Positions 1 through 64,000 of a stretch of 64,000 bases of DNA are shown one piece after another. Below the pieces are notes generated by a model, which saw only the letters and a program-made list of their open reading frames with translations, was not told where the DNA came from and searched no databases. The position numbers were made by a program, and so were the translations under genes. Source of the DNA: Candidatus Sulfotelmatobacter sp. (lineage in GTDB: Bacteria; Acidobacteriota; Terriglobia; Terriglobales; Acidobacteriaceae); assembly GCA_017883385.1 (NCBI GenBank), contig JADGNQ010000003.1, forward strand, positions 1 to 64,000, given 5' to 3'. Each line of letters starts with the position of its first letter. Within the stretch, counting starts at the first letter, position 1.

Positions 1-462
1 GGAGAAGCTCTAGCCGCAAAGGTCGGGCGGCGCTACGGTGCCCCAGTGGAGATGATGCAGTTGAAGCACGGTATTTTCGACGACGCGACTGTCTCCGTGA
101 TCACCTCCGATACAGTTCGCGAGGTCTGCCGACTCTCGGGGAGGGACACAGATGTCCGGCGATTTCGTCCGAATATCGTTGTTCGATCCACGCGTGCCGT
201 CCCCTTTGAGGAAGATGAGTGGGTCGGCGGTGTGCTCACTTTCGGTGACGGGGACGATGCACCCGCCGTTGCCGTAACGATGCGAGACGTTCGCTGCGCG
301 ATGGTAAACATCGATCCTAATAACGGGAGTCTTGCCCCCGAAGTGCTGAAGGCAGCGGTTCGTGCCAACGAGAATAAGGCGGGGATATATGGTACGGTCA
401 CGCGCATCGGGCGACTGGCTGTCGGGCAGACTATCATTCTTCACCCGTCCGCAATTCGCTAG
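1..462 (+). CDS. MOSC domain protein, 5' end outside the window
   Basis: The reading frame is open from base 1, so the gene starts left of the window. Visible residues cover a MOSC (molybdenum cofactor sulfurase C-terminal) fold: a GIFD motif early, then RRFRPNIVV, a DEWVG strand, and the family's conserved cysteine in RCAMVNID, ending with GIYGTVTRIG and a GQTI strand. MOSC proteins bind molybdenum cofactor or handle sulfur transfer; the conserved Cys suggests an active member. Substrate cannot be told. It sits inside what looks like the right end of an integrated island, so it may be cargo. An internal ATG at base 46 exists but would cut off the first MOSC strand. Confidence 0.8.
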   Translation, partial: GEALAAKVGRRYGAPVEMMQLKHGIFDDATVSVITSDTVREVCRLSGRDTDVRRFRPNIVVRSTRAVPFEEDEWVGGVLTFGDGDDAPAVAVTMRDVRCAMVNIDPNNGSLAPEVLKAAVRANENKAGIYGTVTRIGRLAVGQTIILHPSAIR

Positions 463-489
463 ACCCAAGTTGCGCCACTTCCGTTCGCA

Positions 490-903
490 ATGGGAAAATT
501 CTCACCGACAAGGCAACACGGCGATTGCGAAGAGATCACTAACCCGTCCACCGCGTTCGGTCGGCGTCGGCGCAACTGGATCGAAGCCTATGGTGACGTG
601 CCTGCCGGGCAAGTTGTCGATGCCTCATGTGGAAATAAACACTGCATCGCGCTGCGGCACGCCTATCTCCGTGCTCGCGTCGAGCCGCCGGGCACGTACC
701 GCAAGATCGCCGACCGCGTCCACAAGTTGAAAGTGGGTCAGCATTTCGAGGTCAAGGGCGTCGGCACCGACGAGCGGAGCCGCAACCGATTCCGATCTGG
801 GTTGTACGCTGCTGCTCGGCTCGACAAGGTCTCGGTGCGCGGGCAGCCGGATGGAAGCGTGCGCGTCACGAAAGTCGGGGAATGGTCGAGCGTGGGAGCC
901 TAA
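490..903 (+). CDS. Small hypothetical protein with HNH-like fragment
   Basis: A 137-residue protein of unknown function. Residues about 37-60 resemble the first half of phage-type HNH endonucleases (VPAGQVVDASCGNKHC followed by HAYL, compare the usual C-N-P-x-C-V-N-P-x-H-L). The usual NP-H-L is degenerate here (C-I-A-L-R-H), so nuclease activity is doubtful. The C-terminal half has a basic stretch (TDERSRNRFRSGLY, then a KVSVR strand and a SVRVTKV strand) like DNA-binding tails of such phage proteins. It lies 27 bases after the MOSC gene and about 320 bases before a tRNA-derived attachment-site candidate, which fits mobile-element cargo. No strong Shine-Dalgarno is seen before ATG 490. Confidence 0.45.
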   Translation: MGKFSPTRQHGDCEEITNPSTAFGRRRRNWIEAYGDVPAGQVVDASCGNKHCIALRHAYLRARVEPPGTYRKIADRVHKLKVGQHFEVKGVGTDERSRNRFRSGLYAAARLDKVSVRGQPDGSVRVTKVGEWSSVGA

Positions 904-984
904 ACGCGTGGGTTGAGAGTTACATTTAGATTGATGTCCGCAGCCCTCGACGGTGCCGACGCCCGATGATCTTCGTTGGCTGTT

Positions 985-1011
985 GACCAGCCGACAAACG
1001 GTCGGCTGGTC
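985..1011. terminator. Perfect 11-bp hairpin, possible terminator
   Basis: GACCAGCCGAC and its exact complement GTCGGCTGGTC are separated by five bases (AAACG). It is GC-rich and lies 80 bases after the hypothetical gene, so it may terminate that transcript. There is no T-run on the plus side, so it could instead be a protein-binding inverted repeat of the island end. Confidence 0.4.
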
Positions 1012-1113
1012 ACTTCAGAAAAGGCGAATGGCAGGAAAACAAACGGCGATCATCTCACGAAGATTTTGCGAATGAGATACGAACCTCTACTCGATTACTG
1101 GACATTCAGAACG

Positions 1114-1182
1114 ACTGCTGCACGAACTGCTGCACAATGGCTTCCCAGAACCCCCTAAACTGCACCAAAACCGCTGCACAAC
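1114..1182 (+). repeat. Four copies of a CTGCAC repeat beside the att-like site
   Basis: CTGCAC occurs at about 1118, 1129, 1160 and 1174; the first two lie in a direct repeat ACTGCTGCACRA with a 12-bp period. Short direct repeats beside a core site, on the element side, are typical of integrase arm-type binding sites. This is inference from position and pattern only. Confidence 0.3.
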
Positions 1183-1220
1183 GACTTATATTTCACAACA
1201 ACATACGCAAGGTTGGGTCA

Positions 1221-1266
1221 TTTCGTAATCGGCAGGTCACCAGTTCAAGTCTGGTCGTCGGCTCCA
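1221..1266 (+). other. 3' fragment of a tRNA-Thr(CGU) gene, probable attachment site
   Basis: The bases carry an anticodon loop TTCGTAA, variable region, a perfect 5-bp T-stem (ACCAG at 1239-1243 with CTGGT at 1251-1255) around the loop TTCAAGT, the 3' acceptor strand CGTCGGC, a discriminator T and an encoded CCA (1264-1266). The 5' half is missing: no GCCGACG acceptor strand or D-arm lies in the 76 bases before 1266, and the anticodon stem does not close. This is what integration into the 3' end of a tRNA gene leaves at the far end of the element. The island would extend left, with an intact tRNA-Thr at its other end. Confidence 0.75.
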
Positions 1267-1308
1267 TTCTTTCAAGCACTTACCGCGCTCCCTCACTTTG
1301 CCAGCCCG

Positions 1309-2574
1309 CTACGCCCTGATCGCTTCTTGCAGAACTTCCCGTAAACGCTTTGCAACTACCATATCTTCCCCGGGCTGCAACATCCACACCCCGACAACGA
1401 TGGTGTTCGGTCCGCCCGGCAATCCCGCGCTCGCAGGGGCACCTCCGGTCGATGGATTCAGCTCAATGCGCGGTTTGCCTTCCCGCATTTTTTGCATGAT
1501 TTCCGCGCCCGTAGTTTTGATTCGATTCTGGTCGTAAGTGATGAGCAGATGCGGAACATGATTGGCAACTTCGGGAATGAAGATCTGAGTCTGTACCGCT
1601 GGAATCGCGCTCAGATGTTTGGCAATACGATCAGCCCGTTGCCGGCACTGTGCTTCGATGGCGGCATCATTCTGGTTCAGGAACCAGTCCACGGCAGCGA
1701 CCAGACCTACGATCTCCTCTTTCGCTACCTTCATTCCACGCCCGATTGTGTTTGAGTTTGGGGAATTGTTTTTCCTGGCCGCGTTGATCAGATCCTTTCT
1801 GCCCAGCAGCAAGCCGGTGCACTGGGGTCCCCGGAGTCCCTTTCCTCCGGAGAACGTCACGAGATCAAACCCCATCTGCGTGTAGTTCCATAGATTCGAA
1901 ATTGGCGGGACATCGGCTGCGGCGTCGTTGAAACATGGCACTCCATGCTGGTGGGCCACTCGCACCCAATCTTCCCGGTTGATTTTCCCTGCACCCGCGT
2001 TGAAGAAGTGGGCCATCACCGTACGCTCGGTGAACGCCTGTTCGTATTGCTCAAGGGTCTCCACCTCCACAAAGAGAATGCCGCAATTGCGGAGGGCATG
2101 ATCATATCCGTAACGATGACTTTTCTGAACGATCACTTCATTCTTAAGCCCAGACATATCTGTTGGAATGTCGAGTATGGGCTGCTCATTTTCCAGGGTA
2201 ATGCATGCTGCCGTACCCACGACGAGCGCCGCGGCAGCGCCGGAAGTAACGAGAGCGGCTTCGCATCGAAGCCGCTTGGCCAGATAGGCTCCGGACGCTT
2301 CGATGAGTTCATTGAGATTTACGGGCCGTCGTGCCGCGAGTTCGATCGCCGCCCGCACCTCTTCCGGCATGGTAGAAGCCGAAAGCACGGTATAGGTGCC
2401 GGCCGCGTTGATAAATGGAGTCACACCGAGCTTCTGATAATAGTCCACGGTCTTAGGCGCCGATTTAGCTGATCCCTGAGCCCCAAGATTTGGGATTCCG
2501 GAAAGCGCGACGCCTCCCGCGAGAACTGCTTGCGCCCCATTGCCCAGGAGCGTTCGCCGACTCATCTGTCGCAT
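1309..2574 (-). CDS. Tat-exported SelA-like PLP-dependent enzyme
   Basis: A 421-residue fold-type I pyridoxal-phosphate enzyme of the SelA-related group (the group that includes DgaE-like D-glucosaminate-6-phosphate ammonia-lyases). S5-R6-R7 followed by a hydrophobic stretch is a Tat signal, so the enzyme acts outside the cytoplasm. The PLP lysine is probably K245 in FSGGKGLRGPQ, and the cofactor-ring aspartate D217 in NDAAAD. It is followed (upstream on the same strand) by an amidohydrolase with 39 bases between them; in Enterococcus and enterobacteria homologues of these two form one cluster (EF_0837 type). A paralogue lies at 16786-18072. The exact substrate is unknown; an amino-sugar acid or a beta-substituted amino acid is inferred. 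Confidence 0.8.
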   Translation of the reverse strand: MRQMSRRTLLGNGAQAVLAGGVALSGIPNLGAQGSAKSAPKTVDYYQKLGVTPFINAAGTYTVLSASTMPEEVRAAIELAARRPVNLNELIEASGAYLAKRLRCEAALVTSGAAAALVVGTAACITLENEQPILDIPTDMSGLKNEVIVQKSHRYGYDHALRNCGILFVEVETLEQYEQAFTERTVMAHFFNAGAGKINREDWVRVAHQHGVPCFNDAAADVPPISNLWNYTQMGFDLVTFSGGKGLRGPQCTGLLLGRKDLINAARKNNSPNSNTIGRGMKVAKEEIVGLVAAVDWFLNQNDAAIEAQCRQRADRIAKHLSAIPAVQTQIFIPEVANHVPHLLITYDQNRIKTTGAEIMQKMREGKPRIELNPSTGGAPASAGLPGGPNTIVVGVWMLQPGEDMVVAKRLREVLQEAIRA

Positions 2575-2613
2575 GATTAGTCCCCCTTCAAGAACAACTG
2601 GCCGCTGCGAGGT

Positions 2614-3972
2614 TTAGTCCCGTGGAAAATCGTCTGCTCGCGCCGGCAACGACTCACCACGATCCGGCGTTGTGAAGTACTGCGGACGCGCGTTTTCCCA
2701 ATCGACCATACTGAGACCGGAAGGATCGAACAAAATGCGTCCCGCACGGATGGTCATGCGGGCCATCAATCGTACATTGGCATCCATTTTGGCGACGCCG
2801 CTATCGATGTAACTGAAACGACCCTTCAGTAGTTCCAGAACCGCAATATCCGCATCCTTGCCTACGGATAGCGTGCCCAGTTCGGGCCTGTGAATCTCGC
2901 TGGCTGGATTCACGGTTGAACGTCGGATGACATCGTCTAGGGGGACACCCATCGCTAAGAACTTGGACATTACGTTGTTCATGCTGACGATCGTGAAATT
3001 ACCGGTATGCAAATCGGTAGAGATGGAATCGGGAATAAATCCCTGCTTCTCAGCGCGCTCCGCATTGCGAAACCAGAAGCTTCCGCTTCCATGTCCCACA
3101 TCAAAAATGACCCCGCGGGCGCGGGCCTCGGCCAAGGCGGGATTGATTTTTCCGTCGGCCTGAATAATGGGAAATTGTTGAGCGAAGACGTGAGTATGAA
3201 TGTCGCCCGGTCGCATCTTTTTCAGGATCAAGTCTTCATACGTTCTCTCCGGTCGCGGCCAGAAATCGAACATGACGGGAACTTTGGCGAGCGTGCCGCA
3301 TTCAATCGCACGGTCAACCGCAGCCCAGGGCACGTGTTCCGCATCCCACGCCCCCCCGGTCCAGTAGTGTGCGGTTTTTACTCCCACAATGAGGTCTGGA
3401 TATTTCTTGATCGTGTCGGCACAGAGCTTCGCATCCATCTGGTCCAGGCTTTGCTCGAGTCCACCGCTCATGCCATTGGCCACGATGTTCAGGAAAGCCA
3501 GTACTCGCACCTTGGCACGGTCAATGACTTCTTCCTTTTCCTGGAGGAACGTCTCCGCACCGGAGGTGCCTGCGTCCACTATGGTGGTGACTCCTGATTG
3601 CAACGCCAGATCCGCTGGAATTCCCAGTGGCAAGGCATGCGTTCGCGCTTCAGGGGCGAACCAGTTCAGCGGCGCGCCTCCATGGCCAACATGGTAGTGA
3701 ATATCGATGAGCCCGGGCGTAACGTAGAGTTTCGAGACATCCACGACCTTTCCGGCCTGGTCAGCCGGAATGTTCTTTTCAATGGCAGCGATCTTGCCTT
3801 GGAAAACAGCGACGTCTCGTACTTCATCGATATGATTGGCAGGGTCAATCACGTGTCCGCCCTTTAGCAGCAAGTCATAACGGGGCGCTTGCGCAACGGT
3901 CAGGACAGAAGACGCGAGAGCGATTGCGAGTACCGCAACTATTGCGAGTGGCATCTTGATCCAGTTTTGCAT
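2614..3972 (-). CDS. Exported amidohydrolase/deacetylase, EF_0837-like
   Basis: A 452-residue metal-dependent hydrolase. The frame stays open far upstream, but ATG at 3972 is preceded by AGAGAAGG and opens a clean Sec-type signal peptide (hydrophobic residues about 8-24, then AQAPRYDLL). The amidohydrolase pattern follows: GGHVIDP, TPGLIDIHYHVG with the HxH metal pair, GVKTAHYW carrying the bridging lysine, and SISTDLH near the fourth metal ligand; the C-terminus closes with the usual DADIAVLEL beta-sandwich. In other bacteria relatives are paired with the SelA-like enzyme found next door, and the pair is thought to process amidated or N-acylated sugar acids. Here both are exported, which is unusual. 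Confidence 0.8.
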   Translation of the reverse strand: MQNWIKMPLAIVAVLAIALASSVLTVAQAPRYDLLLKGGHVIDPANHIDEVRDVAVFQGKIAAIEKNIPADQAGKVVDVSKLYVTPGLIDIHYHVGHGGAPLNWFAPEARTHALPLGIPADLALQSGVTTIVDAGTSGAETFLQEKEEVIDRAKVRVLAFLNIVANGMSGGLEQSLDQMDAKLCADTIKKYPDLIVGVKTAHYWTGGAWDAEHVPWAAVDRAIECGTLAKVPVMFDFWPRPERTYEDLILKKMRPGDIHTHVFAQQFPIIQADGKINPALAEARARGVIFDVGHGSGSFWFRNAERAEKQGFIPDSISTDLHTGNFTIVSMNNVMSKFLAMGVPLDDVIRRSTVNPASEIHRPELGTLSVGKDADIAVLELLKGRFSYIDSGVAKMDANVRLMARMTIRAGRILFDPSGLSMVDWENARPQYFTTPDRGESLPARADDFPRD

Positions 3973-4050
3973 AGACCTTCTCTTGTTTGTCGAAGCGAAA
4001 GTGTATCCAGTAGGAATGAGATTGTCACGTTTCCTGGGGCGTGGAGGTCG

Positions 4051-4061
4051 TACAAGTTGTA
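4051..4061. promoter_or_regulatory. Palindrome centred in a divergent promoter region
   Basis: TACAAGTTGTA is a perfect 11-bp palindrome lying almost exactly midway between the start of the amidohydrolase (3972, minus) and of the DUF362 gene (4142, plus). It could be an operator for both directions. A five-pair palindrome has roughly a one in six chance of occurring in 170 bp, so support is weak. Confidence 0.25.
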
Positions 4062-4141
4062 AGAAGATCGCCGCTAGCGTAATCTGATCGCGGTTTTTGC
4101 TCACCCGACGAGAATCACACTCCGGTTCAGGGAACCGACGT

Positions 4142-5302
4142 ATGGATCGCCGTACATTCGTCAAGGCCGGTTGCATTGGAAGTGCCTCGCTGCTGGTGCA
4201 GGGGCTCGATCCGATGATGCGAGCGGACGTGGCTCCGGCTGCAGCGCCGCCTGTCGAACTCCACGGCCTGCCAGGGTACAAACCTTCGCGGCTAGGCATG
4301 CCGGGACTATTTCCAGGCCGAGTTATCGAGGTCCGCGACCCGAACGCTATCGTACGTAATCGCGTTTCACAGTCACGCGTGCGCCAGATGCTGGAGCACG
4401 CAATGAGGGAGTTGACGGGAGAAAAGTCCGCGCAGGCGGCGTGGGCGAAGTTTGTTGAACCCAACGACGTTGTTGGAATCAAGATCAATCCATCGGGTGC
4501 GCCGGCGTGCTGCTCCTCTCCGGAGATCGTGCGCGAGATCATCGGCTCAGTTCAATCAGTTGGTGTTCCCGCACGTAACATCCTGGTTTATGATCGGTAT
4601 TCTTACGAAATGGACATCGGCAGCTATCAAGCCCTGCTGCCTCCAGCCGTGCGCATTGTAGGCATTCAGGACGCCTTTGTGGATTCTTCTGGTTACGATC
4701 CAAGTGTCTATTGCGCGGCTAATTTTTTCGGCGAGTGGGAAACCCGCTCCTACATGGCAAGTATCGTGGCTCAGGTAGTCACGAAGATCATCAACGTGCC
4801 GACGATGAAGGACCATTCGGCTTCCGGTGTCACTGGCGCTCTCAAGAACCTGGCTTACGGCACATTTAACAATGTGGCGCGCTCACATCGTGCGCCCTAT
4901 TCTTTTACCAACCCGCTGGTTGGGCTGATGTGCACGGTCGAACCCTTACGTTCGAAGGCTGTGCTGCATATTATGGACGGCATGCGGCAGGTATGGCACG
5001 GCGGACCTCTGACCCAAGTCCAGGATTTCATCGACCAGCCCGGCCTTCTCCTGGCGGCAACAGACCCAGTCGCTATGGATACCATCGAATTGGAGGCCAT
5101 TGAAAAGAAGCGCCGCGAACGGGGCGTGCCTTCCTTGTGGCAACACGATCCGAAGAGCATCACAGCAGACAATAATGATTTTTTTCATGACGCGGCGAAG
5201 AATCTGTTCTATCGCCAGCCAGGACACGTTGCGGCGGCTGGGAAACTCGGCCTAGGCGTCGCAGATCTGAAGCAGATCGATCACCGTACCCTCTCGGCCT
5301 GA
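4142..5302 (+). CDS. DUF362 family protein with Tat signal
   Basis: The frame opens at 4097, but ATG 4142 gives MDRRTFVKAG, a Tat twin-arginine signal with hydrophobic core, so I choose it (386 residues). The body matches the DUF362 family: a GIKINPSG strand, an NILVYDRY strand, the family core in HSASGVTGALKNLAYG, and a late ATDPVAMDT helix. The family's reaction is not known to me; some members carry Fe-S clusters, but no ferredoxin-like CxxCxxC is present here. It heads a same-strand set: a PQQ-type propeller 5 bases later, then an overlapping ApbE and an unknown secreted protein. This order suggests an extracytoplasmic redox or cofactor role, by context only. Confidence 0.75.
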   Translation: MDRRTFVKAGCIGSASLLVQGLDPMMRADVAPAAAPPVELHGLPGYKPSRLGMPGLFPGRVIEVRDPNAIVRNRVSQSRVRQMLEHAMRELTGEKSAQAAWAKFVEPNDVVGIKINPSGAPACCSSPEIVREIIGSVQSVGVPARNILVYDRYSYEMDIGSYQALLPPAVRIVGIQDAFVDSSGYDPSVYCAANFFGEWETRSYMASIVAQVVTKIINVPTMKDHSASGVTGALKNLAYGTFNNVARSHRAPYSFTNPLVGLMCTVEPLRSKAVLHIMDGMRQVWHGGPLTQVQDFIDQPGLLLAATDPVAMDTIELEAIEKKRRERGVPSLWQHDPKSITADNNDFFHDAAKNLFYRQPGHVAAAGKLGLGVADLKQIDHRTLSA

Positions 5303-5307
5303 ATTGA

Positions 5308-6360
5308 ATGACGACGGAAACAGGGAAGCCCAAAGATCCGGGAGACTGGCCCACGCTGCTCAAAGATAACGCCCGCACTGGAGGACAGCCGCTATATCCG
5401 GTACGGTCGCCGGAACGAGCTGTTTGGCAGTATCGTGCCGGAAGTTCTGTGCGTTCGGCGCCTGTACTTGAAGGCGGCATTTTGTATGTGGCGTCTGTCA
5501 ACGGAGTGCTGCACGCCATTGACGTGGTCACGGGCACGGCAAAATGGAAATTTCAGGCGGCGGGTCAGGTTCATTCCACGCCTTCGCTTTCCGAAAATCG
5601 AATTCTGTTCGGATGCGATGACGGCAAAGTGTATGCACTTGATCGGCATGCCGGAAGCAAGGTGTGGGAAGCTCCGACTGGAGCTGAAGTTTGGGCTTCT
5701 CCCGTGGTTCGCAGCGGAGTTGTGTTTTTTGGAAGTGCCGACGCGCGGGCTTACGCCGTTGACGCCGCGACCGGGCGGACACTATGGGTCCAGGAACTTG
5801 GCGGAAGAATCTGTTCCACTATTTATGCCGCCGAGCAGCAACTCTACCTGGGATGCGGAGACGGCAAAGTGTATAGCCTCGACTCCTCGTCCGGAAAAAC
5901 ATTGTGGAGTACGCCTACGGGGAATGGCATTGACTCATCCCCAGCCCAGGCTGGTGACCTGCTCCTCATCGGCTCTGAAGATTTTCTGCTGTATGCGATG
6001 AACTCTGATTCCGGAGAGGTGCGCTGGAAATACGAAACAGGATTAGGCATCGCGTCTTCACCAGCAGTTTCGGGCGACTTGGCAGTCATCGGCAGCAAGG
6101 ACGGCTTTCTATATGCCCTGGAGACTCAGACAGGTCGCTTGCGCTGGAAAACTGCCGTGGGCGAAGTGGTGACCGCTCCTCCAGTGATCGGCGATGGTGT
6201 TGTCTGTATTCAAGCGGGAGGTACATTCGCCCTGGACAGAGCGACGGGCAATGTAGTGTGGAGAGCGGCTCTGGCCGGGGCCGTGCAGTCGGTTCCGGTG
6301 CTCGGCGGTGAAACTATCTATCTGGCGAGCCTGAGCGGTGAGGTTTATGCGCTGCGATAA
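5308..6360 (+). CDS. PQQ-like beta-propeller protein
   Basis: A 350-residue protein made of about seven propeller blades with the repeating pattern VYALDxxTG, W and SSPAV (for example LYAMNSDSGEVRW and LYALETQTGRLRW). This is the PQQ_2/YVTN-like propeller seen in BamB and quinoprotein-like scaffolds. No signal peptide is visible: it starts MTTETGKPKDPGDW, and an upstream stop is only a few bases away, so it is either cytoplasmic or co-exported. The start is 5 bases after the DUF362 stop, suggesting translational coupling. It has none of the calcium/PQQ ligand motifs of true dehydrogenases, so a structural or binding role is more likely. Confidence 0.8.
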   Translation: MTTETGKPKDPGDWPTLLKDNARTGGQPLYPVRSPERAVWQYRAGSSVRSAPVLEGGILYVASVNGVLHAIDVVTGTAKWKFQAAGQVHSTPSLSENRILFGCDDGKVYALDRHAGSKVWEAPTGAEVWASPVVRSGVVFFGSADARAYAVDAATGRTLWVQELGGRICSTIYAAEQQLYLGCGDGKVYSLDSSSGKTLWSTPTGNGIDSSPAQAGDLLLIGSEDFLLYAMNSDSGEVRWKYETGLGIASSPAVSGDLAVIGSKDGFLYALETQTGRLRWKTAVGEVVTAPPVIGDGVVCIQAGGTFALDRATGNVVWRAALAGAVQSVPVLGGETIYLASLSGEVYALR

Positions 6361-7354
6361 CCGACGTGCCACAGCGCTGATCAGCTTTTTCTTAATCGCT
6401 TCTTTCGTCCATGGCGCTGAAAATCAAGTACTGGTTTACAAAAAGAAGTACATCATGGGCACGGTCTTCGAAGTCGTTGCCTATGATCAATCTTCTGAAC
6501 ATGCCTCCGATGCGATCGAGAAGGCGTTTCAGGAGATCGTTCGCATCGATGATCTGCTGAGCAACTACAAACCTGACAGCGCCCTCAGTAACTTGAACCG
6601 CTCCGCTCACTTTCACGCAGAAAAGGTTCCCTCCGACTTGTACCGTGTCATCGACCAGGCCGTGCAGTTTTCCAGGCTTTCGGACGGAAAGTTTGACATC
6701 TCCATCGCGCCTTTGGTGGATTTGTGGAAAGCTGCGCTGCGCGGCGAAGGCACGCCTTCGCGGGCGCGACAAGAAGAAGTTCGAAGTTGCGTCGGCTACG
6801 AAAGGATCGAACTAACGCCCCCGGACCGGATCAGTTTTCGCTCTTCCTGTTTGCAGTTGGACTTGGGCGCTATTGGCAAAGGCTATGCTGTAGACCGGGC
6901 GGCTGAAGTGCTGCACTCTCTGGGAATCCGCAATGCTTTGGTCAACGCGGGGGGTAGCACGATTCTCGCGATGGGGGCTCCTCCCAACCAGAAAGCATGG
7001 CTTGTACACTTGAGAGATCCCTCGAATAAGATAGATCCGCAGGTCATGCTCAAAGATGAAAGTGTGTCCACGTCGGAGCAGACAGCGCCCAGTTTGCTGG
7101 GGAACGATTCAGCCGGCCATATCATTGATCCGGATACAGGACTGCCTCTGAAAACGGTGTTTGCGGTCAGTGCCGTTTCAAGGACCGCGACGGCATCGGA
7201 CGCGCTGTCGACTACCTTGCTGCTGCTCGGTCCGGCGAAGGGCAAGGCGTTGATCAAGAATATGGCGGAGGTCTCTGCGGTTTGGATTTCACGCGAGGCA
7301 CAGGTGGAAACAGCGACTGGCGGTCCGCAGATTCTGTTTGGCAGAGGCTTATAG
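6338..7354 (+). CDS. apbE: FAD:protein FMN transferase (ApbE family)
   Basis: Transfers FMN from FAD to a Thr/Ser of target proteins on the outer face of the membrane. A signal peptide spans about residues 8-26 (ALISFFLIASFVHGA). Family motifs are GTVFEVVAY, DDLLSNYKPDS, the FAD-binding DLGAIGKGYAVDRA, VNAGGS, and the C-terminal TASDALSTTLLLLG with the metal aspartate. The start is either GTG 6338 or ATG 6347, the latter behind GGTGAGG; both overlap the propeller gene by 14-23 bases. No FMN_bind target with a DxxSGAT motif is seen in this window, so the substrate lies elsewhere or is one of the neighbours. Confidence 0.9.
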   Translation: MRFMRCDNRRATALISFFLIASFVHGAENQVLVYKKKYIMGTVFEVVAYDQSSEHASDAIEKAFQEIVRIDDLLSNYKPDSALSNLNRSAHFHAEKVPSDLYRVIDQAVQFSRLSDGKFDISIAPLVDLWKAALRGEGTPSRARQEEVRSCVGYERIELTPPDRISFRSSCLQLDLGAIGKGYAVDRAAEVLHSLGIRNALVNAGGSTILAMGAPPNQKAWLVHLRDPSNKIDPQVMLKDESVSTSEQTAPSLLGNDSAGHIIDPDTGLPLKTVFAVSAVSRTATASDALSTTLLLLGPAKGKALIKNMAEVSAVWISREAQVETATGGPQILFGRGL

Positions 7355-7380
7355 GCCGCGTTCAGTCTTGGCAAAATTCC

Positions 7381-8829
7381 ATGAACATTGGTAACGCGCT
7401 TCTCGTATGGGTTTTCCTCTTAGTCCCCGCATGTGCCTGGAGCAACGTGTTCGTACATTGGACGAGCCCTGCGTTGCCCGCAGCCAAGGAACTCGGCTTG
7501 AACGATGTGGTGCTCTCCTGGAACGACAGCCTTTCGCTGCAGGTGAAAGCGGCCCGCAGGCAAGGCTATCGAGTATATGTCGAAGTGCCGCTGCGTCAAG
7601 CTGCCGCGGCAGCTGAAGCCGGCGCGAGTGGCTTGGAGGGCATCATCCTGACGGTTCGTCAGTCCGAGGCCGCAGAGCTGGAGAAGTCTCTTCCAGAATT
7701 ACGATCGGCTCACCCCGGGCGCAGATTCATGGTGCTCAACCCGGATGGTAAGCAGCCCCAGATGCGGGGCAGTCTGGTGATCAAGCGAGGCTCTGTGCTT
7801 GAAGTCTCGAGTCCCACCGCCCAACCGTGGATTGATACGAACCTTGCTCTCGTCGAGATTGAACGGAGAGCTCATCAGGGGCAGGTTCCGCTGTACACGT
7901 TCTCGTGGGGAGGACTGTCAGACTCCGGACAGAAACAACCAGTGCTTACAGCGGAGGATTTCTCGCTGGCAGTGGCTGAGGCAGGCGCCTTTCATGCTGA
8001 TCTAGTCCTGGAGCTTGACGAGCGCCTGCAGAAAGCTCTCAGTGACCATGATCCGGAGGCTTGGACACTGTGGAACCAAGTGCGACTCTACGAAGACTTT
8101 TACTCACATACTGGGGAGCAAGGGCTGGAAGCCACGGCCAACGTCGCAGTCGTGGTCGATGATCTCGATACAAGTGACGAAGCCATGAATCTTCTGGCCC
8201 GTCACAACATTCCGTTCAAGGTTTTGCGTCCCGCAGACCTGAAATCGGAGGACCTTGAAGGCATCGACGTCGTGGTGGTGTTCGCAAAGCCTGACAGAGG
8301 AACTTGTGAGCGAATAGCCGAAATTGCAGCTCACGGCAAGACTATCGTGGTTGTGGAAGCGCATGGCTCTTATCCATGGCAGAACGGTCATTCAGTCCGG
8401 TTGAATGAACAAGCGGTGTCCTATGCCCTTGGAGGCGGGAAAGTGCTTGAGCTCTCAGAGCCTGTCACCGATCCGGAGACGTTTGCCCAAGACATCCGAC
8501 GGCTGCTCGGGACACAAAGTGCGCTGACCAGTCTATGGAATGGCTTGACGACCATCGCTGTACCCTACAGTGAGCATGGCAGAGTGGTGAAGGTGCTCGA
8601 GTTCGTCAACTACGCCGAAGAGCCGCTTCGCGTACAGGTGCAGGTCAAAGGCTCGTTTGCTTCAATTCGTTACGAGACCCCAGAACATAAATGCTGCGAG
8701 TCTCTCGTCCCGGTTAAACACAACGGGTTCACCGAGTTCGTAATTCCGGAATTACGGATTGCGGGACGTGTGCATCTGGAAGCTACCCAGGCGAATGATG
8801 CCCGAGCAAGTGGAGTGAGTGCCCAGTAG
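7381..8829 (+). CDS. Secreted protein of unknown function, glycosidase-like layout
   Basis: ATG 7381 begins MNIGNALLVWVFLLVPACAW, a signal peptide; 482 residues. I do not recognise a characterised family. The first 250 residues alternate strands and helices like a TIM barrel (VLSWNDSL, YRVYVEVPL, GLEGIILTVR, LYTFSWGGLSD). A Rossmann/amidotransferase-like segment follows (VAVVVDDLDTSDEAM then IDVVVVFAKPD and KTIVVVEAHG), and the end is a beta-sandwich. That order resembles GH42-type beta-galactosidases with a trimerisation domain, but catalytic residues cannot be assigned. It starts 26 bases after apbE on the same strand, so it is probably co-transcribed. Confidence 0.6.
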   Translation: MNIGNALLVWVFLLVPACAWSNVFVHWTSPALPAAKELGLNDVVLSWNDSLSLQVKAARRQGYRVYVEVPLRQAAAAAEAGASGLEGIILTVRQSEAAELEKSLPELRSAHPGRRFMVLNPDGKQPQMRGSLVIKRGSVLEVSSPTAQPWIDTNLALVEIERRAHQGQVPLYTFSWGGLSDSGQKQPVLTAEDFSLAVAEAGAFHADLVLELDERLQKALSDHDPEAWTLWNQVRLYEDFYSHTGEQGLEATANVAVVVDDLDTSDEAMNLLARHNIPFKVLRPADLKSEDLEGIDVVVVFAKPDRGTCERIAEIAAHGKTIVVVEAHGSYPWQNGHSVRLNEQAVSYALGGGKVLELSEPVTDPETFAQDIRRLLGTQSALTSLWNGLTTIAVPYSEHGRVVKVLEFVNYAEEPLRVQVQVKGSFASIRYETPEHKCCESLVPVKHNGFTEFVIPELRIAGRVHLEATQANDARASGVSAQ

Positions 8830-8995
8830 CGGAATCCGCAGATCAACAGGGTGCCGAGATCCGATCGATAACGACCCAGCGCGTACCTTCGTGGATAGGA
8901 CCTCATCCCTGCCCGAGCGCGCAGGAACTTCTGGAGGCTCTGTGCCAGGAATCCGGAGATAGCGACTCGCCTCGGCCGGGCAGGTAGTCGCCGAC

Positions 8996-10330
8996 TTATC
9001 GGGCCTTGGAATCGGACATGCGCACGTCCATCGCCTTCAGCGCCAAGCCGCGGGCTACCGATGTGAACTCGTTCCCGCTTCGAATTCGATTCTCTCCAAA
9101 TCGTGTTTCGAAGATTTTCCTTACCGCTGGAACAAATGAAGAGCCCCCCGTCAGGAAAACCATGTCGACGTCCTGCGGCATAACGCCGGACGAACTGAGG
9201 AGAGAATCGACGCAGGCTGCGATCTGTCCAAGCTCGTCACAGATCCACTCTTCGAAGGATGCTCGTTCCACCATCGCCTCCAAATCCACAAACCCATCCG
9301 AAAACTGAAACTTGGCGACCGGGTTATTCGACAAATCGACCTTAACCTTTTGCACGGCGCGGTGTAGGTGGAATCCGAGATCCTCCTTTATGAAGTGAAT
9401 GAGCGCCCCAATCTTCTCTGGTTCAAGCGATTGTGCGTGGACGCCCCTAAGCATGTTCAACACGTCTCTGCCTCTTAATAGGGACAGATGATGCCAACGC
9501 TCCAGTCTTATATAGACCCAGTTTGGAACGGTCAGGATCTTGCCCAGCGAGCGCAACTGCGATCCGGCTCCAAGAGCCGGAGACACGAGGTGCCTGATGA
9601 TCTTTGCATCAAAGGAATCTCCTGCTATGCCCACTCCTGCGTTACCCACGATGTCGCCCGATACTCTACCTCTTCGACGAACAGTGGGGCCGACGTGAAC
9701 CAAAGAGAAGTCGCTCGTGCCGCCGCCGAAATCCCCAATGAGGATGAGTTCGTCATGATCAAGCATAGATTCGTAATAGTGAGCCGCTGCTACCGGTTCC
9801 ATCTCGAACTCTACGGACTCATAGCCCGCTAACTCAAAGGCCGATCGAAGCCGGCCCTCTGCATAACCGTCATCTGCCTGGTTCTCTGCTCCCACAAAAT
9901 GAACCGGCCTTCCGATTACTGCTGACCTGATGTTGATTCCAAACTGTTGCTCAGCCTTTTCGCGCAGGTCCCTGAGAATCCTGGCGATTAGATCTTCGAT
10001 CGTGTACCGTCGACCGAAAACCTCCGTGCCGTGAAGAGTGCGACTACTCAGGAACGACTTGAGGGATTGAATAAGGCGACCCTTCACGTCCGCCGAAAGA
10101 TACTGCTCTATGCCCTCCGGCCCCGTCCATGATTTGAGAGTATTCGCGCCACCTTCCCTCACCTGCTGAAGGTACAGCAGCGATCGATAGGCGTCAGTCA
10201 AGCTCCCCAAGTAGGGAAACTTAGCAAGCTGAACCTCGTCTGAGCGGCCGGCAAAGGCGATTGAACTGTTGGTTGTCCCGAAGTCGATGCCGATCGCGAC
10301 TTTGCTCGCTTGGGAAGTTGGCGAATCCAT
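8996..10330 (-). CDS. Hsp70-family ATPase, YegD-like
   Basis: The actin-like ATPase fold is complete: phosphate-1 loop IGIDFGTTNSSIAFA, phosphate-2 loop LIGDFGGGTSDFSLV and adenosine motif FLTGGSSFVPAVRKIF. The protein (444 residues) ends soon after, so the substrate-binding domain of DnaK is absent, as in YegD. ATG 10330 is preferred because it lies just before the conserved start of the fold; a GTG at 10396 would add 22 residues. Partners are unknown; it stands alone between convergently and divergently placed genes, with no DnaJ or GrpE nearby. Confidence 0.85.
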   Translation of the reverse strand: MDSPTSQASKVAIGIDFGTTNSSIAFAGRSDEVQLAKFPYLGSLTDAYRSLLYLQQVREGGANTLKSWTGPEGIEQYLSADVKGRLIQSLKSFLSSRTLHGTEVFGRRYTIEDLIARILRDLREKAEQQFGINIRSAVIGRPVHFVGAENQADDGYAEGRLRSAFELAGYESVEFEMEPVAAAHYYESMLDHDELILIGDFGGGTSDFSLVHVGPTVRRRGRVSGDIVGNAGVGIAGDSFDAKIIRHLVSPALGAGSQLRSLGKILTVPNWVYIRLERWHHLSLLRGRDVLNMLRGVHAQSLEPEKIGALIHFIKEDLGFHLHRAVQKVKVDLSNNPVAKFQFSDGFVDLEAMVERASFEEWICDELGQIAACVDSLLSSSGVMPQDVDMVFLTGGSSFVPAVRKIFETRFGENRIRSGNEFTSVARGLALKAMDVRMSDSKAR

Positions 10331-10537
10331 TCGGGGTGTCTTCAATTGGCGGTGTGGAACTGCAATCGTGTGTTTGACGTCAAGCAATCCTAACACTCAC
10401 AATTTCCCGGGAACCGTCAGCGAACTAGGTGAATGGCCATAAAATCTACCTGGTTGCTGATCCCTTCCACAACGGACTAGGCTCTGTGTCTTAGGAAGCG
10501 AAAGTGTGAAGGGATGAAGTAAGGAAAGGCGGAGAAC

Positions 10538-11422
10538 GTGAAAACGAAGATGGATCGTTTTTGGATATTAATGGCGATCGTGCTTTGTACTGTTGCGGGA
10601 ACTGCGGCACAGGAACGGCGAATCACTGCGCGAGAGGTGGTTGCGGAGATACAGAAGCAGGTCGGGGTGGAATGGAGAAAGGAGACGGTGGACACGTTCA
10701 AAGCCGGGAATCCAGATACCGCAGTGACGGGAATTGCAGTGACCATGATGGCGACCATGGATGTTCTGCAACGTGCGTCGGCAAAGGGCTTGAATTTCGT
10801 CATCACGCATGAGCCGACTTTTTATGCTCACTTAGACACGCCCGAAGGTATGCCCGAAAGCGATCCAGTGTGGGCGGAAAAACGGGCGTTCATTGAAAAG
10901 CATGGAATGGTGGTATGGCGTTTTCACGATCACTGGCACATGCGCAAGCCAGACGGGATTGAAGCAGGAATGGTGCATTCGCTTGGGTGGGAGAAGTTCC
11001 AGAACTCCGAGAACCAGTATCTGTTTGTTATGCCCGAAACTACGGTTAAGAAACTGGCGGAGGAGGTGGCGAACAAGCTGGACTCGCCGGTGGTGCGCGT
11101 GGTGGGCGAGCCGGGGATGAAGGTGACCAAGGTCGGGTTTAGTCCAGGGGCAGCGGGGTTCCAGACAGAGACGCATGCACTGGAGCGGGATGATGTGCAG
11201 GTATTGCTGGTTGGAGAAACGCGCGAATGGGAGACGGTGGAATATGCGGCCGACGCGGTGACACAGGGACGCAATAAGGCGTTGATTGTGATTGGACATG
11301 TTCCGAGCGAGCAGGGCGGGATGGAGGAATGCACACGTTGGTTGAACGGATTCGTGAAGAAGGTGCCAGTTGAGTTCGTGGCGGCGAAGGAACCGTTTTG
11401 GACCGTGAGCGAGAAAAAGTGA
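10538..11422 (+). CDS. Secreted Nif3-like dinuclear-metal protein
   Basis: A 294-residue Nif3/YbgI-like protein. Metal-ligand regions are recognisable: FVITHEPTFY (usually THHP), WRFHDHWH, and GHVPSEQGG near the C-terminus. Family members bind two metals and some open GTP cyclohydrolase-like rings, but the true substrate is unsettled. This one is unusual in having a signal peptide (FWILMAIVLCTVAGTAA), so it should act outside the cytoplasm. GTG 10538 is chosen because GGCGGAG lies four bases upstream; ATG 10550 is an alternative. The neighbours do not suggest a pathway. Confidence 0.75.
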   Translation: MKTKMDRFWILMAIVLCTVAGTAAQERRITAREVVAEIQKQVGVEWRKETVDTFKAGNPDTAVTGIAVTMMATMDVLQRASAKGLNFVITHEPTFYAHLDTPEGMPESDPVWAEKRAFIEKHGMVVWRFHDHWHMRKPDGIEAGMVHSLGWEKFQNSENQYLFVMPETTVKKLAEEVANKLDSPVVRVVGEPGMKVTKVGFSPGAAGFQTETHALERDDVQVLLVGETREWETVEYAADAVTQGRNKALIVIGHVPSEQGGMEECTRWLNGFVKKVPVEFVAAKEPFWTVSEKK

Positions 11423-11565
11423 AGCGTTGAGCTCTAAAGCTTTTAGAAAGAAAATCTGTAGACAAAAAGGTAGCGCGCATCGCCCAACCCGGTTGAGAGG
11501 CTTCTCACGGTTCGCGATTTCGTTACCCCAGCATTCGTTAGTGGCGTGGATTCAGCGTACCCCAC

Positions 11566-13302
11566 TCAAGGAAAGTCCATCACCTTCGGCGTCACGCGAG
11601 GATGGATGGAGGTCGCCTCGCCCGTGCCGTCGATCACATGGCTGATGCTGCCGTGATCGCCCAGAGCCACGGTGATCATGTCGTGGAATCGTACCTTCGG
11701 GCCCTTCGGCGCCTCGATTGCCCGAGTGAGCACCACATCCGGCTGCTCGAAGACGCTGTACACGCCCAACCCCCACGCCTCATGCCTCGTCACTCCATCC
11801 GCCACCTTATACGAGGCCCAGCCGTTCACCCCCGACGCACTCGTATAGCTCGCCTGGTTAGGAGGATCGTAAGGAATCTCGGACTGATAAAAATACGTCC
11901 TTCCGCCATTGCCACTCCACAGAACCTGAAATCGCTGGTGATGCTCCACGAACAAGCCATAAATCGTGACCTCGTTTCCGTTCACCACGAGCCCGTTCTC
12001 GCTGGTGTTCAGCTCCCAGCCCACTCCGGCGCCGTGGTCCGCTCTCCAGATCCACGTGTGGTCCACCAGTGTGTCGTTGCTGTTGATCCTCAAGTTCACC
12101 TTGGCCCGGCCTACACCCGCGCCGCCCACGCGAAAGAAGACATCGTGGAGCGTGATCGGGTCCTTCGCATGGCGCGCCCGACTTCCCTCCGGCCCCACCT
12201 CCAGCAGAACGGGAGACTCGCTCGGCCCCGCATCGAAGAGCAGGCCGGCAATCTCGATGCCGTCCACATCGGCTGTCGTGATCGCCGCCGTGCCCTTCAC
12301 CGGACGCAGTGTCGCAAATCCGAGCCCTAGCACCACGGTACGCGGCCGTGTCACGCGAATCGGAGCGGCCAGGTCGTAGATCCCCGGTGTGACAATCAGA
12401 TCCTTGCCCTGGGCAAGTTGCGCGTTGATCGTCTCCGCCGTATCCACTTCCGGGTGCGCAATATAAAACCGCTCAATCGGAATCGTCTCTCCCCCCGTTT
12501 CTCCCCCGCGCCAGGTAATCCCGACGCTGTCGCTGCGCAGCTCCGGAACCCGCACGCTGAACTCGCCCGCAGCATTCACCTGCAGGAACGCCTTCTCGCG
12601 CACCACCGGCGCAAGCGTCACCTTCGTGTACGGAGGCATAGGCCACGCGCCGTCTGGAGCGTGCACCACGCCGACAAAGACCATGTTCCAGTTTGAGCCC
12701 GTCCAGCTTTTCCAATCGCAGTTGCGCGAGATCCACTGCTGTTGGCTGCCGGAGTCGACATTGCCGTCGACAAGCGAATCCGACATCCAGCCGCCACTTG
12801 CCCAGCCGCGATGCTGGTGTAGCACGACATCGCCGCGCACATGCATGCGCCGCAACGACACCGCCTGCGACACAGCCCACTGCATGGTGCCACCCGCCGG
12901 CGCTACCGAGAGTCCTGCGGCAGCTCTCCAGAAGGTCGTGGTCGCGTTGTTATGTTCATGGTTGGCATCAGCGTGCATGTTTCCCGCAATGCGGACTGCA
13001 TCGGGGGATGCGCCCAGCCCCAGCACCTCGGTGTAGAAGCCCACAGGCACATCGACCGAATAGCTTCCAGGCAGGAACAACAGCGCATTCCGCTGCGGTC
13101 CAAACTCGTTGTGCTCCTGCGTTGCATAGACTGCATCAATCTGCTTCTGGATCGTCTGCGATGGCATCGACGGATCGAAGATCACTACATTGGGTCCGAA
13201 TGCCGGCTTCGCGCCCTTCGCCGCAAGCGCCGGAGCCGCTGCCAGCAGCAACGCCGTGAGACCTGACTGTCTTAGAAACCGAAACGCGCGCCGATCAGAC
13301 AT
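11566..13302 (-). CDS. Secreted beta-helix (pectate-lyase-like) protein
   Basis: A 578-residue protein beginning with a signal peptide (LTALLLAAAPALA). The family starts FGPNVVIFDPSMP and has the blocks LLFLPGSYSVD, GFYTEVLGLG, RRMHVRGD, GSQQQWISRNCDW and GSNWNMVFVGV, followed by repeated short strands (VDGIEIAGLLFD, HDVFFRVGG, NGNEVTIYG) that form a right-handed parallel beta-helix as in pectate lyases and GH55. Homologues are often mislabelled adenylyl cyclase or coagulation factor 5/8 domain protein; nothing here resembles a cyclase. A polysaccharide-active role is inferred. ATG 13302 follows GTAGGGA by a few bases. Confidence 0.75.
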   Translation of the reverse strand: MSDRRAFRFLRQSGLTALLLAAAPALAAKGAKPAFGPNVVIFDPSMPSQTIQKQIDAVYATQEHNEFGPQRNALLFLPGSYSVDVPVGFYTEVLGLGASPDAVRIAGNMHADANHEHNNATTTFWRAAAGLSVAPAGGTMQWAVSQAVSLRRMHVRGDVVLHQHRGWASGGWMSDSLVDGNVDSGSQQQWISRNCDWKSWTGSNWNMVFVGVVHAPDGAWPMPPYTKVTLAPVVREKAFLQVNAAGEFSVRVPELRSDSVGITWRGGETGGETIPIERFYIAHPEVDTAETINAQLAQGKDLIVTPGIYDLAAPIRVTRPRTVVLGLGFATLRPVKGTAAITTADVDGIEIAGLLFDAGPSESPVLLEVGPEGSRARHAKDPITLHDVFFRVGGAGVGRAKVNLRINSNDTLVDHTWIWRADHGAGVGWELNTSENGLVVNGNEVTIYGLFVEHHQRFQVLWSGNGGRTYFYQSEIPYDPPNQASYTSASGVNGWASYKVADGVTRHEAWGLGVYSVFEQPDVVLTRAIEAPKGPKVRFHDMITVALGDHGSISHVIDGTGEATSIHPRVTPKVMDFP

Positions 13303-13484
13303 ACGTCCCTACCGACTCAAGGGTATCATCGCTTGGAAGACCTTCCGTGGTACCGACCGAAGGACTTGGGAAAACTAGCGTATTTAGAACCATCAGCACA
13401 CAGTCGCTTTGCGGATCGGCCGCCAGATTCCACAGCAGCTTGCGATCATCCGATATCACTTCCTCATTTCCGAGAGCCAGGTCG

Positions 13485-15128
13485 TCAATGCGGAAGCGAA
13501 AAGCTGAAGACATCGCTTCCTGCTGCGATCGCGACGTATTGGACTCCGTCGACCATGTAGGTCATCGGCGAAGCGCGCATCGATTGGCCGGTGTTGAAGT
13601 GCCAGAGCGCACGGCCAATCCGCGCATCGACCACTTCCAGAGATCCGGCATCATCCCCAAAGAACACCAATCCACCGGCGGTGGTTAGCGTCCCTCCCCA
13701 GGAATCGCCGCGGCCGACCTGGGGATAGCGCCACACTGATTTGCCCTCGGACACGGAGTACGCCACCAGTGTCTTCTGAGCGTGTTCATCCGGGAGAAGT
13801 GTCGTGCCGGTACCGTAGAAGGTCTCGCCTGGGGTAAACGGTTTTGGCTTACTAAAAAACAGGTTGCAACTCTCAAGCGCCATGACATAGAAGAGCCCGG
13901 TCTCCGGATTGTAAGAAGGCGAAAACCAATTGGTCGCGCCGTTGATGCTGGGGCAGATGGAGGTGCCTTGCGCGGTCGGAATTCGACCCGACAGAATGGG
14001 GCGGCCAGACGCGTCGATGCCGGTGGCCCAGTTGAGCTTTTGCACGAATGGCGTCGCGCGGAGAAATTTGCCAGTCGCGCGATCGAGAACATAGAGAAAT
14101 CCGTTGCGATTGGCCTGCACCAAAAGGTGTTGGATTGCGCCACCTTCTTCGACATCCACCAGCACGGGTGTTTCATTGGCGTCAAAGTCGTACAGGTCGT
14201 GAGGCGTGAACTGGAAATACCACTTCAGTTGTCCCGTGTCTGCGTCGAGCGCCAAAACACAAGCCGTATAGAGGTCGTCGCCGGGGCGGGAATCTCCCAC
14301 AAAATCGGGCGCAGCATTGCTGGTTGTCCAATACACGGTGTTGAGCTTGGGGTCGTAGGTGCCGGGCATCCAGGTCGTCCCACCGCCATGCAGGTACGAA
14401 TCGCCGGGCCAACTCACGGAGCCGAATTCTCCTGGACCTGGAATCGTCCAGAAATGCCATCTCAATTTTCCAGTCAACGCGTCATGGGCCTCAAGGAAGC
14501 CGCGTACGCCCGAGTCTCCGCCGGACGTGCCGACGATCACTTCGTCTTTCACGACGAGGGGAGCGCTGGTGGCGCCATAGTGCTTCGCCTTGTCCGCGTA
14601 TGCAATGTCCCACACCAAGTTTCCCGAGCGGGCATCGAGGCACAGCAGATGGGCATCGTCGGTTTCCATATAGACAAAGTTTCGCCATACGCCAACGCCG
14701 CGGTTATGGTGAGATGCGGCGTCGTCCAGTAGTCCTCCGCTTACGGGCCGTTGGTGATGCCACACGACGCGCCCCGTTCGCGCATCCAGTGCAAATGCGT
14801 CGTTGGCCGAAGTGACGTACATCATGCCGTTGACGACCACCGGGGTCACTTCGAGTCTTTCAGAATTGCCAGGATGGAACACCCACGACGCGCGCAGTTG
14901 TGCCACGTTCTGCGGATTAATTTCGCCCAGGCTGCTGTAGCGGCGTCCGGTGTAGTCGCCGTTGTAGGAAGTCCAGTTGGCGCCGACCGGTTGTGCGAGC
15001 AAGTCCTCTGCGCTTAAGTTCACGGCAGTGCCGCTGGGGGATTGCCCCTGTTGCGCAGTGGCCGTCGAGCCGGCCATTCCACACGCGGCAAGCAAGGCCA
15101 GGGCGAATACTTTGCTGGGTGGATTCAC
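13485..15128 (-). CDS. PQQ-dependent alcohol dehydrogenase-like quinoprotein
   Basis: An eight-bladed quinoprotein of 547 residues. GTG 15128 is chosen: GGGGAGA lies about eight bases upstream and it sits one base past the stop of the upstream gene; it opens a signal with an LAAC lipobox-like end. Recognisable motifs are SNAAPDF with the metal-ligand Asn, RPGDDLYT, and TPHDLYDFDANE holding the catalytic Asp. Differences from methanol/ethanol dehydrogenases: the vicinal Cys-Cys ring is replaced by DDAASHHNRG, and the usual Glu metal ligand (SGAEFGVRG) is Asp here (SGGDSGVRG). The D-F-D after the catalytic Asp resembles lanthanide-type enzymes. No cytochrome c domain is attached. Electron acceptor and alcohol/sugar substrate are unknown. 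Confidence 0.8.
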   Translation of the reverse strand: MNPPSKVFALALLAACGMAGSTATAQQGQSPSGTAVNLSAEDLLAQPVGANWTSYNGDYTGRRYSSLGEINPQNVAQLRASWVFHPGNSERLEVTPVVVNGMMYVTSANDAFALDARTGRVVWHHQRPVSGGLLDDAASHHNRGVGVWRNFVYMETDDAHLLCLDARSGNLVWDIAYADKAKHYGATSAPLVVKDEVIVGTSGGDSGVRGFLEAHDALTGKLRWHFWTIPGPGEFGSVSWPGDSYLHGGGTTWMPGTYDPKLNTVYWTTSNAAPDFVGDSRPGDDLYTACVLALDADTGQLKWYFQFTPHDLYDFDANETPVLVDVEEGGAIQHLLVQANRNGFLYVLDRATGKFLRATPFVQKLNWATGIDASGRPILSGRIPTAQGTSICPSINGATNWFSPSYNPETGLFYVMALESCNLFFSKPKPFTPGETFYGTGTTLLPDEHAQKTLVAYSVSEGKSVWRYPQVGRGDSWGGTLTTAGGLVFFGDDAGSLEVVDARIGRALWHFNTGQSMRASPMTYMVDGVQYVAIAAGSDVFSFSLPH

Positions 15129-15129
15129 T

Positions 15130-16536
15130 TCAGCGATTCTCCCCGGAGCCCACCGACACTTCCTGGAGAGAACCACGGTCCAGCCCCTTGGAATCCTCCA
15201 GATGAAGCGAGATGCGGGCGGGTTTTCCAGATGCAGCGACCTCAGTTTCGAGCGAGACGAGTTCGGCTGGATCCACGTCGGCCATGGGTACGCTTTCTAA
15301 CACCGCACCATGTTCGTTGTAGAAGTGTGCGACCAGGCGTCCGGCGAAAAACACTCCGAAGGAGCCAGAGAGTGCGATCTTGCCATTCTCCAAACGTGTG
15401 GCTCGAAGCGGGCGTACAACGGTCCCGGCATCTGTCACGCCATGAAATTCGCTTCCGGCGCGGGTAGGGAACCATTCGGTATCCAGGCTGCAGGCCTCGC
15501 TAGGACGCAGTTTGCAGAGAGGAGAATTAATTTCGGCTTCCAAGTAATGCGGAGATCCATCTCCTCCCGAGCTCATCGAAGCCTCGCCGTCGGCACTCAA
15601 CCTCACTTCTGGACCGTTCGTCCAAAAGATGACCGACGCTTTGCCCGGATAAGCTCGCGACTCTTCAACTTGGAAGCGTTCGGCCATTGCGTACTTGCTG
15701 CTGCCATCGACCACGGCAAGCCAGCCTGCCGTCGAGTCCAGCCACAGTTCGGCCGCCATGTGGACATAATGCAGAGTGAACAGACCATCCTCTCTGATCG
15801 AGACCGCGGGATTTTCCGCCGGGCCGAAACGGACGTGGTAGCGATTGAGATAGCTGCTCGCTGGATTCGCCGGGGTGAACGTCCGGAACTCATGGTTGAA
15901 TCGCGATGGATCGCCAGAGTCGCCCGTATCGTATTGCGAGACCGACTGCATCGACCATTCCACGGTGTGCCCGGTCGTGTTCTTCATGGTGGCGTGAAAA
16001 TCTATTCGCGGAGAGTCGGCGTCCAGGCGAATCGTCCGCTGGAACTGAATCCCGGTCCGAGGATCGGCCGGTGACGTCACTTCCACTTCGCAGTGCTCCC
16101 CTTCCGAAATCTTTCGAAAGGAGTAAACCCCATCGTCGATCAAGTCGGAATTTCCCACCCAATGTTGCTCGTCGTCGTTCCCCTCGGGCAAGAGCCAGAG
16201 CTTGTCGCCGCCATAGTTGAACCATTGGCTCTCAGTTGGCGGCAGATATTTGCCTTCATATTTCGGATTGACGAAAAGATAAGAGTGTCCCGCGAAAGTC
16301 ACCTGTATCAGCCGCCCGCCGTTCTGCGGCAGCACGATCAGTTGAACCCAGCGATTGGAGAGTCGCTGCGCGTGCCAACCCCTATAGTCCGCGGGCTCCA
16401 CCTGGCAGGCGGAACTCGCGGGCGCACGCGGTTCGCTCTTAGTCTGAGCAACCGTAACGCCCAGTCCGAGAATGCCAAAGACAAGAATCCCGGCCAGGTG
16501 CCTTATCAGTTTCGGACTGAGAAGATGCAATGTCAT
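15130..16536 (-). CDS. Secreted mutarotase-like protein (resembles DUF4380)
   Basis: ATG 16536 gives a 468-residue protein with a signal peptide (LAGILVFGILGLGVTVAQ). The body has the pattern of galactose-mutarotase-like beta-sandwich proteins labelled DUF4380: RLSNRWVQLIVLPQNGG, HSYLFVNPKYEG, WFNYGGDKLWLLPEGN, PRIDFHATMKN and WSMQSVSQYDTG. Such folds bind or epimerise sugars, but the catalytic His/Glu cannot be assigned with confidence. It is translationally coupled to the quinoprotein (its stop and the next GTG are one base apart), so the two probably act together on an extracellular sugar. The promoter region is shared with the divergent PLP enzyme. Confidence 0.7.
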   Translation of the reverse strand: MTLHLLSPKLIRHLAGILVFGILGLGVTVAQTKSEPRAPASSACQVEPADYRGWHAQRLSNRWVQLIVLPQNGGRLIQVTFAGHSYLFVNPKYEGKYLPPTESQWFNYGGDKLWLLPEGNDDEQHWVGNSDLIDDGVYSFRKISEGEHCEVEVTSPADPRTGIQFQRTIRLDADSPRIDFHATMKNTTGHTVEWSMQSVSQYDTGDSGDPSRFNHEFRTFTPANPASSYLNRYHVRFGPAENPAVSIREDGLFTLHYVHMAAELWLDSTAGWLAVVDGSSKYAMAERFQVEESRAYPGKASVIFWTNGPEVRLSADGEASMSSGGDGSPHYLEAEINSPLCKLRPSEACSLDTEWFPTRAGSEFHGVTDAGTVVRPLRATRLENGKIALSGSFGVFFAGRLVAHFYNEHGAVLESVPMADVDPAELVSLETEVAASGKPARISLHLEDSKGLDRGSLQEVSVGSGENR

Positions 16537-16614
16537 GGTTGCTCGTTTCCAACGACCGGCGGCGCTGTCGTCGGGTACTCGAAGCACCCCCGTACTATCG
16601 AAGGCACTTTCATC

Positions 16615-16643
16615 AAACGAAATGAAACCTAATAAAACGAAAT
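16615..16643 (+). promoter_or_regulatory. Two AAACGAAAT direct repeats 20 bp apart
   Basis: AAACGAAAT occurs at 16615-16623 and again at 16635-16643, spaced 20 bp, about two helical turns, in the region between the mutarotase-like and PLP genes. Same-face spacing suits a dimeric regulator, but the region is AT-rich and no known site is matched. Confidence 0.25.
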
Positions 16644-16670
16644 AAATTGATGTGCGTCAAGCTTATTCTG

Positions 16671-16680
16671 TGGTATACCA
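16671..16680. promoter_or_regulatory. TGGTATACCA palindrome, GntR/UxuR-type operator candidate
   Basis: TGGTATACCA is a perfect palindrome and the core of the ExuR/UxuR-type GntR operators (TTGGTATACCAA) that control hexuronate use in enterobacteria. It lies 106 bases before the PLP enzyme start and 135 bases before the mutarotase-like start, so it could control both. No GntR gene is in the window. Confidence 0.45.
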
Positions 16681-16785
16681 AAATCGCCTTTGCGCGATGG
16701 AATTCTCCCAGCCCAGAGAATCGGGACTGCCGACCACCCTCATCGCACAAGGAGCCTCGCTGTAGCTTCACAAGAAGGTAACGGA

Positions 16786-18072
16786 ATGGGCACTTCGAAT
16801 TCCAGTCGGCGGTCATTCATAAAATTGGCGGCTGCCACTCCACTTCTCACCCAGATCGCGGCGCGCAATCTCTACGCGCAGGCGGCCACGGCGATCGGCA
16901 AAGATCCTCGACAGAATGTCTACACGCGCCTCGGCGTGCGAACCGTGATCAATTGCCGCGGCACGTGGACTTACCTGAGCGGGTCTCTGGAGTTCCCGGA
17001 AGTTCGCGCCGCCCAAGCCGAGGCGGGGCAGCATTTCGTGAACATGCTGGAACTGCAGCGCGGCGCAGGACGCCGCCTGGCGGAGTTGACCGGCGCCGAA
17101 TCCGGAATGGTGACATCCGGAGCGGCTGGCGCAATGGCGGCCGCGACGGCCGCGTGCATGGCGGGCGACAACGACAAGTACATCTGGCAGCTACCGGACA
17201 CGACCGGACTGAAACATGAAGTGATCATGATGGGAGGCAGGAGCGCGTTCGACAGCGCCATCCGGCTGACCGGCGCGAAACTGGTGCTTGCCTATTCTCC
17301 GGAGGAACTGGCCAACGCCATCAACGAAAACACGGCCATGATTTACACCACGAATCTCGGCGAGAAATTGCAGCGCGAACTTGCCGTGGCGAAAGACCAC
17401 AAGGTTCCGATGTTGCTCGACGATGCCGCAGGAATTCCTCCCGCGGACAACGCTCGGTTGTACGCGCGGATGAAGATTGACCTGTATTGCTTCTCCGGCG
17501 GAAAAGGGCTTCGCGGACCACAGTGCAGCGGTTTGCTGCTCGGGAGAAAAGACCTGATTGAAGCAGCTTTGATGAACTCCGCTCCTCGTGAAGGCTCTGT
17601 TTGCCGCGCCATGAAAGTGGGAAAAGAGGAGGTCGTCGGTTGCGTGACGGCACTGGAGACATGGTTGAATCTGGATGAGAAGAAGGTCTACAGCGAGTGG
17701 AACGCCCGCGTGGATCGCATTCGCAAGCTGGTCGACACCGTCCCCGGCGTGAAGACGGACGTCTTCATCCCCGACGACGGGAATCGCTTTCCCACCCTGA
17801 AAGTTTCCTGGGATCAGGCGGCCTGGGGCTTCACAACATCCGACTGCGTGCGCAAGCTGCGCGAAAACAATCCCGTCATCGAAGTGCTCGGCTCGGACAA
17901 TCCGAGCCTGGTGACTGCGGTGCACGAGGGCAATCCGAACCGGAAAGAACATAAGGAAGCGGATCACATCGAACTGGTCTCCATGACCATACAGCCGGGG
18001 CAGGAGATTATCGTGGGCCAAACATTGCGGGCGATTTTGAGCGCGGCACAAAAAGGAAAATCGGCAAGCTGA
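16786..18072 (+). CDS. Tat-exported SelA-like PLP-dependent enzyme (second copy)
   Basis: ATG 16786 is preceded by AGAAGG at a good distance and starts a Tat signal (SSRRSFIKLAAATPLLTQ); 428 residues. Fold-type I PLP enzyme of the SelA/DgaE-like group, paralogous to the gene at 1309-2574: both share FSGGKGLRGPQC(S/T)G with the PLP lysine (K240 here), LLDDAAG with the ring aspartate, and LLLGRKDLI. Family members catalyse ammonia-lyase or beta-elimination reactions. The next gene, 32 bases on, is a secreted triple-RidA protein; RidA hydrolyses enamine/imine products of PLP lyases, so the two may form a periplasmic deamination pair. Possible control by the TGGTATACCA site upstream. Confidence 0.82.
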   Translation: MGTSNSSRRSFIKLAAATPLLTQIAARNLYAQAATAIGKDPRQNVYTRLGVRTVINCRGTWTYLSGSLEFPEVRAAQAEAGQHFVNMLELQRGAGRRLAELTGAESGMVTSGAAGAMAAATAACMAGDNDKYIWQLPDTTGLKHEVIMMGGRSAFDSAIRLTGAKLVLAYSPEELANAINENTAMIYTTNLGEKLQRELAVAKDHKVPMLLDDAAGIPPADNARLYARMKIDLYCFSGGKGLRGPQCSGLLLGRKDLIEAALMNSAPREGSVCRAMKVGKEEVVGCVTALETWLNLDEKKVYSEWNARVDRIRKLVDTVPGVKTDVFIPDDGNRFPTLKVSWDQAAWGFTTSDCVRKLRENNPVIEVLGSDNPSLVTAVHEGNPNRKEHKEADHIELVSMTIQPGQEIIVGQTLRAILSAAQKGKSAS

Positions 18073-18104
18073 TTCTCACCTCAGAAGTCTGGCAGAAGAT
18101 TCAA

Positions 18105-19337
18105 ATGCGAATACTGCTTACCGGATTGTTGCTCTTGTCCCCGACCGCATTCCACGCTCAGATGCGAGCCGTAGTTCCCGCGCCCGCACCTGCCGCGGCG
18201 AATCGTGTCTACTCGCCCGGTGTGGACGCAGGCGACTACGTCTACGTCTCCGGACAAGGCCCTCGCCGCCCAGACGGCAGCTTGCCGCCAACTTTCGAAG
18301 CCCAGGTCCGGCAGGCTCTGGATAACGTCAAATCGGTCGTTGAGGCCGCGGGTTTGACCATGGATCACGTGGTCTACGCTCAGGTCTATCTTGAGGACGT
18401 CAGCAAGTATCGAGAAGTGAATCAAGCCTTCGCTGAGGTTTTTACCAAGACTCCGCCTGCCCGCGCTGTGTTGGGTGTGGCGAAGCTTCCCGAGCCACCG
18501 GTTCAGATCAATGCCGTAGCCGTGCGCAGTCTCGCGGACCGGCGAGCAGTAGTTCCACCAGGCTACAAGTCAGACGAGTCCGCTTCGCCTGGGATGCTCA
18601 CTCACGACCGCCTGTTCGTTTCCGCCATGCCCGGCAGTGATCCCTCCACCGGCAAGGTTCCTGACGACCCGGCAGCTCAGGTAGATTTCGCTCTCGACCG
18701 CATGAAGGCCGTGCTGGAAGCCGCCGGTCTCGACCTTCGCAACATGGTTTTCGTCAACCCCTACCTGACCCACGACATTCCGATGCGGATCATGAACCAA
18801 CGCTATGCGCTGCGCTTCGAATTCGGCAACACTCCGGCGCGGGCCACCATCGAAGTAGCGAGTCTTCCGGGCGGCACGCACATCGAGTACACCGGCGTCG
18901 CTGTGCGTGACTTGAAGCAAAGGCAAGCCGTTCGCCCCAAGAACATGCCGCCCAGCCCAACAGCGAGTCCATGTGTCTTTGCCGGCGAGACTTTGTATTG
19001 CTCCGCCAAGAGCGGTTTCATTCCTGGACCGCACGGCGGAGTCTATGCGTCCACGACAGCTCACCAACTCCGGCAAACCATGCGCAATCAACTCGACAAC
19101 CTCGAAGAAGCTGGCATGAATTTCGACCAGGTGGTTGCCGCGAACGTTTACCTGGATGATTTGTCAGAGGCGCGGGCGTTCGATGAAGTGTATGTCCAGT
19201 ATTTCAGCCATATCCTGCCGGCACGAACGACCATCGAGCAGATCGCACCCGCCGATCGTACTCCCGACAAAGAAGACCACTATCCGGACTTGGAGCAGCT
19301 ATCGTTCATCGCGGTCCGAAGTCCGGCCAGTCAGTGA
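18105..19337 (+). CDS. Secreted protein of three fused RidA domains
   Basis: After a Sec signal (ILLTGLLLLSPTAFHAQ) come three tandem RidA/YjgF/UK114 domains, about residues 31-145, 155-270 and 285-405. Each has the family ending P-A-R: PPARAVLGV (R120), TPARATIEV (R246) and LPARTTIEQ (R374). This arginine is the residue needed for imine/enamine deaminase activity, so all three domains may be active. Usual RidA is a single 130-residue domain that forms a trimer with active sites at subunit interfaces; a covalent three-domain chain could be a one-chain trimer. It follows the PLP enzyme by 32 bases on the same strand. Confidence 0.88.
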   Translation: MRILLTGLLLLSPTAFHAQMRAVVPAPAPAAANRVYSPGVDAGDYVYVSGQGPRRPDGSLPPTFEAQVRQALDNVKSVVEAAGLTMDHVVYAQVYLEDVSKYREVNQAFAEVFTKTPPARAVLGVAKLPEPPVQINAVAVRSLADRRAVVPPGYKSDESASPGMLTHDRLFVSAMPGSDPSTGKVPDDPAAQVDFALDRMKAVLEAAGLDLRNMVFVNPYLTHDIPMRIMNQRYALRFEFGNTPARATIEVASLPGGTHIEYTGVAVRDLKQRQAVRPKNMPPSPTASPCVFAGETLYCSAKSGFIPGPHGGVYASTTAHQLRQTMRNQLDNLEEAGMNFDQVVAANVYLDDLSEARAFDEVYVQYFSHILPARTTIEQIAPADRTPDKEDHYPDLEQLSFIAVRSPASQ

Positions 19338-19883
19338 CGAACAGAGTTCGAATCGAATCCGATATTCTCCTCGCAGTGTGACGGCGCCAATTCAAGGCTA
19401 GTGATTTGGAGTACGCGCCTGATCGCGAAGTGCCTGAATTAGGCTGATCCATTCCGCGTCCGCGCCGCGGCCCCTCGATCCCATCCCTGGCGATTCCTCC
19501 CGAGTGATGTGACAACCGGAGCCTATTCCGGGCCAGAAGTCGGCTTGTAGGTATTTTCGCCAGATCTTGTGATGCGGGGACTGTGTCGGCGAACCCGACG
19601 ACATTCTAGAAGGAGGCAAGCGCTGGCGACAAACGGGGAGGTTCGAGCCAACGCTTACCTTCCGCCCCTCGCGTTGGGGCTGAGTACAAGGAATAAATGA
19701 GTCGTGCCAGCGGGTCCATCGTGCCGAGTCTGTATTTGTCCGGAAGCGTTCCACTACCAAGTCACTGCGATCAATCTGTTTACGCCGGTGCAAGCATGAC
19801 ATGGGAGAGGAGTATCTCCAGGAAAAGGCACCAGCGCAGGCTGTTCCCTGTTTCAATCTGATACAGCAACAACTGGAAATCGG
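19338..19883. other. Intergenic stretch without a convincing gene
   Basis: After the RidA gene roughly 550 bases hold no frame with gene-like composition, start site or known motif. The only structure I see is further right, in the leader of the sigma factor gene. Confidence 0.5.
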
Positions 19884-19905
19884 TACTGACTGCACAGGAT
19901 AGACC
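19884..19905 (+). promoter_or_regulatory. 22-mer shared with the STAS gene upstream region
   Basis: TACTGAC then a variable triplet then ACAGGATAGACC, 102 bases before the sigma factor start. A version differing at three positions lies at 36728-36749, 109 bases before the STAS gene. Similar position before two regulatory genes suggests a shared promoter or operator element. Confidence 0.4.
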
Positions 19906-19909
19906 AGTC

Positions 19910-19938
19910 TTGATCCCGAATTTACCCTGAAATGTAAA
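19910..19938 (+). promoter_or_regulatory. Possible sigma-70 type promoter for the ECF sigma gene
   Basis: TTGATC at 19910-19915, a 17-base spacer, and TGTAAA at 19933-19938. The match to TTGACA/TATAAT is partial. It would place the hairpin at 19952-19977 in the transcribed leader. Confidence 0.3.
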
Positions 19939-19951
19939 TAGGACGGAACTT

Positions 19952-19977
19952 AATTTCGTGGGGTCATCCACGAAATT
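19952..19977 (+). promoter_or_regulatory. 10-bp hairpin in leader of the sigma factor gene
   Basis: AATTTCGTGG and CCACGAAATT pair perfectly around the six-base loop GGTCAT, ending 30 bases before the GTG start and 15 bases before the AAAGGGGA ribosome-binding site. It is not followed by T residues, so it is more likely an operator or RNA structure that affects translation than a terminator. Confidence 0.45.
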
Positions 19978-20007
19978 GGAAGCAACACTTGAAAAAGGGG
20001 ATCTCTG

Positions 20008-20718
20008 GTGAACAGCGACTCTGCGGCTACGGGCACGACTCCTACGGCTTCTGATTTGATCAAGCGCGCTCAAGAAGGAGATTCGGATGCGTTTGGCGCT
20101 CTGTTTCAGGCGCACAGGTCGCGGATTTACTCGGTATGTTTACGCATGACCGCCAATACCTCGGAAGCAGAGGATCTTACCCAAGATGCGTTCCTCCAGG
20201 TGTTCCGCAAGATCAGGAAATTTCGTGGAGACTCTGCGTTTTCGACATGGCTCCACCGCATTGCGGTCAACACGGTGTTGATGCATTTTCGCAAGAAGCC
20301 GCTGTGCCAGGTTTCGCTGGACGAGCCTGCGAGCAGCAGCGACCGAGGAAAGTTGCGCCACGAATACGGAACGAGAGATAAGGGTCTGGCAGGCTGCATC
20401 GACCGGGTGGCATTGGCTCGCGCAATGAAACAGCTTCCTCCCGGCTACAGGACAATCTTCCTGCTCCACGAAGTCGAGGGTTATGAGCACCAGGAAATCG
20501 CAGAGATGCTCAGTTGTTCCGTGGGCAATTCAAAATCCCAGCTGTACAAGGCGAAACTGCGATTTCGCGAACTCCTCGCACCTTCGACTGAAGCGCAGTC
20601 GGCAGTTCGAAATGGGCAGTCCTGCGCCAAGAAACGCGCAAGGCCGAAGCCTGAGAATTGGGGCATGCGATTTGGCCACGACGGGGTGATGCCGCCAACG
20701 GCGCTCGTGGCCAGTTGA
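20008..20718 (+). CDS. ECF RNA polymerase sigma factor
   Basis: GTG 20008 follows AAAGGGGA. Region sigma-2 spans about residues 28-95 (SRIYSVCLRMTANTSEAEDL, then TQDAFLQVFRKI and FSTWLHRIAVN) and sigma-4 about 133-185 (LPPGYRTIFLLHEVEGY, HQEIAEMLSCSVGNSKSQLY). After sigma-4 a basic tail of some 45 residues follows, with no anti-sigma partner gene adjacent. It opens the polysaccharide locus and is likely to regulate part of it. The hairpin and shared 22-mer upstream are candidate control elements. Confidence 0.92.
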   Translation: MNSDSAATGTTPTASDLIKRAQEGDSDAFGALFQAHRSRIYSVCLRMTANTSEAEDLTQDAFLQVFRKIRKFRGDSAFSTWLHRIAVNTVLMHFRKKPLCQVSLDEPASSSDRGKLRHEYGTRDKGLAGCIDRVALARAMKQLPPGYRTIFLLHEVEGYEHQEIAEMLSCSVGNSKSQLYKAKLRFRELLAPSTEAQSAVRNGQSCAKKRARPKPENWGMRFGHDGVMPPTALVAS

Positions 20719-21019
20719 GGGAATAAACTCTGTGACTGTCGCCACGACGCCACCGATTGACTAGCGCAAGGTGGCAGACCAAGATATGACCAGGCCCGGC
20801 GCGGGCCGGATCAGTATTCATTCCTACCTGTAGACTTGCATCGCGAGTCCTCTGAACATCTACACAGTCCACTTCCCGCCATTTGCATAATGCCCGCCGA
20901 CCTGTAGAGCACGAACACCTCTCCGGTTGTTGACCCTGTTCGGTTACTTCGGGTTGCTTCCTACCCGATTTGCGTGTCTCTCCTACCGACTTTCCTGTAT
21001 TGCTAAAGCAGGTGGTGGC
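20719..21019. other. Short intergenic region, nothing recognised
   Basis: About 300 bases between the sigma factor and the surface protein. I see no gene, clear terminator or known regulatory site apart from the AGGTGG ribosome-binding site at its right end. Confidence 0.4.
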
Positions 21020-22258
21020 ATGATAGTGGCTGAGCGACCGCAGGAGATTTCAGAAGATCAGTGGCGCCGAGAGCGCCGCTCCGTCCCCGCTATTCACAAT
21101 CGACACTCGACGCGCCGGGGGCGCGCGAACACAGCCTGTTTGAAGCCTCTTCTAACATGCGCCCTGTTCATTTGTGGCAGTTGGAGCGCTCATGCGACAG
21201 TGGCCGCAGTGTCCGTGCAATCACCCATGCTGTCCGCCGGTACGACCACAAACGTTACAACGCCGATCCATTTTGCGGCGACAGCCGACAGCGATTTGAG
21301 CATAACGGGCTACGTGGTCTACGTCGATGGAAACAATGTCTACCACAGTTTCAGTCCGTCCTTGGACGCGTGGGTAGTTCTCCCGCCGGGCGGTATTCAC
21401 TCCGTGTTCATTACAGCCTGGGATTCCAGCGGGAAGAATTTGAGCACTACGACGTACTCGATTAATGTAACGGGGGTTGTTACCCCTACCCCGCCAACCA
21501 TCGCCACGCGCATGGCGAACATCGACAAGCCGGAATCGTTCTCCTGGACCGTCGACAATGGGAGCGGCGTTGGCGGCCAATGTAATAACGGGAGCATTGG
21601 AACATTCGAGCAGGGTTCCGACCCGAACACCGCGAACTCGCCTGATTTTGACGGGAACGGCCAGCACTTCATTCTGAAGAGCCAGTGTTCTTACGACGAC
21701 AGTCTTTTCTACTGGAAGAATCCCCTGCATCCGCAATCCAGCCACACGAACTTTCTCTGGGACTTCTGGTTTTATATTCCGACCACTACGCAAATCAATA
21801 TGGTGCAGGCGTTGGAATTCGATTTCTTCCAGGTTGTGGGCCTGCACGATGGCGCGCATGAATTCATGTTCGGGTCGCAATGCAACTATGCTACGAATCA
21901 GTGGCAGCTCTGGCTTCCAAACAAGGGGACGCTGACCTGGGTGAACGCAGGTTTGTCACCCTGTCAGTTCTCCACTGGAACCTGGCACCACGTCACCTAT
22001 TTTTTACAACGAGTGACCGCCAGCGGATACCAGGAGATCCCTCTCCGCTTTGGCCCCGCGACTGACAAAAACACCAGTTTGCGATTCGGGACCCTGTCCA
22101 TCGACGGTGTGACTACCTACCTCGGGGGGATCGCATACTCGACGATTCCGACGCCGGCGTGGTCCCCCGTGATTGGAGTGCAACATCAACTGGATAGTGC
22201 GGCTTCTGGGGTCACGATTGAGGAGTATGTGGATCGGGAATCTGCAACTAGTTGGTAG
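21020..22258 (+). CDS. Secreted surface protein, Ig-like plus ConA-like domain
   Basis: ATG 21020 follows AGGTGG; 412 residues. A long N-terminal extension precedes a signal-like hydrophobic stretch (LLTCALFICGSWSAHA). An Ig-like domain of about 90 residues follows (SVQSPMLSAGTTTNVTTPIH, ITGYVVYVDGNNVYH), then a 230-residue beta-rich domain with conserved cysteines and the signature NMVQALEFDFFQ, FGSQCNYATNQWQLW and TWHHVTYFLQR. The same domain is present at 38612-39910 (VTQVLEFDI, WGNQCRVAGGNEWDIW, SWNHVILQGQR), so the two are paralogues near the ends of the polysaccharide locus. A lectin-like, polysaccharide-binding role is inferred. Confidence 0.7.
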   Translation: MIVAERPQEISEDQWRRERRSVPAIHNRHSTRRGRANTACLKPLLTCALFICGSWSAHATVAAVSVQSPMLSAGTTTNVTTPIHFAATADSDLSITGYVVYVDGNNVYHSFSPSLDAWVVLPPGGIHSVFITAWDSSGKNLSTTTYSINVTGVVTPTPPTIATRMANIDKPESFSWTVDNGSGVGGQCNNGSIGTFEQGSDPNTANSPDFDGNGQHFILKSQCSYDDSLFYWKNPLHPQSSHTNFLWDFWFYIPTTTQINMVQALEFDFFQVVGLHDGAHEFMFGSQCNYATNQWQLWLPNKGTLTWVNAGLSPCQFSTGTWHHVTYFLQRVTASGYQEIPLRFGPATDKNTSLRFGTLSIDGVTTYLGGIAYSTIPTPAWSPVIGVQHQLDSAASGVTIEEYVDRESATSW

Positions 22259-22433
22259 AAGGTCGTGGATTCGTCGTTTGATCCGGCACTGGATTCAGTC
22301 GTCTCACATCAAGAATCGTCGGCCAGCTGAGTTGATTGACACTGATTGGCCCCTGCCTCGTCCTTCGTTGCTTCCGATCTTTGCCAGCCACGCGGATCCG
22401 CGAGCAGGGTGGATTGAGCACTCTTTCCTGCCG

Positions 22434-23783
22434 CTACGAAGCCTTCTCGTCTATCCTTGATCCCATCCCCTTCGGCAGATCTGAGCCCGAAGTCAGACTT
22501 GGGGAAGATACGCCAATCGGCGGAAATACATGGCGACGCCAAAAGGTGCCCAACCCCGGAAACAACGGTGCGCGACCGATAGCCTTTTTGCACCTCTTGA
22601 GCTCAAACCAGCGAAGGTAGTTGCGGACGACACTGCTCATGGTCATCTGCATCGCGGCTGAGAAGTTGTGCTCCGCCATTCGATGTTGGTGCTTGGGAGA
22701 CTGCAGTATCTCAACCAGTTTGTCGGCGAGATCCACGGCGTTCCCGACTGCGTAGAAATTGATCGCCATGTCTTCGTCCACAGCCATATCGCGAAAATCG
22801 GCGATATCCGCGCACACGATCGGAACTCCGTACTCACAAGCCTGATGAGCCGGTCCACTGGACCCGGTTGCGGAATCGTACGGCATAACCACGACCGTGG
22901 ATGTCTGGAAAAGTTCAGGGATTGCTTCTTCCGGAACATATCCGCGGAACTCGATGCCCGAACCGGAGCCGAGAGACTCGCGCATCGATTCCCAATACCT
23001 GGGCTTTGTGTGATGATTGGCCCCGGCGATGATCAGCTTGGCATTCGGCACTTTTCTCAAAACAGCAGGAAAAGCCTCCATCAGAGTCTCCAGCCGCTTG
23101 TAAGTTCCCCAGTGTCCGATTGCCAGAATGCGATGTTCCGGATTCCCCCGCTTCGTGAAATCCGGGGGACTGGGGCAGGGCGCTAACGTCCCGTGCGTAC
23201 CTAACAGGACGTTTTGAGCGGAATACTTCTCAAGCAGAATCCGCCGATACCCTGAGAGTAGGACGGATACCGAATTTGCCTTTAGTAAGGTTCTGGTGGC
23301 CATCTCTGAGGCCAAACGGAATAGCTTCACCTGGCGCACTCCAGCGCTGGCAAAATCGAGATGTTCGATGATGTGGTGCAGGGTGATATGGGTGTAATAG
23401 CCGAGAGCCCGAGTCAAAGCCGGCGTAGACAGCCCCGCAAAGGCCGCAACCGGGTGTTCTGGAGTGCCAAAGCTCGAGAATACGAGGTTGAACCACACCA
23501 CATCTGGCTTTAGTTTGCGGATAGTGTTTAACAGGCGCACCGGGGTCCCCAGGCTGTTGAACTTCCAGCAGCGGATCACGTCGAAGCCCGGCAGTTCTGC
23601 AAGTTGTGGGCCGTTTAGCGACTTTCCGTTCTCGTCGGTCGCGAATTCATAGTCGGCCAGTTCATCCGCGAGAATGGTCAAACTGATGTCTGGATTGCGC
23701 TGCAGTTCCCCCGCGATGTAAAACGCGTACTCGTTCAGCTGGCGCGCACTGGGGGGGAAGGTCGCAACTAGACAAATCTTCAT
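22434..23783 (-). CDS. GT4-type glycosyltransferase
   Basis: A 449-residue GT-B fold retaining glycosyltransferase (family 4 type). N-terminal MKICLVATFPPSARQ, and the donor-site half carries ILAIGHWGTYKRLETLMEAF, NAKLIIAGANHH, IEFRGYVPEEAIPELF and the E-x7-E-like element SSGPAHQACEYGVPIVCADI. The last 45 residues are a basic/proline-rich tail. It begins 11 bases after the stop of the giant TPR exporter on the same strand, so both are probably one operon. It likely adds a sugar to the polysaccharide or to a lipid-linked precursor in the cytoplasm. Confidence 0.88.
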   Translation of the reverse strand: MKICLVATFPPSARQLNEYAFYIAGELQRNPDISLTILADELADYEFATDENGKSLNGPQLAELPGFDVIRCWKFNSLGTPVRLLNTIRKLKPDVVWFNLVFSSFGTPEHPVAAFAGLSTPALTRALGYYTHITLHHIIEHLDFASAGVRQVKLFRLASEMATRTLLKANSVSVLLSGYRRILLEKYSAQNVLLGTHGTLAPCPSPPDFTKRGNPEHRILAIGHWGTYKRLETLMEAFPAVLRKVPNAKLIIAGANHHTKPRYWESMRESLGSGSGIEFRGYVPEEAIPELFQTSTVVVMPYDSATGSSGPAHQACEYGVPIVCADIADFRDMAVDEDMAINFYAVGNAVDLADKLVEILQSPKHQHRMAEHNFSAAMQMTMSSVVRNYLRWFELKRCKKAIGRAPLFPGLGTFWRRHVFPPIGVSSPSLTSGSDLPKGMGSRIDEKAS

Positions 23784-23794
23784 CGAATTCCAAT

Positions 23795-26700
23795 TTAGAA
23801 CAAGCTGATGCTGAAGTACGGTCTAAATTGCTCATTCGCCCGACCCGTGAAATTAAAGAAAGTTTCCTGTTGCATGCCCAATGAAAAGCGAATCGGGTAT
23901 TGAAGTTCGATTTCCTTGCCATCGTCCTTAAATGCGCGGTGGACTGGCATCGCATAGGAGATTGCAAATCCGCCCTGGACGGCGTCGTAGACATGCGTAC
24001 CCATATTCCGCGAATAGGCAGCCGACGCCTCCAGATTCCAGTTACGAGTCGGGGCAAACTGAACCCTTCCGGCGGGACGGAGTGCCTGCGCAATCGCGAA
24101 ACTGTTTCCCCAGACCCGCCATGCTCGCAAGTGCTCGGCGACAGCGGTGAACTTGATCCGCTGGGAAACCCGGCATTCGACTCCCAGGTAAGCGGAGGTG
24201 TAGTAATCCTCACTGATCACCGGAGAGAACTGATCATCGCGAGCCCCCCATCCGGTTACGAGAGCGGTCTTTCCCCACGGGTGACCGACACGGAAATTGA
24301 GCGCGCCAGCCACCGAATGGGAACGCTGGCTGCTCTCGGTAAACGGTCCGCCCTCACGAATGGCATAGCCATTGACCGAGACCATGTTGAAAAATGAACT
24401 GGTCGACATATACAGAAACTGTCGAAACAGGTTCTGATTCATTTCCACCGGAGAAAGGGAATCACGGCGAAGCGTTTCCTGAATGCCTGTGTTGAAGGTC
24501 AACACATTCGTACCCAGATGCAGTGTGGGGTTTAGCCCAAAGTTAAATGAATAATCGGTCGTATTGCGGTTGACGATCGATTCCTCACTGGGCAACGATA
24601 TTTGGCCCCTGGCATTCCGTACCTGAAAGAACCCGCTCGCGTCGGGCAAATTGCTGAGGTGGAGATGATACGCGCCGGTCCATTGCGTCTCGAGGGACGA
24701 ACGGGGCGGCGGAAGCAGTCCCGAGCCGGGTTGGCCTGGTCTTGTGACGTCCAGCTTGGAGTCCAGAACATAGACTGTCGTATCTTCGAAGATGGGCATC
24801 ACGGAAAAATCCGAAAGAACGCTGACTCGGGGGGTGATTCTCAGCCCTTCGGTCGCTCCTGCCTGGAGCAGATCCTGCTCCGCGGTTTGATGTTCGCCCG
24901 CTGCTGCGGCAGCCTGGGCGAAGGCAGTGAGTGCCTGGGCGTTTTGGTGCTCCTGGCGAAGCACGTTAGCCTTGGCCACCAGAAACTGGTAACCAGGCTC
25001 GCTATCAGCCGAATTGCTAATCAGGGAGAGCTGATCCTGGGCTCTGGCTGTGTCCCCTAACGCCAGGTAGGTGTTGGCCATGCCGACCCGTACGGATGCC
25101 TCGGGTGCACCGGCTGCCAGCGCACGTTTCAGGTACATTTGCGCCAGCTCGTAATCATGCATGCTGAGGAATACGTCGGCGGCCTCCATCAATTGCTCGC
25201 CCGTCGCGGGTAGCGTCTCTTCTGTCTGGCCTTCCATCAACGCTAATGCAATCTGCCGCTGTGCATCCGTCGGATGACCGTCGCTGGCCATCAGTTGAGC
25301 AATTGCCAGACGTACACTAATGCGGTCGCTGCCCGGCATTGCGAGCGCTCTTTCAAAGCGCTCCATGGCGCCCTTCTGGTCTGCCAGCAAGCTCAACGCC
25401 TGTCCCGTGGAAACAAGTATTCGACTCTCCCCTGGCTTCTGATTGGTTGCCGTGAGCTGCGTTCGTTGGGCGGGCTGCTCTGCCCGTTGTACATAAAGCA
25501 GCGTTTGCTCTCGATCCTGCAGTTGGGCATAGACACGCGCAAGCTGGGCGTAAATGACATCGTTATCGGGAGAAAGCCTCTGCGCAACCTGCAGTTCCTC
25601 GATCGCTTCGTGGTACAGCCGCTGCCCGTACAACGTGTCACCCAATGCGAGATGAAGGTCTCCGTCATTTGGCGAATACTTCAGCGCGGCGCGATACTCG
25701 CCGGCGGATTTCACCAACATTCCGTTTTGCCCATACGCTGTTGCCCGAATCAGGTGTATGGGCATTGAATCGCCCATTTCTTCTTGCGCCAGTTGCACTT
25801 GCTGCAGGGCGACTCGTGGGCGATGCAGATCGAGGCTGGCATAGGCAAGACCCAGATGTGCTTCGCCATTCTTTGGTTCCCGCTTGAGGGCTGATTCGAA
25901 ATCTGACGCGGCGGCTTCCGGTTGGCGGAGGTCGTGCAACACGTATCCGCGGTTCACGTATGCCGTAACTATCTCGGAATCCCGGTCCAGCGCTTGGCTG
26001 AAGTCCTTTTGCGCCTGATCGAGCTGCCCAGCATGTTTGTGCGCATAACCGGCCAGCAGTGGAATGTCGGGCTCCTTGGGGAGCACGGCGTCATACTGCG
26101 AGGTTAATTGCAACAAGTCGTCGTATTGTTGGAGGTAGAGCAGATCGTAGCCGAGATAGACGATCACGTCCCTGTCCGTAGGGAGCTTCTGGATAGCCGC
26201 CCGTCCAACTTCAGCAGATTGCCGATACTCGCCTTTGAAACTCAGGTACCTCTCTTGTTCTCGCATGAGGTGAGGTTCCTGCTGCATTTCTTTCGTAGCG
26301 CGGCTCAACCACTCCGCCGCCTTCGGCAAGTTGTGCGTTTCGATCGCAGCGTTCATCCCTCCGGCCACGAGCAGACTGTTGCTTGGAGCCAGCTCATAGC
26401 CCTTGGTGTAAGAGGTTTCAGCTCTTGCAAAGTCTCGCCGCGCTGCGTACATGTCGCCCAGCGCCAGATAAGGGACGTACAAAGTTGGATACGCTGTCGC
26501 CAGTCGCTGAAAATACTTCTCGGCATCCTGGTCATGTCCGGCGTTGCGGGAGGCATAGCCCATGGAGGTGAGCGCGGACCGGCTCACCGGATCGATCGAG
26601 AGGATCTTGGTGTATACGATGATCGCTTCCCCGGTGCGATCGAGTTTTAGAAGCAGATCTCCATCGAGTTGCAGACTGTTGGGATCCTGGGAATTGATCG

Positions 26701-28018
26701 ACAGCGCCTCGTTGATGTCGCTGTTCGCGCCGTCAAGGTCGTCGACGTTCATCTTGATCAGAGCTCGCAAGCGCAGAAATTGCGGTCTGCCCGGTCCGCG
26801 GTCGTCCAGCGCGCTGATTTGCGTCTGAGCCATGTCGAGATGGCTGTGCGCGGCGCCTACGTCCCCCAGACTCCGAGACAGTTCTGCCAGATTCATGTGC
26901 AGCTGAATGCCATACAGGGGGCCCTCGGAGGGGCTTTGGGGTAAATGAGCCAGAGCGGCGTTATATTCCCGGACAGCGTCTTCGGTGTGTTCCTGGAGTC
27001 GAGCAATCTCCCCGCGGACGGCGTGCAACCGGTAATGTTCCGCATCGAGAGCTGCGGCACGCTGGAGAAAAGGCTTCGCATCTTCAACGGAACCGACAAC
27101 CACTTCGGCCTGTGCCGCAGAAAGCTGCAAACCCAAATCGCGAGGTGCGCTATTGGCGGCTTGTGCGTACAATCTCGCGGCGTCAGCTTGCTTGCCATCG
27201 AGCTGATATGTGTAGGCGAGCTCGGCTTGCACATCCGGTTTCGAGCTGCGCAGGGAGTTAAGAGCGGCGATGGCTGCCGGATAGTCTCCGGTCTGCCGAT
27301 AGTAGCCAGCCAATGATCTCTGAACATCGGGGTTGTCCGGAGCATGCCGCTTGGCCAAGTCAAGGTAACGACTTGCCAGATCGAGCTGCTTCTGATGTTC
27401 GTACACCTGCGCCATCAGCAATTCCGAACGCGCGCCGGGCTGAACCTGTTCCGCCCGCCCCAGCACATCGAGTGCGGCGTCGTACTCTCCCGATCGCAGG
27501 AGAATCTCGCCCAGCAACACCGCATCGCTGATTCGTTTGGGGTCCGCGGAAAGCACCTGGTGCAGAAGGTGCTCAGCCTCTGCGATCCGCCCCATCGTGC
27601 TATAGGTCTGGGCAAGTCCCGAGATTCCGTCGAGCGCTGACGGATTCAGGCGAAGACCTCGACTATAGGCATCTGCCGATATCTGCGATTTCCCATTGAG
27701 CCGCGCCGCGTAGCCCAGGAGAAACCAGAGTTGGGCGTCGCTGGGTGTTGCCTGCGCAGCACGCTGAGCATAGTCAAGCGCGATCGCATAGTTGCCGTCT
27801 TTCAGGGCCAATTCCGCAGCTCCTGCAAGGCGCGCGTTTTGAATATTCGATCCCCAACCTAGCGACTTAGTCGGAGGCGGCGTTTGACTGGTATTGACTT
27901 GGGGTGCTGTTGAGGAACCAGACCCCACCTTGTACGTTTGCGCGCGGAGGGAGCAGGCAAAAGCGATGACGAGCAAAGACACATGCGCGATCTTCAGGCA
28001 TCCAAACGCGGAACTCAA
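23795..28018 (-). CDS. Giant TPR protein with C-terminal outer-membrane barrel (BcsC/PgaA-like)
   Basis: 1407 residues. A signal peptide (VSLLVIAFACSLRAQ) leads into about 27 tetratricopeptide repeats (about residues 50-1060; for example WFLLGYAARLNG, AYVNRGYVLHDL, VRVGMANTYLALGD). The last 330 residues are beta-rich with alternating aromatic strands (TDYSFNFGLNPTLHL, WNLEASAAYSRNMG) and end in a terminal phenylalanine (RPYFSISLF), the outer-membrane barrel signature. This is the layout of BcsC, PgaA and AlgK/AlgE-like polysaccharide exporters. The start is a TTG with GGTGG upstream; no better start fits. No cellulose or PNAG synthase lies beside it, so the exported polymer is unknown. Confidence 0.85.
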   Translation of the reverse strand: MSSAFGCLKIAHVSLLVIAFACSLRAQTYKVGSGSSTAPQVNTSQTPPPTKSLGWGSNIQNARLAGAAELALKDGNYAIALDYAQRAAQATPSDAQLWFLLGYAARLNGKSQISADAYSRGLRLNPSALDGISGLAQTYSTMGRIAEAEHLLHQVLSADPKRISDAVLLGEILLRSGEYDAALDVLGRAEQVQPGARSELLMAQVYEHQKQLDLASRYLDLAKRHAPDNPDVQRSLAGYYRQTGDYPAAIAALNSLRSSKPDVQAELAYTYQLDGKQADAARLYAQAANSAPRDLGLQLSAAQAEVVVGSVEDAKPFLQRAAALDAEHYRLHAVRGEIARLQEHTEDAVREYNAALAHLPQSPSEGPLYGIQLHMNLAELSRSLGDVGAAHSHLDMAQTQISALDDRGPGRPQFLRLRALIKMNVDDLDGANSDINEALSINSQDPNSLQLDGDLLLKLDRTGEAIIVYTKILSIDPVSRSALTSMGYASRNAGHDQDAEKYFQRLATAYPTLYVPYLALGDMYAARRDFARAETSYTKGYELAPSNSLLVAGGMNAAIETHNLPKAAEWLSRATKEMQQEPHLMREQERYLSFKGEYRQSAEVGRAAIQKLPTDRDVIVYLGYDLLYLQQYDDLLQLTSQYDAVLPKEPDIPLLAGYAHKHAGQLDQAQKDFSQALDRDSEIVTAYVNRGYVLHDLRQPEAAASDFESALKREPKNGEAHLGLAYASLDLHRPRVALQQVQLAQEEMGDSMPIHLIRATAYGQNGMLVKSAGEYRAALKYSPNDGDLHLALGDTLYGQRLYHEAIEELQVAQRLSPDNDVIYAQLARVYAQLQDREQTLLYVQRAEQPAQRTQLTATNQKPGESRILVSTGQALSLLADQKGAMERFERALAMPGSDRISVRLAIAQLMASDGHPTDAQRQIALALMEGQTEETLPATGEQLMEAADVFLSMHDYELAQMYLKRALAAGAPEASVRVGMANTYLALGDTARAQDQLSLISNSADSEPGYQFLVAKANVLRQEHQNAQALTAFAQAAAAAGEHQTAEQDLLQAGATEGLRITPRVSVLSDFSVMPIFEDTTVYVLDSKLDVTRPGQPGSGLLPPPRSSLETQWTGAYHLHLSNLPDASGFFQVRNARGQISLPSEESIVNRNTTDYSFNFGLNPTLHLGTNVLTFNTGIQETLRRDSLSPVEMNQNLFRQFLYMSTSSFFNMVSVNGYAIREGGPFTESSQRSHSVAGALNFRVGHPWGKTALVTGWGARDDQFSPVISEDYYTSAYLGVECRVSQRIKFTAVAEHLRAWRVWGNSFAIAQALRPAGRVQFAPTRNWNLEASAAYSRNMGTHVYDAVQGGFAISYAMPVHRAFKDDGKEIELQYPIRFSLGMQQETFFNFTGRANEQFRPYFSISLF

Positions 28019-28186
28019 AGTGTTACCACCGGATCAGTTGATTGCAAGGCTCTTCGATTCGTGAAAGGCCTTCTGCGTTGGCTGGACTGCGGAGGACTTT
28101 ATCCTCGCAAGGCCGAAAGACGGCGCGCGGTGATACAACCCGAAATAAGGGGCTCGAATCCAAGACCAACCAACCGAAAGGGAGTT

Positions 28187-29938
28187 GTGCAGAGAACCGA
28201 GTCGATCGCACCCACGCGCGGGCCAATACCGTTGAGCATGATCTTTCTGGCGGCCTTTGTCGTTCACTTGCCATTGCTGCTCATGAAGTTGCCGCTGAAG
28301 TCGTACGACGCGAATTTCCACATATTCTTCGCATCGCACTACTTGCACAATTGGTTCGATCCCTGGAACCCCAAGTGGTATGCGGGTTTTTCTCAGACCA
28401 CCTATCCTCCCTTGCCCCAGCAATGGCTGGCGCTGGTGTCTCGACTAATCGGGTTGGACATGGCGTATATGGCGGTTCAGTTCATCGCCATTTTGCTTCT
28501 TGCGTTGGGCGTATATAGATTTTCGATGCTTTGGGTGGACCGGCGGGCAGCTGCGTTCGCGGCACTAGCCAGTGTCTTTCTCGGATCAGAATGCTTTCTG
28601 GTCTATTCCGCGGGGCAGTTGTCTACGACATTTGCCGCGCCCCTCTATCTGAACGCTCTGCCTTACCTTTTCCAGTGGGTCCGGCATGGCAAGTGGCGAT
28701 CGTTTCTCAAAGGTGGGGCTCTCTTCGTGGCTGCCGCTGCTGCCCATCACGCCACGCTGCTCTTTGGGTCTTTCTTGTTCGCAGTGCCCGTGCTGGCGCT
28801 GGTCATCTTTGACCGCCAGGATGGTGAACGAGTATCAATTCCAGCATTCCTCGTCCGCAGCGGTAGCATCATTCTGGTTGTCGGCGCCGCGGTTGCAGTG
28901 GTACTTCTGCCGTTCTGGATTGCGCTGATTCACTATCCCGTTACTCAGACTCCGATCCCACACCCCAGTCGTGCGAATTACATACTGAGTCCCCAGTGGG
29001 GCCTGAACTATTTCGTGGTTCCTTACGGAGCTTTGATTCTGGCGCTGCCGTTCATCTTCTTGCGAGGTTCTTCAATCGCCCGGCTCCGTCCGTTGCTTCT
29101 GGGCTTCTGGCTGGCATTTTTGGTGGGACTCGGAGGGACGACACCCGTAGGCCGACTGGTGTTGGGCCGAGCTTTTGACGTGCTGACCATGGAGCGCTTC
29201 AGCTATTGGGCAACTTTGCTCGCCCTACCTTTCGTGGGGCTTCTGGCCACAACACTGATCGACCGATTTCAATTGCGAGCAGTAGCCGGCTTAACTATAG
29301 CGGCAGGTCTGACCTGTGCACTGGCAGTGTCGTGGGCAACCTATCGGCCGGCGGATGCGGCCGATTTTAAGGTGAATGCAGTGGCATCCTGGCTCAATCG
29401 TGATGGTCACGACCGGTACCGCTATGTCACGCTGGGATTTGGCAACAAGATTTCGCGACTGGCTGTTCTGACAAACGCAAGCAGTGTAGATGGCGAATGG
29501 AATTCCGGTCGCATGCTGCCAGAATTGACGCAGTTCGGAGGAGGAGCGCTCACCAGTTCGAAATACTTTGGAAAGCCGGGCCTCGACGCGTTGAGCGCAA
29601 TACTCCATCACGCCGACCGCTATGGTTTGAAATGGGTTTTCGTCAAGGACCCCTACTACGAGCCTCTTCTGGTCTTCGGGGGCTGGCGCAGGGTGGATGA
29701 CCTTGAAGACAAGACAATCACGGTGTGGAGCAAAGAGGACGTGCCACCTGCGATAGCAGTCAACGCACCACAGATTCCTCCACAGTGGCAAGGGCTCTTG
29801 TGGGGCATCCTTCCCATCGGCAGCAGCATACTGGCGCTGGTGCTTGTGCTCATTCCGGAGAGGCGGTGGCACCGGCAGCGGGTCGTCGAACCCTCCACTG
29901 CTGACGAGAATCTCGTCCTACAGAGGCTGGCCTCATGA
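28187..29938 (+). CDS. Polytopic membrane GT-C-like protein (PTPS-related membrane family)
   Basis: GTG 28187 follows AAAGGGAG; 583 residues with about ten membrane segments. Near the start, FVVHLPLLLMKLPLKSYDAN then FHIFFASHYLH, DPWNPKWYAGF and TYPPLPQQ match the D-xx-H ... W-Y-x-GF ... YPPL pattern of GT-C-type membrane proteins (6-pyruvoyl-tetrahydropterin synthase-related membrane family), in which the early Asp is catalytic. It would transfer a sugar from a polyprenyl-phosphate carrier on the outer face. The next four genes follow with ATGA overlaps or short gaps, ending in a GtrB-like GT2 that could make that carrier. It is divergent from the TPR exporter. Confidence 0.75.
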   Translation: MQRTESIAPTRGPIPLSMIFLAAFVVHLPLLLMKLPLKSYDANFHIFFASHYLHNWFDPWNPKWYAGFSQTTYPPLPQQWLALVSRLIGLDMAYMAVQFIAILLLALGVYRFSMLWVDRRAAAFAALASVFLGSECFLVYSAGQLSTTFAAPLYLNALPYLFQWVRHGKWRSFLKGGALFVAAAAAHHATLLFGSFLFAVPVLALVIFDRQDGERVSIPAFLVRSGSIILVVGAAVAVVLLPFWIALIHYPVTQTPIPHPSRANYILSPQWGLNYFVVPYGALILALPFIFLRGSSIARLRPLLLGFWLAFLVGLGGTTPVGRLVLGRAFDVLTMERFSYWATLLALPFVGLLATTLIDRFQLRAVAGLTIAAGLTCALAVSWATYRPADAADFKVNAVASWLNRDGHDRYRYVTLGFGNKISRLAVLTNASSVDGEWNSGRMLPELTQFGGGALTSSKYFGKPGLDALSAILHHADRYGLKWVFVKDPYYEPLLVFGGWRRVDDLEDKTITVWSKEDVPPAIAVNAPQIPPQWQGLLWGILPIGSSILALVLVLIPERRWHRQRVVEPSTADENLVLQRLAS

Positions 29939-31068
29939 GCAGAATTGGACGCCTCCTGGCTATCGTCATTACAGCCGCGACAGTGGCACTCATTGTCGTG
30001 GGTACTATTTGGCCCGTTCCATCCGCAGTCGCTATGGCGGGCTCCGGCGCCACTCTGCTGCGTCCTTCTTCATCACCGCAAGCGGCTGTCGAGAATCTGG
30101 CTGCCGAAATCGGACAACAGGCTTGGGAGAAAGCGTATTCGAGTCTGGCCAATAAGAGTGAATTCACGGAACTGGAGTTCGCGCGCGACTTGACCGGAAC
30201 TTATCCCAGCCTTCGCACCTACGCGACTCTGGACAGCTTTGACCTGCGACCGCTTCATGCATCCGCAGATGAAGCACAAGTTCAGCTCAAATTGCGATGG
30301 TCGACCGTGGTAGGGGCGTTTCTGGACACCCGCACCCTGCGAGTCGTCAGAACCGGGGACCGTTGGGGCGTGTTATGGCCCATCGTTAAAGAGCCTCGAG
30401 TCCCGCCACAAGTCATCCCCGTGAACTACCTGCGCTGGGACGTGATCTACCGTGGCCCGGAAGATGACTGGGGATCTCAGGATGTAGAGGCACCGCACGT
30501 GCGGATTGTGGACATGCATCCCGTGGACCGCAGCGCCGGAGTGGTTATCATGGGCGAACTTCTAAACGAAGATGTAGTCCCTGCTTTTGTGACGGTTAAA
30601 GCGACGCTCCTGGCGAAAAACGGGTCTGCGATCGCGACCGAAGACAGCTTCGACAAGATTTCCCACATTCTCTTGCCCAAGCAAGTCACCCCATTTCTTA
30701 TTAGGTTTCAAAATGTGGCGCTGTCCGAAGTGGACAGCGTTCACATGGAGCCGTCGGCAAGCCTCATCGCGGCCTCAGCCGACCCTGTGATCGAGATTGA
30801 GGATCAGCATTTCAACCCGGCGCCCGGAGCCGCACTGAGCGGAAAGCTCGTCAATCAAAGCGGCCAAGTCGTCAGTGTTGCGCACGTTCTCGGCACGTTC
30901 TATGACAAGAGCGGCCAGCTAGTCTGGGTCGCGGACCAATACGTCGACCGCGCACTATTGCCCCAGACCCCGGTTTCTTTTGCAATGTCTATTCCGGCGG
31001 ACATCGCCAGCAAAGTTAGCAGTGAGCGTGCGATTACCACCGCATACAGTTCGGGTCGGTTCCAATGA
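29935..31068 (+). CDS. Membrane-anchored protein with NTF2-like and two FxLYD-like domains
   Basis: Start ATG overlaps the previous stop (ATGA); 377 residues. One N-terminal membrane segment (LLAIVITAATVALIVVGTIW) anchors it. Residues about 45-140 look like an NTF2-type cone (AAVENLAAEIGQQAWEKAY, RTLRVVRTGDRWGVLWP). Two beta-sandwich repeats follow that resemble FxLYD domains (VRIVDMHPVDRSAGVVIMGE and IEIEDQHFNPAPGAALSGKL, each ending in a V-D or A-I strand). No enzyme motif is present. Its place between two glycosyltransferases suggests an accessory or scaffolding part of a surface-glycosylation machine. I do not recognise a characterised homologue. Confidence 0.65.
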   Translation: MSRIGRLLAIVITAATVALIVVGTIWPVPSAVAMAGSGATLLRPSSSPQAAVENLAAEIGQQAWEKAYSSLANKSEFTELEFARDLTGTYPSLRTYATLDSFDLRPLHASADEAQVQLKLRWSTVVGAFLDTRTLRVVRTGDRWGVLWPIVKEPRVPPQVIPVNYLRWDVIYRGPEDDWGSQDVEAPHVRIVDMHPVDRSAGVVIMGELLNEDVVPAFVTVKATLLAKNGSAIATEDSFDKISHILLPKQVTPFLIRFQNVALSEVDSVHMEPSASLIAASADPVIEIEDQHFNPAPGAALSGKLVNQSGQVVSVAHVLGTFYDKSGQLVWVADQYVDRALLPQTPVSFAMSIPADIASKVSSERAITTAYSSGRFQ

Positions 31069-31940
31069 GATCCAGATTCACATTCCTGCTGGGCGCGCTG
31101 GTCATCACCGCGATGCCGCTCGCTCTGGCGCAAACTGGCAGCCTGCATCTGCCCGGAACTGTCGAAGCGGGCAGCGCGTTCTCGATTCAAAGCACCGGCA
31201 ACGGCAACGCAGTCCTTTACATCGTGGGGCTTGGGCAGGTGGTGAAGCGTAAGGTGCAATTGGGACAAACGGTGTCCTTTGCTCCTGGGGATCTCCGCAG
31301 TGCCGGCCATTACCTCGCCGTTCTTGTGGGAGACTCCTCCACGGAAAACGGAGCGTTCGACGTCACGGCCGCGCATCAGCCGGGTGCATTGAGTTTTCTC
31401 GCCAAGCCATCTCGCCTCGCCGTTGACTTGCATGATGGCATCAGCGGCGTGGTGTACGTGTTTGATGCCTTTCAGAACCTGGTCTTAGCAACCACACAAG
31501 TGTCGTTTCAACTGTCCGGCGTTGCTGGCGCCACGCAGACGCGGACAGCACTTACTCACAATGGGGTGGCTTGGACAAAGATGGATTCCGCGGCCAAGGA
31601 AGGCAGCGTCCAGTTTGTCGCTCGAGTTGGGGATGCTGCTAGCACACGCGTGATGCAGCTCGTTCCGGGCAATCCATGCCACTTAAGAATGAGCGCGCGG
31701 CCGTCGGGCCAGAGGCTTGCCGTGGAAACGGAGCCAGTGCGCGACTGTAACGGCAACGCTCTGCCCGACGGAACGATTGTCACGTTCACAGAAAGGTATA
31801 AGGGCGGCGAATCCACGGTCGACGTGCCCCTCAAGCGTGGGGTGGCACGGACAGATATGCCGGCCTACGGCGGAGCGAAAATCTCCGTCGCGACCGGAGT
31901 TTTTGTCGGGAATGAAATTCGCTGGGGAGGGGAACGATGA
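31065..31940 (+). CDS. Secreted Ig-like (invasin/Big-1-type) protein, unknown
   Basis: Coupled to the previous gene by an ATGA overlap; 291 residues with a signal peptide (FLLGALVITAMPLALAQ). Two beta-sandwich domains: the first (residues about 25-110) is small, the second has the pattern GISGVVYVFDAFQNLVLATT followed by ARVGDAAS and, at 215-280, DCNGNALPDGTIVTFTERY, as in Big-1/invasin Ig domains. No catalytic residues are visible. By context it is probably an exported accessory subunit or substrate of the adjacent membrane glycosyltransferase. Confidence 0.6.
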   Translation: MRSRFTFLLGALVITAMPLALAQTGSLHLPGTVEAGSAFSIQSTGNGNAVLYIVGLGQVVKRKVQLGQTVSFAPGDLRSAGHYLAVLVGDSSTENGAFDVTAAHQPGALSFLAKPSRLAVDLHDGISGVVYVFDAFQNLVLATTQVSFQLSGVAGATQTRTALTHNGVAWTKMDSAAKEGSVQFVARVGDAASTRVMQLVPGNPCHLRMSARPSGQRLAVETEPVRDCNGNALPDGTIVTFTERYKGGESTVDVPLKRGVARTDMPAYGGAKISVATGVFVGNEIRWGGER

Positions 31941-32434
31941 AAAGGCCTTTCGTCATCGTATGCTCACTCTTCGCCGCGATATTTGCCCTGGGATCTGACC
32001 CACCTGCAGTACGCGTTGAGCCCACGGATTCGGTGGGACCGCGGCCTCTGGAAAAGCAAACCAGGACTGCAGTGATTCGGGATTATCTGCAAGCCTGGCG
32101 AGGCTTGAGCGGTGCATTCGAGCAGAACCGAGCCGATCTGCTCGACCCGGACTTCGTAGGTGCAGCCAAGGAGAAGCTGGCCGAGACAATTCGGGAGCAA
32201 GCCACGCAGGGGATTCGTACACGCTATCGGGACAGTGCGCATGATCTTCAAGTGGTGTTTTACTCACCGGAGGGGCTGTCGATTCAATTGATAGACACAG
32301 TTGAATACGATGTGCAAATCCTGGATGACGACAAGGTTCAGACCACGCAGCATGTCCGAGCTCGCTACGTTGCGGTCTTGACGCCCACCGAGGTGCGGTG
32401 GAAAGTGCGCATCTTCCAGGCGGAGCCCAAATGA
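31937..32434 (+). CDS. Small secreted protein, unknown
   Basis: Third ATGA-coupled gene; 165 residues, signal peptide FVIVCSLFAAIFALG. The mature part has a helical half (RTAVIRDYLQAWRGLSGAFE, KEKLAETIREQATQG) and a curved sheet (YDVQILDDDKVQTTQHVRAR, RWKVRIFQAE), a shape common in NTF2-like proteins. No family recognised. The tight coupling shows that its amount is meant to match the flanking proteins. Confidence 0.6.
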   Translation: MKRPFVIVCSLFAAIFALGSDPPAVRVEPTDSVGPRPLEKQTRTAVIRDYLQAWRGLSGAFEQNRADLLDPDFVGAAKEKLAETIREQATQGIRTRYRDSAHDLQVVFYSPEGLSIQLIDTVEYDVQILDDDKVQTTQHVRARYVAVLTPTEVRWKVRIFQAEPK

Positions 32435-32525
32435 TGCGCATCTCGCGACCTCTCCGGTGGATGAAGCTAGGAACGTACGAAGGGCAACCGCGGTTGTTCT
32501 CGGGGACCAACTCAGGAGCCATTCG

Positions 32526-33506
32526 ATGATCTCAGTCGTGGTACCTATTTTCAACGAAGAGGAACTCGTTGATCTATTTCATGCAGCGCTTGTCGACGCC
32601 ATGAAGGGAATTGGCGAAGCCTGGGAGGTCGTCTATGTAAATGATGGCTCCAGGGACACGTCACTGCAACGTTTGACAGAACTGCAAGCCGAAGATGCGC
32701 ACGTGGTTGTGGTAGATCTGTCGCGCAACTGGGGGCACATGGGTGCAATCTCGGCGGGCCTGCAGACGGCACATGGCGATGCAGTTGTCTTAATGGACGG
32801 CGATTTCCAGGATCCGCCAGAAGTTGTGCCGGAATTGGTGGCTGCCTGGCGCGGTGGTGCTCAGGTCGTAACCGCTGTGAGAAGAAGCCGGCAAGAACGG
32901 CGCAAGATTCTAGCCAAGCTGTTTCCGATCTTCTATCGCTTGATGGGAGCACTCTCCGACTTTCCCATCCCGCTGAATGCGGGAATTTTCGGTCTTCTTG
33001 ATCGCCAAGCGGTGGATTCGATTAACTCGTTGCGAGAAGGCAGCCGGTACTTGCCTGGGCTGCGTGCCTGGGTGGGTTACAAGACAGGAGTTGTTCTCTA
33101 CGACCGGAAAGAACGGGCAGGTGGCGAAGGCAAACTCACGTTCCTCAGCCGGATCAAGTACGCCATGGACGCGATTACGAGTTTCAGTTACAAGCCGCTT
33201 CGCCTCAGTTTCGGGCTGGCGGGGTTTGCAATCTCATTGGCTGTCATCCTGGCAGTCTGCACCGTATTTTCGAAGAGCTCCGTGAATCCTTTGGGATACG
33301 GCATCGCCGCTGCGGTCTTTCTGATGGGAGGTTTCCTGCTTCTGTCCGTGGGCGTGCTTGGCGAGTATCTTGGACGAGTGTACGACGAGGTGCGCAGCCG
33401 GCCCCTGTCAATCATCAACAAGGTCTACGAATCTGCACAGTTGAACTCCGAGGCAAACATGGGCCGCCGGGCGGGAGATCGAAAGAGGCCTTTTCGGGTG
33501 GCTTAA
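32526..33506 (+). CDS. GtrB-like family 2 glycosyltransferase
   Basis: ATG 32526 follows CAGGAG at good spacing; 326 residues. GT-A domain: SVVVPIFNEEE, VVYVNDGSRDTS, LSRNWGHMGAISAGL, and the metal-binding LMDGDFQDPPE. Two membrane helices near the C-terminus (SFGLAGFAISLAVILAVC and AAAVFLMGGFLLLSVGVLG) and an LGRVYDEVRSRP tail are typical of GtrB/ArnC/DPM1-like enzymes that load a sugar onto polyprenyl phosphate in the inner leaflet. The GT-C-like protein four genes upstream could use the product on the other side of the membrane. Confidence 0.88.
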   Translation: MISVVVPIFNEEELVDLFHAALVDAMKGIGEAWEVVYVNDGSRDTSLQRLTELQAEDAHVVVVDLSRNWGHMGAISAGLQTAHGDAVVLMDGDFQDPPEVVPELVAAWRGGAQVVTAVRRSRQERRKILAKLFPIFYRLMGALSDFPIPLNAGIFGLLDRQAVDSINSLREGSRYLPGLRAWVGYKTGVVLYDRKERAGGEGKLTFLSRIKYAMDAITSFSYKPLRLSFGLAGFAISLAVILAVCTVFSKSSVNPLGYGIAAAVFLMGGFLLLSVGVLGEYLGRVYDEVRSRPLSIINKVYESAQLNSEANMGRRAGDRKRPFRVA

Positions 33507-33509
33507 GGT

Positions 33510-34481
33510 TTACTGTCCGGGCCGCGGTTGCGAGCCGGAATCGCACTTGGCCAATCCGCGCTCAATCGCCGTGCCTTCTTCGTAGTCGTTCCAGGTTTCA
33601 ACCAACAAGAAAGGCAACGGACGATCGGCTGGATAATACTGCCGCCACAGCTTCATCGTGTCCGCAAAGGTCGCGCCACAGCGCTGAGAAATATGTCGAT
33701 TGAGGCCCCAGGAGGCTTTGCTGTCATCGAAACCGGTCCAGGCGGCTCCAACAGCTATCTTGTCAGGATATTTCGACTGCATTCTGCGGTAGAAGTCGCC
33801 CAGGTAGTCTTCTCCCCAGTTGCTGCCATCTGCCGCCCACCCTTTTTTCCCGGGGTTTATCCATGCATAAAAACCGTCGAACGCACCTGTGAAGGGGCTT
33901 GCTTGATCTTCATAGATGAGCAAGGGGGGATGGGTCCATTTGTCGGTTGCTGCCCGCACTCGATTCCAGTTGGTGTGCCCTCCCTTTGGGAAAATGAAGA
34001 TCACGGGGCGTCCGTTGTACGTGAGATAGGCCTGGCGACCCGGTGCATTCGGCGAAAGATAGGCTTCATTGAACTTGTTAAAAGCCGCAAAGGCGTCGTC
34101 AGTCGCCTCAGCATCTTCTTCTTCGGTTTCGTCGTACATCATCGAAACCTGGAAGTTCTTTTCGGCGGCTATGGTCTGGAGCAGGGCATAGCTGCGATCA
34201 AGAAAAGGCTCGCGATCTCCATACCAGTCCACCACGAACCCGGAAATTCCCAGCGCCTTGGCTTGGTCAATCTGCTTGCGGATCACGGCCGGATCGTGCG
34301 AGGAATAGCCGACGGCGATGTGTCTGGGATGACCAAACCAGGGCTCGTAGACTGCCAGGATTCGGGGTGAAGCCTCCGCGCCAGGCACACTCCGGCGTAG
34401 TTCCTGGCTCAGACCGGGATGGACGCACCCCTGCGGGAGCAGAAGGAATATCAATGCGGAGATTACCCAGCAACGATGCAT
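33510..34481 (-). CDS. GH99-like secreted lipoprotein
   Basis: A 323-residue protein with a lipoprotein signal (ISALIFLLLPQGC, Cys about 19). The body has the pattern of GH99/WbsX-like TIM barrels: LAVYEPWFGHP, ISGFVVDWYGD, FQVSMMYDETEEED, NGRPVIFIFPKG, DGFYAWINPGKKGW and a late LLVETWNDYEEGT. The carboxylates in MYDE and WNDYEEG are the likely active-site region. GH99 relatives cleave mannan-like chains by an endo mechanism. Transcribed toward the GT2 gene with only 3 bases between the ends. It may trim or modify the surface polysaccharide. Confidence 0.75.
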   Translation of the reverse strand: MHRCWVISALIFLLLPQGCVHPGLSQELRRSVPGAEASPRILAVYEPWFGHPRHIAVGYSSHDPAVIRKQIDQAKALGISGFVVDWYGDREPFLDRSYALLQTIAAEKNFQVSMMYDETEEEDAEATDDAFAAFNKFNEAYLSPNAPGRQAYLTYNGRPVIFIFPKGGHTNWNRVRAATDKWTHPPLLIYEDQASPFTGAFDGFYAWINPGKKGWAADGSNWGEDYLGDFYRRMQSKYPDKIAVGAAWTGFDDSKASWGLNRHISQRCGATFADTMKLWRQYYPADRPLPFLLVETWNDYEEGTAIERGLAKCDSGSQPRPGQ

Positions 34482-34712
34482 CGTAGGGATTCTGATCTTA
34501 GAGGCGGCACGAACAGCTTGGGTTGTAGCGAGCTCAGCAATTCAAGTCTATACGTCGGGCCGCAAGCAGCCTGATCGTTGGTTTCCGCATCAGAAGTGCT
34601 GCCGCGCGATCAGAATCCGTCCCTTGCCGTTTCGCACTGGCACGCGCCAAGCTTCTCGAGGCGGGATTTGTTGCTGTTTAGGTTTCGCCGGGTAGTTGGA
34701 GCCCAAAAGAAC

Positions 34713-36671
34713 GTGACTGATCCGATTGCCAAGTCGAAGACACTCCAAGCCCGCGTTCTGTCGGGAAGCTTCGTATTGCTCTCGGCCTCGGGGCTTGCCA
34801 CTGCGATTAACTTTGCCTATAACATCGCAGTTGCACGCTTCCTCGGTCCTACTGCCTTTGGTCATGCCACGGCTGTTTACACTCTTCTCATCCTGATATC
34901 GGCGGTTACGCTCTCCTTCCAAATCGTGTCCGCAAAAGTTGTTGCGCAACAGAGTTCACTGGAGGGGAAAAGCGCGGTCTATCGAGGATTCCACAGAAGC
35001 GCATGGGCAAGCGGCATCGCGGTCGCGCTGGTTTTGCTGCTCTTTCGGAGAGCAATTGCGGACTATCTCAATTTGCCGAGTCCGATTCTTGTGGTTCTGC
35101 TTGCAATCGGTGTAGCGTTTTACGTTCCGCTGGGAACTCGGAGAGGCTACATCCAGGGCGCCTACGGCTTCCAACGTCTTGCTACCAATCTTGTCTTGGA
35201 GGGATTGGTTCGTCTCGGTGGATCTCTCCTGCTCATCATGCTCGGCCTCGGCGTGCCAGGAGTGGTTGCGGCCAACGCAGCCGCCATTGCGGTGGCCTAT
35301 CTTGCTGCCGTGCCGAAACTCGCGGCAGCGATTCCGCACGAACTGCACATCCCTGATGCGTTTCGCGAAGCACTGCAGGCAATCGTCTTCTTTGCCGGCC
35401 AGGTGCTCATTAACAATTGTGACATCGTCTTGGTGAAGCACTTCTTTCCTTCGACGGAGGCAGGACTGTACGCTGCCGTGGCATTGGTGGGGCGCGTGAT
35501 TTTTGCCTTTTCCTCTGCGATCGTGAATACCATGTTTCCACTCGTCGCGGGCACGCGCGATGAGGAGAGAAAAGGTCACGGAGTCCTCCTGACCTCACTA
35601 TTGCTCGTGCTAGGAATCGGCTCTGCGTTAGCCCTCGGACTGCGCCTGGCGCCCGCCGGCATTTGGACAACGTTCTTCGGCCCTCAGTTCGAAATTGCCG
35701 GGAAACACGGTCTCCCGTACCTACTGGCGTTGTACGCCGCCACGGCCGTCGTTTACTCGCTTAGCGTGGTGATCATTGCCTACGAGATGTCATACAAGAT
35801 CGCAAATACCAGCTGGGTGCAATTGGCGTTCAGTGGCGCTGTCGTCGCGGGCATCTGCTGGTTCCATTCGTCTTTACAACAGGTGATTTGGATACAACTT
35901 GTGCTGATGGTGGTTCTGCTCATTCTTGTCGCAGTGCCCTTCGTCCTTAGCACGTTGACCGGCACAAGACATGTGCAGCCAATAGCGGCTTCTCACGCCA
36001 TTAGGGTAATACGGCGAGTTTCGGAGGACGCGGTCATTGCCGATTTTTTAAAGACCGATTTCAGCAATTCCGCATTCGAAGACTACCGGGAAGATCTGCG
36101 CGCACTCGTGACAACTCCGAACCTTGACGATGCTGGCGAAAATGCAAAGCGACGTGCCTTGTTGTTCATTCGGCACTTTGCCTTGTGGAAAGAGCTGCCT
36201 CGGGGAACGGAATGGTTTGAAGTGGAGGTCCGAGCAGAAGACCTGGCCCAGATTCGAGTTTTTCCACGAGCTCTCTGGAGGAAGCTTGCCCGGGGAAACT
36301 TTAACATCCCAGCAGTTGCCGAACACCTGCGCACCTTTCGTAGCCACGATGTCGCCGAAGCCGCATTCCTATCTAAGATTGCCGCTCTGGGCCATGGTCT
36401 CGGCCAGGATGCGGACCCGGGCGCTGTACTTCTCATAGGGGTTAACGAAAGCGAACCCTTTACGATCCTGGATGGAAACCACCGCCTCGTGGCGGCAATC
36501 CTGACGTCGCCGGAGACCATATCGAAGTTTCGGTTCCTGTGCGGAATGTCACCGAGGATGACCGAGTGTTGTTGGTATCGAACGAATGTGGCAACCCTCT
36601 TCCGGTATGGGACAAACCTGCTAACCCACGTTGTGCACGATCCAGAAGCTGAACTCGCGCGTCTTTTGTAA
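34713..36671 (+). CDS. Wzx-like flippase fused to a C-terminal 'DGNHR' domain
   Basis: GTG 34713 starts a typical flippase N-terminus; the frame is open further upstream without a good start. Residues 1-430 have about 12-14 membrane helices of the polysaccharide-flippase/MATE fold (ARFLGPTAFGHATAVYTLLI, PSTEAGLYAAVALVGRVIFA). An extra 200 residues follow after GTRHVQP that are soluble and contain ILDGNHRLVAAILTSPE (DGNHR at 587-591). This DGxHR motif is the hallmark of the ParB/sulfiredoxin-like fold, some members of which bind nucleotides or act as small-molecule kinases. Similar stand-alone proteins occur in polysaccharide clusters. The fusion suggests a cytoplasmic sensory or enzymatic module on the flippase. 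Confidence 0.82.
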   Translation: MTDPIAKSKTLQARVLSGSFVLLSASGLATAINFAYNIAVARFLGPTAFGHATAVYTLLILISAVTLSFQIVSAKVVAQQSSLEGKSAVYRGFHRSAWASGIAVALVLLLFRRAIADYLNLPSPILVVLLAIGVAFYVPLGTRRGYIQGAYGFQRLATNLVLEGLVRLGGSLLLIMLGLGVPGVVAANAAAIAVAYLAAVPKLAAAIPHELHIPDAFREALQAIVFFAGQVLINNCDIVLVKHFFPSTEAGLYAAVALVGRVIFAFSSAIVNTMFPLVAGTRDEERKGHGVLLTSLLLVLGIGSALALGLRLAPAGIWTTFFGPQFEIAGKHGLPYLLALYAATAVVYSLSVVIIAYEMSYKIANTSWVQLAFSGAVVAGICWFHSSLQQVIWIQLVLMVVLLILVAVPFVLSTLTGTRHVQPIAASHAIRVIRRVSEDAVIADFLKTDFSNSAFEDYREDLRALVTTPNLDDAGENAKRRALLFIRHFALWKELPRGTEWFEVEVRAEDLAQIRVFPRALWRKLARGNFNIPAVAEHLRTFRSHDVAEAAFLSKIAALGHGLGQDADPGAVLLIGVNESEPFTILDGNHRLVAAILTSPETISKFRFLCGMSPRMTECCWYRTNVATLFRYGTNLLTHVVHDPEAELARLL

Positions 36672-36727
36672 AACTCCTCCTGAGCGAATTGCGCTCTTCA
36701 CCCCCTAGCGCAAACCAGTCTGCCCTC

Positions 36728-36749
36728 TACTGACAAGACAGGATAGACC
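36728..36749 (+). promoter_or_regulatory. 22-mer shared with the sigma factor upstream region
   Basis: TACTGACAAGACAGGATAGACC, 19 of 22 bases equal to the element at 19884-19905, lying 109 bases before the STAS gene start. See that entry. Confidence 0.4.
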
Positions 36750-36858
36750 CCGTGTTATCGCCAATCTAGAGTGTTAATAAGGCTAATTCTGTTGGGACTG
36801 CGCCATCTTCCGTCGTAAGGACCGAAAGAAGGGCATTGTTGGACTTGGACTCACGCAT

Positions 36859-37815
36859 ATGACAAGTGGAAGACTCGTTGCGGTGAAACAACTGCCGGAA
36901 AAGTTAAGCGTTAAACAAGGCCGCGGCTTTTTTCGCGAAGTGGAGTCTTGCCTGGAGGCCGACCGGCCTCGTGTAGTGCTCGACTGTTCCCAACTGCGGC
37001 AACTCGACAGCGTTGGAATCCAGGTATTGTTACGCTGCTTGGAAGAGGCCATGAAACGGAATGGCGACGTCAAACTCGCGGCAATCCCTCCGGGAGCAGC
37101 GGCGATTCTAGAGCGCACGAAGGTAAACCGTCTCTTCGAAGCTTTTGACAACACCGCCGATGCGGTGAACAGCTTCCACCAATTTCCAATAAAGTCGTTC
37201 CAGCCGGCTCGTGGGCACAAGTATTCAACCGCCGCCGTCATGGCGCTGCCTAATGGCCTTGAAGATAGTTCGTCTGACTCGCGCGAAAGGCCCCCAGTTT
37301 CGCAGGCAGCAACGAAAAGCCCCGACGGCTGGCTGAGGCGACAAATTGCCGGCTGCCTTTTTCTGTTGTTAGTTGCGCCGCTTGCGGCTGCAGCGCCATC
37401 ACCGCCGCAGGAGGCGAACCTCGGTCAGCAGGTCGGAAGCGAATCTTCTACCCAGGCCCCATCGCAGGACTCCGGCGGCGCCAAGAAGGCCAACACTGAA
37501 CCATCCCAGTCTGAAGCGCTTCCCAACAGTCCAGGCACAGAACGTTCGCAAGACCGATTGTCCAATGAGCAACAGCCCTCCCCGAAGGCGCAGAATGGCA
37601 CACAGGACCCCCTAGGCACGGCAGCGGCACCGTCTGTAAAGACAACCGGCGTTGCAGCTTCCAGACCAGCGGGAGCGGCCATTGCGCCGGCAAAACAGAG
37701 GCGAGCGCGCTCCATCCTGATCAAAGTTGGCGCCATCGTCGGTGCTGGCGTTGCCGTCGGAACAGTTGTGGCATTATCCAGCGGTAGTCCCAGCCGGCCA
37801 CCGGGCAGTCACTGA
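36859..37815 (+). CDS. STAS domain fused to a membrane-spanning Pro/Ser-rich tail
   Basis: 318 residues. Residues 5-108 are a STAS domain of the anti-sigma-antagonist type; the phosphorylatable position is S51 in QLDSVGIQVLL. After a linker, a hydrophobic stretch (AGCLFLLLVAPLAAAAP, about 157-175) resembles a signal peptide, then about 100 residues rich in Pro, Ser, Gln, Ala, then a second membrane segment (ILIKVGAIVGAGVAVGTVVAL). So a cytoplasmic switch domain appears joined in frame to what looks like a small exported protein. No anti-sigma factor is adjacent. The gene shares an upstream 22-mer with the ECF sigma factor. Either a true fusion or two former genes merged. Confidence 0.75.
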   Translation: MTSGRLVAVKQLPEKLSVKQGRGFFREVESCLEADRPRVVLDCSQLRQLDSVGIQVLLRCLEEAMKRNGDVKLAAIPPGAAAILERTKVNRLFEAFDNTADAVNSFHQFPIKSFQPARGHKYSTAAVMALPNGLEDSSSDSRERPPVSQAATKSPDGWLRRQIAGCLFLLLVAPLAAAAPSPPQEANLGQQVGSESSTQAPSQDSGGAKKANTEPSQSEALPNSPGTERSQDRLSNEQQPSPKAQNGTQDPLGTAAAPSVKTTGVAASRPAGAAIAPAKQRRARSILIKVGAIVGAGVAVGTVVALSSGSPSRPPGSH

Positions 37816-37856
37816 CGCAAGAAGAACGAAGCAACCCGGAGAGACACCCGCGGGAC

Positions 37857-38579
37857 ATGATTCAAAAAACCACTGCAAGCCGCGCCCCTAAATTAGTGAG
37901 CTTTTCTGGCATTGACGGCGCCGGCAAGAGCACTCAAATCGAAACTCTTCGTGTACGGCTGAGTGAGCTTGGCCTACGCGTTTCGTTGGTTACCTTCTGG
38001 GACGACGTGGCGAGGCTTACGCGGATCCGAGAAACGACTGGCCACACCCTGTTCAAGGGAGACAAAGGTGTTGGAACTCCCACGATGCCCGTGAACCGAC
38101 GAGACAAGAACGTACGCTCTTGGTACATGACAGCGGTGCGATTCGGTCTTTACTTCGTGGATGCCATCTCGCTCCGTATCGTGGCAACGAAAGCGCTAAG
38201 ATCGGATGCTGACGTCGTAATCTTTGACCGATATCTTTACGACGAACTCGCGAACCTGTCATTGCGCAACGGAATCCCGCGACTTTATGTACGGCTGCTG
38301 CTGATGCTCGTTCCGCAACCAGACGTCAGCTACCTGCTGGATGCCGATCCGGTTCAGGCTCGGGCGCGAAAACCTGAGTATCCGCTCGAGTTTCTCCACA
38401 GCAGCCGTGCGTCTTATCTGGCTCTAAGCGAACTCGTGGGCGGGATTACGGTCATCGCCCCGCAACCAGTTCAGGATGTCGGACGGCAAGTACTGCAACT
38501 AGCACTGACGAAACTATCTCCTGACGGGCCGGAGCTGTTCCCAACTTTCGCTCATACGGCACCGAGCGCCTCAGAGTGA
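37857..38579 (+). CDS. Thymidylate-kinase-like P-loop kinase
   Basis: 240 residues starting 41 bases after the STAS gene. P-loop SGIDGAGKSTQ (about 17-27), the DR-Y motif of the nucleoside-kinase fold in IFDRYLYDELANL, and a late DADPVQARARKPEYP lid-like stretch match the TMK superfamily. It is longer and more divergent than housekeeping thymidylate kinase (about 210 residues). TMK-like proteins recur in polysaccharide clusters, where their substrate is unknown. It sits between the STAS protein and the second surface-protein paralogue. Confidence 0.8.
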   Translation: MIQKTTASRAPKLVSFSGIDGAGKSTQIETLRVRLSELGLRVSLVTFWDDVARLTRIRETTGHTLFKGDKGVGTPTMPVNRRDKNVRSWYMTAVRFGLYFVDAISLRIVATKALRSDADVVIFDRYLYDELANLSLRNGIPRLYVRLLLMLVPQPDVSYLLDADPVQARARKPEYPLEFLHSSRASYLALSELVGGITVIAPQPVQDVGRQVLQLALTKLSPDGPELFPTFAHTAPSASE

Positions 38580-38611
38580 AACCGCAGTCTCGTCCGTACC
38601 TTCGGGGCTTC

Positions 38612-39910
38612 TCACTGGTACGTGAAGTTGAAGTTGTCCAGATACGTCGTGTTCGCCGACTGTTTGGAGTTTCCATCCATCTGGTAGTTGACCGTAATGC
38701 CCCACCAGTTACCCGGCGCGGAGCCCGGCGCATAGTGTTGGTTGATGGTAGTGGTCACTCCGTTCAGCGTTATCGACTGGAAAAGCAGGGAATTGTCAGA
38801 TTCCCGCTGCCCTTGAAGTATCACATGGTTCCAGGAATTGTTTACGGGCTTACAGGCAACGCCGGTCGCGACCCATCGCGCGTTGACGTTATCCCAAATG
38901 TCCCATTCGTTTCCACCCGCGACGCGGCACTGGTTGCCCCAAATCAATCCTAGTCCGTTGAAGTACATGCTGATGTCGAACTCCAGGACCTGTGTCACCG
39001 CGAGGTTCGTAGGGTAAAAGTAAGCGTCATAGGTGAAGTTGTGCAGAGTCGGAAGGAGCGTGTGAGCGGTGTCGGGTAGGCCCTGAGTCGAACCCTGACC
39101 GATCAGAGGAATGCTCCACAGAACGTCGGCATAAGGCGTAGTGCCGCCGAGATTGAACTGCGTAGAGTTCCCGCTCATGGAAGGGGAGTGAATCCCTTGC
39201 GTCATCGCCCAGGTAACCCCAGGGCACGGCGACGAACAGATGTCATAAGTTGGAGGCAATTCACCCCAACTCTTCCATCCCGCGCTGGCCTGCAGGTTGG
39301 AGAGTACATTTCCTGTATTTCCTCCCTGCACCGTGATCGCGATGGGAGTGTAAGCGGCTCCGCCACAATAGTCCCACTCCTCTACCACGGTGTGGTGGGT
39401 TCCTGCACTTAAGGTCAACTTGGTGTTCAAGCTCGCTCCACCCGCGACGTAAACAAGGGTGTTGTCCACGTAAATCCCCATGGAGGCGATACCTTTCGAA
39501 CAGGTAGTTGTGCTCGCTGTCGCCACATAATTCGTCGGCGAACCCACGTTGGCGTTGTTCGTGGGCGAAGTTACCCAAACGCCAGTTTGGCTGTTGACCG
39601 TGATCGCCACCGGTGTGAAGGTTGCGCCGCCACAGTAGTCCCACTCTTCCACCACAGTGTTGTGCTTGCCGGCATTGAGGGTCAAATTTGTGTTCAGGCT
39701 CGCCCCGTTGACGACGTAAACCAGCTGGTTGTCGACATAGACGCCCATGGACGCGACGCCCTTCGAACAAGTGCTCGTGGTCGAAGTCGCTACATATTGC
39801 GCGGGCGAACCAACTTGAGCGCCATTAATTGGGCTTTTGACGCTGACATTTGCGAACGCAGATGTCGCTAAGAGTAAGGACATGCAGATCGCGTAGGAAA
39901 AAGTCTTCAT
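38612..39910 (-). CDS. Secreted surface protein, two Ig-like repeats plus ConA-like domain
   Basis: 432 residues with a signal peptide (AICMSLLLATSAFA) and a strong GGAGG ribosome-binding site. Two near-identical Ig-like repeats (residues about 23-105 and 110-195) each carry STxTCSKGxASMGxYVDN and EEWDYCGGA, with a conserved Cys pair for a disulfide. The C-terminal 230 residues match the C-terminal domain of the protein at 21020-22258. Transcribed convergently with the kinase gene. Likely a cell-surface or matrix carbohydrate-binding protein made alongside the polysaccharide. Confidence 0.75.
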   Translation of the reverse strand: MKTFSYAICMSLLLATSAFANVSVKSPINGAQVGSPAQYVATSTTSTCSKGVASMGVYVDNQLVYVVNGASLNTNLTLNAGKHNTVVEEWDYCGGATFTPVAITVNSQTGVWVTSPTNNANVGSPTNYVATASTTTCSKGIASMGIYVDNTLVYVAGGASLNTKLTLSAGTHHTVVEEWDYCGGAAYTPIAITVQGGNTGNVLSNLQASAGWKSWGELPPTYDICSSPCPGVTWAMTQGIHSPSMSGNSTQFNLGGTTPYADVLWSIPLIGQGSTQGLPDTAHTLLPTLHNFTYDAYFYPTNLAVTQVLEFDISMYFNGLGLIWGNQCRVAGGNEWDIWDNVNARWVATGVACKPVNNSWNHVILQGQRESDNSLLFQSITLNGVTTTINQHYAPGSAPGNWWGITVNYQMDGNSKQSANTTYLDNFNFTYQ

Positions 39911-40420
39911 TTTCGCAAACCTCCGGCTTCTTGTGTGGAACGCGTACTTGTGGAATCACAAGTTCTGAGTTGCTTGATGAATGGACTAGGCCCGACGCGA
40001 GCGGGACGTTGCCCCTTTTAGGGTCGCTGGTCGATCACATCGCCGGAGATTCAACGACGTTAACCAGACAGTAATACAGGGTTCCCGGGAGGGTCAACAA
40101 GAAAGGCCTCGGCGACTACTCGATAGTTCCTAGTCCTTTGCGCTCGTCGAACCGCACTGACTCCTGGATCTCTCGATGCGGTGGGGTTGCAGCCAGTAAT
40201 AAGGCAAGCGAGGCGTGCGTTTTTCGCGAATTTGCTGGGAAAGGCGGACAATTTGCGGCGCATCCCTGCAAGTCTGGTGCTGGAACAAGGCGGGCGACTT
40301 CTTCGGCATTCAACGCTGACCTGGGCGTCAGGCTATGCACCGATCTTGCGCAAAAACAATGGGGCGACCATCCGGCACGAGCGCGCCGCTGGTTTGGCCG
40401 GTTCGGACTGCACTCTTAAT
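39911..40420. other. Intergenic region, no supported gene
   Basis: About 510 bases. Open frames exist on the plus strand (for example from 40181) but have no ribosome-binding site and no recognisable motif. I looked for a cyclic-di-GMP riboswitch before the surface protein (minus strand) and found no matching core. Confidence 0.4.
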
Positions 40421-41308
40421 CTACTTGTCGGGAGCTGAGTTGATCGTGATTGCCTTGGCCACGTAGCGAGATCCGTCGAAGTCTGCGGTTAATGTAACAT
40501 CCGCACCTTCGTGGAGCTCACGGCTCATCGGGTACCGAGCGGAATCAAAGAATACATCATAGCGTTTGTCGTCCCGTGGATCGACCACGACCAACAGCCC
40601 GGAGTGCAAGTCAAGGAAGGCGACATTCCCAACGAACACAAAAGTACTTCCCGGAGTTGCGAGGATAGCGATCTGGCTGGCCACACCATGACCCTTATTG
40701 TCGGATTGGAAGTTGACTGAGATCAGAGTCCCCGTGGCTAGGTCCGAGGAGCCAATATTCGCGGAGGAGGCTGCCTGACCCTGGCGAATGACCGCGGTGC
40801 CGGCAGGCACCAGCAGTTGGACGGGTCGCCGAGATAGAGCGTCGCGCACCGTCAATTCACGATCGGCAGGATTGTAGTTCATCACCTGACCTTGGCACTC
40901 GCCTTCTGGCGACCCCGACAACAGGTGGACGCTGCGAGCAAACACCGTGGCTCCGTCCAGCACTGTCTCGACCGACACATGGTCGCCAGGGTGCAGATCG
41001 CGCAGCGTGCTCTTCTGTCCGTTTCGATAGACCTGGGTACGTTCGTCAAAGAGAACCTTCAGCGGCCGTCCACCGAACACATTCAGTGTGAACTGGTCGC
41101 GAACGCGGTCCACCCCGCGAATTGCGCCCCCTATGACAGTGCTTTTTCCGCGGGGCATGGGGGGCAGGCCCGGCGGAGCACTTAACGTGCTCTCCAGCTT
41201 GGATACAGGCTGAAGTCCCTGATCTTGTCCTGACTTCGGGCCTGCGGACGACGCTGATTGGGCAAATGCCATGCTGCTGAGAATGGCTACGGCTAGAAAA
41301 CGACCCAT
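40421..41308 (-). CDS. Secreted DUF5666-type protein
   Basis: 295 residues, signal peptide FLAVAILSSMAFAQS. Repeating small beta-barrel units follow the DUF5666 pattern: IRGVDRVRDQFTLNVFGGRP with LHPGDHVSVETVLDG, then VMNYNPADRELTVRDALSRR with TGTLISVNFQSDNKG, and a third from VGNVAFLDLHSGLLVVVD to EGADVTLTADFDG. These OB-like modules are common in acidobacterial secreted proteins; their function is unknown. It is divergent from the TPR gene at 41471. Confidence 0.7.
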   Translation of the reverse strand: MGRFLAVAILSSMAFAQSASSAGPKSGQDQGLQPVSKLESTLSAPPGLPPMPRGKSTVIGGAIRGVDRVRDQFTLNVFGGRPLKVLFDERTQVYRNGQKSTLRDLHPGDHVSVETVLDGATVFARSVHLLSGSPEGECQGQVMNYNPADRELTVRDALSRRPVQLLVPAGTAVIRQGQAASSANIGSSDLATGTLISVNFQSDNKGHGVASQIAILATPGSTFVFVGNVAFLDLHSGLLVVVDPRDDKRYDVFFDSARYPMSRELHEGADVTLTADFDGSRYVAKAITINSAPDK

Positions 41309-41470
41309 TTAGAACACCCTCACCTGCTACCTGGATTGTCAGCGTCTCTTTGATGGTCTGAAGTGAAAAGCAGTGGCCTCAAAGTCCCTTCTCGCAGCAA
41401 AAATGTTGCATTTTGGCGGACAACGCATTCCTGTCCTTTGCATCCAATTCACGCTCATAAGGCACCAGAC

Positions 41471-42658
41471 ATGCTTGGTAGACGACTAGACTTGCTGGCG
41501 GTAATTGCAGTGATCGTGAGCTTGGGATCCCTCAACGCCTGGGCAGGTGACCTCAAACTCACCATCCCAAAGCGAAGCACACTTACGCTGGTCCAGCGTC
41601 TCAATCGTGATGGGGTTGAAGCCCTCCGGAAGCAACAGTACGAAAAGGCCGAAACGCTCTTTTACAAGGCTTATCTTTTCGATCCCGGCGATCCTTTTAC
41701 ATTGAATAATCTGGGCTATATTTCTGAACTGCAGGGCCAGTTGGAACGTGCACAAAAGTTCTATAGCCTCGCGTCGGAACAGGCGAGTGATGCGGTGATC
41801 GACCGCACCAATACGAAGCGTTTGGAAGGAAAGCCCATGCGGGACGCATTCGGCAGCCTGAACGACGTCCCCATGCAGGTCAATCGCATGAATGTCGAGG
41901 CGATTCGGCTGTTGTCAGGGGGCCGGACGCCAGAGGCAGAGCCCCTCCTAAAGCAAGCGCTGGCTCTAGACCCGCGGAATACATTCACCTTGAACAATTT
42001 GGGTGTTGCCAATGAGTCGCGAGGAGATTACGACCAGGCGCTGACCTACTATATGGCGGCTGCTGATTCGCACTCCTCGGAACCAGTTATCGTCACGCTG
42101 AACCATGCCTGGAGAGGAAAACCGGTCAGCGAGATGGCGGCCGATAGCGCGAGACAACTTAGAGCACGCATCCAACGCGCAGCAACCGACCAGGCACGGG
42201 CCACCTTGCTTGCCGTGCATGGAGTCTCAGCCGCGAACCGAAATGATTGGCCTGCCGCGAGGCACGACTTTCTCCAGTCTTACTCTCTTAATCCGAACAG
42301 CGCATTTTCACTCAACAATGTAGGTTATCTGGCGGAAAGGGATGGCGATCTCGAGACCGCGCAACTCTTCTATGCAAGGGCCCGAAAGTCCGAAGACGCT
42401 AACGACCGCGTTGGACTTGCCACCCGGCGTTCCGCCGAAGGGAAGCACCTTTTTGCAGTTGCCACCGATAGCGACCAGAAGGTTGGCGACAAGATCGTCC
42501 TGGAAAATCAGGCCAGACGCCGGCAATCGGGTCCGATCCAACTGAAACACCGCGACAACACGCCTGTGGCCGAAGCCACGGTGTCGCCAGGGGCGGCTCA
42601 CTCGTCAGTTGGCCCGGCAACCGTCTCAGAACCACCAGCGTCGCGGCCGCCCCAATAA
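41471..42658 (+). CDS. Secreted TPR protein with three long repeats
   Basis: ATG 41471 opens a signal peptide (LLAVIAVIVSLGSLNAWA); 395 residues. Three copies of a unit of about 100-120 residues recur, each with DPxxxFTLNNLGYxxExxG and a following Y-x-x-A pair (YLFDPGDPFTLNNLGYISEL; LALDPRNTFTLNNLGVANES; YSLNPNSAFSLNNVGYLAER). Between them lie NTKRLEGKPM / NHAWRGKPV spacer motifs. Tetratricopeptide proteins of this type act as periplasmic scaffolds in polysaccharide export. The next gene begins 23 bases later. Confidence 0.75.
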   Translation: MLGRRLDLLAVIAVIVSLGSLNAWAGDLKLTIPKRSTLTLVQRLNRDGVEALRKQQYEKAETLFYKAYLFDPGDPFTLNNLGYISELQGQLERAQKFYSLASEQASDAVIDRTNTKRLEGKPMRDAFGSLNDVPMQVNRMNVEAIRLLSGGRTPEAEPLLKQALALDPRNTFTLNNLGVANESRGDYDQALTYYMAAADSHSSEPVIVTLNHAWRGKPVSEMAADSARQLRARIQRAATDQARATLLAVHGVSAANRNDWPAARHDFLQSYSLNPNSAFSLNNVGYLAERDGDLETAQLFYARARKSEDANDRVGLATRRSAEGKHLFAVATDSDQKVGDKIVLENQARRRQSGPIQLKHRDNTPVAEATVSPGAAHSSVGPATVSEPPASRPPQ

Positions 42659-42681
42659 CACTGATCGATTTGTTGCCAAAT

Positions 42682-43797
42682 ATGACAAAAACATTGTTTC
42701 CTCTGGGCTCGAGTAAGTCTCTGATCGCCCTTTCCCGACTTCTGCTGCCGCCGGGCCTCGGCAACGCGCCACTTCCGGACACGCCTGCGGAGTTGGACTG
42801 CGGTGTCGCAGACATTAGCCAGGAAGAATTTGGAGACATGTTGGCATTGGCTAACTCCCATCACGTGGTAATGCGCGGGTTCGAGGCCTTTCTCCAGATC
42901 GTGCGCCACGCAGGGGACGACCGCCGCGCAGAGTGGGCGGCAACTGCCCTGGCGGCTGAGGGTGCGCGTATCGAGAACGCGCTGTCGTTCTTGCAGTCAA
43001 TTTGTGCCGAGTTTCAAACGGAAGGATATGACGTCACGGTAATAAAATCGCTTGATCACTGGCCCGATCTCGGCAGCGACTTGGATCTGTACACGAATGC
43101 AGGCTCGGATGATGTAATCCGACTTATGACGCGGAGGTTCGAAGCACAGCTTGCGGCGCGCAGTTGGGGAGATCGCCTGGCGCGCAAATGGAACTTTGAT
43201 ATCCCCGGATTACCCGAGGCGGTTGAGATTCACATGGGTCGCTTGGGTCAAACGGGAGAACAAGTTGGAATCGCCACGTCCTTGGCCAGGCGTGCCGGGC
43301 TCGTTCTGTTAGGAAACCGCTGGTTTCGTGTGCCCGCTGCGGTGGATCGTTTGATGATCTCCACTCTGCAACGAATGTACCGCCATTTCTATTTCCGGCT
43401 GTGCGACATCGTGGACACTGCCACGCTGTCGGAGACGAGCGCCATCGATTACGAGGAACTGCGTTTTTCGGCCAAGGTCGCCGGGATATGGAAGGGCGTC
43501 GCCAGTTATCTTGCGATCGTGTCGGACTACCTGAAACATTACCGTGGTCAAGGTCTTGATCTCCCGCCCTTCGTGAGGGTCTCAGCGCGCTTCGGCGGCG
43601 ACGACATTCACTTCGGCCGAGGCTTCTTACGTATCCCGATTATGCCGCAATCCGCCAAGCTCTATGGGTCGCAATTGACGACTTTGCTGCTCAATCGGGA
43701 GTTAAAGAACAGCGTCCGACTTAGTTTGTTGCCATGCTTGGCCACTGCAGCCGCGGTGGGGCACAAGATCACGGGAAGTGATAAGGGGATCTGGTAG
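42682..43797 (+). CDS. Nucleotidyltransferase-fold protein (NTP_transf_5-like)
   Basis: 371 residues. The nucleotidyltransferase core is in VIKSLDHWPDLGSDLDLYTN, where D-L-D after a glycine-serine turn gives the metal-binding aspartates of the pol-beta-like fold; VEIHMGR supplies a further strand. Long helical segments before and after are typical of the uncharacterised NTP_transf_5 group, which occurs in polysaccharide and exosortase-type loci. Target and nucleotide are unknown. ATG 42682 is preferred over the TTG at 42670. It is the last gene of the plus-strand polysaccharide block. Confidence 0.75.
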   Translation: MTKTLFPLGSSKSLIALSRLLLPPGLGNAPLPDTPAELDCGVADISQEEFGDMLALANSHHVVMRGFEAFLQIVRHAGDDRRAEWAATALAAEGARIENALSFLQSICAEFQTEGYDVTVIKSLDHWPDLGSDLDLYTNAGSDDVIRLMTRRFEAQLAARSWGDRLARKWNFDIPGLPEAVEIHMGRLGQTGEQVGIATSLARRAGLVLLGNRWFRVPAAVDRLMISTLQRMYRHFYFRLCDIVDTATLSETSAIDYEELRFSAKVAGIWKGVASYLAIVSDYLKHYRGQGLDLPPFVRVSARFGGDDIHFGRGFLRIPIMPQSAKLYGSQLTTLLLNRELKNSVRLSLLPCLATAAAVGHKITGSDKGIW

Positions 43798-43863
43798 TCC
43801 GACGGATTGCGACCTAAGTATCTGAACTGCTCTGACGGTTGGCCTTGAGTTGTGCTTCCGGTT

Positions 43864-43974
43864 CTATCCCTGCCAAACATGCTTGCCGCAAACGCAGGGC
43901 ACACTTTCCGTAGGCTTTTGCTTGGTTAGTTGCTGTTTGCAGATCGGGCAGGGCTTAGTCATCGTGTAAATCAT
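43864..43974 (-). CDS. 36-residue zinc-ribbon protein
   Basis: A short gene reading MIYTMTKPCPICKQQ through SVPCVCGKHVWQG to TAG. Two Cys pairs (CPIC at residues 9-12 and CVCG at 27-30) with 14 residues between form a treble-clef/zinc-ribbon knuckle. GAGGAG lies seven bases before the ATG, the strongest ribosome-binding site near here, which supports translation. Such mini zinc ribbons are usually adaptor or nucleic-acid binding proteins. Its own upstream region is shared with no other gene. It is too short for most gene callers. Confidence 0.65.
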   Translation of the reverse strand: MIYTMTKPCPICKQQLTKQKPTESVPCVCGKHVWQG

Positions 43975-44308
43975 AGTCTCGCTCCTCGGTTCGTGGACGC
44001 GATACTCCAGCGTTCACATCGACGATTACAAAACACGCACGCCGATTCGTCTATCGGCTACCAGGATTACAGTGGCGCCAGTCCAGTAGATTGTCGTCTG
44101 GTGGTGCTCGGCCGGGTACCGCTCAATCCCACTAGTATTACTGTCTACTCTTGGCGCTTTAGAGTCTGGTCAATACGGCTCAGGTCGCTGGGGAGAATTC
44201 GGGAAATTGTGAGGCTGCGGAACACTAATTGCTGTTGAGTCTCAATGCGTATCTTGGGGCTTCTTGAACTGTAACTGGAAACGACCAGGTATGGGTGAGA
44301 GCTGACAC
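43975..44308. other. Intergenic region, nothing recognised
   Basis: About 330 bases upstream of the zinc-ribbon gene and downstream of the VWFA gene. No frame, terminator or known site stands out. Confidence 0.4.
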
Positions 44309-45424
44309 TTAGTGGACGGATTGGCCCGCGTAGTACCCACTCCGAGTGCGAACAGTTAGCTTGCGATGGCCTGGCGTCTGTGCTTTCACCTCGATGGCGC
44401 GGTATCCGCCATCTCGACCGCGGTTGGTCGGTTTGTAGCCGATCGTGTACTGACTGTGAATGTCGCGTGCTACGGTCCGAGTGATATCGTCAACTTCGTC
44501 CAGGCGTTTTGGGAAAAAGGCAACCCCACCTGTGACCTCGGCCAGACTCTGCAGTGCTCCGGTATCCGACTGCTGAAGTTCGTCCCCGAGCATTCCTATG
44601 GCATAAAGCGTCGGTCCATTCTCCTGCTGCAAACGACGCATTGCGGCCTGTAGTGTTTCCTGACTGGCATTGTCCCGGCCGTCCGTGATCACCAACAGGA
44701 CCTTTCGCTCCACACGGGTGTTGTTCTTTAAATGGACTGCGGAAGCCACGATGGCGTCATAGAGGGCGGTGCTGCCTTGCGCGGAGACCTTCTGGAGAGC
44801 TTTTTGGAGCAGGTCTGCGTCAGACGTGAAGTCCTGGTCGAGATAGGAATCCTGACCGAAATTGACCACGAAGGTTTCATCGCTGGGACCACTCGCTCGA
44901 ATCAGGTTGAGCACCGCCTGATTCACCTTGTCTCGCCTTTCGCGCATGGAGCCGGAGTTGTCGATTACGATGCCCATCGCTACCGGAACGTCTTCCCGGT
45001 GAAAGGACGTGGTCGCCTGTGGCACTCCATTCTCGAAGGCCGTGAATGCTGGCCGGCCGAGGCTGGTAACCAGACGCCGCTGCTCATCGACGACGGTAGC
45101 GTGCAAGATCACTTCCTGCACTTGCGTCTTGAACACGAAAACGGCGTCTTGATCTGCGGTCGGTTCGCTGTCCGGTTGCCCCTGCGCCGCCGCGTCATTG
45201 CTCTGAGGCGCTGGCGCGGCATCGGGCGCAGAGAGCGGTTGTGTGACGCCGGTTGGGGGAACCGGATTCGAAGAGGAGCTCTGACCCTCAACTTCAGTGG
45301 TTAGCAGAGTGAGGAAGAAGCACAGGCTGACAAGCATCACGCCGCACCACCGCTGGAACCCAGTTGAAGACACTGGAAACTGCTTTTCGTCGGTGTGGTC
45401 GTGATCATTCGCCCTAAAGCACAT
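44309..45424 (-). CDS. Secreted VWFA-related acidobacterial domain protein
   Basis: 371 residues. A hydrophobic signal or anchor (VMLVSLCFFLTLLT, about 30-43), a Pro/Ala/Ser/Gln-rich linker, then a von Willebrand factor A domain. The MIDAS metal site is complete: DNSGSMRERR (DxSxS), the threonine region GSTALYDAI, and ITDGRDNASQ. The pre-domain VILHATVVDEQRRLVTSLGR and the ending YTIGYKPTNRGRDGGYRAIEV are the signature of the acidobacterial VWFA family (TIGR03436-like), a strong taxonomic hint. ATG 45424 follows CGGAG. These proteins probably mediate metal-dependent adhesion at the envelope. Confidence 0.88.
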   Translation of the reverse strand: MCFRANDHDHTDEKQFPVSSTGFQRWCGVMLVSLCFFLTLLTTEVEGQSSSSNPVPPTGVTQPLSAPDAAPAPQSNDAAAQGQPDSEPTADQDAVFVFKTQVQEVILHATVVDEQRRLVTSLGRPAFTAFENGVPQATTSFHREDVPVAMGIVIDNSGSMRERRDKVNQAVLNLIRASGPSDETFVVNFGQDSYLDQDFTSDADLLQKALQKVSAQGSTALYDAIVASAVHLKNNTRVERKVLLVITDGRDNASQETLQAAMRRLQQENGPTLYAIGMLGDELQQSDTGALQSLAEVTGGVAFFPKRLDEVDDITRTVARDIHSQYTIGYKPTNRGRDGGYRAIEVKAQTPGHRKLTVRTRSGYYAGQSVH

Positions 45425-45718
45425 AAGTCTCCGTGTTCATGGTCCGAGTGCGAGAAAGATTTAGTCCAAACTGTGTCGACTTCTTCGTGTGGACCTGTCC
45501 CGTACCAAGACCACTCTTTTTGGTGCAACGGACGCGATTTCGATGGTACTGGCCGAGTCTGGGTTGCCTTGCGGCGGTAGGGAAGTCTGTGATGCTCGGA
45601 GCATGGTGGGGATATCTGCTCGAAAACGGGGTGCCAGGGGTCGCAAAAGAGGGTGCGCGAGGCATTTTTTGAGTGGTCGATCTCCATTTCGCGAGAACAA
45701 TCTGATTTACGAACAACT

Positions 45719-46525
45719 TCATTTCCCGCTAAAGCGATCTTCGACTCTGGACACGAACTTCGGTGTATGGCCTTTCACGATTTGCCGGAGGCCAGGCCCA
45801 AACTCCTGGAAGACACTGATTCCGGCGTCGCTGCCGACCGTTGAACCGAAACTGTTGAATGTCGCCAGAGTGGATCGCCGCGAATTCCGGTTGGAAGCAG
45901 AATGGGCAGCGACGGACGCCAGCAACCCGAGAAAATAGGTTGTGTTCAGCCTCTCCTTTCCGGAGCCATCATGCGTGACAAAAATGCGCGACGCTGCATA
46001 GGAGGCCCGGCCCACAAAGCTGTCACTAGTCGAAGGGTGATAGTGCGGGCGCAGTTCGAGGACTGATCGATGTAGGTATTTGCCAAAAAAGAGGCCGGGC
46101 TCGTCTCGAATGAACGCCAGCCGATACCGTGCAGTTAGGTGCCCGGGCTGCGATCTGGGAGTGAAGTATCTCAATTCTGCTTCCCGCAGTGGGCTCGCGC
46201 CCACGGTCAGGGGCGGCCCTGCTTCGTTGACGACAGTGTTAAATGTCAGCGCTACTGGTGACGGCTGCACCGACGATGGAGCATCAGGGAGCGAGTTCCG
46301 TGTTCGTTCCTGCTGCTGCTGCACTTCAGCGGAGTTTAGCCCGTCAGGCTGCAGTCCCCGAAGTAAGGCTGCTGAGGGACGGACCTGGCACCAAGCCGCG
46401 CAAGCAGCCCATAGAAAGAAACATGAGCAGGTAACCCGAATTGGTGCGGTTCGCCTCACGATAGCTCGGTCCGGCAAGGCGACAGGCAACCCCTGGGCTC
46501 GTCGGCGATTCGACTGGAAGCACAA
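45719..46525 (-). CDS. Secreted/outer-membrane hypothetical with LPDAPS motif
   Basis: 268 residues. A signal-like segment (TCSCFFLWAACAAWCQ) precedes NSLPDAPSSVQPSP, a motif I associate with acidobacterial envelope proteins. The remainder has amphipathic stretches (ARYRLAFIRDEPGLFFGKYL, YAASRIFVTHDGSGKERLNT, FNSFGSTVGSDAGISVFQEF) as in small outer-membrane or membrane-inserted proteins. Function unknown. A perfect palindrome TGAGCA-AGAG-TGCTCA lies 32 bases upstream of the ATG, the best of the candidate Crp/Fnr sites listed here, so it is probably regulated. Confidence 0.6.
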   Translation of the reverse strand: MCFQSNRRRAQGLPVALPDRAIVRRTAPIRVTCSCFFLWAACAAWCQVRPSAALLRGLQPDGLNSAEVQQQQERTRNSLPDAPSSVQPSPVALTFNTVVNEAGPPLTVGASPLREAELRYFTPRSQPGHLTARYRLAFIRDEPGLFFGKYLHRSVLELRPHYHPSTSDSFVGRASYAASRIFVTHDGSGKERLNTTYFLGLLASVAAHSASNRNSRRSTLATFNSFGSTVGSDAGISVFQEFGPGLRQIVKGHTPKFVSRVEDRFSGK

Positions 46526-46556
46526 TACGAGGCTAGCACTCTAGAGGACGAGCGTC

Positions 46557-46572
46557 TGAGCAAGAGTGCTCA
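46557..46572. promoter_or_regulatory. Crp/Fnr-type operator candidate (perfect palindrome)
   Basis: TGAGCA-AGAG-TGCTCA, a perfect inverted repeat with CRP-like 16-bp geometry, 32 bases before the minus-strand gene that starts at 46525. One of seven related sites between 46.5 and 52.6 kb. Confidence 0.55.
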
Positions 46573-46667
46573 TCGCGGAAAGGAGGGTGCATTGCCATTC
46601 TCCACTTAACAAGAATGGGCTCGAGACGCACTGCTGGCGGCACTTCCGAGGTGACTACGCGGGAGCC

Positions 46668-47264
46668 TCAGCGGGCGACATGCTGGTGAGACGTAATTAC
46701 CGCGATTGAATCGCGTTTGGACCTGCCTTCGAGCAGCGTGTTGTTCTTGTCGATAGTGATCCTCTTGGCCTGACCCAAGTCGGAGATACGAACCTTTGTT
46801 AGGTCGAGGTCTCCGGTGATGGCCTTGCCACCGGTGAGGGAGGCTATGTCCCGCAAGAGGTTCTTGCGTTGATCCCCGACGCCAGGTGCGCTGACGGCCG
46901 CAACCTGTAGCGGGCCGCGGATCTTGTTCACGACCAGAGCGGCCAGCGCCTCGCCCTCAACATCCTCTGCGATGATGAGCAGAGGTTTGCCACTCCCAGT
47001 GATTTGCTCAAGGAGAGGGAGCAGGTCTTTCTTGGAGCTGATCTTCTTTTCGTGAATGAGAACGTAGACGTTCTCTAAGGCGACCTCCATGCGCTCGGGG
47101 TCAGTGACGAAGTAGGGCGAGAGATACCCGCGGTTGAATTGCAGGCCGCCAACCAGCGATGTGCCAGTCGCTCTGCCTGGACTCTTCTTCCCGTCGCGGA
47201 TGGCGCGTTCTTCCTCCATACCCGCCACAATACAGTCGTTTCTCGAAGCAAGTTTCGCAGTCAT
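46668..47264 (-). CDS. Stand-alone GroEL apical domain ('mini-chaperone')
   Basis: 198 residues. From residue 40 the sequence is a GroEL apical domain (E. coli residues about 191-375): [42 protein letters not shown] and [13 protein letters not shown]. Polypeptide-binding residues are kept: Y47, S49, Y51, F52, L82, L85, L107, V111, V112. The equatorial ATPase domain and most of the intermediate domain are absent, and the first 39 residues are not GroEL-like. The start follows TGAGGT and lies 12 bases after the Crp/Fnr stop, so the two form one transcript. Isolated apical domains of GroEL bind unfolded proteins without ATP in vitro. A decayed groEL fragment is possible, but the intact frame argues for use. 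Confidence 0.82.
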
Positions 47265-47276
47265 GTGCACAGAACC

Positions 47277-48305
47277 TCAGCTGCCGTACCTCACGGCATT
47301 TCTTCCGTAGGATTCTTGAATTGCTAACGTAGTGTTTCGCAAATTGCTCGCCGTCGAATTCGATCCGTTCACGTCCGGCGTCCCTATAAGACTGGGGAGC
47401 GGAGGCCTCATGGCACGTTCTTTATCGGGGCGTTCGCCCGGCTCTGCAGGTGGTTCAAGGAGTTTTTTGGCACGACCACTTGCATTCATCACCTGCGGAG
47501 ATCCGCTTGTTCCGTCGTCGTCGTGGAGTACCACGTTTAGCAGGGAGCTGTGGACATGCAGATTGTCTCCAACGTCGTAATTGATATAGCCGTGCTTCCT
47601 GAATCGGTTCATGAAGAAGCTGACCCGCGAACGCGTCGTCCCCACCATCTCCGCCAGAGTCTCCTGACTCAGCCTGGGGACCGACATTTCGGAGATTCCT
47701 TCTTTCCCGAATTTCGCCATCAACAGGAGAACGCGCGCGAGCCGCTTCTCGCTGGAATTGAAGAGTTGGTCGACCAGATCATCCTGATATCGAATGTTTC
47801 GCTTCAGCAAATACTTGACGAACGTGGCCGATAATTTTGGTTCCAGACTCAATGCACTCATCATCGCCTTCCTCTCAACATGCAGAAGGACGCAGTCTGT
47901 CATCGCGACGGCAGACGACATGCGAATGTGTTGACCAGCGAGACCACCCTCTCCAAAGAAATCACCTTCGCTTAAAATGCCAAGGGTTGCTTCTTTTCCA
48001 GCTTCCGACACAACGCTGAGCCTCACCTTGCCCTTTTGGACAAAGAACAATCCGTCCGTAGGATCACCCTGGGCAAAGATCGAATTCTTCTTTTGAACAG
48101 ACATCATGTTTCTACCCTTACCAATCGTTGAAAGAAAGGCGTGGGGATTGAAGTCTGGCTGTCTCTTCCCGGATATGATTTGCTTTACCAAAGGCCGTCC
48201 TAAGTCTGAGGATGTTGCCGCTCCAACTATGAGGGAAACTGCCAAATCAGGCTGGTCAGTAATGCTCACAAAAGAATGATTTCCGAGGAAACCCAAGCGT
48301 TGCAT
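47277..48305 (-). CDS. Crp/Fnr family transcription regulator
   Basis: 342 residues. Cyclic-nucleotide-binding-like domain about 65-180 (NSIFAQGDPTDGLFFVQKGK, LGILSEGDFFGEGGLAG) and HTH_Crp about 183-255 (SSEKRLARVLLLMAKFG, SQETLAEMVGTTRSRVSFFM). The recognition helix reads TTRSRVSFF where E. coli Crp has CSRETVGRI, so DNA specificity should differ from TGTGA. No Cys cluster for Fe-S sensing is seen. About 85 C-terminal residues are an extra, probably disordered tail. The first 40 residues are also unusual; TTG 48191 (after AGGACGG) is an alternative start that would leave an operator-like site at 48253 in its leader. Partner gene: GroEL apical domain. Confidence 0.88.
   Translation of the reverse strand: MQRLGFLGNHSFVSITDQPDLAVSLIVGAATSSDLGRPLVKQIISGKRQPDFNPHAFLSTIGKGRNMMSVQKKNSIFAQGDPTDGLFFVQKGKVRLSVVSEAGKEATLGILSEGDFFGEGGLAGQHIRMSSAVAMTDCVLLHVERKAMMSALSLEPKLSATFVKYLLKRNIRYQDDLVDQLFNSSEKRLARVLLLMAKFGKEGISEMSVPRLSQETLAEMVGTTRSRVSFFMNRFRKHGYINYDVGDNLHVHSSLLNVVLHDDDGTSGSPQVMNASGRAKKLLEPPAEPGERPDKERAMRPPLPSLIGTPDVNGSNSTASNLRNTTLAIQESYGRNAVRYGS
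48253..48268. promoter_or_regulatory. Crp/Fnr-type operator candidate inside the regulator's 5' end
   Basis: TGGTCA-GTAA-TGCTCA (its complement is TGAGCA-TTAC-TGACCA, like the site at 50667). It falls in the first codons of the long form of the regulator gene; if translation starts at 48191 it lies in the leader and could serve autoregulation. Confidence 0.4.
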
Positions 48306-48341
48306 TTCGTCTCAGGGTCCGCGAACTTGAACAACTGATTA

Positions 48342-48358
48342 GGACGTAGATCACGTCC
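48342..48358. promoter_or_regulatory. Inverted repeat GGACGT-N5-ACGTCC
   Basis: A 6-bp inverted repeat with a five-base centre, 37 bases before the regulator's first ATG and close to the operator candidate at 48374. Role unknown. Confidence 0.3.
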
Positions 48359-48373
48359 GAGAATTTGAGGAAG

Positions 48374-48389
48374 TGAGCAATCTTGAACA
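48374..48389. promoter_or_regulatory. Crp/Fnr-type operator candidate in divergent promoter
   Basis: TGAGCA-ATCT-TGAACA between the regulator gene (minus) and the DUF5818-like gene (plus). The flank AGGAA-x-TGAGCA is repeated at 49161, so about 25 bases are similar between the two copies. Confidence 0.5.
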
Positions 48390-48622
48390 GTAACGCAATT
48401 GTGCGATCAGTAGTCTACAGCCTGCTTTAGCGGGATGTCCCCCGCATAAAGTGGACGGCCATTTCAGGGCAGGCATGGGTTAGTGTTCGGCCAGCTTGGC
48501 GACGTTAGACCCTCACGCTCGTTCTCCATTGTGTCAGGAGTTTTGGGCCCAATCTGCTACCTCGTCAGTCTTCTCTACGTTCGTGGGAAATTCGGAAATC
48601 TGCTCTGGCCGAAGGAAAAATT

Positions 48623-49042
48623 ATGAAAAAACTGATGTTTGCTACGATGTCGTTCGTTTTGTTGACAGCCTTGGTATGTTTGGCTCAAGAGCCTGCGAAC
48701 CAGAACAACGCAAAAACAATCGCTACACCAGACAAGCCAGAGCAGAAGGCCGCGGCCAGCAAGACGGTGACCGGCTGCTTGCAAAAAGGTGAACAGGCTG
48801 ACAATTTTTCCATCACGGGTGAAGACGGAAAGACTTGGGACCTGAGCAGCACCACCGTCAAGTTTGATGAGCACGTGGGTCATCAAGTGACGGTCACCGG
48901 TTCCGCTCAACGTGAACCAAGAGCAACAGAAAAGGCCGAAGGAAAGAAAGAAGGCCAGATGGAGAAGGCGGCAGACAAAGAAGGCTATGGCGACCTGCGC
49001 GTGACCGATCTCCAGATGGTCAGTGAGACTTGCAGCAAATAG
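48623..49042 (+). CDS. Small secreted protein, DUF5818-like OB fold
   Basis: 139 residues; ATG follows AAGGAAAAATT. Signal peptide MFATMSFVLLTALVCLAQ. The core KTVTGCLQKGE, FSITGEDGKTWDL, HVGHQVTVTG is a small barrel found in many acidobacterial secreted proteins (DUF5818-like). The second half is rich in Lys/Glu, and one Cys is near each end (TGCLQ and ETCSK), which may pair. Followed by a strong terminator 22 bases on. An operator-like palindrome sits 234 bases before its start. Confidence 0.7.
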   Translation: MKKLMFATMSFVLLTALVCLAQEPANQNNAKTIATPDKPEQKAAASKTVTGCLQKGEQADNFSITGEDGKTWDLSSTTVKFDEHVGHQVTVTGSAQREPRATEKAEGKKEGQMEKAADKEGYGDLRVTDLQMVSETCSK

Positions 49043-49064
49043 CGGGTTCAACCAGCTATCCCCG

Positions 49065-49092
49065 AAGGCCAGCACTCAAGTGCTGGCCTTTT
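49065..49092 (+). terminator. Rho-independent terminator after the DUF5818-like gene
   Basis: AAGGCCAGCAC(T) pairs with (A)GTGCTGGCCTT over at least ten base pairs and is followed by TTTT. It lies 22 bases after the stop codon. Confidence 0.85.
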
Positions 49093-49166
49093 CGCTTGGG
49101 ACAACGATCGCGACAGGCAAGAGAGATTGGAAAAGGGTCTGACGCGCAACAGTTTATTTCAGGAAT

Positions 49167-49182
49167 TGAGCAGTTTTGAACA
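49167..49182. promoter_or_regulatory. Crp/Fnr-type operator candidate
   Basis: TGAGCA-GTTT-TGAACA, similar in core and flank to the site at 48374. It lies after the terminator and 57 bases before a possible 53-codon frame at 49240. Confidence 0.45.
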
Positions 49183-49239
49183 GTCGACAAAGGTGGAACA
49201 GCTGTAACTTCTCTTTTCAGGAAGAGATGTGAAGGAACT

Positions 49240-49401
49240 ATGCGGCCTCGACGGTCGTTTGTTCCTCTGGTGGCGCTGCGGGTATTAACAGACATCAAGT
49301 CCCTCGTCCTCCCGCCGCGCCATCTCTTTTTTTGTTCGGTCCGGGAGTCGCGCCAAGGCGGTCTGTTCGGGCTGTGCGCCATTTCGGGCTGTGCGCCATG
49401 A
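49240..49401 (+). CDS. Possible small ORF of 53 codons, uncertain
   Basis: ATG 49240 lies six bases after GAAGGA and reads MRPRRSFVPLVALRVLTDIK to a stop at 49401. The start arrangement and the operator-like site upstream are the only support; composition is not clearly coding and no family is recognised. The rest of the 49093-49423 interval shows nothing else. Confidence 0.2.
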   Translation: MRPRRSFVPLVALRVLTDIKSLVLPPRHLFFCSVRESRQGGLFGLCAISGCAP

Positions 49402-49423
49402 AGAGCGTACGGGCATCCGAACT

Positions 49424-50281
49424 TTAGAAAAGCTTAAATTCGACTTCAATACTGATCTGCACGGCCACCGGTCTTCCATCTTTCAAGGCGGGATCGAAGC
49501 GCCACTGCTGCACCGCCTCCATTGCCTTCGCATCCAGCCCGAACCCAAGTCCGTGGACCACGCGAATGTCGCGCGGATGTCCGGCTGCGTCGACAATCAA
49601 CCATAGCGTGCAAGTACCCTGCGTTTTCGCCCTGCGCGCTGCGTCCGTGTATTCAGGATCAGGCGTCGCAATTGCCTGGGGCGCCGAAATTCCGCCGCCT
49701 ACCTTAAACACACCACCACCGATGCCACCACCACTCCCGGCACCGACACCTGGACCGTGTCCAACCCCCACACCACCACCCGACCCGGATCCAATGCCAC
49801 CGCCCGAACCGGATCCATTCGAAGGCGGAGCCGACGGCATAGCCGTAGCTGAAGGAACCCCAAGATTTGGCATCTGATTTTCGGCGACGTGAACCTGTGG
49901 CGGAACAATGACGGTAGGTTCTGCCGTCAGCTTTGGCTTCATGTTGCGAAGCACAATCTGCGGTGGCGTGATCTGCACCATCGCGAACTTGGGGAGTCTT
50001 CCCTTGGGTGCTGGCAGTGGATCATGATCTCCTCCACCGCCTCCACCTCCGACAACCTTCTTAGCTGTTCGAAGTATGTATGAGTCGGGAGAAGGTGCAA
50101 TGAGGGTTATGATCTCTCTCTGCCTGACCTGCTGTACAACCTGATGTCCAACGGTCGCGCCCGCAACGATGACGCTCAACAGAACAACGTGAATGATCCC
50201 TGATCCCACCAAGCCGTTGGCACGGTAATTGTTGTATTGACCCCAGACTTGTCCCGCCGCGAAAGACGTTTGTGCTCGCAA
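49424..50281 (-). CDS. TonB family energy-transducer protein
   Basis: 285 residues. TTG 50281 is chosen because AGGAGG stands eight bases upstream. A single membrane helix at about 24-48 (VGSGIIHVVLLSVIVAGATVG) anchors it, followed by a Pro/Gly-rich periplasmic linker with long glycine runs, and the TonB C-terminal domain (PDPEYTDAARRAKTQGTCTL, DIRVVHGLGFGLDAKAMEAV, QWRFDPALKDGRPVAVQ). It should couple proton motive force to TonB-dependent receptors, one of which (61235) is in this window; ExbB/ExbD are not here. Divergent from the ice-binding-like gene, with two operator candidates between them. Confidence 0.88.
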   Translation of the reverse strand: MRAQTSFAAGQVWGQYNNYRANGLVGSGIIHVVLLSVIVAGATVGHQVVQQVRQREIITLIAPSPDSYILRTAKKVVGGGGGGGDHDPLPAPKGRLPKFAMVQITPPQIVLRNMKPKLTAEPTVIVPPQVHVAENQMPNLGVPSATAMPSAPPSNGSGSGGGIGSGSGGGVGVGHGPGVGAGSGGGIGGGVFKVGGGISAPQAIATPDPEYTDAARRAKTQGTCTLWLIVDAAGHPRDIRVVHGLGFGLDAKAMEAVQQWRFDPALKDGRPVAVQISIEVEFKLF

Positions 50282-50523
50282 CTGTAACTCCTCCTAATTG
50301 GTACGGCCATCGCCGGTTGAAATGTGAACCTCCCAGAACCGATCGCTGTGTACGGTGTTGCACAGCCCAGGACTTCGATCCGATCAGGGAAAGGCAAAAC
50401 TGATTGAGCCGCTTATCACCTGAGACTTCTGCTTCTGCGTGCCAGTGAAAAGGGCTGCGGACACACGCACGCTCGGTCGAGGTCTCAGCAGAATAGAGAA
50501 TGACAGAAGACCACAGCCAAGTC

Positions 50524-50539
50524 TGAGCAAGATCGCTCA
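50524..50539. promoter_or_regulatory. Crp/Fnr-type operator candidate (near match)
   Basis: TGAGCA-AGAT-CGCTCA, that is TGAGC-N6-GCTCA, 243 bases before the tonB-like gene start. One base departs from the TGNNCA right half. The 50282-50857 interval otherwise holds no gene that I can support. Confidence 0.4.
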
Positions 50540-50666
50540 CATGGGGAAGTACGGACTTGCGGTGGCTGAAAAATGGGGGCGCGGAAGATAGAAGATATTG
50601 GATGCAACTCGTTCGCGGGTTCGCTCTGGAGCGGCAGCTTTTCTTGGCTGACAAATAATAGCCAGG

Positions 50667-50682
50667 TGAGCAATTCTGACCA
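50667..50682. promoter_or_regulatory. Crp/Fnr-type operator candidate
   Basis: TGAGCA-ATTC-TGACCA, 176 bases before the ice-binding-like gene at 50858. Same half-site types as at 48253. Confidence 0.45.
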
Positions 50683-50857
50683 GACCGTCTTCGCTGCGGT
50701 GAAGATAATAAGGGCGAGGCTTTTCCCCCAGGTGATCCGTACGAGCCTTGCTTCCTCGCTTGCGTCGGCTCCGATCCGCCCCGGACAAGCATGAGACTCT
50801 TCGTTACTCGGTGTGTCCCCCGTCCGAATTCGCCAAGGTTTTCGTGAAAGGACTCGT

Positions 50858-52204
50858 ATGTCAATCCGTCAGTTCTCCAGAATTGCAGTTGCCTTGCTGG
50901 TCGTGGCGTTTCTGATTTCTTGTAGTGGTGTTCACACCTCACCTGCTTCGATCGCTTCCGATGCTCCCGTGGTATCGATGGTGGTTCCTCAAAGCAACGG
51001 AGTAGGCACCAACCGTGAGATTGCTGTGGTGTTCAGCAAGCCCATGGATCCGGCAAGCATCAACGCGAGTACCTTTGTGATTGCTGGTGCTACCGGCACA
51101 GTCACCTACGACGCAACCAACATGATTGGCGGATTCATGCCCTCGCCTGACCTCGCCGCCAATGTCACGTACAACGCGCGCATCACTGTGGGGGCCAAGG
51201 ACGTGAGCGGAACTCCACTTGCCGCGCCCTTTGATTTCTCCTTCACTGCCCGCCCAACCACAGACACTTCTGCCCCGTACGTGATTGCCGTCAATGTCGT
51301 CGCGGGTGCCACATGCGTGCCGCAGGACCAGAAGATCGTAGCCACGTTTGACGAGCAGATGGACTCACTCACCATCAATACCAGCACATTCTTCATTCAA
51401 GGTGTGGCCGGCACCGTAACCTATGACGTGGTTACTCAGAAGGCCACTTTTACGCCCTCGGCTAGCCTGGCAGCGAACACGAAGTTCACCATCGTGGTCA
51501 CCGCCGGAGCCAAGGACATGGGCGGAGTGCCGGTTGCGCCACTTCAACAGACTTTTACCACCGGTCCGTGCCAGGGCGGTGGAACTCAGCCTGTAGCACT
51601 TTGTCCTAACATAGGAGCTTTCTCGGTCTTGGCCGGAAGCACCGTGACCAACACCGGTTCTACGGTGGTCTCCGGCGATGTTGGAGTCAGCCCAGGTACG
51701 GCCGTGACTGGCTTTCCGCCAGGACTGGCGGGCGGGACGATCCATATCGCGGACGGTGCCGCAGGCCTAGCCCAAGCGACCTTGACGGCTGGGTATATCG
51801 ATGCTGCCGGACGATCGGGTGGCACTTCGGTGGCCGGAGATTTGGTTGGGCAGACACTTACCGCTGGTGTCTATAAATCGACGTCGTCCCTGGCAAACTC
51901 CGGAGACGTTACTCTCGATGCTCAAGGCAATTCGGATGCGGTGTTCATTTTCCAGATATCGTCTACGCTCACAACGGGGAGCGGCAGCCATGTTGTCCTG
52001 GCTAACGGTGCCAAGGCCTGCAATGTCTTCTGGCAGGTTGGCAGCTCAGCGACCCTAGGAACAAACTCTGTATTCAAGGGAAACATATTGGCGTTGACGT
52101 CAATCACGATTACCACCGGCGTCAATCTGGAGGGCAGAGCGCTGGCGAGGAATGGCGCGGTTACGTTGGACACTGATGTTATTACCGGCTGCGCCTGTCA
52201 GTGA
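50858..52204 (+). CDS. Ice-binding-like (DUF3494) lipoprotein with two Ig-like domains
   Basis: ATG 50858 follows AAAGGA; 448 residues. Lipoprotein signal ending LISCSG. Two Big_5-type Ig domains (about 38-130 and 137-232; VVFSKPMDPASINASTF and ATFDEQMDSLTINTSTF), then a DUF3494 ice-binding-like beta-helix (about 242-445: AFSVLAGSTVTNTGSTVVSG, DVGVSPGTAVTGFPPG, VFIFQISSTLTTGSGSHVVL, GNILALTSITITTGVNLEGR). The domain caps ice crystals in psychrophiles but is also used as a general adhesin module. Tethered at the outer membrane by lipid, with Ig stalk domains. Preceded by an operator-like palindrome. Confidence 0.88.
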   Translation: MSIRQFSRIAVALLVVAFLISCSGVHTSPASIASDAPVVSMVVPQSNGVGTNREIAVVFSKPMDPASINASTFVIAGATGTVTYDATNMIGGFMPSPDLAANVTYNARITVGAKDVSGTPLAAPFDFSFTARPTTDTSAPYVIAVNVVAGATCVPQDQKIVATFDEQMDSLTINTSTFFIQGVAGTVTYDVVTQKATFTPSASLAANTKFTIVVTAGAKDMGGVPVAPLQQTFTTGPCQGGGTQPVALCPNIGAFSVLAGSTVTNTGSTVVSGDVGVSPGTAVTGFPPGLAGGTIHIADGAAGLAQATLTAGYIDAAGRSGGTSVAGDLVGQTLTAGVYKSTSSLANSGDVTLDAQGNSDAVFIFQISSTLTTGSGSHVVLANGAKACNVFWQVGSSATLGTNSVFKGNILALTSITITTGVNLEGRALARNGAVTLDTDVITGCACQ

Positions 52205-52903
52205 AGGCATATTGCCGAACGCCAAATCGAAATGGGCCGGTTGCATTGCTCGCGTCAGCCCCGTTTGTGCTGAGAAGAAGCGAGAAGCATACTCTGCCCC
52301 GAAAGGCGCCACCATGGTCACACTCAAGACCGTGTCGCGTCTCACCACAGGTATGACGGTTCTTTCTTGCGCAGCCGATGCCCGGCTCCGTCAGCTCGGG
52401 GTGCTTCCTTCGGTGCCGATCCATTACTGCAAGGGGCGAGACTCTCGCAACTTGGTCTAACAGCAGTTGTACGGTGGAACCGTGCCGGTGACGGAATGGG
52501 TGATCGCGAAGCGCACGGCTGCTGTCCCCGCGCCAGTGGTCAGTTTTGACCATATCTAGCGGGAAAGGCCTGCTAACGTTTCAGTCGGAGAGTGATTTGC
52601 CAGAGTCACTCGAAGGAGCGACTGGAGCCTGCGGTTTGCTCCGTGCTCTCCTTAAATGTGTCAACGAACCGCTCGCGTTGATTTCTTCCACCCCTGAATC
52701 AGATTTTGAAGGGATTGTGGGGGTCAGTGGAATTGGCCCATTGTCCTGTGGTGAGCGATGAAAAGTTTTGCGGCTATATCCGTATCGAAAAATCCTGGCC
52801 CTCAATTGCGATTTCCAGCGGGAAACCTCCAGTACCCGCCCGGGACCTTATTTCAGTTTCTGTTCTGCCTCGCCCGGAAACACGGACGTTATAAGGAGAA
52901 ACT
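52205..52903. other. 700-base intergenic region, no supported gene
   Basis: No frame on either strand has a proper start plus recognisable content. Features seen: an operator-like palindrome at 52537-52552, and AAGGAG at 52893-52898 serving the next gene. Confidence 0.4.
52537..52552. promoter_or_regulatory. Crp/Fnr-type operator candidate (perfect palindrome of half-sites)
   Basis: TGGTCA-GTTT-TGACCA, a perfect inverted repeat with a four-base centre, 352 bases before the phosphoesterase gene and 333 bases after the ice-binding-like gene. Confidence 0.45.
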
Positions 52904-55105
52904 TTGATAAAGATTGGCGTTCCCCGGTACTTCTCCCGCATTCTTTCCTTGACGGCACTATTATCCAGTCTGGCGCTAACTCTGTTGTTCAGCGGATGTC
53001 GGGGACTCGCCGGTGGTACCGGTACTACGAATCCAATGCCGACAGTCAGCGTCTCCGCCAGCCCAACGTCGATTACGCTCGGAAATTCTTCCACTTTGAC
53101 GGTTACGGCGACCAACGCCACTCAGGTGACGGTAACCGGGACAGACAGTACCACCTATAACCTGCAGGCCAACGGCGGCACGCAAGCGGTCAGCCCTACT
53201 GCGACTACTACCTACACGACGGTTGCAACCGGAGCCGGCGGACACGTTTCGGCCAGTACAACAGTAGTGGTAATGCAGACTCAAGGGCCGACAGTCAATA
53301 TCGCCGCCAACCCGGCTTCGATTGCGTCGGGAAATTCTTCCACTTTGACCATTACGGCGACCAACGCTACTCAGGTGACGGTAACGGGGACAGACAGCAG
53401 CACGTATAACTTGCAGGCCAACGGTGGCACGCAGGCCGTCAGTCCCACAGCGACTACCACCTATACGGCGGTCGCAATCGGAACTGGTGCACAGGCTTCG
53501 GCCACTGCGACCGTAACGGTGGTACCAGCAGGGGGCGTCGAAGCCATTAACCACGTCGTCTTCCTGATGCAGGAGAATCGCTCCTTCGACACTTATTTCG
53601 GCATGCTCAATCCATACCGCCATGCGAAGGGCTGGAATATCGGAGACGACGGTAAGGACTACGAAGTGGACGGCATCGACGATAAGCTGAACACGATCAC
53701 CAACCTGGACGATGAAGGCGACACTTTCGGGCTTTTCAAGCTCACCAGCACCTGCGTCGACGATGAAACCTCGGCGTGGCTGGAAAGCTATGGCGACGTC
53801 AATCGCTACAATTTTCTCCCCACCCGCCCGATACTGATGGATGGCTTCGTCCACACGGCCGAAGGCTTCGCCAAGAACTGCACGGCTTCCGGCAATTGTT
53901 CTGGCACATACACCGATCTGAGCGGCCGGCGCGCGATGGGGTACTACGATCAAGACTACCTCAACTATTACTATTACATGGCTTCTCAGTTCGCATTGTC
54001 CGATCGTTGGTTTTCGCCGGTATCGAGCAAGAGCATTTCCAATCGCATCGCGACTTTCACCGGAGGTACGAGTGAGGGCTTGGTCAGAGATCCGGGCAAT
54101 GATGACCACCTCGCCCAGCAGCTTAGTATTAGGTCCATCTTCGAGGAACTGGACCAGGCGAAGGTATCGTGGAAGCTTTACTACACCGTCACTGACGGCT
54201 TTTGCCTCAACGACGATGAATGTTCGGGCTCAGCGGGCGTCTACTATCCGGCAACCACCTTCTCTGACTTAACTTACTCGTTTCGATTCTTATATGAGAA
54301 CCCGTCTGGCGCCTCGTGTACGGGCGTCACCCAGCCATCCAGTGTGGTGGGCGATACCACCAACTCCTTCTGCGTCGATCCGAACCACGTTGCCCCACTG
54401 TCCGCCTTCTACACCGATCTTGCCAACGGAACAGTTCCTAGTTTTGCCTTCATCGAGGCCGGCTACGGCAACAATGACGAGCATCCTGGGTCGGGCCAAT
54501 CGATTCTGTCCGGGCAGGTGCAGGTGGCGAACATTCTGAACTCTTTCATGGCCAGTCCGGCCTGGAAGGACTCGGTCTTTTTCCTAAGCTACGACGAGGG
54601 TGGCGGACCCTACGATCATGTCCCGCCCGTGCCCGGCCACTCCAACGACAACACAGATGTTGGACTGGGAACGATCCCGGACATTTCGCAAATCGCCGTA
54701 AACGCCGACAGTTTTTTCCCGTGCTTGCCGAGCGGCGGGACCGCGACGCTCCATTGCGACCTGGGTCCGAATGACCCTGGCGCCAATCCGGCGGACGCCC
54801 CAGCCGTCCAAGGCTTCGCCGCACAGCTCGGCTTCCGCCTGCCGAACTTCATTGTCTCGCCTTTCGCCCGGCGACACTATGTTTCGCACACGCCGATGGA
54901 CCACACGGCGGTGATCAAGTTTGTGGAGAACCGATTCATCGGCAGTTTCGCGCACCTGACTCCTCGAGATGCCGCGCAGCCCGATCTGTTGGAATTCTTC
55001 GACTTCAACAACGTGCCATGGGCTAAGCCACCCGTGCCGCCGAGTCCGGTCACTCCGGCATCGCTAGGCCACGATCCGTGTCTGCCCGAGAACATGGGGC
55101 CCTGA
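52904..55105 (+). CDS. Lipoprotein phosphoesterase (PF04185 type) with two Ig repeats
   Basis: TTG 52904 is the start: AAGGAG lies five bases upstream. 733 residues, lipoprotein signal LLFSGC (Cys 31). Two nearly identical Ig-like repeats (about 45-123 and 128-207) share TVTATNATQVTVTGTDS and YNLQANGGTQAVSPTATTTY. The phosphoesterase domain (about 212-720) has VVFLMQENRSFDTYFG, SNRIATFTGGT, DEHPGSGQS, VFFLSYDEGGGPYDHV and SHTPMDHTAVIKFVENRF, the motifs of phospholipase C / acid phosphatase AcpA-like enzymes. It would hydrolyse phosphate esters or phospholipids at the cell surface. Confidence 0.9.
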   Translation: MIKIGVPRYFSRILSLTALLSSLALTLLFSGCRGLAGGTGTTNPMPTVSVSASPTSITLGNSSTLTVTATNATQVTVTGTDSTTYNLQANGGTQAVSPTATTTYTTVATGAGGHVSASTTVVVMQTQGPTVNIAANPASIASGNSSTLTITATNATQVTVTGTDSSTYNLQANGGTQAVSPTATTTYTAVAIGTGAQASATATVTVVPAGGVEAINHVVFLMQENRSFDTYFGMLNPYRHAKGWNIGDDGKDYEVDGIDDKLNTITNLDDEGDTFGLFKLTSTCVDDETSAWLESYGDVNRYNFLPTRPILMDGFVHTAEGFAKNCTASGNCSGTYTDLSGRRAMGYYDQDYLNYYYYMASQFALSDRWFSPVSSKSISNRIATFTGGTSEGLVRDPGNDDHLAQQLSIRSIFEELDQAKVSWKLYYTVTDGFCLNDDECSGSAGVYYPATTFSDLTYSFRFLYENPSGASCTGVTQPSSVVGDTTNSFCVDPNHVAPLSAFYTDLANGTVPSFAFIEAGYGNNDEHPGSGQSILSGQVQVANILNSFMASPAWKDSVFFLSYDEGGGPYDHVPPVPGHSNDNTDVGLGTIPDISQIAVNADSFFPCLPSGGTATLHCDLGPNDPGANPADAPAVQGFAAQLGFRLPNFIVSPFARRHYVSHTPMDHTAVIKFVENRFIGSFAHLTPRDAAQPDLLEFFDFNNVPWAKPPVPPSPVTPASLGHDPCLPENMGP
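53041..53524 (+). repeat. Tandem 230-bp direct repeat coding the Ig domains
   Basis: Copies at about 53041-53272 and 53290-53524 (offset 249 bases) with long identical stretches, for example GGAAATTCTTCCACTTTGAC. A recent internal duplication. Confidence 0.8.
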
Positions 55106-55159
55106 GCCCCTTTTGAATCTCCCGGTAGGGGCGCAGATGGTCATCAATATGGATTCGGC

Positions 55160-55960
55160 CTAATCCGCCAGATAGCGTGAATGTACTTCCCCGTTGCCAT
55201 TGGAAAGGACGGTCGCTCCCACAATTGGCTCGCTGCCCGATTCAACCTGCAATCCATGCGACAGGCTAATGGCATTCAGCGGCTTTCTGAATGGGAGAAC
55301 GATAAGGGCATCGATTGCTATGTCGGCGGCCCCATTCACCGGGTTCATGCCGACCATGTGGGTGCCATAGTATCCGGCGAAAACGAGGTAGTAAAGGTGA
55401 AGTACGTACCGCTCCCGCTATGACCGGTTGCGGCGATCGCGGACGCGGGCGATGAACACTGATGAAGAGCTTGACACAGGCCTTCCGGTCACACTGTCGG
55501 ACACAGTGAAGGTTTGTAGGTTAGCGTAGCGGGATCCATCGCCTTGCCAGAGTGCACGACGACGGCGCGCTGATTGGTACGCCCGTGTTGTTATTCTGCG
55601 GACTGGTTCGCACGATTGTCGGATCCACCGTGTCCTAGTGAACCCAGTCGCGAACGGGCTCTGAAATTCAGGAGTCGTTTCATTCCCTGCGAGATTCGTC
55701 ACCAGCCAGACCACGGTCGGTTTCGCCGACAGATTCTGGGATGGCGCAAAAGTGACCGGTAGTTCGCCGTTCGATTGTGCTTAGTTGCGGGATAGTGGTC
55801 GTACCTTGGAACACGGCGACGGTTCCGGGAATAATTGCGGCTGACAGAACTGGCTGAGCAAACCGAACCATCATACGGCTGCTTTCAGGAACTTCAGCGC
55901 ACGTTGAAGCAAGATTCAAGGATCTATGGCAGTTCGCTGGCGGCGTTGGTGCTGCGGACA
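55160..55960 (-). pseudogene. Frameshifted remnant of a Big_5 Ig-repeat surface protein
   Basis: No frame is open throughout, but successive frames on the minus strand give consistent Ig-like (Big_5/SbsA) pieces in order: MMVRFAQPVLSAAIIPGTVA; then SQNLSAKPTVVWLVTNLAGN and FQSPFATGF; then DTVDPTIVRTSPQNNNTGVP; then AMDPATL and TFTVSDSVTGRPV; then VNGAADIAIDALIVLPF, KPLNAISLSHGLQVESG to a stop. At least four frameshifts separate them. The Ig modules resemble those of the ice-binding-like protein 3-5 kb away. The 5' side stops at the short repeat near 55965. Confidence 0.75.
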
Positions 55961-55964
55961 ACTC

Positions 55965-55996
55965 CATAGGTCCTTCGCTTCGCTCAGCATGACAAA
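55965..55996. repeat. Dispersed intergenic repeat (CCTTCGCTTCGCTCAGCATGAC core)
   Basis: The minus-strand reading TTTGTCATGCTGAGCGAAGC followed by GAAGGACCTATG is close to the 'GTCATCCTGAGCGAAG' repeat that I recall as frequent in acidobacterial genomes. Only one copy is in this window. It abuts the truncated pseudogene. Confidence 0.5.
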
Positions 55997-56030
55997 CTGG
56001 ACTTATCGCGAGGATTTTTCGGCACGCTCA

Positions 56031-57245
56031 CTAGTACTCGGGCGTCATCGCCCTGGCTTCCTCCAGCGTGATCCGCTTCTTGTTCCGGTAAGACAGGTTG
56101 GCCATGTGAACAGCCAAGGCGGAGCGGTAGCCGATCTCGGGTGGAGCGTTCGGCATAGCGCGACTGCGGATGCAGTCGATCCAGTTGGCCATGTGGTTCT
56201 GATTGTGACTACTGCCTTTCTTGGACTCACCGTCGGGACGATTGGTTTTTTCGGGCCAGTACTCGAGGGCTTCTTCGAAACGATGTTCGAGTGTGCCGTC
56301 ACTGCCCAGAATGCGGTCGGCCATGTCGTAGTGCTTGTTGCTGAAGCTGGACTGCCAGGTCACGACGACGTCTTTGGGGAAATCGAGAGTTACCGCGATG
56401 GTGTCGGGCACCTCGCGGCCGTCTTTCTCCGAGAACACGCCGCCCGACATGTAGGCTGCCGACGGCAGAGGCAGGTCGAGCGCTCCCATGATCCAGGCGA
56501 TCTGGTGCACCATGTTCTCAGCACAGTTACCGCCTGCAAACTCCCAGAACAAACGCCAGTTGATAAGACGGAATGGATCGAAGGGACGGTCGGGACGGCC
56601 ATTGAGAAAGGCGCCCCAGTTGACGTTCTGCGCGGTGCAGTCCGAAGGAACCGCGCGCACCCATTGGCCTTTGCCGTGAGGAGTGTTGCGGCTCATCCAC
56701 GACTCGACGTGGGTGACTTTGCCGAGCCACCCATCTTTGATCCATTGCCTGGCGTCGGTCTGGGCGGCAGAACTTTGATGCTGCAATCCGATCTGGATGA
56801 CGCGGTTGGAATCTTTCGCTGCGGCCAAGCACTTGTCGGCTTCAGGGATCGACCAAGTCATCGTCTTCTCGGAATAGAGGTCTTTGCCGGCCGCCAGCGT
56901 ATCAAGAAAATGCCGGGAGTGAATGTGCAGCGGACTGGCCACGATGACGGCGTCGAGGTCCTTCATGTCGAGCAGGCGGCGGTGATCGTCGAAAGTCTGA
57001 ATGCCGGGGACTTTGCTTTTTGCCTCGTCGCGGCGGCGGCTGTAGACATCTGCCATGGCCACCAACTCAACACCGTGCACCCCGCGAACTTGGCCCAGCA
57101 AATCATTCCCGCGATCACCGACACCGATCATGCCGACGCGGACGCGGTCGTTCGCGCCGAGCACGGTGGCAGTTGGATATGCCAGGACGGCGGCGGTTCC
57201 CAAGGCTGCCTGCTTCAGAAAAGTACGTCTGCTTTGATCGTTCAT
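56031..57245 (-). CDS. Tat-exported Gfo/Idh/MocA family oxidoreductase
   Basis: 404 residues. Tat signal SRRTFLKQAALGTAAVLAY. The NAD(P)-binding fold follows: VRVGMIGVGDRGNDLL, VELVAMADVYSRRRDEA, AVIVASPLHIHSRH, and the family EK motif AGKDLYSEKTMTW with the catalytic lysine. The second half is the alpha/beta substrate domain (NWRLFWEFAGGNCAENMVHQ). These enzymes oxidise sugars or inositol-like polyols with tightly bound NADP. It is 36 bases downstream of the sugar isomerase/epimerase gene on the same strand, so they are an operon acting on one substrate. Confidence 0.88.
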   Translation of the reverse strand: MNDQSRRTFLKQAALGTAAVLAYPTATVLGANDRVRVGMIGVGDRGNDLLGQVRGVHGVELVAMADVYSRRRDEAKSKVPGIQTFDDHRRLLDMKDLDAVIVASPLHIHSRHFLDTLAAGKDLYSEKTMTWSIPEADKCLAAAKDSNRVIQIGLQHQSSAAQTDARQWIKDGWLGKVTHVESWMSRNTPHGKGQWVRAVPSDCTAQNVNWGAFLNGRPDRPFDPFRLINWRLFWEFAGGNCAENMVHQIAWIMGALDLPLPSAAYMSGGVFSEKDGREVPDTIAVTLDFPKDVVVTWQSSFSNKHYDMADRILGSDGTLEHRFEEALEYWPEKTNRPDGESKKGSSHNQNHMANWIDCIRSRAMPNAPPEIGYRSALAVHMANLSYRNKKRITLEEARAMTPEY

Positions 57246-57281
57246 CGGATCCTCCCTGATGTGGTCTGGAAAGGCTGCGAT

Positions 57282-58244
57282 CTATGCCGCGTCCGCCTGT
57301 TGCAGAAGTTTTTTCATCCCTGCCCAACTCTTGCGTGACGATTCTTCCGGGGAGCCGCCGCCGCCCCAATGAGTTTCGAGGCTTACCGCGAAGTGGTAGC
57401 CGTCGCGCTTGAGCGCCTTGAACTGACCCGCCCAGTCGATGATGCCGCCGCCCATGGGCGCCCAATCGTATTTCTTCCCATTCTTAACGGCATCTTTGCA
57501 ATGACAGTGGCCGATGCGGTCCTTGGGAAGGAGACTGTAGCCATCCGGATACGGAGTTTCACCCAACGTGGCGGCGTTGCCCGGGTCCCAGTTCAGCATG
57601 AAATAGGGAGACTTCACCGCATCGAGTACCTTGGCGGCCTCGGCTCCGGTGGCCGTGTTACACGCGGATTCGTTTTCGAGGACGAGCGTAATTCCCTTCT
57701 GGCCCGCCTTGTTCGCCGCCTGCAGAAGCTTCTCATTGATGGCTGCCCGATACGGGCCTTGATCTTCCAATCGCCAAAAATCGAAGCAGCGGACGCGGTC
57801 CGTCTGAAACGCTTTCGCCATGTCCATGGCGCGCTCCAGGACTTCGTCCTGCTGATCCAAAGTGAAGTTTGCTCCGAAACCGCCGCCCTCGCTGACCTTT
57901 GATTTTGGAGCGCCCGGCCAGTCAGCCTTGAAGAGCGGGCTGGCAATGTCGGTCACCTTCAGTTGGTATTTTTGGAGAATGCGTCGCGCTTCGGCGACTT
58001 CTTTTTCGTCGAGGCTGACGATGTTCTTGTTCCACATGGAGCGCAGTTCGATCCACCCCATGCCGAACTCGCGCGCCGCCACCTCGCAAGCGCGGCCGAA
58101 GTCCTGGGATATTTCATCGTTGATAACGGAAACACGAAAGGGCGAACTGCCATCGGGCAGCGGCGTAAACCGCGACGCCGCATTCGCGGCTGTCACAGCA
58201 ACCATTCCTGCAAGAAACTCGCGGCGAGCAAACTGGACGGGCAT
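57282..58244 (-). CDS. Exported sugar phosphate isomerase/epimerase-like TIM barrel
   Basis: 320 residues. The start ARREFLAGMVAVTAANA is a Tat-like signal. AP-endonuclease-2-type TIM barrel: FRVSVINDEISQDFGRACE, MGWIELRSMW, LKVTDIASPLF, VRCFDFWR, ITLVLENESACNTATGAEA (the metal-binding glutamate), FMLNWDPGNA, IGHCHCKDAV (histidines) and VSLETHWGG. Family members isomerise keto sugars or inosose. With the Gfo/Idh/MocA gene downstream this looks like an exported two-step polyol/sugar pathway. The first gene of the operon; the promoter should lie in 58245-58400. Confidence 0.85.
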   Translation of the reverse strand: MPVQFARREFLAGMVAVTAANAASRFTPLPDGSSPFRVSVINDEISQDFGRACEVAAREFGMGWIELRSMWNKNIVSLDEKEVAEARRILQKYQLKVTDIASPLFKADWPGAPKSKVSEGGGFGANFTLDQQDEVLERAMDMAKAFQTDRVRCFDFWRLEDQGPYRAAINEKLLQAANKAGQKGITLVLENESACNTATGAEAAKVLDAVKSPYFMLNWDPGNAATLGETPYPDGYSLLPKDRIGHCHCKDAVKNGKKYDWAPMGGGIIDWAGQFKALKRDGYHFAVSLETHWGGGGSPEESSRKSWAGMKKLLQQADAA

Positions 58245-58408
58245 GACCTGCTCCTCGAACTGCGTCGGTCACGGCAACGGAAGGCGCAAACAAATCTACC
58301 ACCTTCGAAACATGGGTGGATAGCAGGAGAGGATGAGAAGTCGCGAGAGAGGCGGGGATCCGAGTAGGTGAGTTCAGCGGAAACGCGGCAAGGAGGGACC
58401 GATTCCCA

Positions 58409-58547
58409 GCGCAAAACAAAACGCCCCAGACTCGATTTGAGTCGTGGGACGTATGTTGATCAGCCCTCCCCCAAGTGCTGCTCAACTACAATTTAACTCT
58501 CACCCCAGTTCCGGTAAATGGCTCTCCAGTGCTATGCCTGGCACGAA
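58409..58547. repeat. Tandem structured repeat, copy 1
   Basis: About 139 bases closely similar to copy 2 at 58575-58714. It includes a hairpin GACTC-GATTT-GAGTC and, near the right end, GTGCTA-TGCC-TGGCAC in which the T facing G keeps a wobble pair. Read on the minus strand the first hairpin is followed by GGGGCGTTTTGTTTTGC, like a terminator tail. The 58245-58408 side shows nothing else. Confidence 0.7.
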
Positions 58548-58574
58548 TGGCGCACGCAGGAGATGTGGTTTTTC

Positions 58575-58714
58575 GCGCAAAACAAAACGCCCCTAGACTC
58601 GATTTGAGTCTCGGGACGTATGTTGATCAGCCCTCCCCCAAGTGCTGCTCGACTACAATTTAACTCTCACCCCGGTTCCGGTAAATGGCTCCCCCGTGCC
58701 ATGCCTGGCACGAA
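58575..58714. repeat. Tandem structured repeat, copy 2
   Basis: Same unit as copy 1, starting 27 bases after it ends. Here the hairpins are AGACTC-GATTT-GAGTCT (one pair longer than copy 1) and GTGCCA-TGCC-TGGCAC. Differences between copies keep both stems, which suggests that structure matters. Family unknown to me. Confidence 0.7.
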
Positions 58715-58854
58715 AGTGGTAGGTCGTCGTTCGGCCGGGCTAAGTGCATGAAAAGACTGAACTAACCAATTCCGACCCGGTTACTAAATGGTAAAAGTCA
58801 TGCCTTTGCGAAAGACAATCCGGGGCGCCGCCTGAGTTTGTAGAATGGGACGCG

Positions 58855-61041
58855 ATGAAAGCAACGCAGATCCAATTTCTTATCGTGACCTTCTTCGCCT
58901 GCGTGATCTCGCAGGCTCAGGATTCGCATTTCGCTCCCAACGATCAGCAAATCCCCGTACCCGAGTGTCTGTCGTCGAAAGATCTATGGGAATCCGGCGT
59001 CAAGCTCTGCATCCAGACTGAGCACGAGTCTTGGCTCGCCGATATCCGTCATTGGCGCGATGAACGCCGCATTCGTACAGGTTACGACGGGTCTCGCTAC
59101 GAAAGGCCGGAGTTTCAGTGGACGCAATCCAGCTTCATCCAGCCCCAGATGATGGCCCATGATCGCTACGTTTACGATCCGCTCGGCGGGAAATACACCG
59201 TGGACCGATACCTGGACGATCTGGAGAAACGTTACGGCGGAATCGACTCGGTGCTGATCTGGCCGACGTATCCGAATATGGGCATCGACATCCGGAATCA
59301 GCACGACTTGATTCGCAGCATGCCGGGCGGTGTTGCGGGAGTCAAGCAGATGATTGCGGACTTTCATCGTCGCGGCGTGCGGGTGCTGTTCCCGATGATG
59401 ATGTGGGACCAGGGCACGCGCCTGCCCGATCATTCGTGGCCGGAAGAGATTGCGAGTCTCATGGCAGAAATCGGCGCGGATGGCATCAACGGCGACACAC
59501 AAGACGGCGTGCCCCTGGCGTTCTCGCTGGAAGCCGACAAGACCGGTCACCCGCTCGTCTTCGAGCCGGAGGGAAGTGCATCAGACGAGGCGCTGGCGTG
59601 GAATCTGATGACCTGGGGGCAGTACCAGTTTCCGTTCGCTCCGCTTGTCGATAAGTTCAAATGGCTCGAAACCCGGCACATGGTGAACATTTCCGACCGC
59701 TGGAATCGGGACAAGACCAACGACCTGCAGTTCGCCTTCTTCAACGGAGTGGGCTGGGAAAGCTGGGAGAACATTTGGGGCCAGTGGAATGGAATCACGT
59801 CTCGCGATGCCGAGGCCACCAGACGGGTCGCCACCATCGAGCGCGCATTTGCTCCGTTCCTGGTTAGTCGAGACTGGGAGCCGATTGCGCCCACGTTGCG
59901 CTATGGAGTCTTCGCGAGCCGCTGGCCGCTTCACGATCAGACACTCTGGACCATCGCGAATCGCAACGAATATGACGTGGATGGCGATCAGTTCGAAGTC
60001 CCCGCCAATCTGGGGACACACTATTTCGATGTCTATCACGGCGTCGAACTCAAGCCGGCGATACAAGCAGGACGCTGGTTACTCAGTTTCCCCATCGAAG
60101 CCAAGGGCTACGGAGCCGTCCTCGCAACAAATAGTGCGCCGGACGCTCCACTTCAGAGCCTGTTATCGAAGATGAAACAGATGACGAGTGCTCCGCTCGC
60201 GAGCTATTCCCATGAGTGGAAGTTCCTAGCGCAGCGAATCGTGCTGATCAAGCCGACTGAGCCTGCGATGGGCACACCCGAGGGCATGGTGAAGATTCCG
60301 GCGGCGGATTTTTCGTTCGAAGTATCCGGAATTGAACTTGAGGGAACCAACGAGATGGGAGTTGACGTGCAGTACCCGTGGGAGAATTCGCCCCGACGCT
60401 TTCACCATCACGAAATCCAGATCGAGTCCTTCTATATCGACAAGTACCCGGTGACAAATGCGGAATTCAAGAAGTTCATGGACGCCACGCACTACCATCC
60501 GAAAGACGACTTGAATTTTCTTCGGGATTGGAAGGATGCAGCTTCTCTGGCTGGAAGTTATCCGGCAGGCTGGGAGAACCGGCCGGTGACGTGGGTCTCG
60601 CTCGAAGACGCCCGAGCGTATGCGAACTGGGCTGGAAAGCGCCTGCCGCACGAGTGGGAATGGCAGTATGCCGCGCAGGGCGGCAACGATAGACTCTATC
60701 GCTATCCCTGGGGCAACGACTGGGATCCTGGTGCGGTTCCGGTGCCCGACAAATCCCGAAGCATGCGCGGTCCAGATCCGGTGGACGCACATCCGAAGGG
60801 AGCGAGTCCCTTCGGCGTAATGGATATGGTCGGCAATGTCTGGCAGTGGACGGAGGAGTTCGTCGACGAGCACACTCGCGCCGGCATCCTCCGCGGCGGC
60901 AGCTACTACCAACCGCAGGGCTCGATGTGGTACTTCCCTCAGGCGTATCGCCTGTATGAACACGGAAAACTGTTGTTGATGTCTCCGAGTATGGATCGCT
61001 CGGGCGCCGTAGGATTCCGCTGTGTTCGAGACGCAAAATGA
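58855..61041 (+). CDS. Glycosidase-like barrel fused to FGE/sulfatase-modifying-like domain
   Basis: 728 residues with a signal peptide (LIVTFFACVISQAQ). Residues about 45-440 look like a glycosidase TIM barrel (SVLIWPTYPNMGIDI, VRVLFPMMMWDQGT, GADGINGDTQDG) with a beta-sandwich after it. Residues 475-725 are a formylglycine-generating-enzyme/C-type-lectin-like fold: MVKIPAADFSFE, IDKYPVTNAEFKKFMDAT, RPVTWVSLEDARAYANWAGK, RLPHEWEWQYAAQG, YPWGN, VGNVWQWTEE, GILRGGSYY and GFRCVRD. True aerobic FGE needs a Cys pair; only C723 is present here, the partner position being Ser/Met. So the domain is likely a binding or different-reaction variant. Confidence 0.75.
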   Translation: MKATQIQFLIVTFFACVISQAQDSHFAPNDQQIPVPECLSSKDLWESGVKLCIQTEHESWLADIRHWRDERRIRTGYDGSRYERPEFQWTQSSFIQPQMMAHDRYVYDPLGGKYTVDRYLDDLEKRYGGIDSVLIWPTYPNMGIDIRNQHDLIRSMPGGVAGVKQMIADFHRRGVRVLFPMMMWDQGTRLPDHSWPEEIASLMAEIGADGINGDTQDGVPLAFSLEADKTGHPLVFEPEGSASDEALAWNLMTWGQYQFPFAPLVDKFKWLETRHMVNISDRWNRDKTNDLQFAFFNGVGWESWENIWGQWNGITSRDAEATRRVATIERAFAPFLVSRDWEPIAPTLRYGVFASRWPLHDQTLWTIANRNEYDVDGDQFEVPANLGTHYFDVYHGVELKPAIQAGRWLLSFPIEAKGYGAVLATNSAPDAPLQSLLSKMKQMTSAPLASYSHEWKFLAQRIVLIKPTEPAMGTPEGMVKIPAADFSFEVSGIELEGTNEMGVDVQYPWENSPRRFHHHEIQIESFYIDKYPVTNAEFKKFMDATHYHPKDDLNFLRDWKDAASLAGSYPAGWENRPVTWVSLEDARAYANWAGKRLPHEWEWQYAAQGGNDRLYRYPWGNDWDPGAVPVPDKSRSMRGPDPVDAHPKGASPFGVMDMVGNVWQWTEEFVDEHTRAGILRGGSYYQPQGSMWYFPQAYRLYEHGKLLLMSPSMDRSGAVGFRCVRDAK

Positions 61042-61193
61042 GGGGGTCCCGAAATGGTGCGAGGTGATTTCAAATTGTAGGATTGTGCGATCCTAGGAGG
61101 AACTAATCTTTTAGTTTTTTCATCTTCGTGCTACGAACGGCGACCTCGGCCTTCCTGGACATTTTCTATCGTCCATTTGTCTTACAAACAAAT

Positions 61194-61215
61194 CCGGGCG
61201 GATTTCTCCGCCCGG
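61194..61215 (-). terminator. Terminator of the TonB-receptor gene
   Basis: CCGGGCGG pairs with CCGCCCGG around six bases; on the minus strand the stem is followed by ATTTGTTTGT. It lies 20 bases after the receptor stop codon. Confidence 0.75.
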
Positions 61216-61234
61216 AAGACAGCCTGAACCTTGG

Positions 61235-64000
61235 TTAGAACTCGTACCGCAGCGCGAACTGCATTACGCGAGGATTGGTGAGCAGGCCGCTGAATGCGCC
61301 GAACGAGCCCTGTTGATCAAGGTTGTTCGTAACCGTGTTCACGTCGAACTCCGGATGATTCAGTACGTTGAACACCTCCCAACGGAATTTCAGCAGATGG
61401 GATTCAGCATACGGCATCTTCCACGCCTTGCTGAGGGCGGCGTCCAAGCCGGCAAAACCGGGGCCACGAACCTGGCTGCGGCCGCCCGACTCGCCTGGGA
61501 AATCATTTCTGAACGCCCCAATCCCCGTCGGTCCAAGAGGATCTGGGAAGAGATTGGGGACGACGATAGCCGAGTTGCTGGTCTGCTTCGTGACCCCGGT
61601 GTGAACCGGACCAATTTGCGTTGCCGCTCCGCCTAGTTGCCAGTTCGTCGGCCAGGTACCACCGTTGCCGATGGTTAACGGTAAACCGCTCGTCCAGCGA
61701 ACCAAGCCAGACAAGCTCCAACCACCAATAATCGAATTGGTCACGCCATTTGCGTTCCGGGCGACGTACTTACCCTTGCCGAACGGCAATTCGAAAATGA
61801 AGTTCGCGTTGAGTTGGTGGGTTGTATCGAAGTCAGAGATACCCCGTTGCTGGTTGGGACTCCACGTGTTGATGATGTTCCCGCTGATGCCGCCACCCAC
61901 GCCGTTATACGGCAGAACGCGTTCGGCAGAGGAGGACAAGTCAATCGACTTGGAGAAGGTGTAGTTGACGTCGAACTGCATGCCACTCGACATATGCTTT
62001 CGCAGGCTGATTTGCATCGCGTTGTAATTTGCGTTGCCGATCGACCGCCATGCGTACAACGAGTGAAACTGGCTGTTGAAATATGCGTTCGGCCCCAGGA
62101 CGGTCGGGTAGTGATTCAGCGAGCAAGGGTTGCCGTTCGCAGAATAGGTGCAACCGGCCAGCCCCGGGATCATGCCCGCAATACCGGCTACGCTCGAAGG
62201 GTTGAAGTCGGACCCGGCGTAGTCAATCGCGGACAGAGCGGTGGTTTCGTTGAAGGTAAAGCCCGAGTAGAGATCATAAGCAGCCTGGAGAGGATCGGTC
62301 GTGAACTGGAAAGGATGCTTCGCCGGGTTTCCGGCTACGTTACCCGTTGCCGCCAGGTTGTACTGGTCGCCGGGTTGCAGGGGCGCAATCATATCCTGCC
62401 AGTAGGCAGCCGTCGGACCTACCAAAGCGGGCGTGATGTCACTGGTCGCCGTGCCTTGCGCTGCCAACTCGGAGAGACGCCGGGCAGCGGCGAAGTAGGC
62501 TACGCCTGACTTCTTGTCGACCAAGTCCAGCGGCATGGCCAGATCTTCCTGGGCCAGAAGACGATGCGAGAGCCGCCCCACATAAGAAACTTCCAGGCTC
62601 AAGCTCTTCGTCAATTCTCGACCCACCGACAGATCCAGAGTGTAGGAATACGGGGTCTTGATCTTATCGTCCAACCCCCAATAGATTCCCAGCCCCGTGC
62701 CCGCAGGCGGAGGCGTGTATGGAAATCCTCCCGTCGGCGTGGGTGGGGCAAACGGTGTGGTGCCATCGAAAAGCGTGGTGGGTATACTGGTCAGGCTCGT
62801 CAATCGCGGTGCGTTGCTCGCGGTGGGCAGAACGGCGTTGGTGAGATTCGTGGAAAGACCGAATGAGCCGTTGGTGTCAAAACTGGAGAGCAATCCGGGC
62901 CCGATGTGATCGTAGGCGATTCCGAAGCCCCCGCGAATCACAGTCTTGTCGCCATCGCCCACTAGATGCCTCAGCCAACCTCCCTCCGGCCGGGGAGTGT
63001 AAGCGATGGAGATCTTCGGAGCGAAGTTGTGGAAGTCCCAGCTGTAGTATCCCTTCTTGCCATTCGCCGCCCCCGCCAAGGCAAATGTGACCAAAGGATC
63101 CGTATTGGAGGGAATGCCGTTCAGCATGTCCTGCTGCCGTTGCTTGAACCACTGCCCCATGCTAAACGTGGGCGCGACCTCGGTACCGGTGGTCTCCCAA
63201 GGCGGAGAGAACAACGAGTAGCGCAGGCCCAGGTTCACCGTCAGGTTGGGCTTCATCCGGTACGAATCCTGGACGTAGAACTCGTATTCGTCAGCGCCCC
63301 AGTGACGGGCCACGGGAGCTCCTGCCGGCAGCGCCGTTCCGTTCTTCTGGAAGTTGAAGAATGCGTTATATTCCGTGACCATGCCCAACAGCGCAATTGT
63401 CGGGTAGTCGTACTGATTGTTGAAATTATTGTCGACGGCCGGTAAACCGTTATTCGCAGGATCGAACGGACTGGGCGTATTGGCGAACCCGGCTGTGTCC
63501 ATCGCCGAAACATTGGTCACGCCGTTCGGAAAGGAATTGAAGAAGTTGTTGCGTGGACTCCGGATGAAGCGGAGGTTCGCGCCAAACTGCACCGTGTGCT
63601 TCCCTCTCGACCAGGAAACATCATCCACGAAGTTCTCAACCGTGGACCGAAAATCTTGTCCGCGGGTTACCGATTCGCTGGAGTTGTTCGCTGTGCTGTT
63701 ATCGTTGAGTCCGCGGAAAAAAATTGCCGCCGTCGAATCATTGTTGCCGGGCAACCCCCAGCTTTGGCGAGTGTATCCCCAATGGAAGTTGTTGAGGAGC
63801 GTAGGTCGCAGGGTGGCTGTGTAGCCCAGCGTGAAGCCCTTGCTGTAGTCGAGTTGACTGGTCAACGGAGCAGTCCCTGGAAGATAAGGAGCGCCGGAAC
63901 GGTTGTCATTTCGCAATGCGCCGCGCCAGAACAGAGTGTGGTTCCCGTTTTGCGTGACCTTGTAATCCACCCGAGCGATATACCAGTTCTTGTTGGTTGG
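61235..64000 (-). CDS. Oar-like TonB-dependent receptor, 5' end outside the window
   Basis: At least 921 residues visible; the frame runs off the right edge (NKNWYIARVDYKVTQNGNHT), so N-terminal plug and carboxypeptidase-regulatory-like domains are not seen. The visible part is a large outer-membrane barrel typical of acidobacterial Oar-type receptors: DDVSWSRGKHTVQFGANLRF, RMKPNLTVNLGLRYSLFSPP, VIRGGFGIAYDH, SKSLSLEVSYVGRLSHRL, GMQFDVNYTFSKSIDLSSSA, and the end PRVMQFALRYEF with a terminal Phe. Such receptors import or bind large substrates, often plant polysaccharide or peptide. TonB at 49424 could energise it. Its neighbour is the glycosidase-like fusion, convergently transcribed. Confidence 0.9.
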   Translation of the reverse strand, partial: PTNKNWYIARVDYKVTQNGNHTLFWRGALRNDNRSGAPYLPGTAPLTSQLDYSKGFTLGYTATLRPTLLNNFHWGYTRQSWGLPGNNDSTAAIFFRGLNDNSTANNSSESVTRGQDFRSTVENFVDDVSWSRGKHTVQFGANLRFIRSPRNNFFNSFPNGVTNVSAMDTAGFANTPSPFDPANNGLPAVDNNFNNQYDYPTIALLGMVTEYNAFFNFQKNGTALPAGAPVARHWGADEYEFYVQDSYRMKPNLTVNLGLRYSLFSPPWETTGTEVAPTFSMGQWFKQRQQDMLNGIPSNTDPLVTFALAGAANGKKGYYSWDFHNFAPKISIAYTPRPEGGWLRHLVGDGDKTVIRGGFGIAYDHIGPGLLSSFDTNGSFGLSTNLTNAVLPTASNAPRLTSLTSIPTTLFDGTTPFAPPTPTGGFPYTPPPAGTGLGIYWGLDDKIKTPYSYTLDLSVGRELTKSLSLEVSYVGRLSHRLLAQEDLAMPLDLVDKKSGVAYFAAARRLSELAAQGTATSDITPALVGPTAAYWQDMIAPLQPGDQYNLAATGNVAGNPAKHPFQFTTDPLQAAYDLYSGFTFNETTALSAIDYAGSDFNPSSVAGIAGMIPGLAGCTYSANGNPCSLNHYPTVLGPNAYFNSQFHSLYAWRSIGNANYNAMQISLRKHMSSGMQFDVNYTFSKSIDLSSSAERVLPYNGVGGGISGNIINTWSPNQQRGISDFDTTHQLNANFIFELPFGKGKYVARNANGVTNSIIGGWSLSGLVRWTSGLPLTIGNGGTWPTNWQLGGAATQIGPVHTGVTKQTSNSAIVVPNLFPDPLGPTGIGAFRNDFPGESGGRSQVRGPGFAGLDAALSKAWKMPYAESHLLKFRWEVFNVLNHPEFDVNTVTNNLDQQGSFGAFSGLLTNPRVMQFALRYEF

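Follow-up and report, generated by a model that had tools for sequence, protein, structure and literature searches.

The window, by which we mean the whole stretch of DNA analysed, comprises 64,000 nt from Candidatus Sulfotelmatobacter sp. (assembly GCA_017883385.1, contig JADGNQ010000003.1, positions 1 to 64,000, forward strand). It contains a gene for a DgaE-like PLP enzyme with a candidate Tat signal, followed after 32 bases by a gene for a chain of three RidA domains with a candidate Sec signal. This arrangement had been described in a first-pass annotation, and all its elements are present, as judged by the open reading frames, the profile matches and the N-termini (read by eye). RidA normally quenches enamine and imine products of PLP lyases in the cytoplasm. 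The features discussed below are listed here; class A denotes loci in which a DgaE-like PLP gene lies directly upstream of the triple-RidA gene on the same strand.

16786..18072, plus strand: DgaE-like PLP enzyme with candidate Tat signal, 428 aa from ATG (TIGR01437, 168.3 bits)
16804..16824, plus strand: twin-arginine motif SRRSFIK of the PLP signal peptide, from the sequence (RR pair in 47/47 complete class A relatives)
18105..19337, plus strand: triple RidA (3x-RidA) with candidate Sec signal, predicted one-chain trimer, 410 aa, three PF01042 stretches
18105..18158, plus strand: probable Sec signal peptide of the triple RidA, MRILLTGLLLLSPTAFHA, by eye (hydrophobic stretch in 76/79 relatives)
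18462..18464, plus strand: R120 codon, domain 1 (Arg kept in 73/79)
18840..18842, plus strand: R246 codon, domain 2 (Arg kept in 79/79)
19224..19226, plus strand: R374 codon, domain 3 (Arg kept in 60/79)
15130..16587, minus strand: mutarotase-like protein (weak match), Sec-type start by eye, divergent from the PLP gene; the true start may be at about 16536
13485..15176, minus strand: PQQ-type dehydrogenase (TIGR03075), Sec-type start by eye, behind the mutarotase-like gene
1309..2574, minus strand: second DgaE-like PLP enzyme with candidate Tat signal, a paralogue about 41% identical and not part of the pair
2614..4542, minus strand: amidohydrolase/deacetylase gene (NF006689), upstream of the second PLP gene on the same strand

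The amidohydrolase/deacetylase scores 382.4 bits against NF006689 (cut-off 371). The match begins at residue 221, and the listed start of this frame is probably too far upstream. The window also contains a run of DUF362, beta-propeller PQQ_2 and ApbE genes (4097-7354, plus strand), an Hsp70-like gene (8996-10396, minus strand) and a NIF3/DUF34 gene (10538-11422, plus strand).

The N-terminus of the PLP protein, MGTSNSSRRSFIKLAAA, contains a twin arginine, and that of the triple-RidA protein, MRILLTGLLLLSPTAFHAQ, is of the Sec type (both read by eye). Export signals had been ascribed to both proteins, and they recur in the relatives. The arginine pair is present in all class A PLP proteins with complete N-termini (44 with RRx[FLVIM] and three with RRMALK), and a strongly hydrophobic N-terminal stretch is found in 76 of the 79 readable triple RidAs. 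Six of the 79 triple-RidA rows contain a twin-arginine pattern. On inspection by eye, the pattern precedes the likely start in L085 and L163, is unclear in L092, and falls inside the signal in L125, L127 and L131, so that a few triple RidAs may use Tat. We infer from the N-termini that both proteins are located outside the cytoplasm.

Single-domain RidA proteins of related clusters start with a twin arginine in 11/11 rows (10 distinct loci, as L049 and L081 overlap). In nine rows, representing eight loci (L044, L045, L046, L048, L049, L072, L073, L079), the gene of the Tat-signal single RidA directly adjoins that of the second Tat-signal PLP paralogue. A twin-arginine start is also seen in the RidA encoded next to the PLP gene of a Granulicella tundricola plasmid. 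One possibility is that folding precedes Tat export in the case of the single RidA, and that Sec is open to the fused trimer. However, single RidAs with Sec-type starts exist too (L072, L073, L079; by eye), and thus this division is a tendency at most.

The conservation of the pair was analysed at two distances. The near-relative set contains 101 genomes, the own genome and 100 others, 45 of the set being from the same genus. Strong triple-RidA matches, with at least 62% identity over the matched part, were observed in 25 of the 101 genomes, and 23 of these 25 belong to the same-genus subset. In 24 of the 25, a PLP match of at least 74% was found as well; in G057 it comprises only the end of the PLP gene, at the contig start. 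In the 25th genome, G009, the RidA match itself is cut by the contig start. The RidA match is split in G022 and G037, and G004 carries an additional copy that is partial and contains a stop. Weaker matches to RidA, present in 99/101 genomes, are unremarkable.

A scan of named genomes with 19 triple RidAs yielded 89 confirmed stretches, and the best 80 of these 89 loci were analysed. All titles are of the Acidobacteriota type except that of L135, which reads Acidimicrobiia; on the tree, its triple RidA falls among the Acidobacteriota rows, and the record is possibly a mislabelled bin. A DgaE-like PLP gene lies directly upstream on the same strand in 52 of the 80 best loci, counting L092, where the PLP match is broken, and nearby in three more (L144, L147, L151). 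In six loci (L127, L136, L142, L152, L158, L162) the triple RidA is directly preceded by a class I/II aminotransferase gene, identified by PF00155 in five cases and by similarity in L142. In each of these six proteins, the catalytic part is preceded by a TRR or SRR motif and a stretch resembling a signal. One locus is at a contig edge. Neither PLP type was observed in the remaining 18/80 loci, where only homologues of these two were sought. Thus the proposed conservation of the pair holds as frequent adjacency, but strict pairing is rejected.

As a control, DgaE-like or aminotransferase genes account for 11 of the 735 other open reading frames of at least 150 aa in these loci, so that 1.2 such neighbours would be expected among 79, versus 58 observed. 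The small P value for the pairing should not be taken literally, given the relatedness of the rows and the fact that being neighbours was the reason for seeking the aminotransferases. On a tree of 73 rows, 45 rows form one group with DgaE-like partners only. The DgaE label requires five changes (18.4 when labels are shuffled), and the full set of labels requires 10 (19.6 when shuffled). The alignment first left out eight loci, six of which had only a terminal stop and were restored in the 79-row recount (the window and 78 loci, without L132, which has an internal stop, and L157, which is partial). The tree and the fold prediction both used the 73-row set, and thus lack two of the six rows with aminotransferase partners.

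The PLP enzyme of the window matches TIGR01437 with 168.3 bits (E 2.2e-49), far below the cut-off of 385.3, and a further DgaE-type profile with 134.8 bits (cut-off 600). Membership in SelA proper was considered and rejected, as the scores with PF03841 (21.2 bits, cut-off 22.8) and TIGR00474 (25.3 bits, cut-off 267.9) are both below the cut-offs. By sequence, the protein is a distant member of the DgaE/SelA-like group, and from family membership it is plausible that it yields an imine, as had been suggested. The top PDB matches by sequence are level: 105.7 bits with Cap15 (8t7j) and 103.8 bits with the ammonia-lyase homologue DGL (7lc0). The predicted model (pLDDT 86.4, pTM 0.84) matches the same two folds, Cap15 with Z 36.3 and DGL with Z 34.7, the next rows being at about 24. 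The structural alignment with 8t7j has 27% identity.

These matches raise the possibility that the enzyme is an O2-dependent, Cap15-like oxidase or oxygenase in an aerated periplasm, with RidA clearing its imine. Cap15 is the top fold match and is level with DGL by sequence; it is described as a PLP monooxygenase-decarboxylase (PMC7497351), and titles cited in the same paper point to PvdN as a precedent for a periplasmic PLP enzyme. However, the Cap15 product, as described there, is a carboxamide, which in itself needs no RidA, and the histidine-bearing loop of 8t7j is shortened and histidine-free in the window protein. An oxidase of this type seems very unlikely to us.

The residues of the PLP site were counted in 52 acidobacterial sequences, that is, the window protein and 51 others (4/55 PLP rows, L089, L092, L104 and L146, were left out). 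The PLP lysine is conserved in 52/52 and Arg226 in 51/52. Equivalents of His162 and His163 of DGL are absent from all 52 sequences. The column of His163 contains D or E in 47/52, and a histidine occurs nearby in 6/52, so an alternative proton donor is possible. The phosphate-binding Arg301 of DGL is replaced in all 52 sequences, by T in 49, S in two and L in one. In DGL, His163 is reported to protonate the enamine, and the H163A mutant to be nearly fully active yet to release free enamine into solution, with an enamine band near 293 nm (PMC9529869). The residue pattern of the acidobacterial proteins fits a non-phosphate substrate and, possibly, enamine release.

Loss of His163 as a general reason for having a RidA partner is not upheld as a rule. 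The proteobacterial DgaE-like proteins of Paraburkholderia and Aminobacter (L169, L170) keep both histidines and have a RidA gene within 1.5 kb, whereas the haloarchaeal homologue from Haladaptatus (L167) lacks both and has no annotated RidA within 5 kb. Thus the loss of the histidines does not track RidA.

The triple-RidA protein has three PF01042 stretches (193.4 bits for the protein, cut-off 27.3, E 1.3e-57) and scores 187.9 bits with TIGR00004 (cut-off 106.25), which places it in the RidA family. The residues were mapped onto E. coli RidA and then recounted in the 79 rows. The substrate arginine (the PAR arginine, Arg105 in the single-domain protein) is present in all three domains of the window protein, R120, R246 and R374, as had been noted, but not throughout the family. 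Tyr17 is not kept in each domain, the equivalents being Y36, A160 and A287, and neither is Glu120 (Q134, E261, Q398). In Salmonella RidA, alanine in place of the Glu120 or Tyr17 equivalents is reported to have had little effect (PMC4433059).

The three domains are not equally conserved. In domain 2, N231 and R246 are present in 79/79 rows and E261 in 63/79. In domain 3, A287, S300, A301 and K302 are present in 79/79 rows, where E. coli RidA has Tyr17, Ser30, Gly31 and Gln32. The scan patterns VFVNPYLT and RFEFGNTP fall in domain 2, immediately before R246, and thus the conservation of this domain is biased upward. Three equal active sites, as the first-pass annotation would have it, are not supported, given the unequal retention of the arginines (73/79, 79/79 and 60/79 for R120, R246 and R374), only R246 being invariant across the family. 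We take the pattern to indicate one specialised site that involves domain 2 and perhaps domain 3; in plant RidA, the ligand is reported to lie between two subunits, held by the arginine of one, with the glutamate of its neighbour close by (PMC4960622).

The mature triple RidA was modelled with high confidence (AF2, 73 sequences in the alignment, pLDDT 93.0, pTM 0.92). The best whole-chain match of the model is chorismatase 4bps (Z 26.9, rmsd 2.7, 283 aligned residues, 12% identity); after the chorismatases come the FBXO22 chains with Z about 14, and single RidA chains fit each third of the model with Z about 11 to 12. As the chain is predicted to be compact, like a fused trimer, with chorismatase as its best whole-chain match, the triple RidA is likely a one-chain RidA trimer. 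This agrees with the structure anticipated in the first-pass annotation; the idea itself is not new, as 3x-RidA proteins were described earlier (PMC4433059).

The same match leads to a different possibility, namely that the triple RidA has given up imine hydrolysis and is now a YjgF-like one-chain trimer with one new site, acting perhaps on a sugar lactone or a keto acid. Ala287, Ser300, Ala301 and Lys302 are fixed in all 79 rows, whereas domains 1 and 3 are losing their arginines, 18 loci lack both PLP types, enolase-type and amidohydrolase genes lie nearby in L144, L130 and L133, and AtzD provides a precedent for such a chain (PMC3758960). On the other hand, the triple RidA scores above the RidA-family cut-off, R246 and N231 are invariant, and the protein is attached to two different PLP families. 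We hold such a change of function to be quite unlikely.

A divergent gene some 200 to 250 bases away from the start of the PLP gene encodes the mutarotase-like protein. It scores 26.7 bits with PF14315, under the cut-off of 29.4, and 34.9 bits with NF052227 (cut-off 550), and matched no PDB chain at E up to 0.1. The dehydrogenase behind it scores 489.2 bits with TIGR03075, above the cut-off of 480.05, and 540.3 bits with the 'acido-empty-quinoprotein' model, near but under the cut-off of 650. It has no cysteine opposite the vicinal pair of 6zcv. PqqC was sought in the own genome, where the one hit scores 46.7 bits against a cut-off of 240; the 14 control genomes gave no match, so that this search had no positive control. 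As no score exceeded the PqqC cut-off, the dehydrogenase would depend on scavenged PQQ, unless it works without this cofactor. Scavenging by this host is possible, but in Acidobacteria PqqU is reported only from the class Vicinamibacteria (PMC12124388).

The neighbourhood was surveyed by tblastn (E up to 1e-10, more than 60 bits) in the 39 class A loci with more than 5 kb upstream, using the flanking DNA present up to 10 kb. Matches to the second PLP enzyme and the single RidA fell partly on the pair itself and were excluded. Putative homologues were found of the PQQ dehydrogenase in 27 loci, the mutarotase in 24, cytochrome c in 18, a cupin in 16, gluconolactonase in 15, an MFS transporter in 14 and an RraA-like aldolase in 13; the dehydrogenase and the mutarotase are both on the minus strand in 21/39. 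For the cytochrome, lactonase, cupin, aldolase, MFS, IclR and NagB-like genes, the family assignments come from a single locus, L045. No cytochrome c, lactonase or aldolase gene lies beside the pair in the window. Another contig of the same genome (L071, G000:C39) contains a cut DgaE-like gene together with homologues of the PQQ dehydrogenase, IclR, RidA, cytochrome c and lactonase. In L144 (strain KBS 96), enolase-type, TIM-barrel, amidohydrolase and HpcH-aldolase genes surround the PLP and triple-RidA genes on the same strand.

The frequent position of the pair beside sugar-oxidising genes suggests that an amino-sugar-like compound may be degraded outside the cytoplasm. Alternatively, the same exported hand-over from PLP enzyme to RidA could serve another beta-hydroxy amino acid (serine- or threonine-like, a D-amino acid, or one derived from peptidoglycan), the sugar-oxidation neighbours being a separate pathway. 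A different Tat-signal PLP enzyme does precede the triple RidA in 6/80 loci, and 12 of the 39 class A loci lack a PQQ dehydrogenase homologue in the DNA present within 10 kb. However, the homologue is kept in the other 27/39, and the two closest PLP relatives of known reaction, DGL and Cap15, use sugar-derived amino acids. We think a substrate of this other kind unlikely.

The explanation that we favour, giving it an even chance of being right, is a two-enzyme periplasmic deamination module for a non-phosphorylated, glucosaminate-like 2-amino-aldonic acid. The mutarotase-like protein and the PQQ-type dehydrogenase would make the amino acid substrate in the same compartment, joined in some relatives by cytochrome c and gluconolactonase. 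The Tat-exported PLP enzyme would eliminate water from the 2-amino-aldonic acid and release an enamine or imine, which the Sec-exported one-chain RidA trimer would convert to the 2-keto-3-deoxy acid and ammonia. The keto acid would then be imported or cleaved. The module is built on export-type N-termini, domains, a compact predicted fold, recurring pairing and neighbourhood, and a residue pattern, all computed; its location, substrate, reaction, imine hand-over and order of steps are putative. It is supported by the recurrence of the pairing, the RR pairs, the residue pattern, the sugar-oxidation neighbours, and the Tat-signal PLP paralogue with a Tat-signal single RidA. The essential role of ongD in a Pseudoalteromonas strain, described below, is counted as a cytoplasmic parallel. 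Against the module count the scores of the PLP enzyme, far under the DgaE cut-offs and as close to the O2-using Cap15 as to DGL; the acidic residue or nearby histidine that might act as another proton donor; the mismatch between histidine loss and RidA; the missing cytochrome c, lactonase and aldolase beside the pair in the window; the low PqqC score of the genome, below the cut-off; and the 18/80 loci with neither PLP type.

An extended form of the module, which we offer tentatively and consider rather doubtful, is an ATP-free amino-sugar pathway outside the cytoplasm. Its steps would be mutarotation, PQQ oxidation to cytochrome c and opening of the lactone; after deamination by the PLP enzyme, a covalent RidA trimer having one specialised site would hydrolyse the imine, and an exported RraA-like aldolase would carry out the cleavage. 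Export of RidA would follow two routes, as a Tat-dependent single domain folded beforehand or as a mostly Sec-dependent three-domain fusion whose linked subunits meet after export.

Work on RidA has mostly treated it as protecting PLP enzymes of the cytoplasm. If dedicated exported PLP-RidA pairs are real, with one RidA family combined with two kinds of PLP partners, the control of imines would become part of a pathway outside the cytoplasm, and the reason for 3x-RidA fusions would become testable. Such pairs would also open up amino sugars to these soil Acidobacteria.

Several known systems resemble parts of the pair. The OngC-OngD system likewise combines a PLP deaminase and a RidA in one sugar-acid gene cluster: OngC deaminates glucosaminate, and the RidA gene ongD is essential, though unexplained in that pathway, for growth of the Pseudoalteromonas strain on N-acetylglucosaminate (PMC9537276). 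In contrast to the window pair, that deaminase is predicted to be cytoplasmic and is a fold-type III PLP enzyme, and the RidA is single. DGL (7lc0, PMC9529869) shares with the window PLP enzyme the fold, the PLP lysine and Arg226, but the latter has a Tat signal, lacks His162, His163 and Arg301, and is far under the family cut-offs. Cap15 (8t7j; PMC7497351, PMC6384614) is similar in fold, with the identity given above, whereas the window enzyme has a Tat signal, a RidA partner and no loop histidines. The cyanuric acid hydrolase AtzD (PMC3758960) is also a one-chain protein like a YjgF trimer, as is chorismatase (4bps), by fold match only; both catalyse other reactions, and the triple RidA is only 12% identical to chorismatase.

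The 3x-RidA proteins, named in 2015, have three RidA domains per chain and are presumed covalent trimers, and clustering of RidA and PLP genes was already known (Niehaus et al. 2015, PMC4433059). The main text of that paper contains no word that begins with signal or periplasm, and no exported PLP-RidA pair was found among the open-access titles and abstracts listed for exported or periplasmic RidA, exported PLP lyases and periplasmic glucosaminate. The window protein differs from the 3x-RidA proteins described there in its export signal and its unequal sites, of which only R246 is invariant. Among the open-access matches listed, the export signal on both partners, the change of partner, the unequal sites and the sugar-oxidation setting appear to be new.
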